DNA from: a virus
IMG/VR virus record: IMGVR_UViG_3300044675_003132
Span: 1 to 32,647 of that record
DNA: 32,647 bases
Direction: 5' to 3' (one strand)
Shown: positions 1 through 32,647 of the stretch, in pieces
How positions within the stretch are numbered: position 1 is the first letter of the stretch
Layout: each line of letters starts with the position of its first letter
Position numbers and translations under genes: made by a program
Notes under the pieces: generated by a model
Told to the model about the DNA's origin: nothing
The model's database searches: none
Seen by the model: the letters and a program-made list of their open reading frames with translations, nothing else

Positions 1-2
1 CA

Positions 3-107
3 ATTTCGAAGATCCGCAACGGGCATCTGGTGCCGAGCGCTGAGTACGTGTTGCGCGTCCATGACCTGACTGGCTGGGACATTAAGTTAATCAAGGGTCT
101 GCTATGA
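3..107 (+). CDS. C-terminal part of a small helix-turn-helix-like regulator (cut by window edge)
   Basis: An open frame enters from the left edge and ends at a TGA (105-107) that overlaps the ATG of the next gene. The 34 visible residues contain a stretch of the type ISKIRNG followed by PSAEYVLRVHDLTG, which resembles the recognition helix and following helix of small Cro- or YdaS-like phage DNA-binding proteins. The start is not in view at this edge. If the genome is circular, the frame continues exactly from the truncated ORF at 32623-32647, giving a protein of 43 residues. A role as an early-operon regulator is inferred from the motif and position only. Confidence 0.5.
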   Translation: MSKIRNGHLVPSAEYVLRVHDLTGWDIKLIKGLL

Positions 108-451
108 AGCCGGCGATCTGGAGAATATTTCAGAATGGCCGCTGGAGTTACGCCGACCAGCCCAGTACCCGGCACCAGGACAGACCGGCCTGGCAGCCTT
201 TGTACGCCAGCGCAGACACTGACGCAGGCCGTGAGGTTTTGGCTGCCTGGATGACCCGGCAAGGCTATGCCACAGGGCATGGCGACACGATAGAGGATCT
301 GCTGCAGGAGCTGGAGCTGGGCATTGCCGATGGCCGGACAAGGACTCTAGCCAATGGCGTGCAGGGTGAGCGCGAGCAGATCGTCAAGCGGCTGGTCGAT
401 GACGGCTGGTTGATGGCCGCCAAGATGATTGAAGCGAGGGGGCAGGGATGA
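104..451 (+). CDS. hypothetical early protein, 115 aa
   Basis: Family not recognised. The start ATG overlaps the stop of the preceding gene by four bases, and an AAGGG ribosome site lies six bases upstream (93-97), so the start is well supported. The protein is soluble with no membrane segment. The N-terminal part is rich in Trp and Gln, and the C-terminal half is a predicted helical region containing LLQELELGIADG. It opens a chain of translationally coupled small genes leading to the replication initiator, which suggests an early accessory or host-takeover role. Nothing in the sequence shows a biochemical activity. Confidence 0.7.
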   Translation: MKPAIWRIFQNGRWSYADQPSTRHQDRPAWQPLYASADTDAGREVLAAWMTRQGYATGHGDTIEDLLQELELGIADGRTRTLANGVQGEREQIVKRLVDDGWLMAAKMIEARGQG

Positions 452-627
452 AACTAATAATTGGCGGCATAGTTGGTGTGCTGTGCGTGTATCTACTGGG
501 CGCATTTGTTGAGGCCAGCTTCAACACAATGGAATGGACTAAAGATGCGCGCTTTATAGTGGCAGTATTTATGCCGATAGGCGCAATGTCTGGCTTTGCT
601 TTTGTTGCAAATACGGGGGAGCTATGA
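448..627 (+). CDS. small two-helix membrane protein, 59 aa
   Basis: A short ORF with ATGA overlaps at both ends, so it sits exactly in the coupled operon. The N-terminus (about residues 2-20, LIIGGIVGVLCVYLLGAFV) is a clear hydrophobic segment. A second one lies around residues 36-55 (FIVAVFMPIGAMSGFAFV). The product is therefore a small inner-membrane protein with two predicted spans. Function is unknown. Phages often carry such early membrane peptides for superinfection exclusion or host interference, but there is no specific evidence for that here. Confidence 0.65.
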   Translation: MKLIIGGIVGVLCVYLLGAFVEASFNTMEWTKDARFIVAVFMPIGAMSGFAFVANTGEL

Positions 628-839
628 CTGACAAACAATCTGAAGCACTGAAGCCGCTAATAGACTGCCTTGCCGATGTGCAGCGTGAAAACGCGAGACT
701 CAATGCGCTGAATGCGGAGTTGGTGGAAGCGTTGAATAACATCATCGAAGAACCGAAAAACACGATGAGCGACAACAAAGCGTTGCGGGAAATAGTTCGG
801 ATAGCCAAAGCAGCACTCGCCAAAGCGGAGGGGAAATGA
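624..839 (+). CDS. small coiled-coil protein, 71 aa
   Basis: Start and stop overlap the neighbours by four bases on each side (ATGA), and a GGGGGAG-type ribosome site lies just upstream. The protein is almost entirely helical and charged, with heptad-like Leu and Asn spacing (VQRENARLNALNAELVEALN), so a short coiled coil is likely. Its C-terminal KAALAKAEGK matches the ending of many small phage early proteins. The family was not recognised and no catalytic motif is present. Confidence 0.65.
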   Translation: MTDKQSEALKPLIDCLADVQRENARLNALNAELVEALNNIIEEPKNTMSDNKALREIVRIAKAALAKAEGK

Positions 840-994
840 ATCAACCTTGGTATATAAAACTTGGCTGGTGGCTATGCGAAAAAACAGGGCATCTTGGTGT
901 TAGTCGCGCATGGACTTTTAACGGCTACTATCACCGTGACTGTGCGTGGTGCGGAAGGATTGTTAGCAAAGCAGTCAAATCGGAGGGGAAATGA
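836..994 (+). CDS. small Cys/His-containing protein, 52 aa
   Basis: The ORF is coupled by ATGA overlaps at both ends. The upstream ribosome site is GGAGGGGAA, repeated almost identically before the following gene. The protein is Trp-rich (WYIKLGWWLC near the N-terminus). It has a Cys and a His near residues 14-19 and then HRDCAWCGR near residues 34-42, so a small metal-binding fold is possible. The ending KSEGK resembles the ending of the preceding gene (KAEGK), which may reflect duplication of a gene junction that includes the ribosome site. Function unknown. Confidence 0.6.
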   Translation: MNQPWYIKLGWWLCEKTGHLGVSRAWTFNGYYHRDCAWCGRIVSKAVKSEGK

Positions 995-1293
995 ATAACG
1001 ACAGAGAGCTATTGCAGCAGGCGCTGGAGGCGTTGGAAGCAATGCAAAGCTATGCAGCGGCAGAGAACAAAGGGCTGCGTATTTGTGATGAAGCAATCGA
1101 AGCACTCCGCGCCCGACTATCCCAATGCGGCCGATGCGGCGAAGTCAACCCGGCTGAGATACACACTTGTACGCCACAGCCTGTAGGCTGGATATACGAG
1201 GATGACGAAGGCCGTATGATCTTCAGCCAGATGCCGCACCCTGATCCTTTGTGGGAGCCTGTTTACAGACTGAAAGCCACCAATGACAGATAA
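991..1293 (+). CDS. hypothetical early protein, 100 aa
   Basis: The start overlaps the previous stop (ATGA) and is preceded by GGAGGGGAA. The N-terminal 45 residues form a charged helix (RELLQQALEALEAMQ). They are followed by a CGRCG pair near residues 46-50 and a C-terminal segment with VGWIYEDDEGR and PLWEPVYRL. This layout, a helical head plus a short domain ending in a PVY/PLY motif, is common among variable small proteins of enterobacterial and environmental phages. No enzymatic function is known or visible. The two cysteines could bind a metal together with His58 and Cys60. Confidence 0.65.
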   Translation: MNNDRELLQQALEALEAMQSYAAAENKGLRICDEAIEALRARLSQCGRCGEVNPAEIHTCTPQPVGWIYEDDEGRMIFSQMPHPDPLWEPVYRLKATNDR

Positions 1294-1438
1294 GGAAGTC
1301 ATGCAGTTGGCGCTGGACGCCCTGGTTAAGTGGCAGAGGATCTGCCTGGTCAAGAGCAGGGCAGCCAACGAGCTGATGATCCCGACTAAGGCGATCTTTG
1401 CCTTGACTGCTGCGCTGTCCCAGGACGAGCCCAAGTGA
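1283..1438 (+). CDS. small helical protein, 51 aa
   Basis: The ATG lies eleven bases inside the end of the preceding gene, and the TGA overlaps the GTG start of the replication gene by four bases. This fits the coupled style of the operon. The protein is mostly helical (VMQLALDALVKWQ and IPTKAIFALTAALSQ) with no membrane segment. Family unknown. Its position directly ahead of the initiator suggests that its translation feeds into that of the replication protein. Confidence 0.5.
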   Translation: MTDKEVMQLALDALVKWQRICLVKSRAANELMIPTKAIFALTAALSQDEPK

Positions 1439-2367
1439 GTGCTATGCCAGACAACGTCGTGCCATTTGCTCTGCCCAAGAAGCCCAAGATCGTCGAGAAG
1501 GAGCCGCTGCCAGACCAGCGCAAGTTCTCTGTCATGCCGATCAGAGCCGTCAAAGACAAGGATCTGTCACATGTGGCCATCAGGGTTTTGGGTTTGATCT
1601 GCACCTACACCAACAGAGCTGGCATCACTTGGGTAGGCACACAGCAGCTGGCCACAGACCTGCAAGTGACCCGGCAAGCCATCAGCAAGCAGCTAGTCAA
1701 GCTCAAGGCTGCAGGCTATGTACAGGTCATCCACCGCGGCTATCACGGCAAGAGAAACGATACCATTCGGGTAATCTTTGACGAGAGTATCGACACCGAG
1801 ACAGCCATTGCCATCACATCAAGACACGAAGACACAAGGCCACCCGTCATGAGACAGAAGCAGGAAGACGAGATCAATAACACCATCGACCCAGAAGGAT
1901 TACGTCGCATCAAAGACATGATCCGAGGTGTCATAAAGCCAATGAATGAACCACCGAAGGAGTATCAAATGCCCAAAGGCGACACCATCACAGTAGCCAA
2001 GATGAAGGCAGAAATAGCTGCCAAGAAGTCAAGGAAGCAAGCCCCTGTAGACAACCCAGCGGTTGACAATGGAGAGCCTCCTGTAGACAACCACCAGGTT
2101 GACAGTGTTGACAACCACAGGGTTGACATAAACGCGGTTATAACGAAAGAACAGTTATATATAAAGGTTTTAGAAAAACATAAAGTAAAAGGTTTAACTA
2201 AGGTTGATGTTCTAAGGTTAACTACATGTGAGTTGAAAGAAGAACAACTAGATGCTGATGTGGCAATGTTGCTAAACCTTTACGCATCCGAGGGATTGCC
2301 TGTGCCTGACGCTGGAATGCTGGTGGATTCGATCATTCAGCTGCATCTGGACGCTGCTCGAGGATAG
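1435..2367 (+). CDS. lambda O-like replication initiator, winged-helix protein, 310 aa
   Basis: The N-terminal part (about residues 40-115) is a winged-helix domain. It has VAIRVLGLICTYTNRAG, then LATDLQVTRQAISKQLVKL as the helix-turn-helix and GYVQVIHRG as the wing. This is the arrangement of phage replication initiators that bind iterons at the origin and recruit host helicase. The middle (about residues 205-232) is a low-complexity run of VDN-type triplets, encoded by the six iteron-like DNA repeats described separately. The C-terminal 80 residues are charged and helical and could be the partner-binding domain. The GTG start is chosen because it overlaps the upstream stop by four bases; an ATG at 1444 is the alternative. 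No helicase or polymerase gene follows, so dependence on host enzymes is inferred. A plain transcription factor is possible but less likely. Confidence 0.65.
   Translation: MSAMPDNVVPFALPKKPKIVEKEPLPDQRKFSVMPIRAVKDKDLSHVAIRVLGLICTYTNRAGITWVGTQQLATDLQVTRQAISKQLVKLKAAGYVQVIHRGYHGKRNDTIRVIFDESIDTETAIAITSRHEDTRPPVMRQKQEDEINNTIDPEGLRRIKDMIRGVIKPMNEPPKEYQMPKGDTITVAKMKAEIAAKKSRKQAPVDNPAVDNGEPPVDNHQVDSVDNHRVDINAVITKEQLYIKVLEKHKVKGLTKVDVLRLTTCELKEEQLDADVAMLLNLYASEGLPVPDAGMLVDSIIQLHLDAARG
2047..2130 (+). repeat. six iteron-like direct repeats inside the initiator gene
   Basis: A nine-base motif of the form GTWGACARY occurs at 2047, 2062, 2083, 2098, 2107 and 2122, the last copy ending in ATA. Start-to-start spacings are 15, 21, 15, 9 and 15 bases. 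All copies are in the reading frame and encode Val-Asp-(Asn/Ser/Ile). The spacing is not strictly helical but all copies are on one strand. Iterons within the gene of their own initiator are the hallmark of lambdoid origins. Binding by the encoded winged-helix protein is inferred. Confidence 0.6.
2131..2225 (+). other. AT-rich stretch next to the iterons, candidate DNA-unwinding element
   Basis: Directly after the last iteron the coding sequence becomes markedly AT-rich, for example GTTATATATAAAGGTTTTAG around 2154-2173, in contrast to the more GC-rich flanks. It contains repeated AAGGTT hexamers (near 2164, 2200 and 2214). In lambda, the AT-rich segment beside the iterons is where strands first open. 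The order here, repeats then AT-rich DNA inside the initiator gene, matches that plan. Confidence 0.5.
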
Positions 2368-2370
2368 GCA

Positions 2371-2529
2371 GTGCCGTTTAAACGCGATCTAAGGCACCCG
2401 CAAGCTACGATCGGGGGTCAGGCAATAGGCAGACATGGGCAGCAGCATCTAAGCGCTCACAAGGGCTGTAATCAGGTCTGTCCAAATCGCAATCGAACGT
2501 ATGGGTTTTGGACAGGGGGTGGTGTGTGA
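2371..2529 (+). CDS. possible small basic protein, 52 aa
   Basis: An open frame begins with GTG three bases after the initiator stop. A GAGGA ribosome-site match (2360-2364) lies at normal distance. The product would be basic, with a Cys-Asn-Gln-Val-Cys stretch near residue 34 and several His residues, loosely like a small metal-binding peptide. No family was recognised. It uses a GTG start, is short, and overlaps the inverted repeat at 2478-2515, so it may be chance. Confidence 0.25.
   Translation: MPFKRDLRHPQATIGGQAIGRHGQQHLSAHKGCNQVCPNRNRTYGFWTGGGV
2478..2515. repeat. 9-bp perfect inverted repeat
   Basis: CTGTCCAAA (2478-2486) and TTTGGACAG (2507-2515) are perfect reverse complements separated by 20 bases. 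The span has no run of T after it, so it is not a terminator. It could be a protein-binding site or an RNA hairpin between the replication and packaging operons. Confidence 0.45.
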
Positions 2530-2610
2530 CGTGTGCTCGGAAGGCAGGGGGGGGTCAGCGACGTGTCCCCAAAGAGCCGGCACCTGGCACGCACGCTGGC
2601 GGGATCGATA

Positions 2611-2639
2611 CTGTTGTCACTCTGGCACCTCTGTTGTCA
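2611..2639 (-). repeat. two inverted copies of the iteron core
   Basis: CTGTTGTCA occurs at 2611-2619 and again at 2631-2639. Its reverse complement contains TGACAAC, the core shared by several of the iteron-like repeats at 2047-2130. The copies are 20 bases apart, about two helical turns. Binding by the initiator, for autoregulation or as an outer origin element, is inferred. Confidence 0.35.
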
Positions 2640-2675
2640 GAAAGGCACCCCTTTCCCCCCACCCCCAGCCGTAGC

Positions 2676-2700
2676 GTGGCGGGGCTCCCCCACAATTTTT
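2676..2700 (+). terminator. candidate rho-independent terminator
   Basis: GTGG, a bulged C, then GGG (2676-2683) can pair with CCCCCAC (2887-type core at 2687-2693), leaving a three-base loop. Five T residues follow at 2696-2700. The stem is short and GC-rich. It would end the early replication transcript before the strong ribosome site of the next gene. Confidence 0.45.
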
Positions 2701-2751
2701 CCCCACTATTTTGAGCTGTGGGTTTTGTTGTAACTTTAGGAGGTTATCAAA

Positions 2752-3063
2752 ATGTCATATGAAACAAAGTACGAGAAGAGACCTGGTCAGGGTAGTGCTT
2801 TTGCCAACAAGGACAAGAAGGAGGACTGGCACGCTGACTTCAAGGGTGATGTGTTGTTGCCTGATGGCACGTTGCACTGGCTTGAGGTGATGCCGGCGAC
2901 GACCAGGGCTGGTGAGCCTTACTTCAAGGTCAAGATTGGTAATGTTAAGGTGCCGAGGGCTGGGATGACTGCGCACAGTGAGGCTAAGAGCAATGGCTAC
3001 CAGCCGCTGGGGCAGGCGATGAAGTTCCCGGATGCCAACCCTGATGCGGATATACCCTTCTGA
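2752..3063 (+). CDS. small protein with SSB-like C-terminal tail, candidate ssDNA-binding protein, 103 aa
   Basis: A strong ribosome site (TAGGAGG, 2737-2743) precedes the ATG. The core has features of a small beta-rich domain (HADFKGDVLLPDGTLHWLEV, then EPYFKVKIGNV), resembling small proteins of phages and plasmids that keep nucleic-acid-binding folds. Most telling is the end, NPDADIPF. Bacterial single-stranded DNA-binding proteins end in an acidic tail with Ile-Pro-Phe that docks DnaG, RecO, PriA and other partners. A role in binding single-stranded DNA or recruiting host replication proteins is therefore inferred. The position between the initiator and the terminase fits either a replication or a packaging role. 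The stop overlaps the next start by one base (TGATG). Confidence 0.55.
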   Translation: MSYETKYEKRPGQGSAFANKDKKEDWHADFKGDVLLPDGTLHWLEVMPATTRAGEPYFKVKIGNVKVPRAGMTAHSEAKSNGYQPLGQAMKFPDANPDADIPF

Positions 3064-3482
3064 TGCCAGCTAAAAAATATCCTTCCAACATCCCGGTGGG
3101 TGGCTTGACGAGCTTTGGCGGCACTCGCACGCTGCAACGCCGGCTGGAGCGCTCTAACACCCTGATTCAAAACCGGGAGGCTGTCTCTTACGCTTTGCTG
3201 TGCATGGCCAACACCAAGCTGACCGACATCATGACCTGGGACGAGGATGGCCAGGTCAAGGTGAAGGCCAGCAGGGACATACCTGAACACGCACTGCAGG
3301 CGATTAAGAAGATCCAGGTCAGGGTGGACAAGGACGGCAACAACACGCTGGAGATCGAGCTCTACGACAAGGTGGGTGTGCTGCGACTGCTGGCCAAGGC
3401 GAGTGGCTTGCTGGACAACCCCGATGAAAACGACAAGCCGAGCGTGATTGATGTCAACGTGGTGGCACCCAACGCAGAATAA
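3063..3482 (+). CDS. terS: terminase small subunit, 139 aa
   Basis: The gene sits immediately before the large terminase and is coupled to the previous gene through TGATG. The protein is small. Residues 30-50 form a helix (TLIQNREAVSYALLCMAN). The C-terminal part, about residues 98-117 (EIELYDKVGVLRLLAKASG), matches the oligomerisation helix segment of phage small terminases, in which a D-K-x-x-A/V-L-x-x-L-A-K pattern is typical. The small subunit recognises the packaging start on phage DNA and stimulates the large subunit. No full helix-turn-helix is obvious in the N-terminus, so the DNA-recognition part is unclear. The assignment rests on context plus the C-terminal pattern. Confidence 0.75.
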   Translation: MPAKKYPSNIPVGGLTSFGGTRTLQRRLERSNTLIQNREAVSYALLCMANTKLTDIMTWDEDGQVKVKASRDIPEHALQAIKKIQVRVDKDGNNTLEIELYDKVGVLRLLAKASGLLDNPDENDKPSVIDVNVVAPNAE

Positions 3483-3500
3483 TGAGTCTCTGGAGGAAAC

Positions 3501-5054
3501 GTGGCAAAAGGAAAAGAGCAGTCGAGCAAGACGGTATCGAGCGAGGGGCTGAGGTTCGACTTCAGCCACAGCCCGGTGATCTACGACTTCTTCGAGTCGA
3601 ACGCATTTGTGCAGGGGATCATGGGGCCGGTGGGCTCCGGCAAGAGCTACGGCTGTGCGGCCAAGATATTCAAGAAGGCGATCCAACAGAAGCCCTCCCC
3701 GATTGACAATATCCGGTACACCCGCTGGGCTATTGTCAGAAACAGCTACCCAATGCTAAAGACGACGACGATCAAGACCTGGCTGGATCTCTTTCCTGAG
3801 TCTACCTTCGGGCCGATGCTCTACACCCCGCCGATTACCCACCACATCCGGCTGCCCGCCCGCGGTGAAGCCGCAGGCATCGACATGGAGGTCATGTTCC
3901 TGGCGCTCGACCAACCCAAAGACGTCAGAAAGCTGCTGTCTCTGGAGCTGACAGGTGCTTGGGTCAACGAGGCCCGCGAGCTGCCCAAGGCGGTGATCGA
4001 CGGCCTGACCCACCGGGTTGGCCGCTACCCCACCAAACGCGACGGTGGCGCTACCTGGCATGGCATCTGGATGGATACCAACCCGATGGACGACGACCAC
4101 TGGTGGCACAAGATGGCCGAGAAGGAGAAGATGTCCGGAGCCTATGCCTGGAAGTTCTGGAAGCAGCCAGGCGGTATCCTGGAGGTCGATCCAGCAGAGC
4201 TGCCGGACAACCCAGAGGCCAACGATCACATTTTCTCTGCCGGCAAGTGGTGGCGCGTCAACGAGCGAGCCGAGAACATCAACAACCTACCTGGCGGCTA
4301 CTACCAGCAGATGCTGCTGGGTAAGAACCTGGACTGGATCAAGTGCTACGCCGGTGGCCAGTACACCTATGTGCAGGAAGGCAGACCCGTCTGGCCAGAA
4401 TATGACGACTCCATCATGTCTGGCGACACCGATATATCCCCCGATGTCCCAATCCAGCTGGGGCTCGACTTCGGATTGACCCCGGCGGCCACCATCGGCC
4501 AGCGACTGCCGAACGGACGCTGGGTCATTCACCACGAAATCGTCACCTTCGACATGGGTCTGGAGCGATTCGGCATGCAGCTGTTAGCCGAGCTCAACGC
4601 CCGCTATCCAAACCACCAGGTGCTGGTCTGGGGCGACCCCGCCGGTATGCAGCGCGATGGCATCTATGAGGTGACAGCCTTCGACCACCTGCGCACCCTG
4701 GGGCTGCGAGCCCAGCCTACAGCGTCCAACGACTTTAGAGCCCGCAGAGAGGCAGCCGCCGCACCGATGCAGCGCTTAATCGATGGCAAGCCAGGGCTAA
4801 TCATCAACCGATCCTGCAAGCTGCTGCGCAAATCCTTGGCCGGTGGCTACCACTTCAAGCGGGTGGCTGTCGGTGCCGGCCAGGAACGCTTCAGAGACTC
4901 GCCCAACAAGAACGAACACTCACACATCGGCGACTCATTCGGCTACCTGATGATGGGCGGCGGCGAATATAACCGCATGACCCGCACCCACCAGCTGGGC
5001 GGGAGATCACCCGGTATGACAGTGGCAAAGATGGACTTTGATATTTTTACTTAA
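3501..5054 (+). CDS. terL: terminase large subunit, DNA-packaging ATPase/nuclease, 517 aa
   Basis: It powers DNA translocation into the procapsid and cuts the concatemer. The ATPase domain shows a Walker A motif GPVGSGKS (residues 42-49), a Walker B-like strand ending GAWVNEA (152-158, with Glu157 as likely catalytic base) and a DTNP coupling motif (192-195). The nuclease domain, of RNase H/RuvC fold, shows GLDFG with Asp323, WGDP with Asp379 and HIGDSFGY with Asp478, the expected three acidic residues. Length is normal for podovirus terminases. The GTG start is preceded by GGAGGA (3492-3497). An ATG at 3482 is in another frame, and the first in-frame ATG would remove Walker A, so the GTG is preferred. 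It acts with the preceding small subunit and the portal. Confidence 0.95.
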   Translation: MAKGKEQSSKTVSSEGLRFDFSHSPVIYDFFESNAFVQGIMGPVGSGKSYGCAAKIFKKAIQQKPSPIDNIRYTRWAIVRNSYPMLKTTTIKTWLDLFPESTFGPMLYTPPITHHIRLPARGEAAGIDMEVMFLALDQPKDVRKLLSLELTGAWVNEARELPKAVIDGLTHRVGRYPTKRDGGATWHGIWMDTNPMDDDHWWHKMAEKEKMSGAYAWKFWKQPGGILEVDPAELPDNPEANDHIFSAGKWWRVNERAENINNLPGGYYQQMLLGKNLDWIKCYAGGQYTYVQEGRPVWPEYDDSIMSGDTDISPDVPIQLGLDFGLTPAATIGQRLPNGRWVIHHEIVTFDMGLERFGMQLLAELNARYPNHQVLVWGDPAGMQRDGIYEVTAFDHLRTLGLRAQPTASNDFRARREAAAAPMQRLIDGKPGLIINRSCKLLRKSLAGGYHFKRVAVGAGQERFRDSPNKNEHSHIGDSFGYLMMGGGEYNRMTRTHQLGGRSPGMTVAKMDFDIFT

Positions 5055-5108
5055 TTTATATAATGCTTATATATTTGGCATTGCAGGCTATTGAAAATGC
5101 AATAGAAT
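5038..5108 (+). promoter_or_regulatory. candidate promoter region before the virion genes
   Basis: This AT-rich gap holds two sigma70-like possibilities. One is TTGATA (5038-5043), 15 bases, then TATAAT (5059-5064). The other is TTGCAG (5081-5086), 16 bases, then TAGAAT (5103-5108). Neither has both elements and spacing ideal. The sharp rise in A+T between two coding regions and the strong -10 hexamers make some promoter activity plausible for the structural operon. Confidence 0.4.
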
Positions 5109-5137
5109 TACTCTAATTGTATTTATTGGGGGTGATC

Positions 5138-5590
5138 ATGGCTATTCCTTGGTTGGCTTTGGCAGTTGCTGGCGGCGCTGCTGCTCAAACATACGAAGCA
5201 AGAAAGGCTCGCAAAAACGCCGAACGTCAACAGACGATGGCTCTGAAACAGCAGGAGTCGGATGCGTTGGCTATGCGTAATGAGATTGCGCGTCAGACGG
5301 CTGAGTTTGCAAAGCAGGGCGCTTCACTTGAGCAGCAGGCTGAGATAGCCCGCCAGCAGTTTGAGGAGCAGCAGCTGCAATATAAGGAAAACAGGCTGTT
5401 GATGGAGCAGAAGTCCAAGGAAGTGCAGGCGGCTGTTGATGAGGAGCGCAGAAAGGCTGCGGCGTCTGAGGCATCCGCACTGCGCGCCAGGACTCGAGGT
5501 GGCCGCCGTTCGCTGCTCTCGCAGGAACGCTTAACTCCAGAGCTTGGTGTCACTAGCGCTCAGTTGGCACCTGGCATGGGGCTCCAATAA
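5138..5590 (+). CDS. Ala/Gln-rich coiled-coil virion-associated protein, 150 aa
   Basis: The ATG at 5138 is preferred over an upstream TTG in the same frame because a GGGGGTG ribosome site (5128-5134) fits it. The first 17 residues (MAIPWLALAVAGGAAAQ) are hydrophobic, and the body (about residues 20-115) is a long charged, Gln-rich coiled coil. It ends in a basic Gly-Arg segment (RTRGGRRSLLS) that recurs in head and tail accessory proteins of environmental podoviruses. The layout recalls small internal or tail-completion proteins carrying a membrane-active N-terminus. An exact role is not known. It is followed with a one-base overlap by another coiled-coil gene. Confidence 0.6.
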   Translation: MAIPWLALAVAGGAAAQTYEARKARKNAERQQTMALKQQESDALAMRNEIARQTAEFAKQGASLEQQAEIARQQFEEQQLQYKENRLLMEQKSKEVQAAVDEERRKAAASEASALRARTRGGRRSLLSQERLTPELGVTSAQLAPGMGLQ

Positions 5591-6252
5591 TGGCTGTCTC
5601 TAAAGCTCAGATAAGGTCGCTGCAGCGTCGCAAGTCATCCGACATTGATCGCTTGGCACAGCAGTACCAGAAAGATATTACTGCCTTGGCTGGTGAATAT
5701 GAGCAGTCATTCACTCGCTTTCAGACCGAGCGTGAAAAACAAATGGAGCCGTATAACTTGGCGGCAGAGAAATACAGCACCGAGGTGCTGCCAAACTATG
5801 AGAGAGATTTAAAAGATTTTCAAAAAAAATTATCAGACTATGAGAAGTTATTGGTAGAAACTGAAAAAAATCCCTACGAAGATAAAAAAATTCAAGGAAT
5901 GTATCGCGGTAGTTTTCAAAAGAAGGCTAGTTCTGCCGACCCCTATGAGTGGGGATATGTAATTGATGACAAGTTTTATGGATTTAAAAATCTCCCCAAG
6001 GGATACGTTGAAGAACGCGAAGGTGGAAATTTTGCTTTAAAGCAGAAGTCGGTTCCAAAATTTACAGAGAAGGCACCGGAGGCACCAACAGCACCAGAGA
6101 TGCCTGAGTTTGCTGAATTTGATGACACAAGTTTTCAGACCAGGCGCGGTGAGCTGGAGACAGGGTTCAAGCGAGAGGTGGGCGAGCGTAAGGCCGCAAG
6201 ACTGAGCGCTGTATCGCGCAAAACCGCAAGACCGCTGTTACAGGGAGCGTAA
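5590..6252 (+). CDS. coiled-coil hypothetical protein, 220 aa
   Basis: The start overlaps the previous stop by one base (TAATG). Residues 1-100 are strongly helical and charged, with coiled-coil character (DIDRLAQQYQKDITALAGEY). Residues 120-160 contain an aromatic segment (YEWGYVIDDKFYGFKNL), and a Pro/Glu-rich linker follows. The C-terminus is basic. The family was not recognised. Position in the virion gene cluster suggests a structural or assembly role, perhaps together with the preceding coiled-coil protein. The middle of the gene (about 5811-6110) is clearly more AT-rich than its neighbours, suggesting a segment of different origin. Confidence 0.6.
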   Translation: MAVSKAQIRSLQRRKSSDIDRLAQQYQKDITALAGEYEQSFTRFQTEREKQMEPYNLAAEKYSTEVLPNYERDLKDFQKKLSDYEKLLVETEKNPYEDKKIQGMYRGSFQKKASSADPYEWGYVIDDKFYGFKNLPKGYVEEREGGNFALKQKSVPKFTEKAPEAPTAPEMPEFAEFDDTSFQTRRGELETGFKREVGERKAARLSAVSRKTARPLLQGA

Positions 6253-6254
6253 AA

Positions 6255-6425
6255 ATGCCAGGCTTATACGAAAACATCCACGCCAAGCGTGAGCGTATTG
6301 AAAAAGGTAGCAAGGAAAAGATGCGTAAGCCAGGCTCACCTGGTGCGCCCAGCGATCAGGACTTTAAGAACGCAGCCAAAACCCGCAAAGACAAAAGACC
6401 GATGCTCAGTTCCTATAAGGCATGA
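6255..6425 (+). CDS. small basic conserved phage protein, 56 aa
   Basis: The short ORF begins three bases after the previous stop and ends with an ATGA overlap into the next gene. The sequence begins MPGLYENIHAKRERI and continues with GSKEKMRKPGSPGAP, a pattern I recognise from many podovirus genomes, where it lies near the portal gene. It is highly basic (Lys/Arg-rich) and probably disordered, and could bind DNA or the inner head surface. No function has been established for this family as far as I know. Confidence 0.7.
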   Translation: MPGLYENIHAKRERIEKGSKEKMRKPGSPGAPSDQDFKNAAKTRKDKRPMLSSYKA

Positions 6426-6748
6426 GCAAATACAAGGATCCAGAGGGCGGTTTAACCGAGGCCGGAAGGCGCAAGTTCGAGAGATCGGGCGAGAGCAAGA
6501 ACCTGCAGCCTGGTGTTAAAGAGTCGAGCCCGTCAGGCGACAAGGCTAGGCGCAAGGGATCCTTTCTGACTCGGTTTTACACCAATCCAAGTGGGCCGCT
6601 GGTCGATAAAGATGGCGATCCAACCCGGTTAGCGCTTGCCGCTAATGCCTGGGGCGAGCCAGTGCCGCGCACTGCGGGTGCCGCAGCCAGGCTGGCCGCC
6701 AAGGGTCGCAACATGTTGGAAAAGTACAAGCTAAACAAGGAAGACTGA
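6422..6748 (+). CDS. DUF6321-like basic protein, 108 aa
   Basis: The start overlaps the previous stop (ATGA). The protein has the recognisable order GGLTEAGRRKF, then LQPGVKESSP, then ARRKGSFLTRF, then GPLVDKDGDPTRLALAANAWG. This is the pattern of the small phage family usually labelled DUF6321. It is rich in basic residues and sits directly in front of the portal, as in other phages. A structural, DNA-packaging or inner-head function is inferred from position only. The family name is recalled from pattern, not from a search. Confidence 0.65.
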   Translation: MSKYKDPEGGLTEAGRRKFERSGESKNLQPGVKESSPSGDKARRKGSFLTRFYTNPSGPLVDKDGDPTRLALAANAWGEPVPRTAGAAARLAAKGRNMLEKYKLNKED

Positions 6749-6749
6749 C

Positions 6750-8357
6750 ATGGAATACCAGAAACCGCTAGGCGGTATGCGACTCAAACCTGATGCGATC
6801 ATGAAGCGCCAGGAGCTTGCCCAGCGCAAGAAGGATGAATTCGAGCAACTCTACCAGGATGCCTACGAGTTTGCCCTGCCACAGCGCCAGCTCTATGGCG
6901 TTTGGGAGGGTGGCGTTACTGGATCCAAGAAAATGCAGCGGGTATTCGACTCGACGGCCATCAACTCGACCCAGCGTTTCGCTAACCGGCTGCAATCTGT
7001 TGTTTTCCCACCGCAGCGCAAGTGGGCAAGGCTGGAGCCAGGCCCGTCGATACCGTCTGACAAAAAGCAGCAGCTCCAGGCTGTGCTTGATGTGTACGCA
7101 GAACAGATGTTTGCCGTATTGAAGCAGTCAAACTTTGATATTGCTATCGGTGAGTTCCTGCTTGACCTGGCTGTCGGCACATCCTGCATGATGGTGCAGC
7201 CGGGTGACGATGTGTCGCCGATTAACTTTGTGCCTGTGCCACTGTTCCTGGTCAGCTACGAAGAGGGTGCAAACGGTCAGGTCGACAATGTGTACCGCCG
7301 CATGCGCATGAAGGGTGAGTCTATCCAGCGCCAGTGGCCAGACGCCAAGATACCTGACGATCTAAAGCGCCACATTGAGAACAAGCCCACAGATGATGTC
7401 GAGCTGCTAGAGGCTACCATCTTTGACCAAAAGCGCGGCGATTACTGCTATCACGTTATCTGGAAGCTAGGTAAATCAGAGCTGGTCTACCGCCGTCGCA
7501 AGAGCTCGCCGTTTGTCATCTCACGTTACATGAAGGTGGCCGGCGAGATATACGGTCGCGGCCCGCTGATGACTGCGCTGCCAGACATCAAGACGCTGAA
7601 CAAGGTCAAAGAGCTGCTGCTAAAGAACGCCAGCCTGGCTGTTGCCGGCGTCTACACAGCTGCAGACGATGGCGTGCTCAACCCGAACACGGTAAAGCTG
7701 GTGCCTGGTGCGATTATCCCGGTGGCTCGCAACGGTGGCCCGCAAGGCCCAGCGCTGCTGCCGCTGCCGCGCTCTGGTGATTTCAACGTCAGCCAGCTGG
7801 TAATCAACGATCTGTCTGCAAACATCAAGCGCATCCTGCTGGATGAGTCTTTGCCGCCTGACAATATGTCTGCCCGGTCGGCGACTGAGATTGTCGAGCG
7901 CATGAAAGAGCTGGCGCAGAACCTGGGCTCTGCCTTTGGCCGCCTGATCAACGAGACAATGATCCCGCTGGTGTCAAAGATCCTTGAGGTTATGGACGAG
8001 CGCGGGCTGATCGACATGCCGCTGCGGGTCAATGGCCTGGAGGCCAAGGTGGTGCCGGTGGCTCCCCTGGCGATGGCTCAGAATATGGAGGAAGTCAACG
8101 CGATCATCCAGTACACCCAGCTGATGCAATCGTTTGGCACCGACGGGGCGCTGGCCATTAAGACTGACGCCGTGGTTGACTACATTGGCGACAAGCTGGG
8201 CGTGCCATCTATCGTGCGCAACACGGCAGCGGAGCGAGCTGTACTGATGGAGACAATGCAACAACAACAGCAAGAGGCGGCAATGGCGCAGGCGATGGCT
8301 ATGCAAGCCCAAGCTGGAGCAGCGCCTGGAGCACCACCACCAGAGGAGATGATGTAA
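6750..8357 (+). CDS. portal protein, T7 gp8-like head-tail connector, 535 aa
   Basis: The portal forms the dodecameric ring at one capsid vertex through which DNA enters and leaves. The protein shows the T7 connector-family pattern: early YEFALPQRQ, then RVFDSTAINSTQRFANRLQSVVFP, a central GRGPLMTALPDIKTLNKVKE helix region, and LLDESLPPDNMSARSATEI before a long C-terminal helix. Length agrees with the family. The C-terminal tail is rich in Gln, Ala, Met and Pro (QQQQQEAAMAQAMAMQAQ), typical of the barrel end and tail. The ATG follows the previous stop by one base. The next gene overlaps the stop by one base. Confidence 0.93.
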   Translation: MEYQKPLGGMRLKPDAIMKRQELAQRKKDEFEQLYQDAYEFALPQRQLYGVWEGGVTGSKKMQRVFDSTAINSTQRFANRLQSVVFPPQRKWARLEPGPSIPSDKKQQLQAVLDVYAEQMFAVLKQSNFDIAIGEFLLDLAVGTSCMMVQPGDDVSPINFVPVPLFLVSYEEGANGQVDNVYRRMRMKGESIQRQWPDAKIPDDLKRHIENKPTDDVELLEATIFDQKRGDYCYHVIWKLGKSELVYRRRKSSPFVISRYMKVAGEIYGRGPLMTALPDIKTLNKVKELLLKNASLAVAGVYTAADDGVLNPNTVKLVPGAIIPVARNGGPQGPALLPLPRSGDFNVSQLVINDLSANIKRILLDESLPPDNMSARSATEIVERMKELAQNLGSAFGRLINETMIPLVSKILEVMDERGLIDMPLRVNGLEAKVVPVAPLAMAQNMEEVNAIIQYTQLMQSFGTDGALAIKTDAVVDYIGDKLGVPSIVRNTAAERAVLMETMQQQQQEAAMAQAMAMQAQAGAAPGAPPPEEMM

Positions 8358-8698
8358 TGGATGACGCAATGGAGTATGGCAAGAGGCCGGATGAGTCAGA
8401 GAAAGGCATGGGTTACTTTGGCGAGATCAAGCGCCCTGACGGTAACGTCATGACCGAAATATCTATCGGCGTCGGACTTGACGGAAAAGAAACTTTAATC
8501 CCATTGATTGTGCCAACGCTGACTAAATCAGAGCTTAATTATCTGATGAAGAATAATCCCGAAGCTGAAGACTTCATGGATAAATTGCCAAAATCAATTA
8601 TTGATAAGGCTGTAGAGCACGCCTCTATGCGCATGAAGCAAAAGAAATCCCCATTCGCTGACGACGACGACGACATTGTGTCGATGCCTGACCGATGA
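8357..8698 (+). CDS. hypothetical virion-region protein, 113 aa
   Basis: Start overlaps the portal stop (TAATG). The central region reads GYFGEIKRPDGNVMTEISIG, then a segment with LIPLIVPTLTKSEL, and KAVEHASMRMKQKKSPFADD near the C-terminus. I recognise this as a small domain repeatedly found in phage genomes next to portal genes or fused to larger virion proteins. Its function is not known. The AspAsp-rich C-terminus is disordered. A capsid or connector accessory role is inferred from its location. Confidence 0.65.
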   Translation: MDDAMEYGKRPDESEKGMGYFGEIKRPDGNVMTEISIGVGLDGKETLIPLIVPTLTKSELNYLMKNNPEAEDFMDKLPKSIIDKAVEHASMRMKQKKSPFADDDDDIVSMPDR

Positions 8699-8952
8699 GC
8701 TGGGACGAACTAGAGGCGATTACGACTGATATCCGCCCAGTCGAGCAGCAGCGCGAGGATATGGCGCGGCTGTGCCTGCGTGTGTTTACCTCAGAAGATG
8801 GCCAGAAGCTACTGAAGTGGCTGCGGCTTATGTATGTGGAAGTGCCTGTCGCCGTGCCAGGTACAGACCCCTCTCACGCTTTCTTTGCCGAAGGGCAGCG
8901 GACTGTCGTGCGGGATATTGAAGCACGGATTCAACAAGCGAGGAACCTATGA
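8695..8952 (+). CDS. Bbp19-like structural protein, 85 aa
   Basis: The gene is coupled to both neighbours by ATGA overlaps. The sequence shows LRVFTSEDGQKLLKWLRLMYVE, a variable loop and AFFAEGQRTVVRDIEARI. This is the pattern of the Bbp19 family, first named in Bordetella phage BPP-1 and present between portal and scaffold genes in related podoviruses. It is small, helical and without a membrane segment. The biochemical role is not established. Its fixed position suggests a function in head assembly. Confidence 0.7.
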   Translation: MSWDELEAITTDIRPVEQQREDMARLCLRVFTSEDGQKLLKWLRLMYVEVPVAVPGTDPSHAFFAEGQRTVVRDIEARIQQARNL

Positions 8953-9734
8953 CCGATACGGCAACTGCCGAGCCCGGTGAAAATACCGGCCTACTCGACA
9001 GCGTTACAGTCGAAGACTCAAGCAAGCCCGAAGATAACAGCCAGGCTGTCAGCATTGACCACAGACAGCGCGACGCATCAGCGCCAGCATCAAGCAACCC
9101 AGCAGAGAGGCCAGAGTATTGGCCAGAAAACTTCTGGGACAAAGACACCAACGAGCCAGACCTAGAGGGCATTGCCAAATCCTGGCGCGATCTACGCGGC
9201 AAGATCAGCAAGGGCGCTCACAATGCCCCGGCAAACGGCAAGTATGATCTGTCTGCGTTTGGCGACCAGGCTGAAAACAACCCTATAGCCGAAACCCTGT
9301 CCAGCTGGGCGAAGGACAATGGACTGTCCCAGGCACAGTTTGACGATCTGTCTAGCCAGCTGCAAAGCCAGGCGCAGGAGATGATGGCCGGCGAGGTTAT
9401 CGACCCAGCTGTCGAGATGAAGCAGCTAGGCCCGAACGCCAACGCGGTGGTCAATGGCATGGTTGACTGGGCTCGCGGCCTGGTCAACAAGGGCGTCTGG
9501 TCTAAGGATGACTTTGACGAGTTTAAGATCATGGGCGGCACAGCCCGAGGGCTGACTGCGCTGATGAAAATCCGTGAGTCATATGAAGGCCGGGTGCCAA
9601 TCGAGTCGATGCCAATGGAAGGCGCGCCATCCAAGGACGAGCTCTACGCGATGGTGGGCGATCCTAAGTATCAATCAGACCCTGCCTACCGGCAGAAGGT
9701 CGAGCGAATGTTTCGGACTTACATCCCGGAATAA
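8949..9734 (+). CDS. capsid scaffold (assembly) protein, 261 aa
   Basis: It lies between portal and major capsid protein, the standard scaffold position. The N-terminal 60 residues are acidic and disordered. They are followed by RPEYWPENFWDKDTNEPDLEG, the typical opening of T7 gp9-type and related assembly proteins, and then by helical segments (IAETLSSWAKDNGLSQAQFD). The C-terminus (DPAYRQKVERMFRTYIPE) is a charged helix, which in scaffolds usually contacts the capsid protein. The scaffold would direct procapsid formation and then leave. A terminator follows within six bases of the stop. Confidence 0.88.
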   Translation: MTDTATAEPGENTGLLDSVTVEDSSKPEDNSQAVSIDHRQRDASAPASSNPAERPEYWPENFWDKDTNEPDLEGIAKSWRDLRGKISKGAHNAPANGKYDLSAFGDQAENNPIAETLSSWAKDNGLSQAQFDDLSSQLQSQAQEMMAGEVIDPAVEMKQLGPNANAVVNGMVDWARGLVNKGVWSKDDFDEFKIMGGTARGLTALMKIRESYEGRVPIESMPMEGAPSKDELYAMVGDPKYQSDPAYRQKVERMFRTYIPE

Positions 9735-9739
9735 TCAAG

Positions 9740-9763
9740 AACCCGGCAAGCGCCGGGTTTTTC
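9740..9763 (+). terminator. rho-independent terminator after the scaffold gene
   Basis: AACCCGGC (9740-9747) pairs perfectly with GCCGGGTT (9752-9759) around an AAGC loop, followed by a T tract with TTTTTC. It is a clear intrinsic terminator between scaffold and capsid genes. Confidence 0.85.
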
Positions 9764-9791
9764 TTGCCTTTTTCTTAAATGTCAATACAAT
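9764..9791 (+). promoter_or_regulatory. candidate sigma70-type promoter for the capsid gene
   Basis: TTGCCT (9764-9769) and TACAAT (9786-9791) are spaced by 16 bases, immediately after the terminator. The pair would start transcription about 135 bases before the capsid ATG, giving a long untranslated leader. The -10 element matches consensus at five of six positions and the -35 at four. Confidence 0.5.
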
Positions 9792-9933
9792 ACCGACAAG
9801 GCCCACCGGGTAACCGACCCTGACTTGTAGTGAGATGCTACCGATTGGCTGCCGTAAACAGCAAGCACAGGCCCGCATCAGCGGCTAACCGACGCGCAAA
9901 ACCACTGACTAATCAACTGAATGAGGTACGCAA
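9792..9933 (+). other. long 5' leader of the major capsid gene
   Basis: About 140 bases without a gene separate the candidate promoter from the capsid start. It contains two copies of TAACCGAC (9811-9818 and 9886-9893) and several GC-rich segments able to form hairpins. It ends in a GAGG ribosome site (near 9922-9925). Its role could be mRNA stabilisation for high capsid output, but that is inference. Confidence 0.4.
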
Positions 9934-10788
9934 ATGGCTATTTCTTTATCTAATGCCTTTGTCACGCTATTCGATGCTGAAGTCAAACAGGCTTACCAGG
10001 GCAAGGCTATGCTGGTGGGTGCTGTGCGTCAGCGTCGTGGTGTCGAAGGATCTACTGTACGTTTCCCGAAAGTCGGTCGCGGTGTGGCTACTGCCCGCGT
10101 GACGCAGACTGATGTCACACCAATGAATGTTGGTTTCTCCAACGTAACCTGCACGCTGCAGGACTGGAACGCCGCTGAGTACAGCGACATTTTCAGCCAG
10201 CAGAAAGTAAACTTTGACGAGCGCTCTGAGCTTGTGCAAGTTGTCGGTAACGCAATTGGCCGCCGCCAGGATCAGCTGATCCTCGACGCGCTGAACGCTG
10301 CTACCAGCACCGGCACCGTGGCAAACTCAATTGGTGGCTCAAACACCAATATGAATATCGCCAAGCTGCGCGAAGCTGCAAAGATCCTGAATACCAAGAA
10401 CGTGCCGTCGGATGGCCGCAACATTATCATCCACGCAAACTCGCTGGCATCTATGCTCGAGCAGACCTCGGTCACCTCCTCGGACTTCAATAGCGTTAAG
10501 GCGCTGGTGCAGGGCGAAATCAACCAGTTCCTGGGTTTCACTTTCCACGTTATTGGTGACCGCACTGAAGGTGGCCTGCCAATCGACGGCTCCTCGGATC
10601 GCACTCTGTTCGCTTTCCACAAGGACGCCATCGGCTACGCTGAAGGTATCGCTCCACGCACTGAGATCAACTACGTTCCAGAGAAGACATCTTTCCTGGT
10701 CAACGCTTTGTTCAGCGCTGGTGCAATCGCCATCGATTCCGAAGGTATTGTTAAAATTACTGCACGCGATACTGCGGCTGCAGCATAA
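9934..10788 (+). CDS. major capsid protein, 284 aa
   Basis: It forms the icosahedral shell. The protein has the composition and order of an HK97-fold phage capsid: an N-terminal helix (LSNAFVTLFDAEVKQAYQG), then STVRFPKVGRGVA and a DVTPMNVGFSNVTCTLQDW segment, and a central domain with RRQDQLILDALNAA and NIAKLREAAKILN. The C-terminal part is ALFSAGAIAIDSEGIVKI. This matches the capsid family seen in environmental podoviruses and in relatives of Bordetella BPP-1. It follows the scaffold gene, has its own upstream terminator and promoter signal, and is followed after ten bases by a probable decoration protein. Some capsids need a maturation protease, but none was seen here. Confidence 0.92.
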   Translation: MAISLSNAFVTLFDAEVKQAYQGKAMLVGAVRQRRGVEGSTVRFPKVGRGVATARVTQTDVTPMNVGFSNVTCTLQDWNAAEYSDIFSQQKVNFDERSELVQVVGNAIGRRQDQLILDALNAATSTGTVANSIGGSNTNMNIAKLREAAKILNTKNVPSDGRNIIIHANSLASMLEQTSVTSSDFNSVKALVQGEINQFLGFTFHVIGDRTEGGLPIDGSSDRTLFAFHKDAIGYAEGIAPRTEINYVPEKTSFLVNALFSAGAIAIDSEGIVKITARDTAAAA

Positions 10789-10798
10789 GGAGATACTC

Positions 10799-11077
10799 AT
10801 GGCTTACGATTCAGCAGGCTTCACGGCGTATAGTGCCTCCAAGCGAGGCAACGCTCCGTCGATGTACGGCTACAAAACAGCCGATGCTATCGCGGATGTC
10901 AACACCAGCGGCTACTTCAACGCGCTGGCCAACACGCTTGAGGTTGGTGACGTTGTTCACTGTGTGACTTCGACTGGCACGACCGCCGTCGTCACTCTGG
11001 TGTATGTCGTTTCCAACGCATCGGGTGTTGTGGATGTGACCGACGGCACCACGCTGTCGAACGCTGACGGCGACTAA
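10799..11077 (+). CDS. probable capsid decoration or head-associated protein, 92 aa
   Basis: The ATG at 10799 follows an AAGGAGA ribosome site with ideal spacing, so a much longer upstream extension in the same frame is a chance opening inside the capsid gene. The protein begins MAYDSAGFTAYSASKRG and contains YKTADAIADVNTSGYFNA and VLEVGD-like strands (LEVGDVVHCVT), ending in a beta-rich section. I recognise this as a small protein regularly found right after the capsid gene in podoviruses. It is thought to decorate or stabilise the head. Function by position, not by motif. Confidence 0.75.
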   Translation: MAYDSAGFTAYSASKRGNAPSMYGYKTADAIADVNTSGYFNALANTLEVGDVVHCVTSTGTTAVVTLVYVVSNASGVVDVTDGTTLSNADGD

Positions 11078-11098
11078 CCCGTTGTTCCAGTAGTGTCG

Positions 11099-11131
11099 GG
11101 GGCTGGTTCCTTTTCAGGGATCGGCCCCTTC
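11099..11131 (+). terminator. hairpin after the head genes, candidate terminator or attenuator
   Basis: GGGGCTGGTTCC (11099-11110) can pair along all 12 positions with GGGATCGGCCCC (11117-11128), counting several G-T pairs, around a TTTTCA loop. The following tract is only TTCTC, so termination may be partial. That would reduce expression of tail genes relative to capsid. Confidence 0.6.
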
Positions 11132-11150
11132 TCACATTAAGAGGTTGCAA

Positions 11151-11765
11151 ATGGCAGCAGGTGATACCGGAGTTTCGATCTGTTCCGATGCGTTGATCCT
11201 ATTGGGCGCAAAGGCCATATCGTCATTTAATGATGGCACCGACGAAAGCTCGGCCTGTGATCGCCTGTACCCTGACATCAGAGACTCCACGCTGATGAGC
11301 TATCCCTGGTCATTCTCGATGAAGAAGACCCAGCTGGCGCGGCTGATTACAACGCCCAACAGTTTCTGGAAGTATGAGTATCAGCTGCCGGGTGATCGCC
11401 TGGGTAGCCCGCATGCTGTGCGTGATACGCCATCGGTTGGTGGTCGCATTAGTACAGATTGGGAAATTCAAGGCGATAAGCTGCTGACAAACCTAGAGCT
11501 GGTTTATATTGATTATCAGTTCCAGACGCCAGAGTTTGCGATGCCGCAATACTTTGTGCAGCTGCTGAAGTACATGGTTGCCTGGCACATTGCCGAGCCG
11601 ATTACAGAGCAGGCAGACAAGACATCACGCTGGCGCGCCATTGCCGTGGGTGAGCCCGGCGAGAATGGGCGCGGTGGTTACTTTCGCCAGGCATCTGTCA
11701 TTGATGGCAAGAACCAGCCGGTTCGAGTTATTGAGGACTACACACTCTTGGCGGTGAGGGGCTGA
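11151..11765 (+). CDS. tail tubular protein A, T7 gp11-like adaptor, 204 aa
   Basis: It connects the portal to the tail nozzle. The sequence starts with SICSDALILLGAKAISSFND and continues with LYPDIRDSTLMSYPWSFSMKKTQLARL, the standard opening of the gp11 family. It has DKLLTNLELVYIDYQF and PQYFVQLLKYMVAWHIA in the middle. Length agrees with the family (about 195-210). ATG 11151 is chosen because AAGAGG (11139-11144) lies at normal distance, whereas a TTG at 11145 touches the ribosome site. The stop overlaps the start of tail tubular protein B by one base (TGATG). Confidence 0.92.
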   Translation: MAAGDTGVSICSDALILLGAKAISSFNDGTDESSACDRLYPDIRDSTLMSYPWSFSMKKTQLARLITTPNSFWKYEYQLPGDRLGSPHAVRDTPSVGGRISTDWEIQGDKLLTNLELVYIDYQFQTPEFAMPQYFVQLLKYMVAWHIAEPITEQADKTSRWRAIAVGEPGENGRGGYFRQASVIDGKNQPVRVIEDYTLLAVRG

Positions 11766-13975
11766 TGCGCTTTGTCGATTTTCAGACTAACTTTTCCACT
11801 GGCGAGCTAGATCCGCTGCTGCGTGCGCGGGTTGATCTGCCGCAGTACGACAACGCCCTGGCTAAAGCGACCAACGTCCTGATCCAGCCGCAGGGCGGTC
11901 TGCGCCGTCGCCCAGGCACAAAGCATATTCTGGAACTGCCCAACAGCAGCACGCCCAGCGCAGGCAATGGCGTTCGGCTGGTGCCGTTTCAGTTCTCGGT
12001 TGATGATAGTTACATGCTGTGTTTTACGCACAATCGCATGTACATCATCAAGAACGGTGTAGTACAAACAAATATTAACGGATCTGGCAACAACTACCTG
12101 ACCACCACAATCGGCTCCAGCATTGTCGATGATATGTGCTGGACGCAGAGTGCTGACACGTTGATTGCTGTGCATCCCGATCTGCAGCCTGTTCGCATCC
12201 AGCGCACTAGCGACACGGCCTGGACGGCAGCCACGATCACGTTTGATAGCATCCCAAAGTATGCTTACAACATTGAATTTCACACAAACATTGGCTCAAC
12301 GCTAACCCCGTCGGCTGTTTCCGGCAACATAACGCTAACAGCCTCTACCACGCACCATGACTCTGGCACCCTGCAAGCAGGCACCAGCACGACGGTAACG
12401 CTGAAATCTACGGCAAGCGCCACTGACGACATTTACAACGGCATGTACGTCAACATTACTGGCGGCACAGGCTCTGGCCAAACGCGGCTGATTGAGGACT
12501 ACAACGGCACCACCAAGGTGGCCACGGTCGGTGAGGCTTTCACGGTCACACCAGACGGCACAAGCATTTACACCACGACCACGTTTTCAGCTCTGTCTGT
12601 CAACCAGTACATTAACGCACAACCGCAAGGCCGGGCAAGGATCGTCAGGTACGTTTCAGCTACCGCGGTTGAAGCGATTATGGAGTACCCATTTTTTAGC
12701 ACCACTGTAATTGATGCTGGCCGCTGGGAACTTGAGCACAACTATGAAGATGTATGGTCTGCAGGTAGAGGCTGGCCGAGGTCGGTAAGTTTCCACGAAG
12801 GCCGGCTTTACTTTGGTGGCAGCAAGTCACGGCCATCAACTATTTGGGGCAGCAAGATTGGTTTGTTTTTTGAGTTTGTCCCAAGTGAATCATTGGATGA
12901 CGATGCGGTGGAAGCCACGCTGGACACCAACGAGCTCAACGTAATCACCGACATTATCAGCTCGCGTGACTTTCAAGTGTTTACGACTGGCGGCGAGTTT
13001 GTTGTGCCGCAGCAGGGAACCGAGCCGATCACGCCGCTGACATTTACTTTCAAGAATGTCAGCCGCAACGGCATCAAGCCTGGCACCCGCGTGCAATCCG
13101 TGGAGTCTGGCTCTGTGTTTATCCAGCGCCAGGGCAAGTCGCTCAATGAGTTTGTGTTTACGGATGTGCAGCAAACCTATGTGACGCAGCGTATTTCACT
13201 GCTGTCTGGCCACCTGCTCAAAGGCCCGCAGCGGATCGCTCTGCGTCGTGCGTCGAGCACCGAGGAGGCCGATCTGCTGATGATGACCAACACGGAAGAT
13301 GGCAGCATTGCTGTGTTTTCTATGTTGCGCAGCCAGCAGATAACTTCGCCGTCAGAGTTTTTGACGGATGGCCGTTTTATTGATGTGGGCGTGGATGTGG
13401 TTGATATTTATTGCGTCACCCGACGAGTATTTAATGGCGTTACCAGGTACTTTATAGAACTGTTCGGATTTGACTATTTCACCGACTGTGCTTTTGTTGG
13501 TGGCGCGGCTGCCGGCGCATCTGGTCTACCGCATATTGGAAAGTCGCTTAACGTGATTACTGATGGCGCACCGCAGACTAATGAGACTGTTAGCGCTGGT
13601 GGGGCGGTGACGTTTGACCGGGCGTCTACGACTGCCTATGAGGTTGGTTTGCCTATTACGGTGTATATCAAAACCATGCCTGTAGAGATCAAGCTGCAGA
13701 CTGGCAGTCGAATATCTTTTAAAAAGCGCATTGTGGAAATTGCTGCAGTGCTGCAAAACACGCAAAACTTAATAATCAACAACCAGCCGGTGGCGTTTAG
13801 ATTACTGGACAACCCGCTGCTGGACGACCCGGTTCCGACATTCACTGGCATCAAGCGCATCAATGGCGTGCTGGGCTACAGCCGAGAGCAGGCTATTGAG
13901 GTATCGCAAAACCTGCCGCTGAAGATGAATTTGCTCGGCTTGGATTACCGCGTCGCAGTTAACTCGGGGACATAA
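11765..13975 (+). CDS. tail tubular protein B, T7 gp12-like nozzle, 736 aa
   Basis: It forms the tail nozzle. Family features are clear: FQTNFSTGELDPLLRARVDLPQY at the N-terminus, NVLIQPQGGLRRRPGTKHI, and RVQSVESGSVFIQRQGKSLNEF. Central beta-rich parts include SLDDDAVEATLDTNELNVI. Residues about 200-260 form an inserted beta domain rich in Thr and Gly (GTLQAGTSTTVTLKSTA, then MYVNITGGTGSGQTRLIEDY) of the kind inserted into nozzle proteins of environmental phages. Length is near the T7 value of about 790. The next gene starts three bases after the stop. Confidence 0.92.
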   Translation: MRFVDFQTNFSTGELDPLLRARVDLPQYDNALAKATNVLIQPQGGLRRRPGTKHILELPNSSTPSAGNGVRLVPFQFSVDDSYMLCFTHNRMYIIKNGVVQTNINGSGNNYLTTTIGSSIVDDMCWTQSADTLIAVHPDLQPVRIQRTSDTAWTAATITFDSIPKYAYNIEFHTNIGSTLTPSAVSGNITLTASTTHHDSGTLQAGTSTTVTLKSTASATDDIYNGMYVNITGGTGSGQTRLIEDYNGTTKVATVGEAFTVTPDGTSIYTTTTFSALSVNQYINAQPQGRARIVRYVSATAVEAIMEYPFFSTTVIDAGRWELEHNYEDVWSAGRGWPRSVSFHEGRLYFGGSKSRPSTIWGSKIGLFFEFVPSESLDDDAVEATLDTNELNVITDIISSRDFQVFTTGGEFVVPQQGTEPITPLTFTFKNVSRNGIKPGTRVQSVESGSVFIQRQGKSLNEFVFTDVQQTYVTQRISLLSGHLLKGPQRIALRRASSTEEADLLMMTNTEDGSIAVFSMLRSQQITSPSEFLTDGRFIDVGVDVVDIYCVTRRVFNGVTRYFIELFGFDYFTDCAFVGGAAAGASGLPHIGKSLNVITDGAPQTNETVSAGGAVTFDRASTTAYEVGLPITVYIKTMPVEIKLQTGSRISFKKRIVEIAAVLQNTQNLIINNQPVAFRLLDNPLLDDPVPTFTGIKRINGVLGYSREQAIEVSQNLPLKMNLLGLDYRVAVNSGT

Positions 13976-13978
13976 GAC

Positions 13979-14593
13979 ATGGCTGAACCAACTGTTTTAG
14001 GAATGACTGGCGGCCAAACGCTGGCAGTAGCCGGCATGATTGGGGCATACGGCACAGCGCAGGCGCAGCAGGCTGCAGCCATCCAGCAGCAGACCAGCTA
14101 CATGCTGCAGGCCCGAGACAACCTGGCTGTGGCCGAGGTGCGGGCAGAGATGTCAGACCAGTACGCGCAGATCCAGGCTGGCCGGATAATTAAAAAGGCA
14201 GAGATTGAGGCGCAGAATTACAAGATCGCTGGCAACCAGCTGCTGAAGAATCTACGGGCGACAAACGCATCGGCGAGAGCCAGGGCGGCTGCGTCCGGTG
14301 TTTCTTTTGGTGAGGGCAGCGCTCTTGCTGTGCAAACTGAGAATGTGCGCAACGTGATGATGGATGTCGGTATTGCTGACTTAAATGCTCTGACGGCGCA
14401 GGTGCTTGGTTTTGAAGATGCGACTGCAATGATTCAATCGACCGGGTATCAGAATTTCTTGAACGTGTTTGCGGCGCAGCGCCAGGCTGGCCAGTTTGAG
14501 CAGGCCGGCAAGGCAGCGCGTCAGCAGGGTGGTTTGCTGGCCAACGCTACCCTGATAAAGGGCGCTACAGATTTCGCACAAACATTCGTATAA
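13979..14593 (+). CDS. internal virion protein, T7 gp14-like, 204 aa
   Basis: Gene order (directly after the nozzle) and sequence identify the first internal virion or ejection protein. The N-terminus is small and hydrophobic (VLGMTGGQTLAVAGMIGAYG). It is followed by a Gln/Ala-rich helix (AQQAAAIQQQTSYMLQARDN) and a GVSFGEGSALAVQTENVRN segment typical of this class. The C-terminus is helical. In T7, gp14 is ejected into the host outer membrane to begin the DNA translocation channel. The same role is inferred here. Confidence 0.78.
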   Translation: MAEPTVLGMTGGQTLAVAGMIGAYGTAQAQQAAAIQQQTSYMLQARDNLAVAEVRAEMSDQYAQIQAGRIIKKAEIEAQNYKIAGNQLLKNLRATNASARARAAASGVSFGEGSALAVQTENVRNVMMDVGIADLNALTAQVLGFEDATAMIQSTGYQNFLNVFAAQRQAGQFEQAGKAARQQGGLLANATLIKGATDFAQTFV

Positions 14594-14602
14594 GGCAACG
14601 AC

Positions 14603-16417
14603 ATGGCAACCAGACTAGAATCAGGGCAAATACAACTAAGGTCTGCGGGTGGCGTTCCTATGGAGCGTGTGACGCCCCAGCAAGTTGACTTTGTGGGACC
14701 ACGGGCAGAGGCTGCCGCCGCAAACACAATGGCCAATATTCTTGACCGAATGTCTCAGAGCACGTTTCAAAAGGCCGCAGAACTGCGTGAACGTGAGGGC
14801 ATACGGTTTGCGGCTGAGAACCCGCCATCCATTGCACAATTAAAACTTGCAGCTGGAATTGATGATGTGACAGGCGAGCCTTTGCAGGGCGGGCCAATGG
14901 TTTCTGCAATCCCTGGTCTGGGCAAAATATCAAGCGACATAAGTGTTTATGGCAAAGCATTGGCGAGGGCCAGGACGCTGCAGCTCGCGTCGCACTTTGA
15001 GATAGAAGGCCGAGCCGAGGCGGCCAAATTATTGACGGAAGTTCAAAACGGATCGATAACATCAAAGGATGTGTCGGCCAAATTGCTGACGGTTACTAAC
15101 GGCTACGCAACAGCGCTGGCAGAAGTTGATGGCGAGGCGTCAATAAAGTTCCGCGCCACAATGGCCACGCATGGCAACACCGTTTTAAATGCGGCATATG
15201 AGGCTGAGAGCAAGCGCAAGAAAGCGCAGACAATTGCAAAGTTTGATTTTGATTTTGACAACAGCATGCAGTTGTTAGAAGCTCAAATTTCTCAAGGGTT
15301 TTTTACTGACAACAACGGTCAGAAAAGATCTATTGATGACATGGCTTTTATTGTCAATAAAAACATTGCAACAAACTCAGTATTGCTGGGTGACGCTGCT
15401 TTGCAAAAAGAATACAGCGAAAAGTTTAGGATAGCCCTGCGCAATGCCAAAATTAACGCAGTGACAAAGCATTTGTTGACCGATGAATATATGGCTGACG
15501 CTGACACTACTTTAAAAAAAATCAGGACTGGCGATCTTGGCAAAATGTCAGATGTGATGCAGGGTTTGGTTATAAACGACTTTGACGCTGTCGCAAAGAT
15601 TACCGCCAATTACATAACAGCAAACAACGAGCGTGAAGCTATTGCAACGCGCAAGAAGGAGGCCACCAAATTAGCCGGCCAAGCTGCAGCAGTAGACTTG
15701 CTAGAGCAAATATTTCCTTTGGCAAAAAACAATCCAAAACGTGCGGGCTTAATAAATCAATTGCTGGCGCTGCCGCCAGGGTCAACACCAATCGGCACGT
15801 TGGACACTTTGTTATCGCCAGACAAGCCAACTGGTACTGGCGAGGGTAATTCATTAACAAACTACAACGCATTAGGTTTGATATTGAACGGCACAATCCA
15901 AACAAAAAAGGATTTGGATAAGATCCCTGGCCTTACAATTAAAGATAGGACTTCGCTTTTAAAATTACTTTTCAAAGATAACAAGTCTGAAGACGCGGCA
16001 TTGGATCGCGCAATAAATAGATTGGCAGAGTTGCCAGGAACAAGTGATGGAAGTTTTGTTCTTGACCCCAAAAGCGCTGAATTTAAAAAACGTCAAACTT
16101 TAAAATTAAGGGTCGCTGAAATAGAAAACGATGCAGTTCAAAAAGGCAAACCAATTACGGCGCCAGAGATTATTCAACAGCTAGAAAAAGAAGAACTGGA
16201 GAAAAAAAATAAATCTGATGCAAAGCAGGCGCAGGATAAATTAAATAACTACGCCAGAAACCCAGACGGCAAGGCAAAGCCTGGGCGTGAGTGGATTACC
16301 GGGCCAATTACCAGTAGATCTATTGATGCGTTACGACGTCAAGCTGGCAATGATCCTGTAAAGTTACGCCAGGTAAGAGACATGGAAGCGCTGTTAAAAC
16401 AAGCTCAAGGGAACTGA
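14603..16417 (+). CDS. internal virion protein, T7 gp15-like position, 604 aa
   Basis: This is the second protein of the ejection block. Its N-terminus has a segment with RVTPQQVDFVGPRAEAAAAN, and the body is long, helical and charged (FDFDFDNSMQLLEAQISQG, then DDMAFIVNKN). The start ATG is preceded by a short AAGG site (14593-14596). No catalytic domain is visible. In T7, gp15 forms the periplasmic tube during genome entry. By gene order and composition this protein is the likely counterpart, although sequence similarity to gp15 itself is not obvious. The 3' third of the gene uses noticeably more AT-rich codons than its start. Confidence 0.65.
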   Translation: MATRLESGQIQLRSAGGVPMERVTPQQVDFVGPRAEAAAANTMANILDRMSQSTFQKAAELREREGIRFAAENPPSIAQLKLAAGIDDVTGEPLQGGPMVSAIPGLGKISSDISVYGKALARARTLQLASHFEIEGRAEAAKLLTEVQNGSITSKDVSAKLLTVTNGYATALAEVDGEASIKFRATMATHGNTVLNAAYEAESKRKKAQTIAKFDFDFDNSMQLLEAQISQGFFTDNNGQKRSIDDMAFIVNKNIATNSVLLGDAALQKEYSEKFRIALRNAKINAVTKHLLTDEYMADADTTLKKIRTGDLGKMSDVMQGLVINDFDAVAKITANYITANNEREAIATRKKEATKLAGQAAAVDLLEQIFPLAKNNPKRAGLINQLLALPPGSTPIGTLDTLLSPDKPTGTGEGNSLTNYNALGLILNGTIQTKKDLDKIPGLTIKDRTSLLKLLFKDNKSEDAALDRAINRLAELPGTSDGSFVLDPKSAEFKKRQTLKLRVAEIENDAVQKGKPITAPEIIQQLEKEELEKKNKSDAKQAQDKLNNYARNPDGKAKPGREWITGPITSRSIDALRRQAGNDPVKLRQVRDMEALLKQAQGN

Positions 16418-16418
16418 C

Positions 16419-18299
16419 ATGGCATTTAGCCAAATCGAAAACAGCTACATGGACATGATCGCGGAGGCGTACAACCCGACCATGCCGCCAGAGCCGGAGC
16501 CGATGCCAGAGGAGCCGTCGCTGGAAGGTTTGCAGCTGGCCGCCGGCCCGAGCGCTACCCGTACAGACGCACCACAGGGATATGGTGAGGCGCGAGCTGT
16601 GCAACCGACTAAGCTGGAGTCTGCGCTTAAAACCGCAGGCGTCACGCTTGAGCAGATTGGCCGCTTTGTTGATGGTATCGGCCAGGTCGATGTGCCTGGT
16701 CTTGGCCCAATCAGCCTGGCTGATTTGATCCCATTTGTTGGCAGCGCAAAAGGTGAACGGTCGGTTATGGGAACTGATTGGCAAGGCACGCCAATGGTTC
16801 TGCAGGCACCTGCTGAAGGCAAGCCCATAGTTACAGGAACAGGTCAGGCGATGCGCTTATCTGACGACGCCAAGCTGGCAGCGTTTGACTTACTGCCTGC
16901 TCAACAGGCCGTGAGGACTGGCGCACGCTTGGCAGTCAAGGGCGCAAAGAAAGCGGTGACAGAACTAGGCCCGACAGCCGGCAAGATGGCCGAGGATTAC
17001 ATGCGGGCAACCGGCGGCATCATGGATGTCGGGCCAGGAAAATTTGACCCAAAGACTGAGCTGCCAAAAGCAATCGATGCTGTTTCGTCTAATCCGGATT
17101 CTCAAATTTATTTGCCGCAAGCTCAACGCGCACCATCCGTTGCGCTTCGTTTGGCCGGCGTTGATCTTCAGGGAACGGGCGACAAGGGAACCATTACCGT
17201 TAATGATGTTGGGACAATCTTAGAAAAATCACAACTTTCATTAAATAAAAATAAACCGTTAGATCCCACAAAGCCAAAAGAGTTAGCAAAGATGGTTGAC
17301 TCGGCTACCGCTGAAGCTGAATACCAAATGTCGCAGCCAATTAGCGGAGCCACTTGGTACGAGGATGACGTTCACCAGGCATTTATGCTGGGCTCAAAGA
17401 TTGTTCCAGAGCTCGCAACCGATGAGCCGCTTCGCGTAATGACGACGGCGTTTGCCGCGTCCACCAGCTACAACAAACGAGCTGGCGAAAATTGGCCGGT
17501 TGCGGTTCGCATTACGGAACACTTAATGAAGACCGGACAAATGGCATCACGCAATCCAGACAATGGAAAGCTATGGGGCGGCACAACCGGGCCAATCATG
17601 GAGCAGCAATTAAAGCTGCATGATTACATGATTAAGCAAATGGGCATGGATAAGTATGCCGAATGGTTATTGACTCCGCACACAGTAAAAGAAATTTCTG
17701 ATATGAAGGCCGCTTCTGGACTTTATAAAACACCCGGTATCCCAGGCAAAGCCACCGACATGAAGATGGGTGCTTTTATTATTGGAGAAAAAGGCGGCGC
17801 TTTCTTTTTAAACCTTAACGGTATCAAAGAAACAACTGCTGACAAATGGTTTACTAGAACTTACAACAGACACACGGGCACGCTTACAAGCGGGCCAGTA
17901 AGTGAACAGGGGCTGGTTGATGCTCCGCGCAATGAGGCCGAACGCGCCATTATGAAGCAATGGAATCGGGCTGTTGCCTCAAATATAAAACTGGATGAGC
18001 AGGCAAATCAGGCTGTCCTATGGTATTACGAGCAGAGCCTGTATTACAATTTGGGTGTCAAGTCAGCTAGATCGGAGAGCTTTTCAGATGGAGCCAAAAA
18101 CTTACTCAATGCCAGAGGAATCCCCTTCACCGATGCCGAGCTCGCTGGAGCTCGAAACCTCCGCAATGCGCGTCAAACTCCAGCAGAATCGACAAGCATT
18201 GCAGGAACAGGGAATCCAATCAGCGTCGGAGAAACTGCGCCAGCTGCAGGAACAACAGTAACCAGGAGCCGCCGAGCTCCAACTAAGGGAGCTCAATAA
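16419..18299 (+). CDS. internal virion-block protein with DUF7178-like region, 626 aa
   Basis: The gene starts one base after the previous stop. The first 45 residues are disordered and acidic, with a Pro/Glu/Met stretch (PTMPPEPEPMPEEPSLEG). A Gly/Ala-rich segment follows. The C-terminal half (about residues 215-550) contains YLPQAQRAPSVALRLAGVD, FAASTSYNKRAGENWPVAV, KMGAFIIGEKGGAFFLNLNG and ANQAVLWYYEQSLYYNLGV. I associate this region with a domain in phage ejection and large polyvalent proteins called DUF7178, but I could not check that. Function is unknown. The last 65 codons overlap a well-formed small gene in the +1 frame. Confidence 0.68.
   Translation: MAFSQIENSYMDMIAEAYNPTMPPEPEPMPEEPSLEGLQLAAGPSATRTDAPQGYGEARAVQPTKLESALKTAGVTLEQIGRFVDGIGQVDVPGLGPISLADLIPFVGSAKGERSVMGTDWQGTPMVLQAPAEGKPIVTGTGQAMRLSDDAKLAAFDLLPAQQAVRTGARLAVKGAKKAVTELGPTAGKMAEDYMRATGGIMDVGPGKFDPKTELPKAIDAVSSNPDSQIYLPQAQRAPSVALRLAGVDLQGTGDKGTITVNDVGTILEKSQLSLNKNKPLDPTKPKELAKMVDSATAEAEYQMSQPISGATWYEDDVHQAFMLGSKIVPELATDEPLRVMTTAFAASTSYNKRAGENWPVAVRITEHLMKTGQMASRNPDNGKLWGGTTGPIMEQQLKLHDYMIKQMGMDKYAEWLLTPHTVKEISDMKAASGLYKTPGIPGKATDMKMGAFIIGEKGGAFFLNLNGIKETTADKWFTRTYNRHTGTLTSGPVSEQGLVDAPRNEAERAIMKQWNRAVASNIKLDEQANQAVLWYYEQSLYYNLGVKSARSESFSDGAKNLLNARGIPFTDAELAGARNLRNARQTPAESTSIAGTGNPISVGETAPAAGTTVTRSRRAPTKGAQ
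18088..18261 (+). CDS. nested small protein in +1 frame, 57 aa
   Basis: An ATG with a GGAGAG ribosome site eight bases upstream (18074-18079) opens a 57-codon frame inside the end of the 626-residue gene. The product starts MEPKTYSMPEESPSPMPSSL and continues LELETSAMRVKLQQNRQALQ, ending in EKLRQLQEQQ. It has a disordered Pro/Ser-rich head and a regular charged helix or coiled coil. This is unlike the low-quality translations of ordinary shadow frames. It may be a small virion or assembly protein expressed by internal initiation. The main frame also stays open through the region, so this would be true dual coding. Confidence 0.5.
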   Translation: MEPKTYSMPEESPSPMPSSLELETSAMRVKLQQNRQALQEQGIQSASEKLRQLQEQQ

Positions 18300-21223
18300 T
18301 GGCCGAGTCACTAGAGCAGCGCATCGGTTCCATCCTGCCAGAGCCGGCAATGGAAGAGCCGGCAACCGGCGATATGCCGCTGGAGCCGATGCCTGCCGAT
18401 GTGGAGTCAATGGGCGCAGATGTTGCCCCGGTAGTTGACGAGCCCAGCATGGACGGCGTGCAGGTCGCGGGCCTGACTGACAAACTAATTCGTAAAGCAG
18501 TAACCAGCGCAGAGAAACGTGCCGGTCGGTCTATCGTTACCGACGCAGATCCAGCGGCCATGCTGCCAGAGCCAGGCAAGGTCGGTCGCTACACTGTCAT
18601 CCCTGAAGCGCCACAGACGACTGTAGACGCCATACAGAAGGCCACACAGGCACGCAAAGCAGCCGGTGCCACAAGGGGCAAGCCGTCTGTTACGCCGGCT
18701 GAGAAGGCCGCTGGCGTGACCGTAGAGCCATTTAACTTGACCCGGTATCAGACGGACGACGCGGCAGCCGTAATTGGTGGCGTGGCTGATTCGCTTGGCA
18801 TCAAAACACAGCGCGTGACGTTTGAGCAGATCAAGCAAAAGGCTGCCGACGGCGGCATCGATGAGCAGTTTCTTGCCAGGCTTGTTTCCCCTGACGGGAA
18901 GATGCTGCCCAACGCTGTCGAGACATACAAGGCGCTGCAGGTATTGGAGTCGAGCGCTGTCGAACTAGACCGCCTGTTTAAGCTGGTGGACTCTGGCCTG
19001 GCCAATGAAGTTGATAAGCTGGCACTGCGCCAGCAAATATCCTTTCACGGCCTGGTGCAAAAAGGAGTTAAGGGCATACAGACTGAGACAGCCCGAGCCC
19101 TGGCTGTATTTCGCATCCCGCGTGATGGTAAGTCGCAAGCGCTCAAGACGGTGCTCGATGAGTTTGGCGGCGACAAGTCTCTGTCTGACTTGGCTCGCTC
19201 ATACCTGTCGCTAGAAACCCGTGCCGCAAAGAATGGCCTGGTCGAGAAGTCCATGTTCTCTGGCGTCAAAGATGTTTGGATGTCAACATGGATCAATGGC
19301 CTGCTGTCTTCTTTTCCAACGCACGTTAAAAACATTACATCAAACGCACTGTTTGGCCTGTACCAGATACCGGAGCGTGCGGTGGCTGGCTTGTATTCCA
19401 ACTACCTGCCGCAGAAGATGCGAGCCGGCGAGCTTCCTAAAGGTCTGCGCTGGTTTGGTGATCGGGTGCCTGGGAGCGCTGAAGAAAAGATTGCTTTGGA
19501 TGAAGCGCTGACAATGGTGCTGTCCCTGCGCAATGGTGTGGCAGAGGGTTTTGAGCTGGCGTCCAGGGCGTTTAAATCCAACACTCCGCAGCTGGATATT
19601 GCCAGCAAGGTTGAGCTCCAGCGCATGCCGATGGAGACAATGGGGGAAACACTGCAGCGTATTACTGGTGCGCAAGCGGATAGCTTTTTTGGAAAAGGCT
19701 TAGATTTTTACGGTAAGGCGATTACCTTACCTGGCCGCGCATTGATGACCGAGGATGAATTCTTCAAGTCTGTGCTGTACCGCATGGAGATGAATACGCT
19801 GGTAACCAGGCGGGTCAAGAAGGTCTACCGCGACGCGCTGGATGGTGGCATGAGTGACCAGGACGCGCTGGCCAAGGCTGCGGCTGAGACTGACATTCTG
19901 ATGAAAAACCCACCTGCTGATATGGATGAGGCGGCCATGGCGTTTGCCAAGCAGGGTACTTTTACAGCTGATTTGCCGCCAGCATTGCAGAGTTTGCAGC
20001 GCATATTTAATCACCCAGCGCTAAAAATAGTGGTGCCATTCTTTAAGACGCCGGCAAACATTGGCCTCAATGTTATTGAGCGCACACCATTTGCGCCGCT
20101 GTCATCACGCTGGCGTCAAGATATTGCCGCCGGAGGAATCCAGCGCGACATGGCAATGGCGAAAGTGTCGCTTGGCACAACCACACTGACGGCCTTTGCG
20201 CTGTGGGCGGCAGAGGGTAACTTGACTGGCCGAGGCCCAGACCGCAAAGAAGAGCGCGACGCATTGCTACGCACCGGCTGGCAGCCCTACAGCATGAAGC
20301 TGGGGGACAAGTATTACAGCTACCAGGGCATGGAGCCAGTCGCTGCGCTGATGGCCATTGCATCAAACTATGCTGAGTACGCAAAGTATGAGCCAGACGC
20401 CAGCAAAGTTGAGGAAGTATTTATGGGCGCAGTCTATGGCATGTATGAGTACATGAAAGAGCAGCCATATCTGCAGGGTATCGCTGACGTAGGCAAGCTG
20501 ATCGGCTTTGACCAAAACAACAAGGTTGATGGCGAAAAGATTGTCAACGGCCTGGTCAAGCAGTTCGGCGGTTTTATTATTGGCGGCAGCCCGATGCCTG
20601 GCACAACGTCATTAGTGGCCAGTATTGACCGGCTGATGGATCCAACAAAGAAAGACACGCGGGCTGATCCTAATCTACCGATGGGTGTGCGCGGGTTTGT
20701 TGAATCGTTTAATCAGTACCGCAGCCGGCTTCCTGAATATAGCGAGTCAATGGTTGAGGATTTGAATCTTTGGGGTGATGCCCAGAAGCGCAGCCAGGGA
20801 AACCCGTTTGAGCTGATCTCGCCAACTAAAGTATCGTCGGAGCAGTTCTCTGAGGTTGATGATTTGCTGGTTGAAATACAGTCGCCGATTGGCGTGCCTG
20901 ATCGTAAGACGTCGTTTACCGTGGGCCAGGGTGATGGCGCAATGTCAACAACGATTGAGTTGTCGCCAGAGCAGCGCAATCGATTGCTGACAATTTACGG
21001 CAAAGAGACTGATGCCAAAGATGCAATATTGCAGACAATGAAAATGCCTGGGTATGACATGCTGCGCTTAGACGACAAGCAGAAGATCGTCCAAAAAGTG
21101 CATAGCGAATATATGAACAGGGCAAAGCGGCAGCTGATGATGGAATACCCAGAAATACAAGACAAGATAATTGAGACAAAAGAGCTGCAGGGCGAGCGCG
21201 GCATCTATTACAAACCGGACTAA
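18299..21223 (+). CDS. large internal virion (ejection) protein, T7 gp16 position, 974 aa
   Basis: This is the largest protein of the window, occupying the place of T7 gp16 just before the fibre genes. The N-terminal about 100 residues are acidic and disordered. The central region (about residues 325-400) has DVWMSTWINGLLSSFPTHVK followed by NITSNALFGLYQIPERAVAG, a pattern I know from large phage polyvalent proteins with LPD38-type domains. Mildly hydrophobic segments occur later (SLGTTTLTAFALWAAEG). No lysozyme or transglycosylase catalytic motif was recognised, unlike T7 gp16. It likely enters the host with the DNA and forms part of the trans-envelope channel. The start overlaps the previous stop by one base (TAATG). 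Confidence 0.72.
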   Translation: MAESLEQRIGSILPEPAMEEPATGDMPLEPMPADVESMGADVAPVVDEPSMDGVQVAGLTDKLIRKAVTSAEKRAGRSIVTDADPAAMLPEPGKVGRYTVIPEAPQTTVDAIQKATQARKAAGATRGKPSVTPAEKAAGVTVEPFNLTRYQTDDAAAVIGGVADSLGIKTQRVTFEQIKQKAADGGIDEQFLARLVSPDGKMLPNAVETYKALQVLESSAVELDRLFKLVDSGLANEVDKLALRQQISFHGLVQKGVKGIQTETARALAVFRIPRDGKSQALKTVLDEFGGDKSLSDLARSYLSLETRAAKNGLVEKSMFSGVKDVWMSTWINGLLSSFPTHVKNITSNALFGLYQIPERAVAGLYSNYLPQKMRAGELPKGLRWFGDRVPGSAEEKIALDEALTMVLSLRNGVAEGFELASRAFKSNTPQLDIASKVELQRMPMETMGETLQRITGAQADSFFGKGLDFYGKAITLPGRALMTEDEFFKSVLYRMEMNTLVTRRVKKVYRDALDGGMSDQDALAKAAAETDILMKNPPADMDEAAMAFAKQGTFTADLPPALQSLQRIFNHPALKIVVPFFKTPANIGLNVIERTPFAPLSSRWRQDIAAGGIQRDMAMAKVSLGTTTLTAFALWAAEGNLTGRGPDRKEERDALLRTGWQPYSMKLGDKYYSYQGMEPVAALMAIASNYAEYAKYEPDASKVEEVFMGAVYGMYEYMKEQPYLQGIADVGKLIGFDQNNKVDGEKIVNGLVKQFGGFIIGGSPMPGTTSLVASIDRLMDPTKKDTRADPNLPMGVRGFVESFNQYRSRLPEYSESMVEDLNLWGDAQKRSQGNPFELISPTKVSSEQFSEVDDLLVEIQSPIGVPDRKTSFTVGQGDGAMSTTIELSPEQRNRLLTIYGKETDAKDAILQTMKMPGYDMLRLDDKQKIVQKVHSEYMNRAKRQLMMEYPEIQDKIIETKELQGERGIYYKPD

Positions 21224-21255
21224 GCAAGTAAAATTTAACCAGGAAAGGTTGAAAC

Positions 21256-23046
21256 ATGGGCGTGCCAATTAGCAACGTGCCTCGAAGGGTGGTCTATACC
21301 GCAAGCGGTGTGGGGCCATACGCTTTCACGTTTGAAATATTGACACAGGTTGACATTGGCGTTTATGAAGGCGACACACTGCTGACGCTGACAACGGATT
21401 ACTCCGTCACAATTAACGAAAATGGCACTGGCTCAGTCACTCTTGTTTCTGCCGCATCCGACAACATTACTATTGTCGGCTTAAAAACAATTGAGCGCAC
21501 CACTGACTTCACCACTGGTGGCGATTTCTTTGCCAATACCCTTAACAACGAATTTGATGCGCAGACTATCTTTATCCAGCAGGTTGCCGAGACGGCAGAT
21601 CGTGGATTAAAAGCGCCAGTCACTGACCCAACTGATGTCAACATGACCCTGCCTCGCAAGGCAGATCGTGCAAATAAGTTTTTGGCATTTAACTCCGTTG
21701 GCGACCCAGTACCCGGAGAGACACCACCAGAGCTGACTATTATTGGTGACAACATTAGCTACATCCAGACCATTGGCTCAGACTTGGCTGGCACTGGGTT
21801 TGACTACGATCTTGGCAGTGTTTCTGATTCTGCTAGTGGCGCTCCTGCTGGCACTCCAGATGGTTATATCATTGGCGTTTACAACGCGCTAGACGACATT
21901 GAGGCAATCCAAGACGACACGGCCAACATAGCGATTGTCGCAGGCATTGCTGCCGATGTGACTACGGTCGCTGACATTGCCGCTGATGTAACTGCGGTGG
22001 CTGGCGTTGATGACGTTGACCTAGCGGCTGTTGCGGCTATCGCTCCAGATGTCACTGCGGTGGCAGCGATTGATACTCAAGTATCCACTGTAGCTGGTAT
22101 TGCTGCCAATGTAACTACTGTGTCTGGGATATCAGCGAACGTGACTACGGTCGCAGGCATATCCACTAACGTCACAACGGTTGCCGGTATTTCATCTGCG
22201 GTTAGTACCGTAGCCGCTGACGGAACAGACATCGGCATTGTGGCTGGTATATCCAGCAGCGTCACAGCACTGGCCCCTGTCGCCTCAAACATTACTACTG
22301 TGGCTGGCATCTCTGCGGATGTCACCGCAGTTGCTGCCGACGCGACCGACATTGGCACTGTCTCAACGAACATTACTAACGTAAACACGGTAGCCACGAA
22401 CATTGCATCGGTAAATACAGCGGCATCTGACATCTCCAAAATCATTGACGTTGCCAACGATCTCAATGAGGCCGTGTCTGAGATTGAGGTTGTCGCCAAC
22501 AACATTACCAATGTCAATGCGGTCGGGACAAACATAACCAATGTCAACACCGTTGCGGGCATTAGCGCCAATGTCACAACAGTCGCTGGGATATCTGCGA
22601 ATGTTACGACGGTTGCTGGTGTCAGCGCGAATGTTACGACTGTCGCTGGCATCTCGGGCAACGTCACAACCGTGGCAGGCATATCGTCTGCGGTTAGCAC
22701 TGTGTCTGGCATCAGCGCAAATGTCACCACGGTATCAGGCATCAGCGCAAATGTGACCACCGTGGCCGGTATTAGTTCTGCTGTTACTACAGTGGCTGGC
22801 GACTCTGCTGACATTCAATTGCTGGCAGACAACATTGGCACAATTGCTTCTAAGGCTAACGCTGGGGCGAACAGTGACATAACCTCGATGACTGCGGTGA
22901 CATCAATCACTAGCACAGGCGCATTGACACTGGCCTCTGGCGGTACGAATCAAGACATAACGATTGACCCTAGTGGCACTGGCAAGGTTAGCATCCCCTC
23001 TGATTTAGAAGTTACTGGCACGCTTGATTGCGGCTCAATTGCATAA
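21256..23046 (+). CDS. tail fibre with T7-type N-terminus and 10-residue-repeat stalk, 596 aa
   Basis: The N-terminal domain (about residues 1-155) matches the virion-attachment domain of T7 tail fibre gp17. It has RRVVYTASGVGPYAFTFEI, a segment with TTDYSVTINENGTGSVTL, then FANTLNNEFDAQTIFIQQV and LKAPVTDPTDVNMTLPRKA. Residues about 225-520 are a stalk of decapeptide repeats of the form VAGISANVTT, interrupted by AsnIle-rich units. The short C-terminus (SGGTNQDITIDPSGTGKVSI) is a beta-rich segment often found before a next fibre protein. No receptor-binding head domain is evident, so this protein is probably an adaptor or stalk with the following gene supplying the tip. Ribosome site AGGAAAGG is upstream. 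Confidence 0.88.
   Translation: MGVPISNVPRRVVYTASGVGPYAFTFEILTQVDIGVYEGDTLLTLTTDYSVTINENGTGSVTLVSAASDNITIVGLKTIERTTDFTTGGDFFANTLNNEFDAQTIFIQQVAETADRGLKAPVTDPTDVNMTLPRKADRANKFLAFNSVGDPVPGETPPELTIIGDNISYIQTIGSDLAGTGFDYDLGSVSDSASGAPAGTPDGYIIGVYNALDDIEAIQDDTANIAIVAGIAADVTTVADIAADVTAVAGVDDVDLAAVAAIAPDVTAVAAIDTQVSTVAGIAANVTTVSGISANVTTVAGISTNVTTVAGISSAVSTVAADGTDIGIVAGISSSVTALAPVASNITTVAGISADVTAVAADATDIGTVSTNITNVNTVATNIASVNTAASDISKIIDVANDLNEAVSEIEVVANNITNVNAVGTNITNVNTVAGISANVTTVAGISANVTTVAGVSANVTTVAGISGNVTTVAGISSAVSTVSGISANVTTVSGISANVTTVAGISSAVTTVAGDSADIQLLADNIGTIASKANAGANSDITSMTAVTSITSTGALTLASGGTNQDITIDPSGTGKVSIPSDLEVTGTLDCGSIA
21928..22815 (+). repeat. 30-bp tandem repeats encoding the fibre stalk
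   Basis: Units of 30 bases encode decapeptides such as AGISANVTTV. Some neighbours are nearly identical at DNA level: GGCATCAGCGCAAATGT recurs at 22708 and 22738, and GCGAATGTTACGAC at 22597 and 22627, both exactly 30 bases apart. Two denser blocks (about 21928-22350 and 22540-22815) flank an Asn/Ile-rich section. Such arrays can change length by recombination or slippage. Confidence 0.85.
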
Positions 23047-23055
23047 GGACTAGAC

Positions 23056-24957
23056 ATGGCAACCACTCTCAAATTACGTCGTGGCACAACGGCACAGCAC
23101 GCGACATTTACTGGCGCTGCTGGTGAGGTAACGGTAGACACGGACAAGGAAGTAGTCGTCGTCCATGACGGCGCTACTGCTGGTGGGTTCCCAGCAGTCA
23201 GAGCTGGTGGCACAGTGACTGCTTCAGCCGGTACTGTTTCTGCCCCAGCAATCACTACGACCGGGGATACGAACACAGGCATTTTCTTCCCTGCTGCGGA
23301 TACGATTGCGTTCTCCGAAGGTGGTGTCGAGAGAATGCGTCTTGACAGCGCAGGAAATCTTGGGGTTGGGACGGCTACCCCAACACAAGAACTGACTGTT
23401 TACCGTGACCTTAATGGAGGCGCTGTAATTTTAGTCGATAACCCTAATGCGGGCACTTCGGCAAACGCGGCGCTCATTTTATCGCCTGAATCGGGGGCTG
23501 TAAATTTTGTCGCTAATTCTTCGACAAGCACTAGCGCAGCAATTACTGGCGGGGCACTGGGCGCGGGTCTTTATACAAGCTCGGCCCTTAGTAACGGTTT
23601 GTCTGTCGGTACTACTGCTGGCCCAGTAAAGTTTTTTGCCGGGAGTACAACTGCGGAGCGTATGCGTATCAACGACGCAGGCAACGTGGGGATTGGGACG
23701 ACTTCACCTAATGATGAATTAACTGTTGTTGCTCCTGTTGGTGCTGTTGTTGTTAGCGCGACTGGCGCAACTGATTCCATTTTCAGGGCTGTTTCTTCTC
23801 CAACCGGAACCAGCTATTTTGCAATGGGTGACACTGACGATGTTTTTGTTGGTGGCCTCGAATATACCAATTCAGATAATGCCCTAAGAATATGGGCAAA
23901 TAACGCTGAACGGATGCGTATCAACGCCTCCGGCAACGTGGGGATCGCAACTACAGTTCCGCAAGGATTGTTACACGTTGTAGGTGGAGGCGCTGTTGCG
24001 TCTGGTATTTTTGCTTCCAGTGGTGCAGATACCACAAATCTTAGCGGAACACCACCTTTGTTAAACGTGCTATATGGCAGTTCTTTGCGGAGTTGGGCGC
24101 CAGCAACAGAAACTGAATTCTTGCTTGAGCGAGGTGGGAATGTTGGGCTTACTCTGGCGGTGGACGCGTCAGGACTTTGCTCCATAAATTTTGGTGATCC
24201 AGATGATGAAGATGTGGGTGAAATACTTTACGCCCATTCTGACAATTCGATGCGCTTTATTACAAATGCTGCGGAGCGCGCCCGCATTACCTCCACTGGT
24301 GATTTTCTGGTGGCAACAACGTCAGAAGATCAGCCCGGACTATCAAACAACACCGTAGCTATAGCTTTAAACTCAAACGGCCAGTTTTTTGCTTCGTCTG
24401 CTAGTCAGCCCGGATTTTTTAACCGTACTGCTGACGGTGCGATTATGACTTTCCAGAGCGCAGGAACAGCAGAAGGCAACATCTCCATCGCTGGCTCAAC
24501 CACATCATACAACGGTGGTCACTTGTCTCGCTGGGCGCAAATGCTTACCAAGCCTGACTTGCTAAAAGGCACAGTGATGTCAAACCTTGATGACATGAAC
24601 GTATACATCGATGCTGACGGCAACACGGTTCAGAACGAACAGCTCAACAAGGTCAAGGTGTCAGACGTTGAGGGTGATGCCAATGTCGCTGGTGTGTTCG
24701 TCAACTGGACGCATGACGATGCCCACAATGTAGACGAGATCAATATGGCGATGACGGGCGATATGATTATCCGTATTGCTCAAGGCGTAACCGTGCAGCG
24801 CGGTGATCTACTGATGTCTGCTGGCGATGGCACGGCCAAGCCGCAGGGCGACGATATTGTGCGCTCTAAGACTATCGCCAAGGTTACATCTACCCACGTT
24901 ACCTGCACATACGAGGATGGTTCGTACTGTGTGCCTTGCGTACTGATGGCCTGTTAA
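23056..24957 (+). CDS. second tail fibre / receptor-binding protein, 633 aa
   Basis: The N-terminal 50 residues (LKLRRGTTAQHATFTGAAGE, then VHDGATAGGFPAVR) are the short trimerising motif common at the start of phage fibre proteins. Three copies of an ERMRI-(D/S)AGN-VGIGTT-type unit lie near residues 92-108, 201-217 and 285-301, with a degenerate fourth near 407-421. These repeats are typical of beta-structured fibre shafts. The C-terminal 150 residues contain GNISIAGSTTSYNGGH and VQRGDLLMSAGDGTAKPQ, ending SYCVPCVLMAC. This may be a chaperone-like or self-cleaving terminal domain, but I cannot confirm that. It likely forms the host-binding tip on the preceding fibre. Confidence 0.8.
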   Translation: MATTLKLRRGTTAQHATFTGAAGEVTVDTDKEVVVVHDGATAGGFPAVRAGGTVTASAGTVSAPAITTTGDTNTGIFFPAADTIAFSEGGVERMRLDSAGNLGVGTATPTQELTVYRDLNGGAVILVDNPNAGTSANAALILSPESGAVNFVANSSTSTSAAITGGALGAGLYTSSALSNGLSVGTTAGPVKFFAGSTTAERMRINDAGNVGIGTTSPNDELTVVAPVGAVVVSATGATDSIFRAVSSPTGTSYFAMGDTDDVFVGGLEYTNSDNALRIWANNAERMRINASGNVGIATTVPQGLLHVVGGGAVASGIFASSGADTTNLSGTPPLLNVLYGSSLRSWAPATETEFLLERGGNVGLTLAVDASGLCSINFGDPDDEDVGEILYAHSDNSMRFITNAAERARITSTGDFLVATTSEDQPGLSNNTVAIALNSNGQFFASSASQPGFFNRTADGAIMTFQSAGTAEGNISIAGSTTSYNGGHLSRWAQMLTKPDLLKGTVMSNLDDMNVYIDADGNTVQNEQLNKVKVSDVEGDANVAGVFVNWTHDDAHNVDEINMAMTGDMIIRIAQGVTVQRGDLLMSAGDGTAKPQGDDIVRSKTIAKVTSTHVTCTYEDGSYCVPCVLMAC

Positions 24958-24968
24958 GGAGAACGCAA

Positions 24969-25022
24969 ATGATCGAAACACTGCAAATTAAATTGGTTGC
25001 GTTGGAGGCGAAGAATGCCTGA
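24969..25022 (+). CDS. 17-codon ORF with strong ribosome site
   Basis: TAAGGAGA ends the previous gene and provides an ideal ribosome site seven bases before this ATG. The frame encodes MIETLQIKLVALEAKNA and stops eight bases after the next gene's start. It may be a real micro-protein, a translational coupler that brings ribosomes to the next start, or a remnant of a longer helical protein. Confidence 0.4.
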   Translation: MIETLQIKLVALEAKNA

Positions 25023-25293
25023 CTGGTTGACTAACCTTGGCGTGGGTATCGCTGCTGCTGGCGCTGGTGCTTACGGTATGTATCAGAAGGTCATGGCCGA
25101 CAGCCGCAACAACAAGGCTGCTGATGCCACTGACGCTGCTTGGCAGCAGGTGATCGCTACCCTGCGTGAGGAAGTCTCACGCCTGTCTGATCGGCTGGCT
25201 GCTGTCGAGGAACAGAACCGTCGGTGCGAGGAGGCGAACGATGCCCTGCGCGAGGAACTGATTGCCATGAAGAAGCAACTGCAACTGTTCTGA
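25015..25293 (+). CDS. membrane-anchored coiled-coil protein, 92 aa
   Basis: ATG 25015 is chosen over an upstream TTG because GGAGG (25003-25007) is at ideal distance. Residues 8-24 (LGVGIAAAGAGAYGMYQ) are a weak membrane segment. Residues about 38-90 are a clear heptad coiled coil (LREEVSRLSDRLAAVEEQN). This arrangement is common in a group of small phage proteins found between fibre and lysis genes. A role in lysis (holin or holin partner) or as a membrane-bound accessory is possible; the sequence does not decide. It starts the lysis region of this window. Confidence 0.65.
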   Translation: MPDWLTNLGVGIAAAGAGAYGMYQKVMADSRNNKAADATDAAWQQVIATLREEVSRLSDRLAAVEEQNRRCEEANDALREELIAMKKQLQLF

Positions 25294-25296
25294 TAT

Positions 25297-25977
25297 GTGG
25301 ATCCACTAACACTACTTGCTGCTGCCAATGCTGCCGTTTCTGCGGTAAAGGCCGGTTGTAAACTTTACAAGGATATTAAGGGAGCAGCCGGGGACGTCAA
25401 AGAAGTATTAGATGATCTGAAGTCGCAGTTCCAGAAGATACCGAATCCGAGTAACGCGCAAAAGATTCAGTTCAACGAGGAAGTGCAGCGGGTGCAGGAG
25501 ATTGCCAAGGCTGATCCGAACGATGTGTTCCTGCGGATCGGCAATGATCTTGGCGCACTGATGGATGCTTACGATGCTATCGGCAAAGCGTTCATCCAGC
25601 AGGAAGCAGAAGCAAAGGAAGTGTACGCAGGCACAGAGTCTATTGGCAAGCGGGCTTTGAACCGTGTGATTATCCGGGCAAGGCTGGATGCCATGATTGT
25701 GGAGCTGCGGGAGACGATGGTCTACAAAGCACCGCCAGAGCTGGGTGACTTATGGACCAAGTACGAGAAGATGTGGAAGCAGATCATTGTCGAGCAGGAC
25801 GAAGCGCACAAGCGCGAGACGGCAAAGATGCAGACAGAGGCACTCATTAGGCGCAGGGCTATTAGGAAAAGAAAAGAGGAAGCGGTATGGGTTGGAGCAA
25901 TCCTTTTCGTCGTGGTGTGGCTCCTCGGCGTGCTGCTCCTACTTCGTCTCAGCCAGACGTACCGTGGGTTTTATTGA
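25297..25977 (+). CDS. helical protein with C-terminal membrane anchor, 226 aa
   Basis: The GTG start three bases after the previous stop gives an N-terminus (DPLTLLAAANAAVSAVKAG) that resembles a conserved opening in small phage proteins of this region. The body is charged and helical. Residues about 195-217 are a single strong membrane span (VWVGAILFVVVWLLGVLLLL) with a short basic tail. The gene overlaps the next one by 91 bases in another frame. By location before the endolysin, it may belong to the lysis module or be an internal virion component. The family is recognised only loosely. Confidence 0.65.
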   Translation: MDPLTLLAAANAAVSAVKAGCKLYKDIKGAAGDVKEVLDDLKSQFQKIPNPSNAQKIQFNEEVQRVQEIAKADPNDVFLRIGNDLGALMDAYDAIGKAFIQQEAEAKEVYAGTESIGKRALNRVIIRARLDAMIVELRETMVYKAPPELGDLWTKYEKMWKQIIVEQDEAHKRETAKMQTEALIRRRAIRKRKEEAVWVGAILFVVVWLLGVLLLLRLSQTYRGFY

Positions 25978-26138
25978 TCTGCGTGCTAGTCATGGCCCTG
26001 ACATTTGCGGTGGTTATACCTGTGCTGGGGGTCATGTACATGGATATGTGGAACGCTACCCAGGCAGCGGCCTATGAGATACGCAAGATGCGGGACTTAC
26101 GAAAACAGATTATCAACGAAATGAGGGAGGATAAATGA
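25887..26138 (+). CDS. small single-span membrane protein, candidate holin, 83 aa
   Basis: The ATG lies inside the end of the preceding gene, with a GAGGA ribosome site (25876-25880) six bases upstream, and the stop overlaps the endolysin start (ATGA). The protein has a Pro/Ser/Arg-rich head and one long membrane span (PWVLLICVLVMALTFAVVIP), then a charged helix with KMRDLRKQIINEMRE. It is directly coupled to the endolysin, the usual place of a holin or pinholin that releases or activates it. Other candidates exist in this cassette, so the assignment is tentative. Confidence 0.65.
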   Translation: MGWSNPFRRGVAPRRAAPTSSQPDVPWVLLICVLVMALTFAVVIPVLGVMYMDMWNATQAAAYEIRKMRDLRKQIINEMREDK

Positions 26139-26761
26139 TAACTGAAGACCAACTAAAACAGATGCTACCCAAAAATCCGCATGTGGCCTACTGGCACCAC
26201 GCGCTTGAGCAGCTGCTGCCTGACTACGAAATCAACACACCACAGCGAATCGCTGCTTTCATTGCCCAGTGTGCGCATGAGAGTGGCAACTTCACTGCCT
26301 TGAAAGAGAATCTAAACTACAAGCCGGCAGCTCTGCGCAAGATATGGCCACGGCACTTCCCCACTGACGCTATCGCCAATGACTACGCCACCCGCCTGGA
26401 CAAGCAGCGACACATTGCCAACCGTGCTTATGCAAACCGCATGGGTAATGGCGACGAGGCCAGCGGGGACGGAGCCAAATTTTTGGGAAGAGGTCTGATT
26501 CAGCTCACGGGCCGCAACAACTACCAGGCATTTGCCGACAGCCTGGAGATGAACATCAACGATGTGCCGGAATACTTGGGGACATTTGAGGGTGCCGCCC
26601 AGTCTGCCTGCTGGTTTTGGGAGGCCAATAATCTGAACAGGTTTGCAGACAAGGGCGACATCAAGGGTTTGACCAAGGCGATTAACGGTGGATTCATTGG
26701 CCTGGAGGATCGCATCAAGCACTACAACCACGCACTGAGCGTGATGCTGGGAGCGCACTAA
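26135..26761 (+). CDS. endolysin, GH19 chitinase-like muramidase family, 208 aa
   Basis: It degrades peptidoglycan at the end of infection. The protein shows the GH19 pattern: FIAQCAHESGNFTALKENLN (residues 42-61) with the catalytic pair Glu49 and Glu58, then AYANRMGNGDEASGDG, FLGRGLIQLTGRNNYQ, and ACWFWEANNLNRFAD. Length and single-domain organisation are normal for such phage lysins. There is no signal peptide or anchor segment at the N-terminus, so release to the periplasm should depend on a holin. The start overlaps the upstream membrane gene and the stop overlaps the following lipoprotein gene. Confidence 0.93.
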   Translation: MITEDQLKQMLPKNPHVAYWHHALEQLLPDYEINTPQRIAAFIAQCAHESGNFTALKENLNYKPAALRKIWPRHFPTDAIANDYATRLDKQRHIANRAYANRMGNGDEASGDGAKFLGRGLIQLTGRNNYQAFADSLEMNINDVPEYLGTFEGAAQSACWFWEANNLNRFADKGDIKGLTKAINGGFIGLEDRIKHYNHALSVMLGAH

Positions 26762-26928
26762 TGAGATGGCTGCTAATTTTTTTGGCTCTCGCCGGCTGCC
26801 AAGATCGGTTCCGTTACCCTTGTCAAGACCCAAAGAACTGGGAGGCGACCGAGTGCAAGCCACCGATTTGCACCGCTACCGGAACCTGCCCCAATGATGT
26901 GACTCAACCAGAGAAAGTGAAGCCATGA
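26761..26928 (+). CDS. small phage lipoprotein, 55 aa
   Basis: The start overlaps the endolysin stop by one base. The sequence has a 12-residue hydrophobic signal and a lipobox (Leu10-Ala-Gly-Cys13), so it should be lipidated on Cys13 after export. The mature part has five more cysteines and a pattern, RYPCQDPKNW then CKPPICTATGTCP, which I recognise from small proteins near lysis genes in several marine and environmental phages. Its function is not known. An outer-membrane role in lysis or superinfection exclusion is possible. The stop overlaps the next start (ATGA). Confidence 0.75.
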   Translation: MRWLLIFLALAGCQDRFRYPCQDPKNWEATECKPPICTATGTCPNDVTQPEKVKP

Positions 26929-27368
26929 ACATTCACCCAACTGAAGAACAACTCAACGCCTATCTCAAGTTTGTAATTGGCTTGACCTTCTGCATGATCT
27001 TAATATTGATGGCCGCACTGTCCATGTACTCTGTGGTGTTTGTGACGCAGCCAATGTCAGGCATGGCTCCGGCAGATAAGCAGTTCTTTCTGCTGCTGTC
27101 GGACATGAGCAAGTACATCTTGGGTGCGCTGGCCACGCTGATCGCTGTCAAGGGTAAGGATGCGCTGCCCCAGTTCATACCGCCAAACCTGTCCAAGCCA
27201 GAGCCGGAGACACCAAAGCCTGCGCCTGTGGTGACCACGACCACGACGATTGTGCGGAGCACTTCGGAGGAGGTAACGCCGGTGACCACAAGCGCCAGCG
27301 GCAAGCTCGCACCACCGCCGGCACAGGAGCCAGAGATTTCTGAGCCACATCCATCTGCCCGACTATAA
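26925..27368 (+). CDS. membrane protein with Pro/Thr-rich tail, candidate holin, 147 aa
   Basis: Two predicted spans are visible. Residues about 16-41 include VIGLTFCMILILMAALSMYS, and about 64-80 include YILGALATLIAVKG. The last 60 residues are a disordered Pro/Thr/Glu-rich tail (PEPETPKPAPVVTTTTT). Two-span proteins with cytoplasmic tails in lysis cassettes are often class II holins, but it could also be an antiholin or an unrelated membrane protein. It is coupled to its upstream neighbour by ATGA. Confidence 0.65.
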   Translation: MNIHPTEEQLNAYLKFVIGLTFCMILILMAALSMYSVVFVTQPMSGMAPADKQFFLLLSDMSKYILGALATLIAVKGKDALPQFIPPNLSKPEPETPKPAPVVTTTTTIVRSTSEEVTPVTTSASGKLAPPPAQEPEISEPHPSARL

Positions 27369-27378
27369 GGAGAGCACC

Positions 27379-27543
27379 ATGAGAAAACTGATTGCACTTA
27401 TTGCGTTTGTCCCGCTGATTGCGTTTGCCGGTGGCGAGATGAAGAAGGTCTGCCGCGAAGATCCAAAGACCAAGAAAGAAGTTTGCAAGATAATTAAGGT
27501 TCATAAGAAACTCGAGGGTACAAAAATACCGGAGAAGAAATGA
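27379..27543 (+). CDS. small secreted protein, 54 aa
   Basis: An AAGGAGAG ribosome site precedes the ATG. A typical signal peptide (RKLIALIAFVPLIAFA) ends at an Ala-Phe-Ala site before Gly18. The mature peptide of about 37 residues is basic, has two cysteines that could form a disulphide (VCREDPKTKKEVC), and ends KKLEGTKIPEKK. I recognise the KVHKKLEGTK-type ending from other phages' lysis regions. A periplasmic role in lysis is plausible but unproven. The stop overlaps the spanin start by four bases. Confidence 0.7.
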   Translation: MRKLIALIAFVPLIAFAGGEMKKVCREDPKTKKEVCKIIKVHKKLEGTKIPEKK

Positions 27544-28010
27544 ACCCTTGGCTGATCCTTGGTTTTGTACTGGCCGTCGCCACAGCTGGTGGCGCTGGCC
27601 TGTACCAGGGACGCGAGCTCGGCATGGCCGAGGTGCAGCAGAAGTGGGACAGGGAGAGAGCAGCACAGGAGGCTGAATATGCAGCCGCCCAGGCTGCAGC
27701 CCGTGAGAAAGAGCAGGCATTGCAGGCCAGTGCCGATTCACTGAGGAAGGAAAAAGACCGTGAGATCCGTGATCTTAATGCTCGCGCTACCGCTTTGGCT
27801 AACAGCCTGCGCGACCGCCCGACCCGCCCCACCACCGAAGCCAGTACCTTGCCCAGTACCGCCGGCAATGGATCCACTCCCGCCGGATGTACTGGAGAAA
27901 AACTTTACCGCCCGGATTCAGAATTTCTTGCAAGGGAAGCTGCCAGAGGAGACGAGCTCCGCGCCCTCCTCAAGCAGTGCCACGCCCAGTACGAAGCAAT
28001 AAGGCGATAG
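27540..28010 (+). CDS. i-spanin (Rz-like inner-membrane subunit), 156 aa
   Basis: A single N-terminal membrane span (WLILGFVLAVATAGGAGLY, about residues 4-22) is followed by a long Ala/Gln/Glu-rich coiled coil (about 30-95) and a Pro/Thr-rich C-terminal part. That is the architecture of Rz proteins, which bridge the inner membrane to an outer-membrane lipoprotein and fuse the membranes at the last step of lysis. The embedded Rz1-like gene in the +1 frame supports the call strongly. It follows the usual holin-endolysin-spanin order. Confidence 0.88.
   Translation: MNPWLILGFVLAVATAGGAGLYQGRELGMAEVQQKWDRERAAQEAEYAAAQAAAREKEQALQASADSLRKEKDREIRDLNARATALANSLRDRPTRPTTEASTLPSTAGNGSTPAGCTGEKLYRPDSEFLAREAARGDELRALLKQCHAQYEAIRR
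27760..28002 (+). CDS. o-spanin (Rz1-like lipoprotein) nested in the i-spanin gene, 80 aa
   Basis: The frame lies wholly inside the i-spanin gene in the +1 frame, the classic nested Rz/Rz1 arrangement. It starts with GTG after a GAGGAAGGA ribosome site (27743-27751). The product has a signal (RSVILMLALPLWLTAC) with a lipobox at Leu14-Thr-Ala-Cys17, then a Pro-rich mature part (ARPAPPPKPVPCPVPPAMDP) as in other o-spanins. It should sit in the outer membrane and pair with the i-spanin. Confidence 0.88.
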   Translation: MRSVILMLALPLWLTACATARPAPPPKPVPCPVPPAMDPLPPDVLEKNFTARIQNFLQGKLPEETSSAPSSSSATPSTKQ

Positions 28011-28015
28011 CAGCT

Positions 28016-28060
28016 CTGGCCAGGGTATGTGACCTCCTTCACGCTGAGAGCCCTGGCCAG
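28016..28060. repeat. 10-bp perfect inverted repeat between spanins and terminator
   Basis: CTGGCCAGGG (28016-28025) and CCCTGGCCAG (28051-28060) are perfect reverse complements. A small inner hairpin GTGA/TCAC surrounds a CCTCCT loop. No T run follows directly, so it is not itself a terminator, but the true terminator starts three bases later. It could protect the 3' end of the lysis mRNA or bind a protein. Confidence 0.6.
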
Positions 28061-28062
28061 TT

Positions 28063-28089
28063 CCCCCGACTAATCCTCGGGGGTTTTTT
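28063..28089 (+). terminator. strong rho-independent terminator of the late operon
   Basis: CCCCCGA (28063-28069) pairs with TCGGGGG (28077-28083), followed by six T residues (28084-28089). It terminates the rightward late transcript. The stop codon of the convergent RecT gene (28070-28072 on the minus strand) lies in the hairpin loop. Confidence 0.88.
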
Positions 28090-29062
28090 CTGTGGGCATG
28101 GCGGCACCCAGCGCTGCGTTACGTTTTGAGTAGGCAGCTGAGTGTCGCAGTTTCTTGACCTGCTCCATTCGATTGAGCGTCTCCTGGTTGAGGTCGCGCA
28201 GTTTCTTCAGCACTGACATGCGCTCCCGTGGCGTGCGCTTACCAGCCCTGGCTGTCTTATCTGCTATGTCTTCGTAGGTGTTTGCCCAGGATTCCAAGTC
28301 AGGCATGGTGCAGTGAATGGCCGTCGTGCCGTCATCCTTTGGCACCAGCAAAGGTATGTCGGTTGATTCTGCAGAAGGTTCGGCAGATTCGGCAGAATCA
28401 TTCTGCAGCTCTACCTCAATCACATCAGCCACCACCTCGGCCACCGCTACGGGCTCGGGCTCTGCCGGTGGTGCTATCAGATCCAATGGATTAGCAGGCA
28501 TCGGTGTGATGTCTTTGATCGGCTGGCCGCTGTTTTCTGTTGGGTAATCCTCTGCCTCCTCTGCGCTGATCAGCCCTTTGAGTACGTCAGGGAAGGCGTC
28601 ACGCAGGGCAAAGCCACGGGCTCGCATCTGCAGCATGCGCTTTGGGTACGCAGTCCACGGCCCCTGCTTGCCCCACAGCCCGGCACGCTTGGCATCCTCG
28701 ACGCTAAACTTGGCGGTCACTGGCGTGCGGTTCTTGCGCTTGGCTATGCAGACCGCAACCGGGTTGGAGGAGTCTGCGTTTTCCAGCGTTTCTTCGATAC
28801 CCTCGCATACTGGACTGGCTTGCACCAGGGCGGCCATTGCATCACCGTAGACGCTGGGCTTGCCATTGATCACAGCGATATTCTGCAGCGCCTGCATGGG
28901 TGCCAGGCCGAGCTCATATCCCCATTGAACGCAGACCATAATATCCTGCGGCTTTCCCTGGTACGCACGCGGCACCATGCTGGACTCAGCCAGCATTTTA
29001 GAAAACTCCATTGCTTCGCCCATAGTAGCGGGAGCGAATCCCTTAGTTGTAGTCAATTGCAT
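28070..29062 (-). CDS. RecT-family single-strand annealing protein, 330 aa
   Basis: It binds single-stranded ends made by the partner exonuclease and anneals them to homologous DNA. The RecT-type core (about residues 1-180) shows MEFSKMLAESSMVPRAYQGK, PQDIMVCVQWGYELGLAPMQ, ALQNIAVINGKPSVYGDAM, and GPWTAYPKRMLQMRARGFAL. A long acidic, Ser/Glu-rich linker (VELQNDSAESAEPSAEST) leads to a small charged helical C-terminal part. An ATG at 29080 is possible, but ATG 29062 has an AGGGG ribosome site six bases upstream and is preferred. It overlaps the end of the previous gene by 20 bases. It is the last gene of the leftward operon. Confidence 0.88.
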   Translation of the reverse strand: MQLTTTKGFAPATMGEAMEFSKMLAESSMVPRAYQGKPQDIMVCVQWGYELGLAPMQALQNIAVINGKPSVYGDAMAALVQASPVCEGIEETLENADSSNPVAVCIAKRKNRTPVTAKFSVEDAKRAGLWGKQGPWTAYPKRMLQMRARGFALRDAFPDVLKGLISAEEAEDYPTENSGQPIKDITPMPANPLDLIAPPAEPEPVAVAEVVADVIEVELQNDSAESAEPSAESTDIPLLVPKDDGTTAIHCTMPDLESWANTYEDIADKTARAGKRTPRERMSVLKKLRDLNQETLNRMEQVKKLRHSAAYSKRNAALGAAMPTEKTPED

Positions 29063-29228
29063 CATCATCCCCTGGCACATAAGTATTTAATGTCTGCAGC
29101 AGCAAGACAGACAGGCTGTCCACCACTTCGTTTGCTTGCTCTTCTGTCATGGTCGGCACCGCATTCAGCAGCGCGACGCAGGCTGCAGCGTGCGCTTGCT
29201 CAATGTCGGTCAGCTCTCGGTCGCTCAT
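29043..29228 (-). CDS. small acidic helical protein, 61 aa
   Basis: The gene lies between the exonuclease and RecT genes, coupled to the exonuclease by ATGA and with an AAGGAG ribosome site. The protein is acidic and helical (DRELTDIEQAHAAACVALL, then MTEEQANEVVDSLSVLLL), with no catalytic motif or membrane span. Its place between an exonuclease and its annealing partner suggests an accessory of the recombination pair or an inhibitor of a host nuclease. That is inference from position. Confidence 0.6.
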   Translation of the reverse strand: MSDRELTDIEQAHAAACVALLNAVPTMTEEQANEVVDSLSVLLLQTLNTYVPGDDDAIDYN

Positions 29229-30181
29229 GAAATCTCCTTGATTGACAGCGTCGATTGCCGGATAGCGTAGGCATCCTTGGCCGGCACGATACGTTGAGGC
29301 GCTGCCTTGTAGTAGCGCATGGGCCAGCGAACTTCGTAGGCACCGACCTTCGCCCTGCCTGCGTCGCCCATCATGGCCTTGAGCTCTGTCTCTGCCTCTG
29401 CGCGTCTGACCTCGGCTGCCTTGATGTCTGCCGTGGCCGCCAGGATCTGGTCAACCAGCTGGTTTGCTTTGACTGGCAGGTGTGCAGTGCGGCTATCGTC
29501 AGCTGCCGGGAACATGCGGTCGGCATCCTTGCTGCTCGCTGGTGCGTAGAAATCGATCTCGCCATTTGATTTGAATTTTTCGAGCTTGGACTGAAACTCA
29601 AGCACGGCAGCCTTGATGGTGGCCAGCGTCTGTGCGTGCGGCTCGAACAGAAAGATCCGAAGCGTGGTTCCCTGGTACAGCACGGCCACGCATCCCCACT
29701 TTGCCTGCATGATGTCCATCTGTGCCTGCAGCTGCACTGGCCCGCGGTACAGAGCCGGCATATCCTCTGGCGCTACAGCTGTGAGCTTGGCCTCGAGCAC
29801 GCCCACGCCGGCCAGCTCTATGCTTTCTTTGCCGACCACGAAGATGCCGGCGTCTGGGTCGGTGCGCACTACCTGGCCAGCGCCATCGGCACAGCCATCC
29901 AGGCTACAGGCCAGCGGCAATGTTTCGTGATAGAACGCTTTGCTAAACTCAGTCTTCAGATCCAGCAACTGCAGGCGCTTGGCCGTCTCCCGCAGGATAA
30001 TTTCCTCGAGCCGGTCGCCCCAGGCCATCGATTCATTCTGCGCAAAGTCTGTCTCTTTGCCGGTGATGGCGTTGATGGTTGCCTGCAGCTCATCATTTGG
30101 GGTCTGATACTTTGAGAGCCCAAGCAGCGCAGGAAGCCGGCTGGCTGACATCATTGTATTGGGGGTTAGCTTTCCTGACAT
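29225..30181 (-). CDS. YqaJ-type recombination exonuclease, 318 aa
   Basis: It is an alkaline-exonuclease-like enzyme that resects double-strand ends to supply RecT with single strands. The PD-(D/E)xK nuclease core is visible: SASRLPALLGLSKYQTP (residues 12-28), WGDRLEEIILRETAKR with Glu59-Glu60, CSLDGCAD with Asp95, VLEAKLT with Glu130 and Lys132, and VQLQAQMDIMQ (149-159). This is the order of YqaJ viral recombinases. The C-terminal about 100 residues include a helical extension (KAAEVRRAEAETELKAMMG) seen in many phage versions. The ribosome site AAGGAGGAAAC is ideal. A RecE-type exonuclease is the nearest alternative. Confidence 0.88.
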   Translation of the reverse strand: MSGKLTPNTMMSASRLPALLGLSKYQTPNDELQATINAITGKETDFAQNESMAWGDRLEEIILRETAKRLQLLDLKTEFSKAFYHETLPLACSLDGCADGAGQVVRTDPDAGIFVVGKESIELAGVGVLEAKLTAVAPEDMPALYRGPVQLQAQMDIMQAKWGCVAVLYQGTTLRIFLFEPHAQTLATIKAAVLEFQSKLEKFKSNGEIDFYAPASSKDADRMFPAADDSRTAHLPVKANQLVDQILAATADIKAAEVRRAEAETELKAMMGDAGRAKVGAYEVRWPMRYYKAAPQRIVPAKDAYAIRQSTLSIKEIS

Positions 30182-30468
30182 GTTTCCTCCTTGAGTTTAT
30201 AGACGCGCACGACCCTGGCATGTGCGGCCTTGTGAATAGCCTCGGTGTAGCCGATGGCTATGAATTTTTTTGATTTAAAAACAGCGCCGAGCACTGATGG
30301 ATGCACGCCCTCTGGCAGGTTGATGGCCTTGCGCACTTCGTTGATCGACACCTGGCCATGCTGCTTGGCTATGTCTGCAGCGATGGTGCGGCAGTGCTCC
30401 AGGAAGTCTGAGTCCCGCATTTCAAAGAACGCCAGCTGGGCGTCCCGCAGCATCTGGCCGGTCATCAT
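30166..30468 (-). CDS. hypothetical protein of the recombination operon, 100 aa
   Basis: ATG 30468 is chosen because it overlaps the stop of the preceding 26-residue gene (ATGA); a GTG at 30486 in frame would add six residues. The stop overlaps the exonuclease gene by 16 bases. The N-terminus is helical (LRDAQLAFFEMRDSDFLEHC). The middle shows HGQVSINEVRKAINLPEG, then HPSVLGAVFKSKKFIAIGYT, and the end is ARVVRVYKLK. This looks like a small winged-helix-type fold with a final strand and recurs in environmental phages near recombination genes. Function is unknown; DNA binding is plausible. Confidence 0.65.
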   Translation of the reverse strand: MMTGQMLRDAQLAFFEMRDSDFLEHCRTIAADIAKQHGQVSINEVRKAINLPEGVHPSVLGAVFKSKKFIAIGYTEAIHKAAHARVVRVYKLKEETCQES

Positions 30469-30545
30469 ATGACACCACCGATGCACAAGATAATGACCAT
30501 GATGATCAAGGCGCAGAGTGCGCCATTAAAGAAATCGTCGTTCAT
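30465..30545 (-). CDS. 26-residue single-span membrane peptide
   Basis: The ATG (30543-30545) is preceded by AGGAGT with six-base spacing, and both ends overlap neighbouring genes by four bases (ATGA). That is strong evidence that the frame is translated. The peptide starts MNDDFFNGALC, followed by ALIIMVIILCIGG, one clear membrane span with a short acidic head. Function unknown. Its presence in a recombination operon is unexpected. Confidence 0.6.
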   Translation of the reverse strand: MNDDFFNGALCALIIMVIILCIGGVI

Positions 30546-31192
30546 GCTGCACTCCTTTGCATTAGGTTAGCTACTTGGCTGGCACCCCAGGTCTGGCCTC
30601 CACGGGCTGTCAGCACACCGCGAGCTGTCAGTGCGGCTGCGATTGAGCGCAGGCTGGTGGATCCTGTCTTCGCCACAATGTCGGCGATGATTGGCTGGAC
30701 GCGAAGGGCAAACTGATCTGCGTTTGCCTGGATGCTGGCGATGCCGGCAGCCGAGCCTGCTGTTGGGTTTGGGCTGCCGAGCTTGACGCCGCGTGCCTTG
30801 GCCGCCTGCAGAGCTGCCTTAGTGCGCTTGCTGATCTCTTCACGCTCATGCTGGGCGACCACTGCGCGGATACCGAACTCCAGGGTGCCGGCATGCGGCA
30901 TGTCAGCTGCGAGGATCTGCACGCCTGAGTCACGCAGGGTCAGCAGGAAGGCAGCCTGGCGTGAGAGGCGGTCGATCTTGGCGATCAAGAGAGCTGCGCC
31001 GGTGGCTTTACACATAGCGATAGCTGCGGCCAGCTGTGGCCGGTCATTGTGCTTGCCTGATTCGATCTCGGTAAACGAGTGGATGATGCCGTCTGTGTAC
31101 TGCGAAACGGCAGCCTGCTGGGCTTCGAGGCCAAGACCTGACGCGCCCTGGCGGTCTGTTGATACGCGGTAGTAGGCTACATATTTGGACAT
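30542..31192 (-). CDS. small serine recombinase, resolvase/invertase family, 216 aa
   Basis: The catalytic domain (about residues 4-140) shows YVAYYRVSTDRQGASGLG with the nucleophile Ser11, then ESGKHNDRPQLAAA, LLIAKIDRLSRQAAFLL with the Asp-Arg-Leu-Ser-Arg motif, and ISKRTKAALQAAKARGVKLG. The C-terminus has a DNA-binding helix-turn-helix region (LRSIAAALTARGVLTARGGQ). The size fits resolvases and invertases, not large integrases. ATG 31192 has AGGAG seven bases upstream; longer in-frame extensions lack a ribosome site and run into the control region. It leads the leftward operon and may act in dimer resolution, inversion or integration. No site pair was identified. Confidence 0.88.
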   Translation of the reverse strand: MSKYVAYYRVSTDRQGASGLGLEAQQAAVSQYTDGIIHSFTEIESGKHNDRPQLAAAIAMCKATGAALLIAKIDRLSRQAAFLLTLRDSGVQILAADMPHAGTLEFGIRAVVAQHEREEISKRTKAALQAAKARGVKLGSPNPTAGSAAGIASIQANADQFALRVQPIIADIVAKTGSTSLRSIAAALTARGVLTARGGQTWGASQVANLMQRSAA

Positions 31193-31253
31193 TTTACGCT
31201 CCTGTATCTCGGTGGCGGTGCGGTCGGAAGTGACCGTGAACAGATCCTCGCAT

Positions 31254-31268
31254 ATATCACCGTGATAT
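31254..31268. promoter_or_regulatory. palindromic operator candidate 1
   Basis: ATATCAC and GTGATAT are perfect inverted 7-base arms around a single central base. The site abuts a minus-strand TTGACA and would block the leftward promoter if occupied. The binding protein is unknown; the adjacent ribbon-helix-helix protein is the nearest candidate. Confidence 0.55.
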
Positions 31269-31295
31269 GTCAACAACCCAAACCAATAATTCTTT

Positions 31296-31311
31296 GTGGT
31301 ATTTTTACCAC
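31296..31311. promoter_or_regulatory. palindromic operator candidate 2
   Basis: GTGGTA and TACCAC form perfect 6-base arms around TTTT. Lying 55 bases before the regulator gene, it could control the rightward operon. As a hairpin it lacks a proper T tract, so it is unlikely to be a terminator. Confidence 0.5.
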
Positions 31312-31365
31312 TACCGGCGCAGGGAAATTGCGTGCTATCTTCCAGATATATTTCAAGGGGGTGTC

Positions 31366-31551
31366 ATGGAACAAGAATACAAGCAGCTGCTTGTGCGCTT
31401 TCGGGTTGAGACAAAGGATCTGCTGGATGCCGCAGCCAGGGATCAGCGCAGATCGCGCACCAGTATTATTGAGGAGCTGGTGATTGAGTCGCTCAAGCCC
31501 AGGTACAGCTCGACAGAGAACAGGCTGAACAAGCTCTTGGGTGCTGGATGA
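31366..31551 (+). CDS. ribbon-helix-helix (Arc-like) DNA-binding regulator, 61 aa
   Basis: The protein has the Arc/MetJ plan: a beta strand (LLVRFRVE, residues 8-15), helix 1 (TKDLLDAAARDQ), a turn with RRSRTS, and helix 2 (IIEELVIESLK). The short C-terminal tail is variable. Such proteins bind as dimers of dimers to short palindromic or repeated operators. It is the first gene of the rightward operon and lies beside two palindromes, so autoregulation and control of the leftward recombination operon are likely. An AAGGGGG ribosome site precedes the ATG. The stop overlaps the next gene by four bases. Confidence 0.85.
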   Translation: MEQEYKQLLVRFRVETKDLLDAAARDQRRSRTSIIEELVIESLKPRYSSTENRLNKLLGAG

Positions 31552-31934
31552 ACGGTCGCGGAGCTCGCAACAAGGGCGCAGCCGGTGAGCGTGAGGTGGC
31601 CAAGATACTGACCGACAACCTGGGGTTTGTGGTCAAGCGCAACCTGGGACAGGCCAGGGACGGCGCTGATGACATCACGATTGAGAAGTTCAGGATCGAG
31701 GTCAAGCGCAAGGAAGCGCTGGCCATCGACAAGTGGAGCGCCCAGGTGGAAGCCTGCGCGAAGCCTGGTGAGGTGCCGGTGGTGATTTACAGGCGCAGTG
31801 GGCAGCCCTGGCGGGTGTGTCTGCTGCTTGATGACTTTATCCCGATGTTGCGGGATCAACTCGAAGGGGAGTGCAATGCAGAAACTCAAACTGGCTCTGC
31901 CAACCATGAGCAAACCGAAAGAAAAGAAGGTTAA
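31548..31934 (+). CDS. PD-(D/E)xK nuclease, Holliday-junction-resolvase-like, 128 aa
   Basis: The small nuclease fold is visible: NKGAAGEREVAKILTDNLGF with Glu14, VVKRNLGQARDGADDITI with Asp41 or Asp42, FRIEVKRKE with Glu51 and Lys53, then VEACAKPGEVPVVIYRRSGQ and WRVCLLLDDF. The E...D...ExK order and the size fit phage endonucleases resembling archaeal Hjc-type resolvases. It could resolve recombination intermediates made by the exonuclease and RecT pair, or debranch DNA before packaging. The C-terminal 20 residues are disordered. Overlap by ATGA with the regulator gene indicates coupled expression. Confidence 0.8.
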   Translation: MNGRGARNKGAAGEREVAKILTDNLGFVVKRNLGQARDGADDITIEKFRIEVKRKEALAIDKWSAQVEACAKPGEVPVVIYRRSGQPWRVCLLLDDFIPMLRDQLEGECNAETQTGSANHEQTERKEG

Positions 31935-32070
31935 GGACACCACCGCGTCGGTTTGGAACAACGACTGGGTGTATGTGCCGGCAGGTGAGACAGACCTATC
32001 CAAGAAGTTTCGACGCATCCGTCGGGAGCAGGCACTAGACCAGGCAAAGGCCATGCGGAGGGTCAAATGA
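31876..32070 (+). CDS. small basic hypothetical protein, 64 aa
   Basis: ATG 31876 is chosen over an upstream start in the same frame because AGGGGAG (31865-31871) lies just before it. It begins inside the end of the nuclease gene, overlapping by 59 bases in another frame. The protein is basic, with a Lys-rich head (MSKPKEKKVKDTT), a central VWNNDWVYVPAGETDLSKKF segment and an Arg-rich end. Its family is not recognised. Nucleic-acid binding is possible from charge alone. Confidence 0.6.
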   Translation: MQKLKLALPTMSKPKEKKVKDTTASVWNNDWVYVPAGETDLSKKFRRIRREQALDQAKAMRRVK

Positions 32071-32264
32071 CCACCGGCGAGCACATTGTCGCAGGTGTGT
32101 GGGCTGGCGGCATTGTGGCCGGCCTGGCTTTTGCCTTCTTCATTATGCCGCACAGCCACAGCCAAGCGCAGTGGCAGCGCATCTGCCAGATGGATAGCTT
32201 TCACCCTGACATCACGGCCAAAGAGCGTGAGGTATGCCAGGCACTACGCAAGAGGAAGCTCTGA
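32067..32264 (+). CDS. small membrane protein, 65 aa
   Basis: It is coupled to the upstream gene by ATGA. A single hydrophobic segment (IVAGVWAGGIVAGLAFAFFI, residues 7-26) is followed by a soluble part with HSHSQAQWQRIC and a Lys/Arg-rich end. It has no signal cleavage site. It may be an early membrane peptide, similar in kind to the small membrane protein at 448-627. Function unknown. Confidence 0.6.
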   Translation: MTTGEHIVAGVWAGGIVAGLAFAFFIMPHSHSQAQWQRICQMDSFHPDITAKEREVCQALRKRKL

Positions 32265-32377
32265 TGGCCAAGACTAAGCGATTGCTGCGGTGTTTCTGGA
32301 TGTGGAAGACCAGCGGATTAGGCTGGATTTCAGCGGTGAAGGCGACCAGGCGGTATCACAGGCGGTTCCATGGCTGA
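32264..32377 (+). CDS. small basic protein, 37 aa
   Basis: The ATG overlaps the previous stop by one base and is preceded by AAGAGGAAG, a good ribosome site. The peptide is rich in Arg, Lys and Trp (RLLRCFWMWKTSGLGWISAV, ending RRYHRRFHG). It overlaps the next gene by eight bases. I believe similar small Trp-rich basic proteins occur in other phages, but function is unknown. Confidence 0.55.
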   Translation: MAKTKRLLRCFWMWKTSGLGWISAVKATRRYHRRFHG

Positions 32378-32639
32378 TGCGCCCTGCGCTCTGTGTGGCC
32401 GCATGCACCCGTACACCGAGCCTGTCACCTTAAATGGCCAGACAGTCTGCACCTACTCAGAGGAGTGGCGGTTTGAGTGCGAGGTGCGCTGGGCGCTGAA
32501 GCTGCCGGACAAGGCCAGGAAGCCCCGAATTACCAAACTTGATTACCTGAATGGCGTGGAGCAGCAGCGCGGTTCAGTTGAGAGAACAAAGCTGCGTACC
32601 GAAATGATAAGGAGATACAAAAATGGAAGTTCCAAATAA
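32370..32639 (+). CDS. hypothetical protein with CxxC motif, 89 aa
   Basis: The protein starts MADAPCALCGRMHPYTE, a short Cys-x-x-Cys plus His segment that could bind zinc. It continues with WRFECEVRWALKLPDKARK and a charged helical end (LRTEMIRRYKNGSSK). The start overlaps the preceding gene by eight bases. The ribosome site is GGCGG, a weak match. It resembles small early phage proteins with a zinc-binding head, without any assigned function. An AAGGAG site for the next gene lies inside its end. Confidence 0.6.
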   Translation: MADAPCALCGRMHPYTEPVTLNGQTVCTYSEEWRFECEVRWALKLPDKARKPRITKLDYLNGVEQQRGSVERTKLRTEMIRRYKNGSSK

Positions 32640-32647
32640 GAAACACA
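32623..32647 (+). CDS. N-terminal start of a gene cut by the window edge
   Basis: An AAGGAGA ribosome site (about 32609-32615) precedes an ATG at 32623, and the frame (MEVPNKKH) is open to the window end. If the two ends of the window are joined, the frame continues without a stop into the helix-turn-helix-like segment at 3-107, giving a 43-residue protein. Otherwise it is simply the beginning of an unknown gene. Confidence 0.5.

Follow-up and report, generated by a model that had tools for sequence, protein, structure and literature searches.

Phage lambda provides an example of a replication origin held within an initiator gene: ori lies inside O, its inverted-repeat iterons bind O dimers, and it includes a 40-bp AT-rich region (PMC5043065). 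In Stx phages the number of iterons varies, and with it the length of the protein linker (PMC7466680). A comparable layout is found in the 319-aa Rep of pSK41, in which an N-terminal domain binds Rep boxes located mid-gene, the ori encodes a linker, and a separate C-terminal domain follows; in the hybrid Rep of pPR9 the same role is taken by an HTH_36 (PF13730) N-terminus whose relatives include a phage replication protein (PMC5703833). The iterons of RepA_N plasmids are reported to be direct repeats, semi-palindromic in form, that surround a poly-A tract (PMC7145576). Gram-negative iteron plasmids, such as P1, F, RK2 and R6K, combine iterons, DnaA boxes and an AT-rich tract, the iterons being mostly direct repeats that bind monomers (PMC5043065). 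Finally, no DNA or RNA polymerase has been identified in the Methylophilales phage MEP301 (MW452941; PMC8024684).

The window analysed here is the whole 32,647-nt stretch of IMG/VR virus record IMGVR_UViG_3300044675_003132. Positions 2047–2225 are highly likely to be an origin of replication that lies within the gene for its own initiator and functions in the manner of lambda ori/O and the staphylococcal RepA_N plasmid replicons. A lambda-type origin inside an initiator gene had been put forward in a first-pass annotation made from the sequence alone, and is supported by the dyads within the gene, the AT-rich tract and the O-like annotation of the protein. The initiator gene of a large uncultured group of aquatic phages almost certainly also holds the DNA sites bound by its product.

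The locus resembles lambda O/ori in the placing of the origin within the initiator gene, in having inverted-repeat iterons and in the adjacent AT-rich tract; as in the lambda and Stx O genes, the linker of the protein is longer or shorter according to the number of iterons, which varies. It departs from lambda in iteron sequence, in iteron number (mostly two to three here, as against four to six), in the lack of a detected P-type loader, in matching HTH_36 rather than the Pfam lambda-O model, in the DnaA boxes found in the array of many relatives, and in belonging to a phage with a T7-like particle. With the staphylococcal RepA_N Rep proteins it shares an N-terminal DNA-binding domain, an ori-coded linker and a C-terminal domain, as well as a fold match (4pql, 4pt7 and 5kbj), but it has no Pfam RepA_N match, and RepA_N plasmids are Gram-positive. 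In P1, F, RK2 and R6K the iterons are mostly direct repeats, whereas here they take the form of dyads and are located within the initiator gene. The nearest cultured relative, MEP301, has the same gene order and particle type.

The initiator gene and its protein

The initiator gene has a GTG start in the window, while its relatives start at an ATG with MSAMPDN. Its product matches Pfam HTH_36 (1.6e-6), and its best PHROG match is to the 'replication initiation O-like' families (E 1.5e-7), in agreement with the earlier placing of the repeats inside a winged-helix gene. No Pfam lambda-O model was matched in the Pfam search, and RepA_N (PF06970) was absent from matches at E up to 1, among which HTH_36 and other HTH models were listed. 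From viral contigs, 162 unique homologous initiator genes were collected, and 384 relatives were confirmed in a single scan; a scan of genome contigs for cellular or prophage relatives returned one short match only.

The AlphaFold model used was built with 91 sequences (pLDDT 79.1, compared with 55.7 when 12 sequences were supplied); in it the winged helix and the C-terminal helical domain are ordered, and a single long stretch is disordered. This stretch, residues 201–234, is the only segment of at least three residues with pLDDT below 50, and coincides with the iteron-coded linker. The best solved folds found by VIA-align were the initiator/Rep entries 4pql, 4pt7 and 5kbj, with Z of 7.7–8.9 over 87 residues, values that are close to the level seen for common folds and on which the resemblance to initiators rests; Foldseek against the PDB gave nothing under E 1e-3 for this protein. 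Model and fold match together give a layout of N-terminal winged helix, iteron-coded linker and C-terminal domain, the last of which is proposed as a candidate partner-recruiting domain (Table 1).

Table 1. Features of the initiator gene, the proposed nested origin and the adjoining gene in the window
Feature	Position	Strand	Details
O-like replication initiator gene	1435..2367	+	310 aa, GTG start; HTH_36, PHROG O-like
Winged-helix DNA-binding domain, residues 33-116	1531..1782	+	pLDDT >90 over most; structure match
Recognition helix (predicted), residues 80-93	1672..1713	+	residues 80, 84, 85 and 88 co-vary with iteron type
Disordered linker holding the iterons, residues 201-234	2035..2136	+	pLDDT <50
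Iteron I	2047..2070	+	core dyad CAACC-CAGC-GGTTG, 2052-2065
Iteron II	2083..2106	+	core dyad CAACC-ACCA-GGTTG, 2088-2101
Iteron III	2107..2130	+	core dyad CAACC-ACAG-GGTTG, 2112-2125
AT-rich tract, proposed DNA unwinding element	2131..2225	+	71.6% AT
C-terminal helical domain, residues 238-309	2146..2361	+	pLDDT 89-95 blocks from residue 241
Single-strand-binding-protein-like gene, next downstream	2752..3063	+	PHROG 18154, E 0.00069 (weak)

Inverted-repeat iterons

Six GTWGACARY repeats had been reported in the linker-coding region. Five are exact (2047, 2062, 2083, 2098 and 2107), whereas the sixth, at 2122 (GTTGACATA), differs from the consensus in its last two letters; the reported spacings of 15, 21, 15, 9 and 15, and the placing of all copies in frame, were correct. 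Both strands of the whole 32.6 kb hold six exact GTWGACARY matches, five of them here, compared with 1.9 expected by shuffling, and the repeats encode VDN, VDS or VDI in one frame. As a description of the binding site, however, the six-fold direct repeat has to be replaced, as the conserved unit is the dyad CAACC-N4-GGTTG. The window as a whole has exactly three of these, at 2052, 2088 and 2112, spaced by 36 and 24. The six-fold repeat stems from an outer GACA in the right half, which all three dyads have in common only with a 95%-identical relative (L001); at this place the remaining relatives mostly show GGTTGT or GGTTGC. The inverted-repeat form of the iterons was confirmed in the window and in the relatives. 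A helically phased iteron array is not claimed, the spacings of 36 and 24 not being multiples of 10.5. An Rfam search gave no match.

Conservation of the dyads at the DNA level

Ten further loci share the 36/24 spacing, and in nine of these the proteins are no more than 42–44% identical. Other clades have a spacer of 5 or 6 nt and dyads spaced by 48, 51, 81 or 84, or have the core replaced by GACACT...AGTGTC or GTTATC...GATAAC. Alignment of the half-sites gave CATAGxCAACCT, in which x differs from phage to phage but is mostly the same within any one of them. The exact CAACC dyad is missing from 56 of the 162 genes, many of which carry other dyads.

Altogether 198 dyads were counted in the 162 genes; synonymous codon permutation left a mean of 16.7 and a maximum of 23, and 720 kb of flanking DNA contain six. 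For the window alone, none of 2000 permutations yielded three dyads. Across genes the dyads lie at the same gene position, yet are read in frame 2 (122), frame 0 (48) or frame 1 (28), encoding, by frame, HNLEVV/DNPQVV, QPPEVA and TTSEVV, and two genes (L095 and L096) carry dyads in two frames. Synonymous identity to the window reaches 74.5% over the iterons, compared with 39–55% elsewhere in the gene. The repeats are therefore kept at the DNA level while the linker varies, in three frames and with differing peptides, which upholds the first-pass suggestion that DNA function has shaped the protein linker. Judged from these sequence comparisons, the dyads are maintained by DNA function and not by protein function. 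The best explanation is that the iteron-coded disordered linker tolerates almost any sequence, such that DNA function dictates the linker peptide.

The recognition helix and iteron switching

Genes were classed by half-site, using classes of our own, and the classes were compared with the columns of the protein alignment. Residue 80, with which the predicted recognition helix begins, is Q in all 68 type-A (ACAACC) genes, R in 34 of 35 type-G (GCAACC) genes and K in all nine of type T (TCAACC); the ACACT-core genes have R there (20/20) and the GTTATC-core genes Q (11/11). At residue 85 all 20 ACACT-core genes have N, and all GTTATC-core genes R. Among close relatives of unlike iteron type, the most over-represented differences fall at residues 88, 85, 80 and 78. 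The contigs are not independent samples; on a quick FastTree phylogeny built without residues 74–94 there were at least 17 changes of iteron type, and independent pairs on the tree agreed in seven of seven cases for Q80 (p 0.016) and six of six for N85 (p 0.031).

At the level of single bases, G is present at -1 or -2 in 75–88% of half-sites accompanied by R/K80, as against 17% with Q80, and 84% of half-sites with Q80 have A at -1. In the window residue 80 is R, and all three dyads carry G at -2 in both half-sites (left, GACAACC; right, GTCAACC); only through this base does the residue-80 rule hold here. That iterons and recognition helix vary together agrees, at the sequence level, with the earlier expectation that the protein binds the repeats, and a reading of the dyads by the O-like protein through its recognition helix is strongly supported. 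As the protein's grip and its sites change together across relatives, one gene would constitute a self-contained start switch.

The AT-rich tract, DnaA boxes and GC skew

The AT-rich segment reported to follow the repeats is present, peaking at 80% AT over 2138–2197, a higher value than in any other 60-mer of the window. In 103 genes the AT fraction rises from approximately 0.52 to 0.63, 0.72 and 0.65 in three 30-nt steps past the last dyad, before falling to approximately 0.39. Its position and composition make the tract a candidate unwinding element.

Exact DnaA boxes, which we take to be TGTGGATAA, number 98 in 77 of the 162 relatives, all in the linker region, compared with eight under synonymous permutation and four in the 720 kb of flanks. 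The boxes are always in frame, encoding VDN or VDK, and a protein constraint may therefore be partly responsible for them. The window contains no DnaA box. Over the whole window TTATNCACA-like sites (one mismatch) are rarer than expected, at 5 vs 20.9, a scarcity that might reflect avoidance or codon use. In one clade (L008, L010 and L015–L019) the iterons, GTTATC-N6-GATAAC, adjoin up to four DnaA boxes, and the iteron and DnaA-box sequences of these linkers resemble each other.

A turn of the cumulative GC skew near 2047 had also been anticipated. It is absent, the curve rising near-steadily across the window with no clear minimum elsewhere either; the skew is uninformative because it is dominated by the coding strand.

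Genome context and replication partners

The O-like gene is followed on the same strand by the SSB-like gene, a 139-aa ORF and the large terminase. MEP301 gp50, annotated as a ssDNA binding protein, occupies the same place as the SSB-like gene, and the 139-aa ORF sits where MEP301 has its small terminase. PHROG matches to portal, tail and internal virion proteins agree with the T7-like particle named in the first-pass annotation. The initiator homologue in MEP301, gp55 (L295, 34057–34662, minus strand; annotated 'hypothetical'), is 39.5% identical and O-like, but unlike the window initiator it has only 201 aa and no iteron linker, and a scan of MEP301 found no repeated dyads or DnaA boxes; the arrangement is thus not universal.

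DnaB, lambda P, DnaC/IstB and PolA were not found in 20 possibly incomplete records, comprising the window, 18 relatives of 32–45 kb and MEP301; the P-type loader model, PF06992, did match in an E. coli control. The window encodes a pair formed by a RecT-like annealing protein and a YqaJ/RecE-like exonuclease (28073–30181, minus strand), which makes recombination-dependent late replication likely.

A small serine recombinase (30545–31276, minus strand; Pfam Resolvase, PHROG DNA invertase) has a homologue in the place of MEP301 gp04, and no large integrase was matched among the window ORFs tested. A 36-bp imperfect palindrome, TGTCCAAATCGCAATCGAACGTATGGGTTTTGGACA, lies at 2480–2515, 114 nt past the initiator stop; of 162 related loci, approximately 122 retain it with little change in this distance. 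Its TGTnCA ends are symmetric, its inner parts read CCA..CG/CG..TGG, and its centre is a non-palindromic AA, replaced by TT in 9 of the 84 unique sites. The element resembles a crossover site at which the phage's own small serine recombinase would act, and is perhaps a dimer-resolution site adjoining the origin.

Alternative explanations

The dyads might instead be operators, at which the protein represses or roadblocks the replication/packaging operon from inside its own gene, with the origin elsewhere. Dyads are typical of operators, winged-helix folds resemble the MarR, CodY and CRP regulators, and the same strand carries the SSB-like and terminase genes further downstream. Nevertheless, the operator reading is unlikely, given that in 103 genes the array gives way to 90 nt of AT-rich sequence, that DnaA boxes are concentrated in the very same linker and all but missing from the flanks, that PHROG groups the protein with replication initiators, and that lambda O and pSK41 Rep, which have the same layout, are origins. 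Operator and origin functions could coexist. The proximity of the terminase genes, just beyond the SSB-like gene and the 139-aa ORF, would suit a packaging (pac/cos) or partition-like site, but the array varies in sequence together with the O-like protein's own recognition helix, and neither the AT tract nor the DnaA boxes of the relatives have a known packaging role, making this very improbable.

It could also be argued that the Val-Asp-Asn run is a low-complexity linker selected at the protein level, with the DNA repeats as its by-product, since in the window the VDN, VDS and VDI repeats all share one frame. This has been largely refuted and is scarcely credible: among the relatives, dyads occur in three frames with unrelated peptides, and even in two frames within L095 and L096, they collapse under synonymous permutation, and their synonymous sites are over-conserved.

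Proposed mechanism and significance

For the nested origin, which is the preferred reading, we infer that dimers of the O-like protein would bind each of the three dyads through the winged-helix domain, as suggested by co-variation and symmetry, with recognition-helix residues 80–88 reading the half-site. The bound array may then distort and open the adjoining AT-rich tract, consistent with the position and composition of the latter, and the C-terminal helical domain would bring in host replication proteins. The first-pass annotation had the protein recruit host helicase, which is conjectural given that no lambda P or DnaC-type loader turned up in the 20 possibly incomplete records. In many relatives host DnaA, at the DnaA boxes of the same stretch, probably helps.

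A broader proposition, to which somewhat less than even confidence is attached, is that aquatic phages with T7-like particles and no recognisable polymerase, helicase or loader replicate from a one-gene replicon, in which the iterons, the unwinding tract and, in many members, DnaA boxes are contained in the codons of the linker and the start of the C-terminal domain. Origin specificity would have been changed repeatedly by paired changes in a small number of recognition-helix residues and in the iterons, a few hundred bases apart within one gene, and the initiator, with or without host DnaA, would load the host helicase without a phage loader.

Nested origins are already known, and this one is not new in kind. 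What appears to be new is the variant, with coding DnaA boxes in many relatives, the use of three reading frames, repeated helix–iteron switching and an occurrence in polymerase-poor T7-like phages, undescribed in the literature searched. It provides a concrete replication start for abundant uncultured phages, whose cultured relative has been reported without replication polymerases and carries the homologous gene under no annotation other than 'hypothetical'. The group also constitutes a natural data set of initiator–origin pairs in which a specificity switch is visible, with a code that pairs Gln80 with A, Arg/Lys80 with G, and Asn85 with the ACACT core. As the switch can be seen in these pairs, the co-change of initiator and origin specificity, and the compatibility of origins, become testable by single-residue versus single-base swaps.
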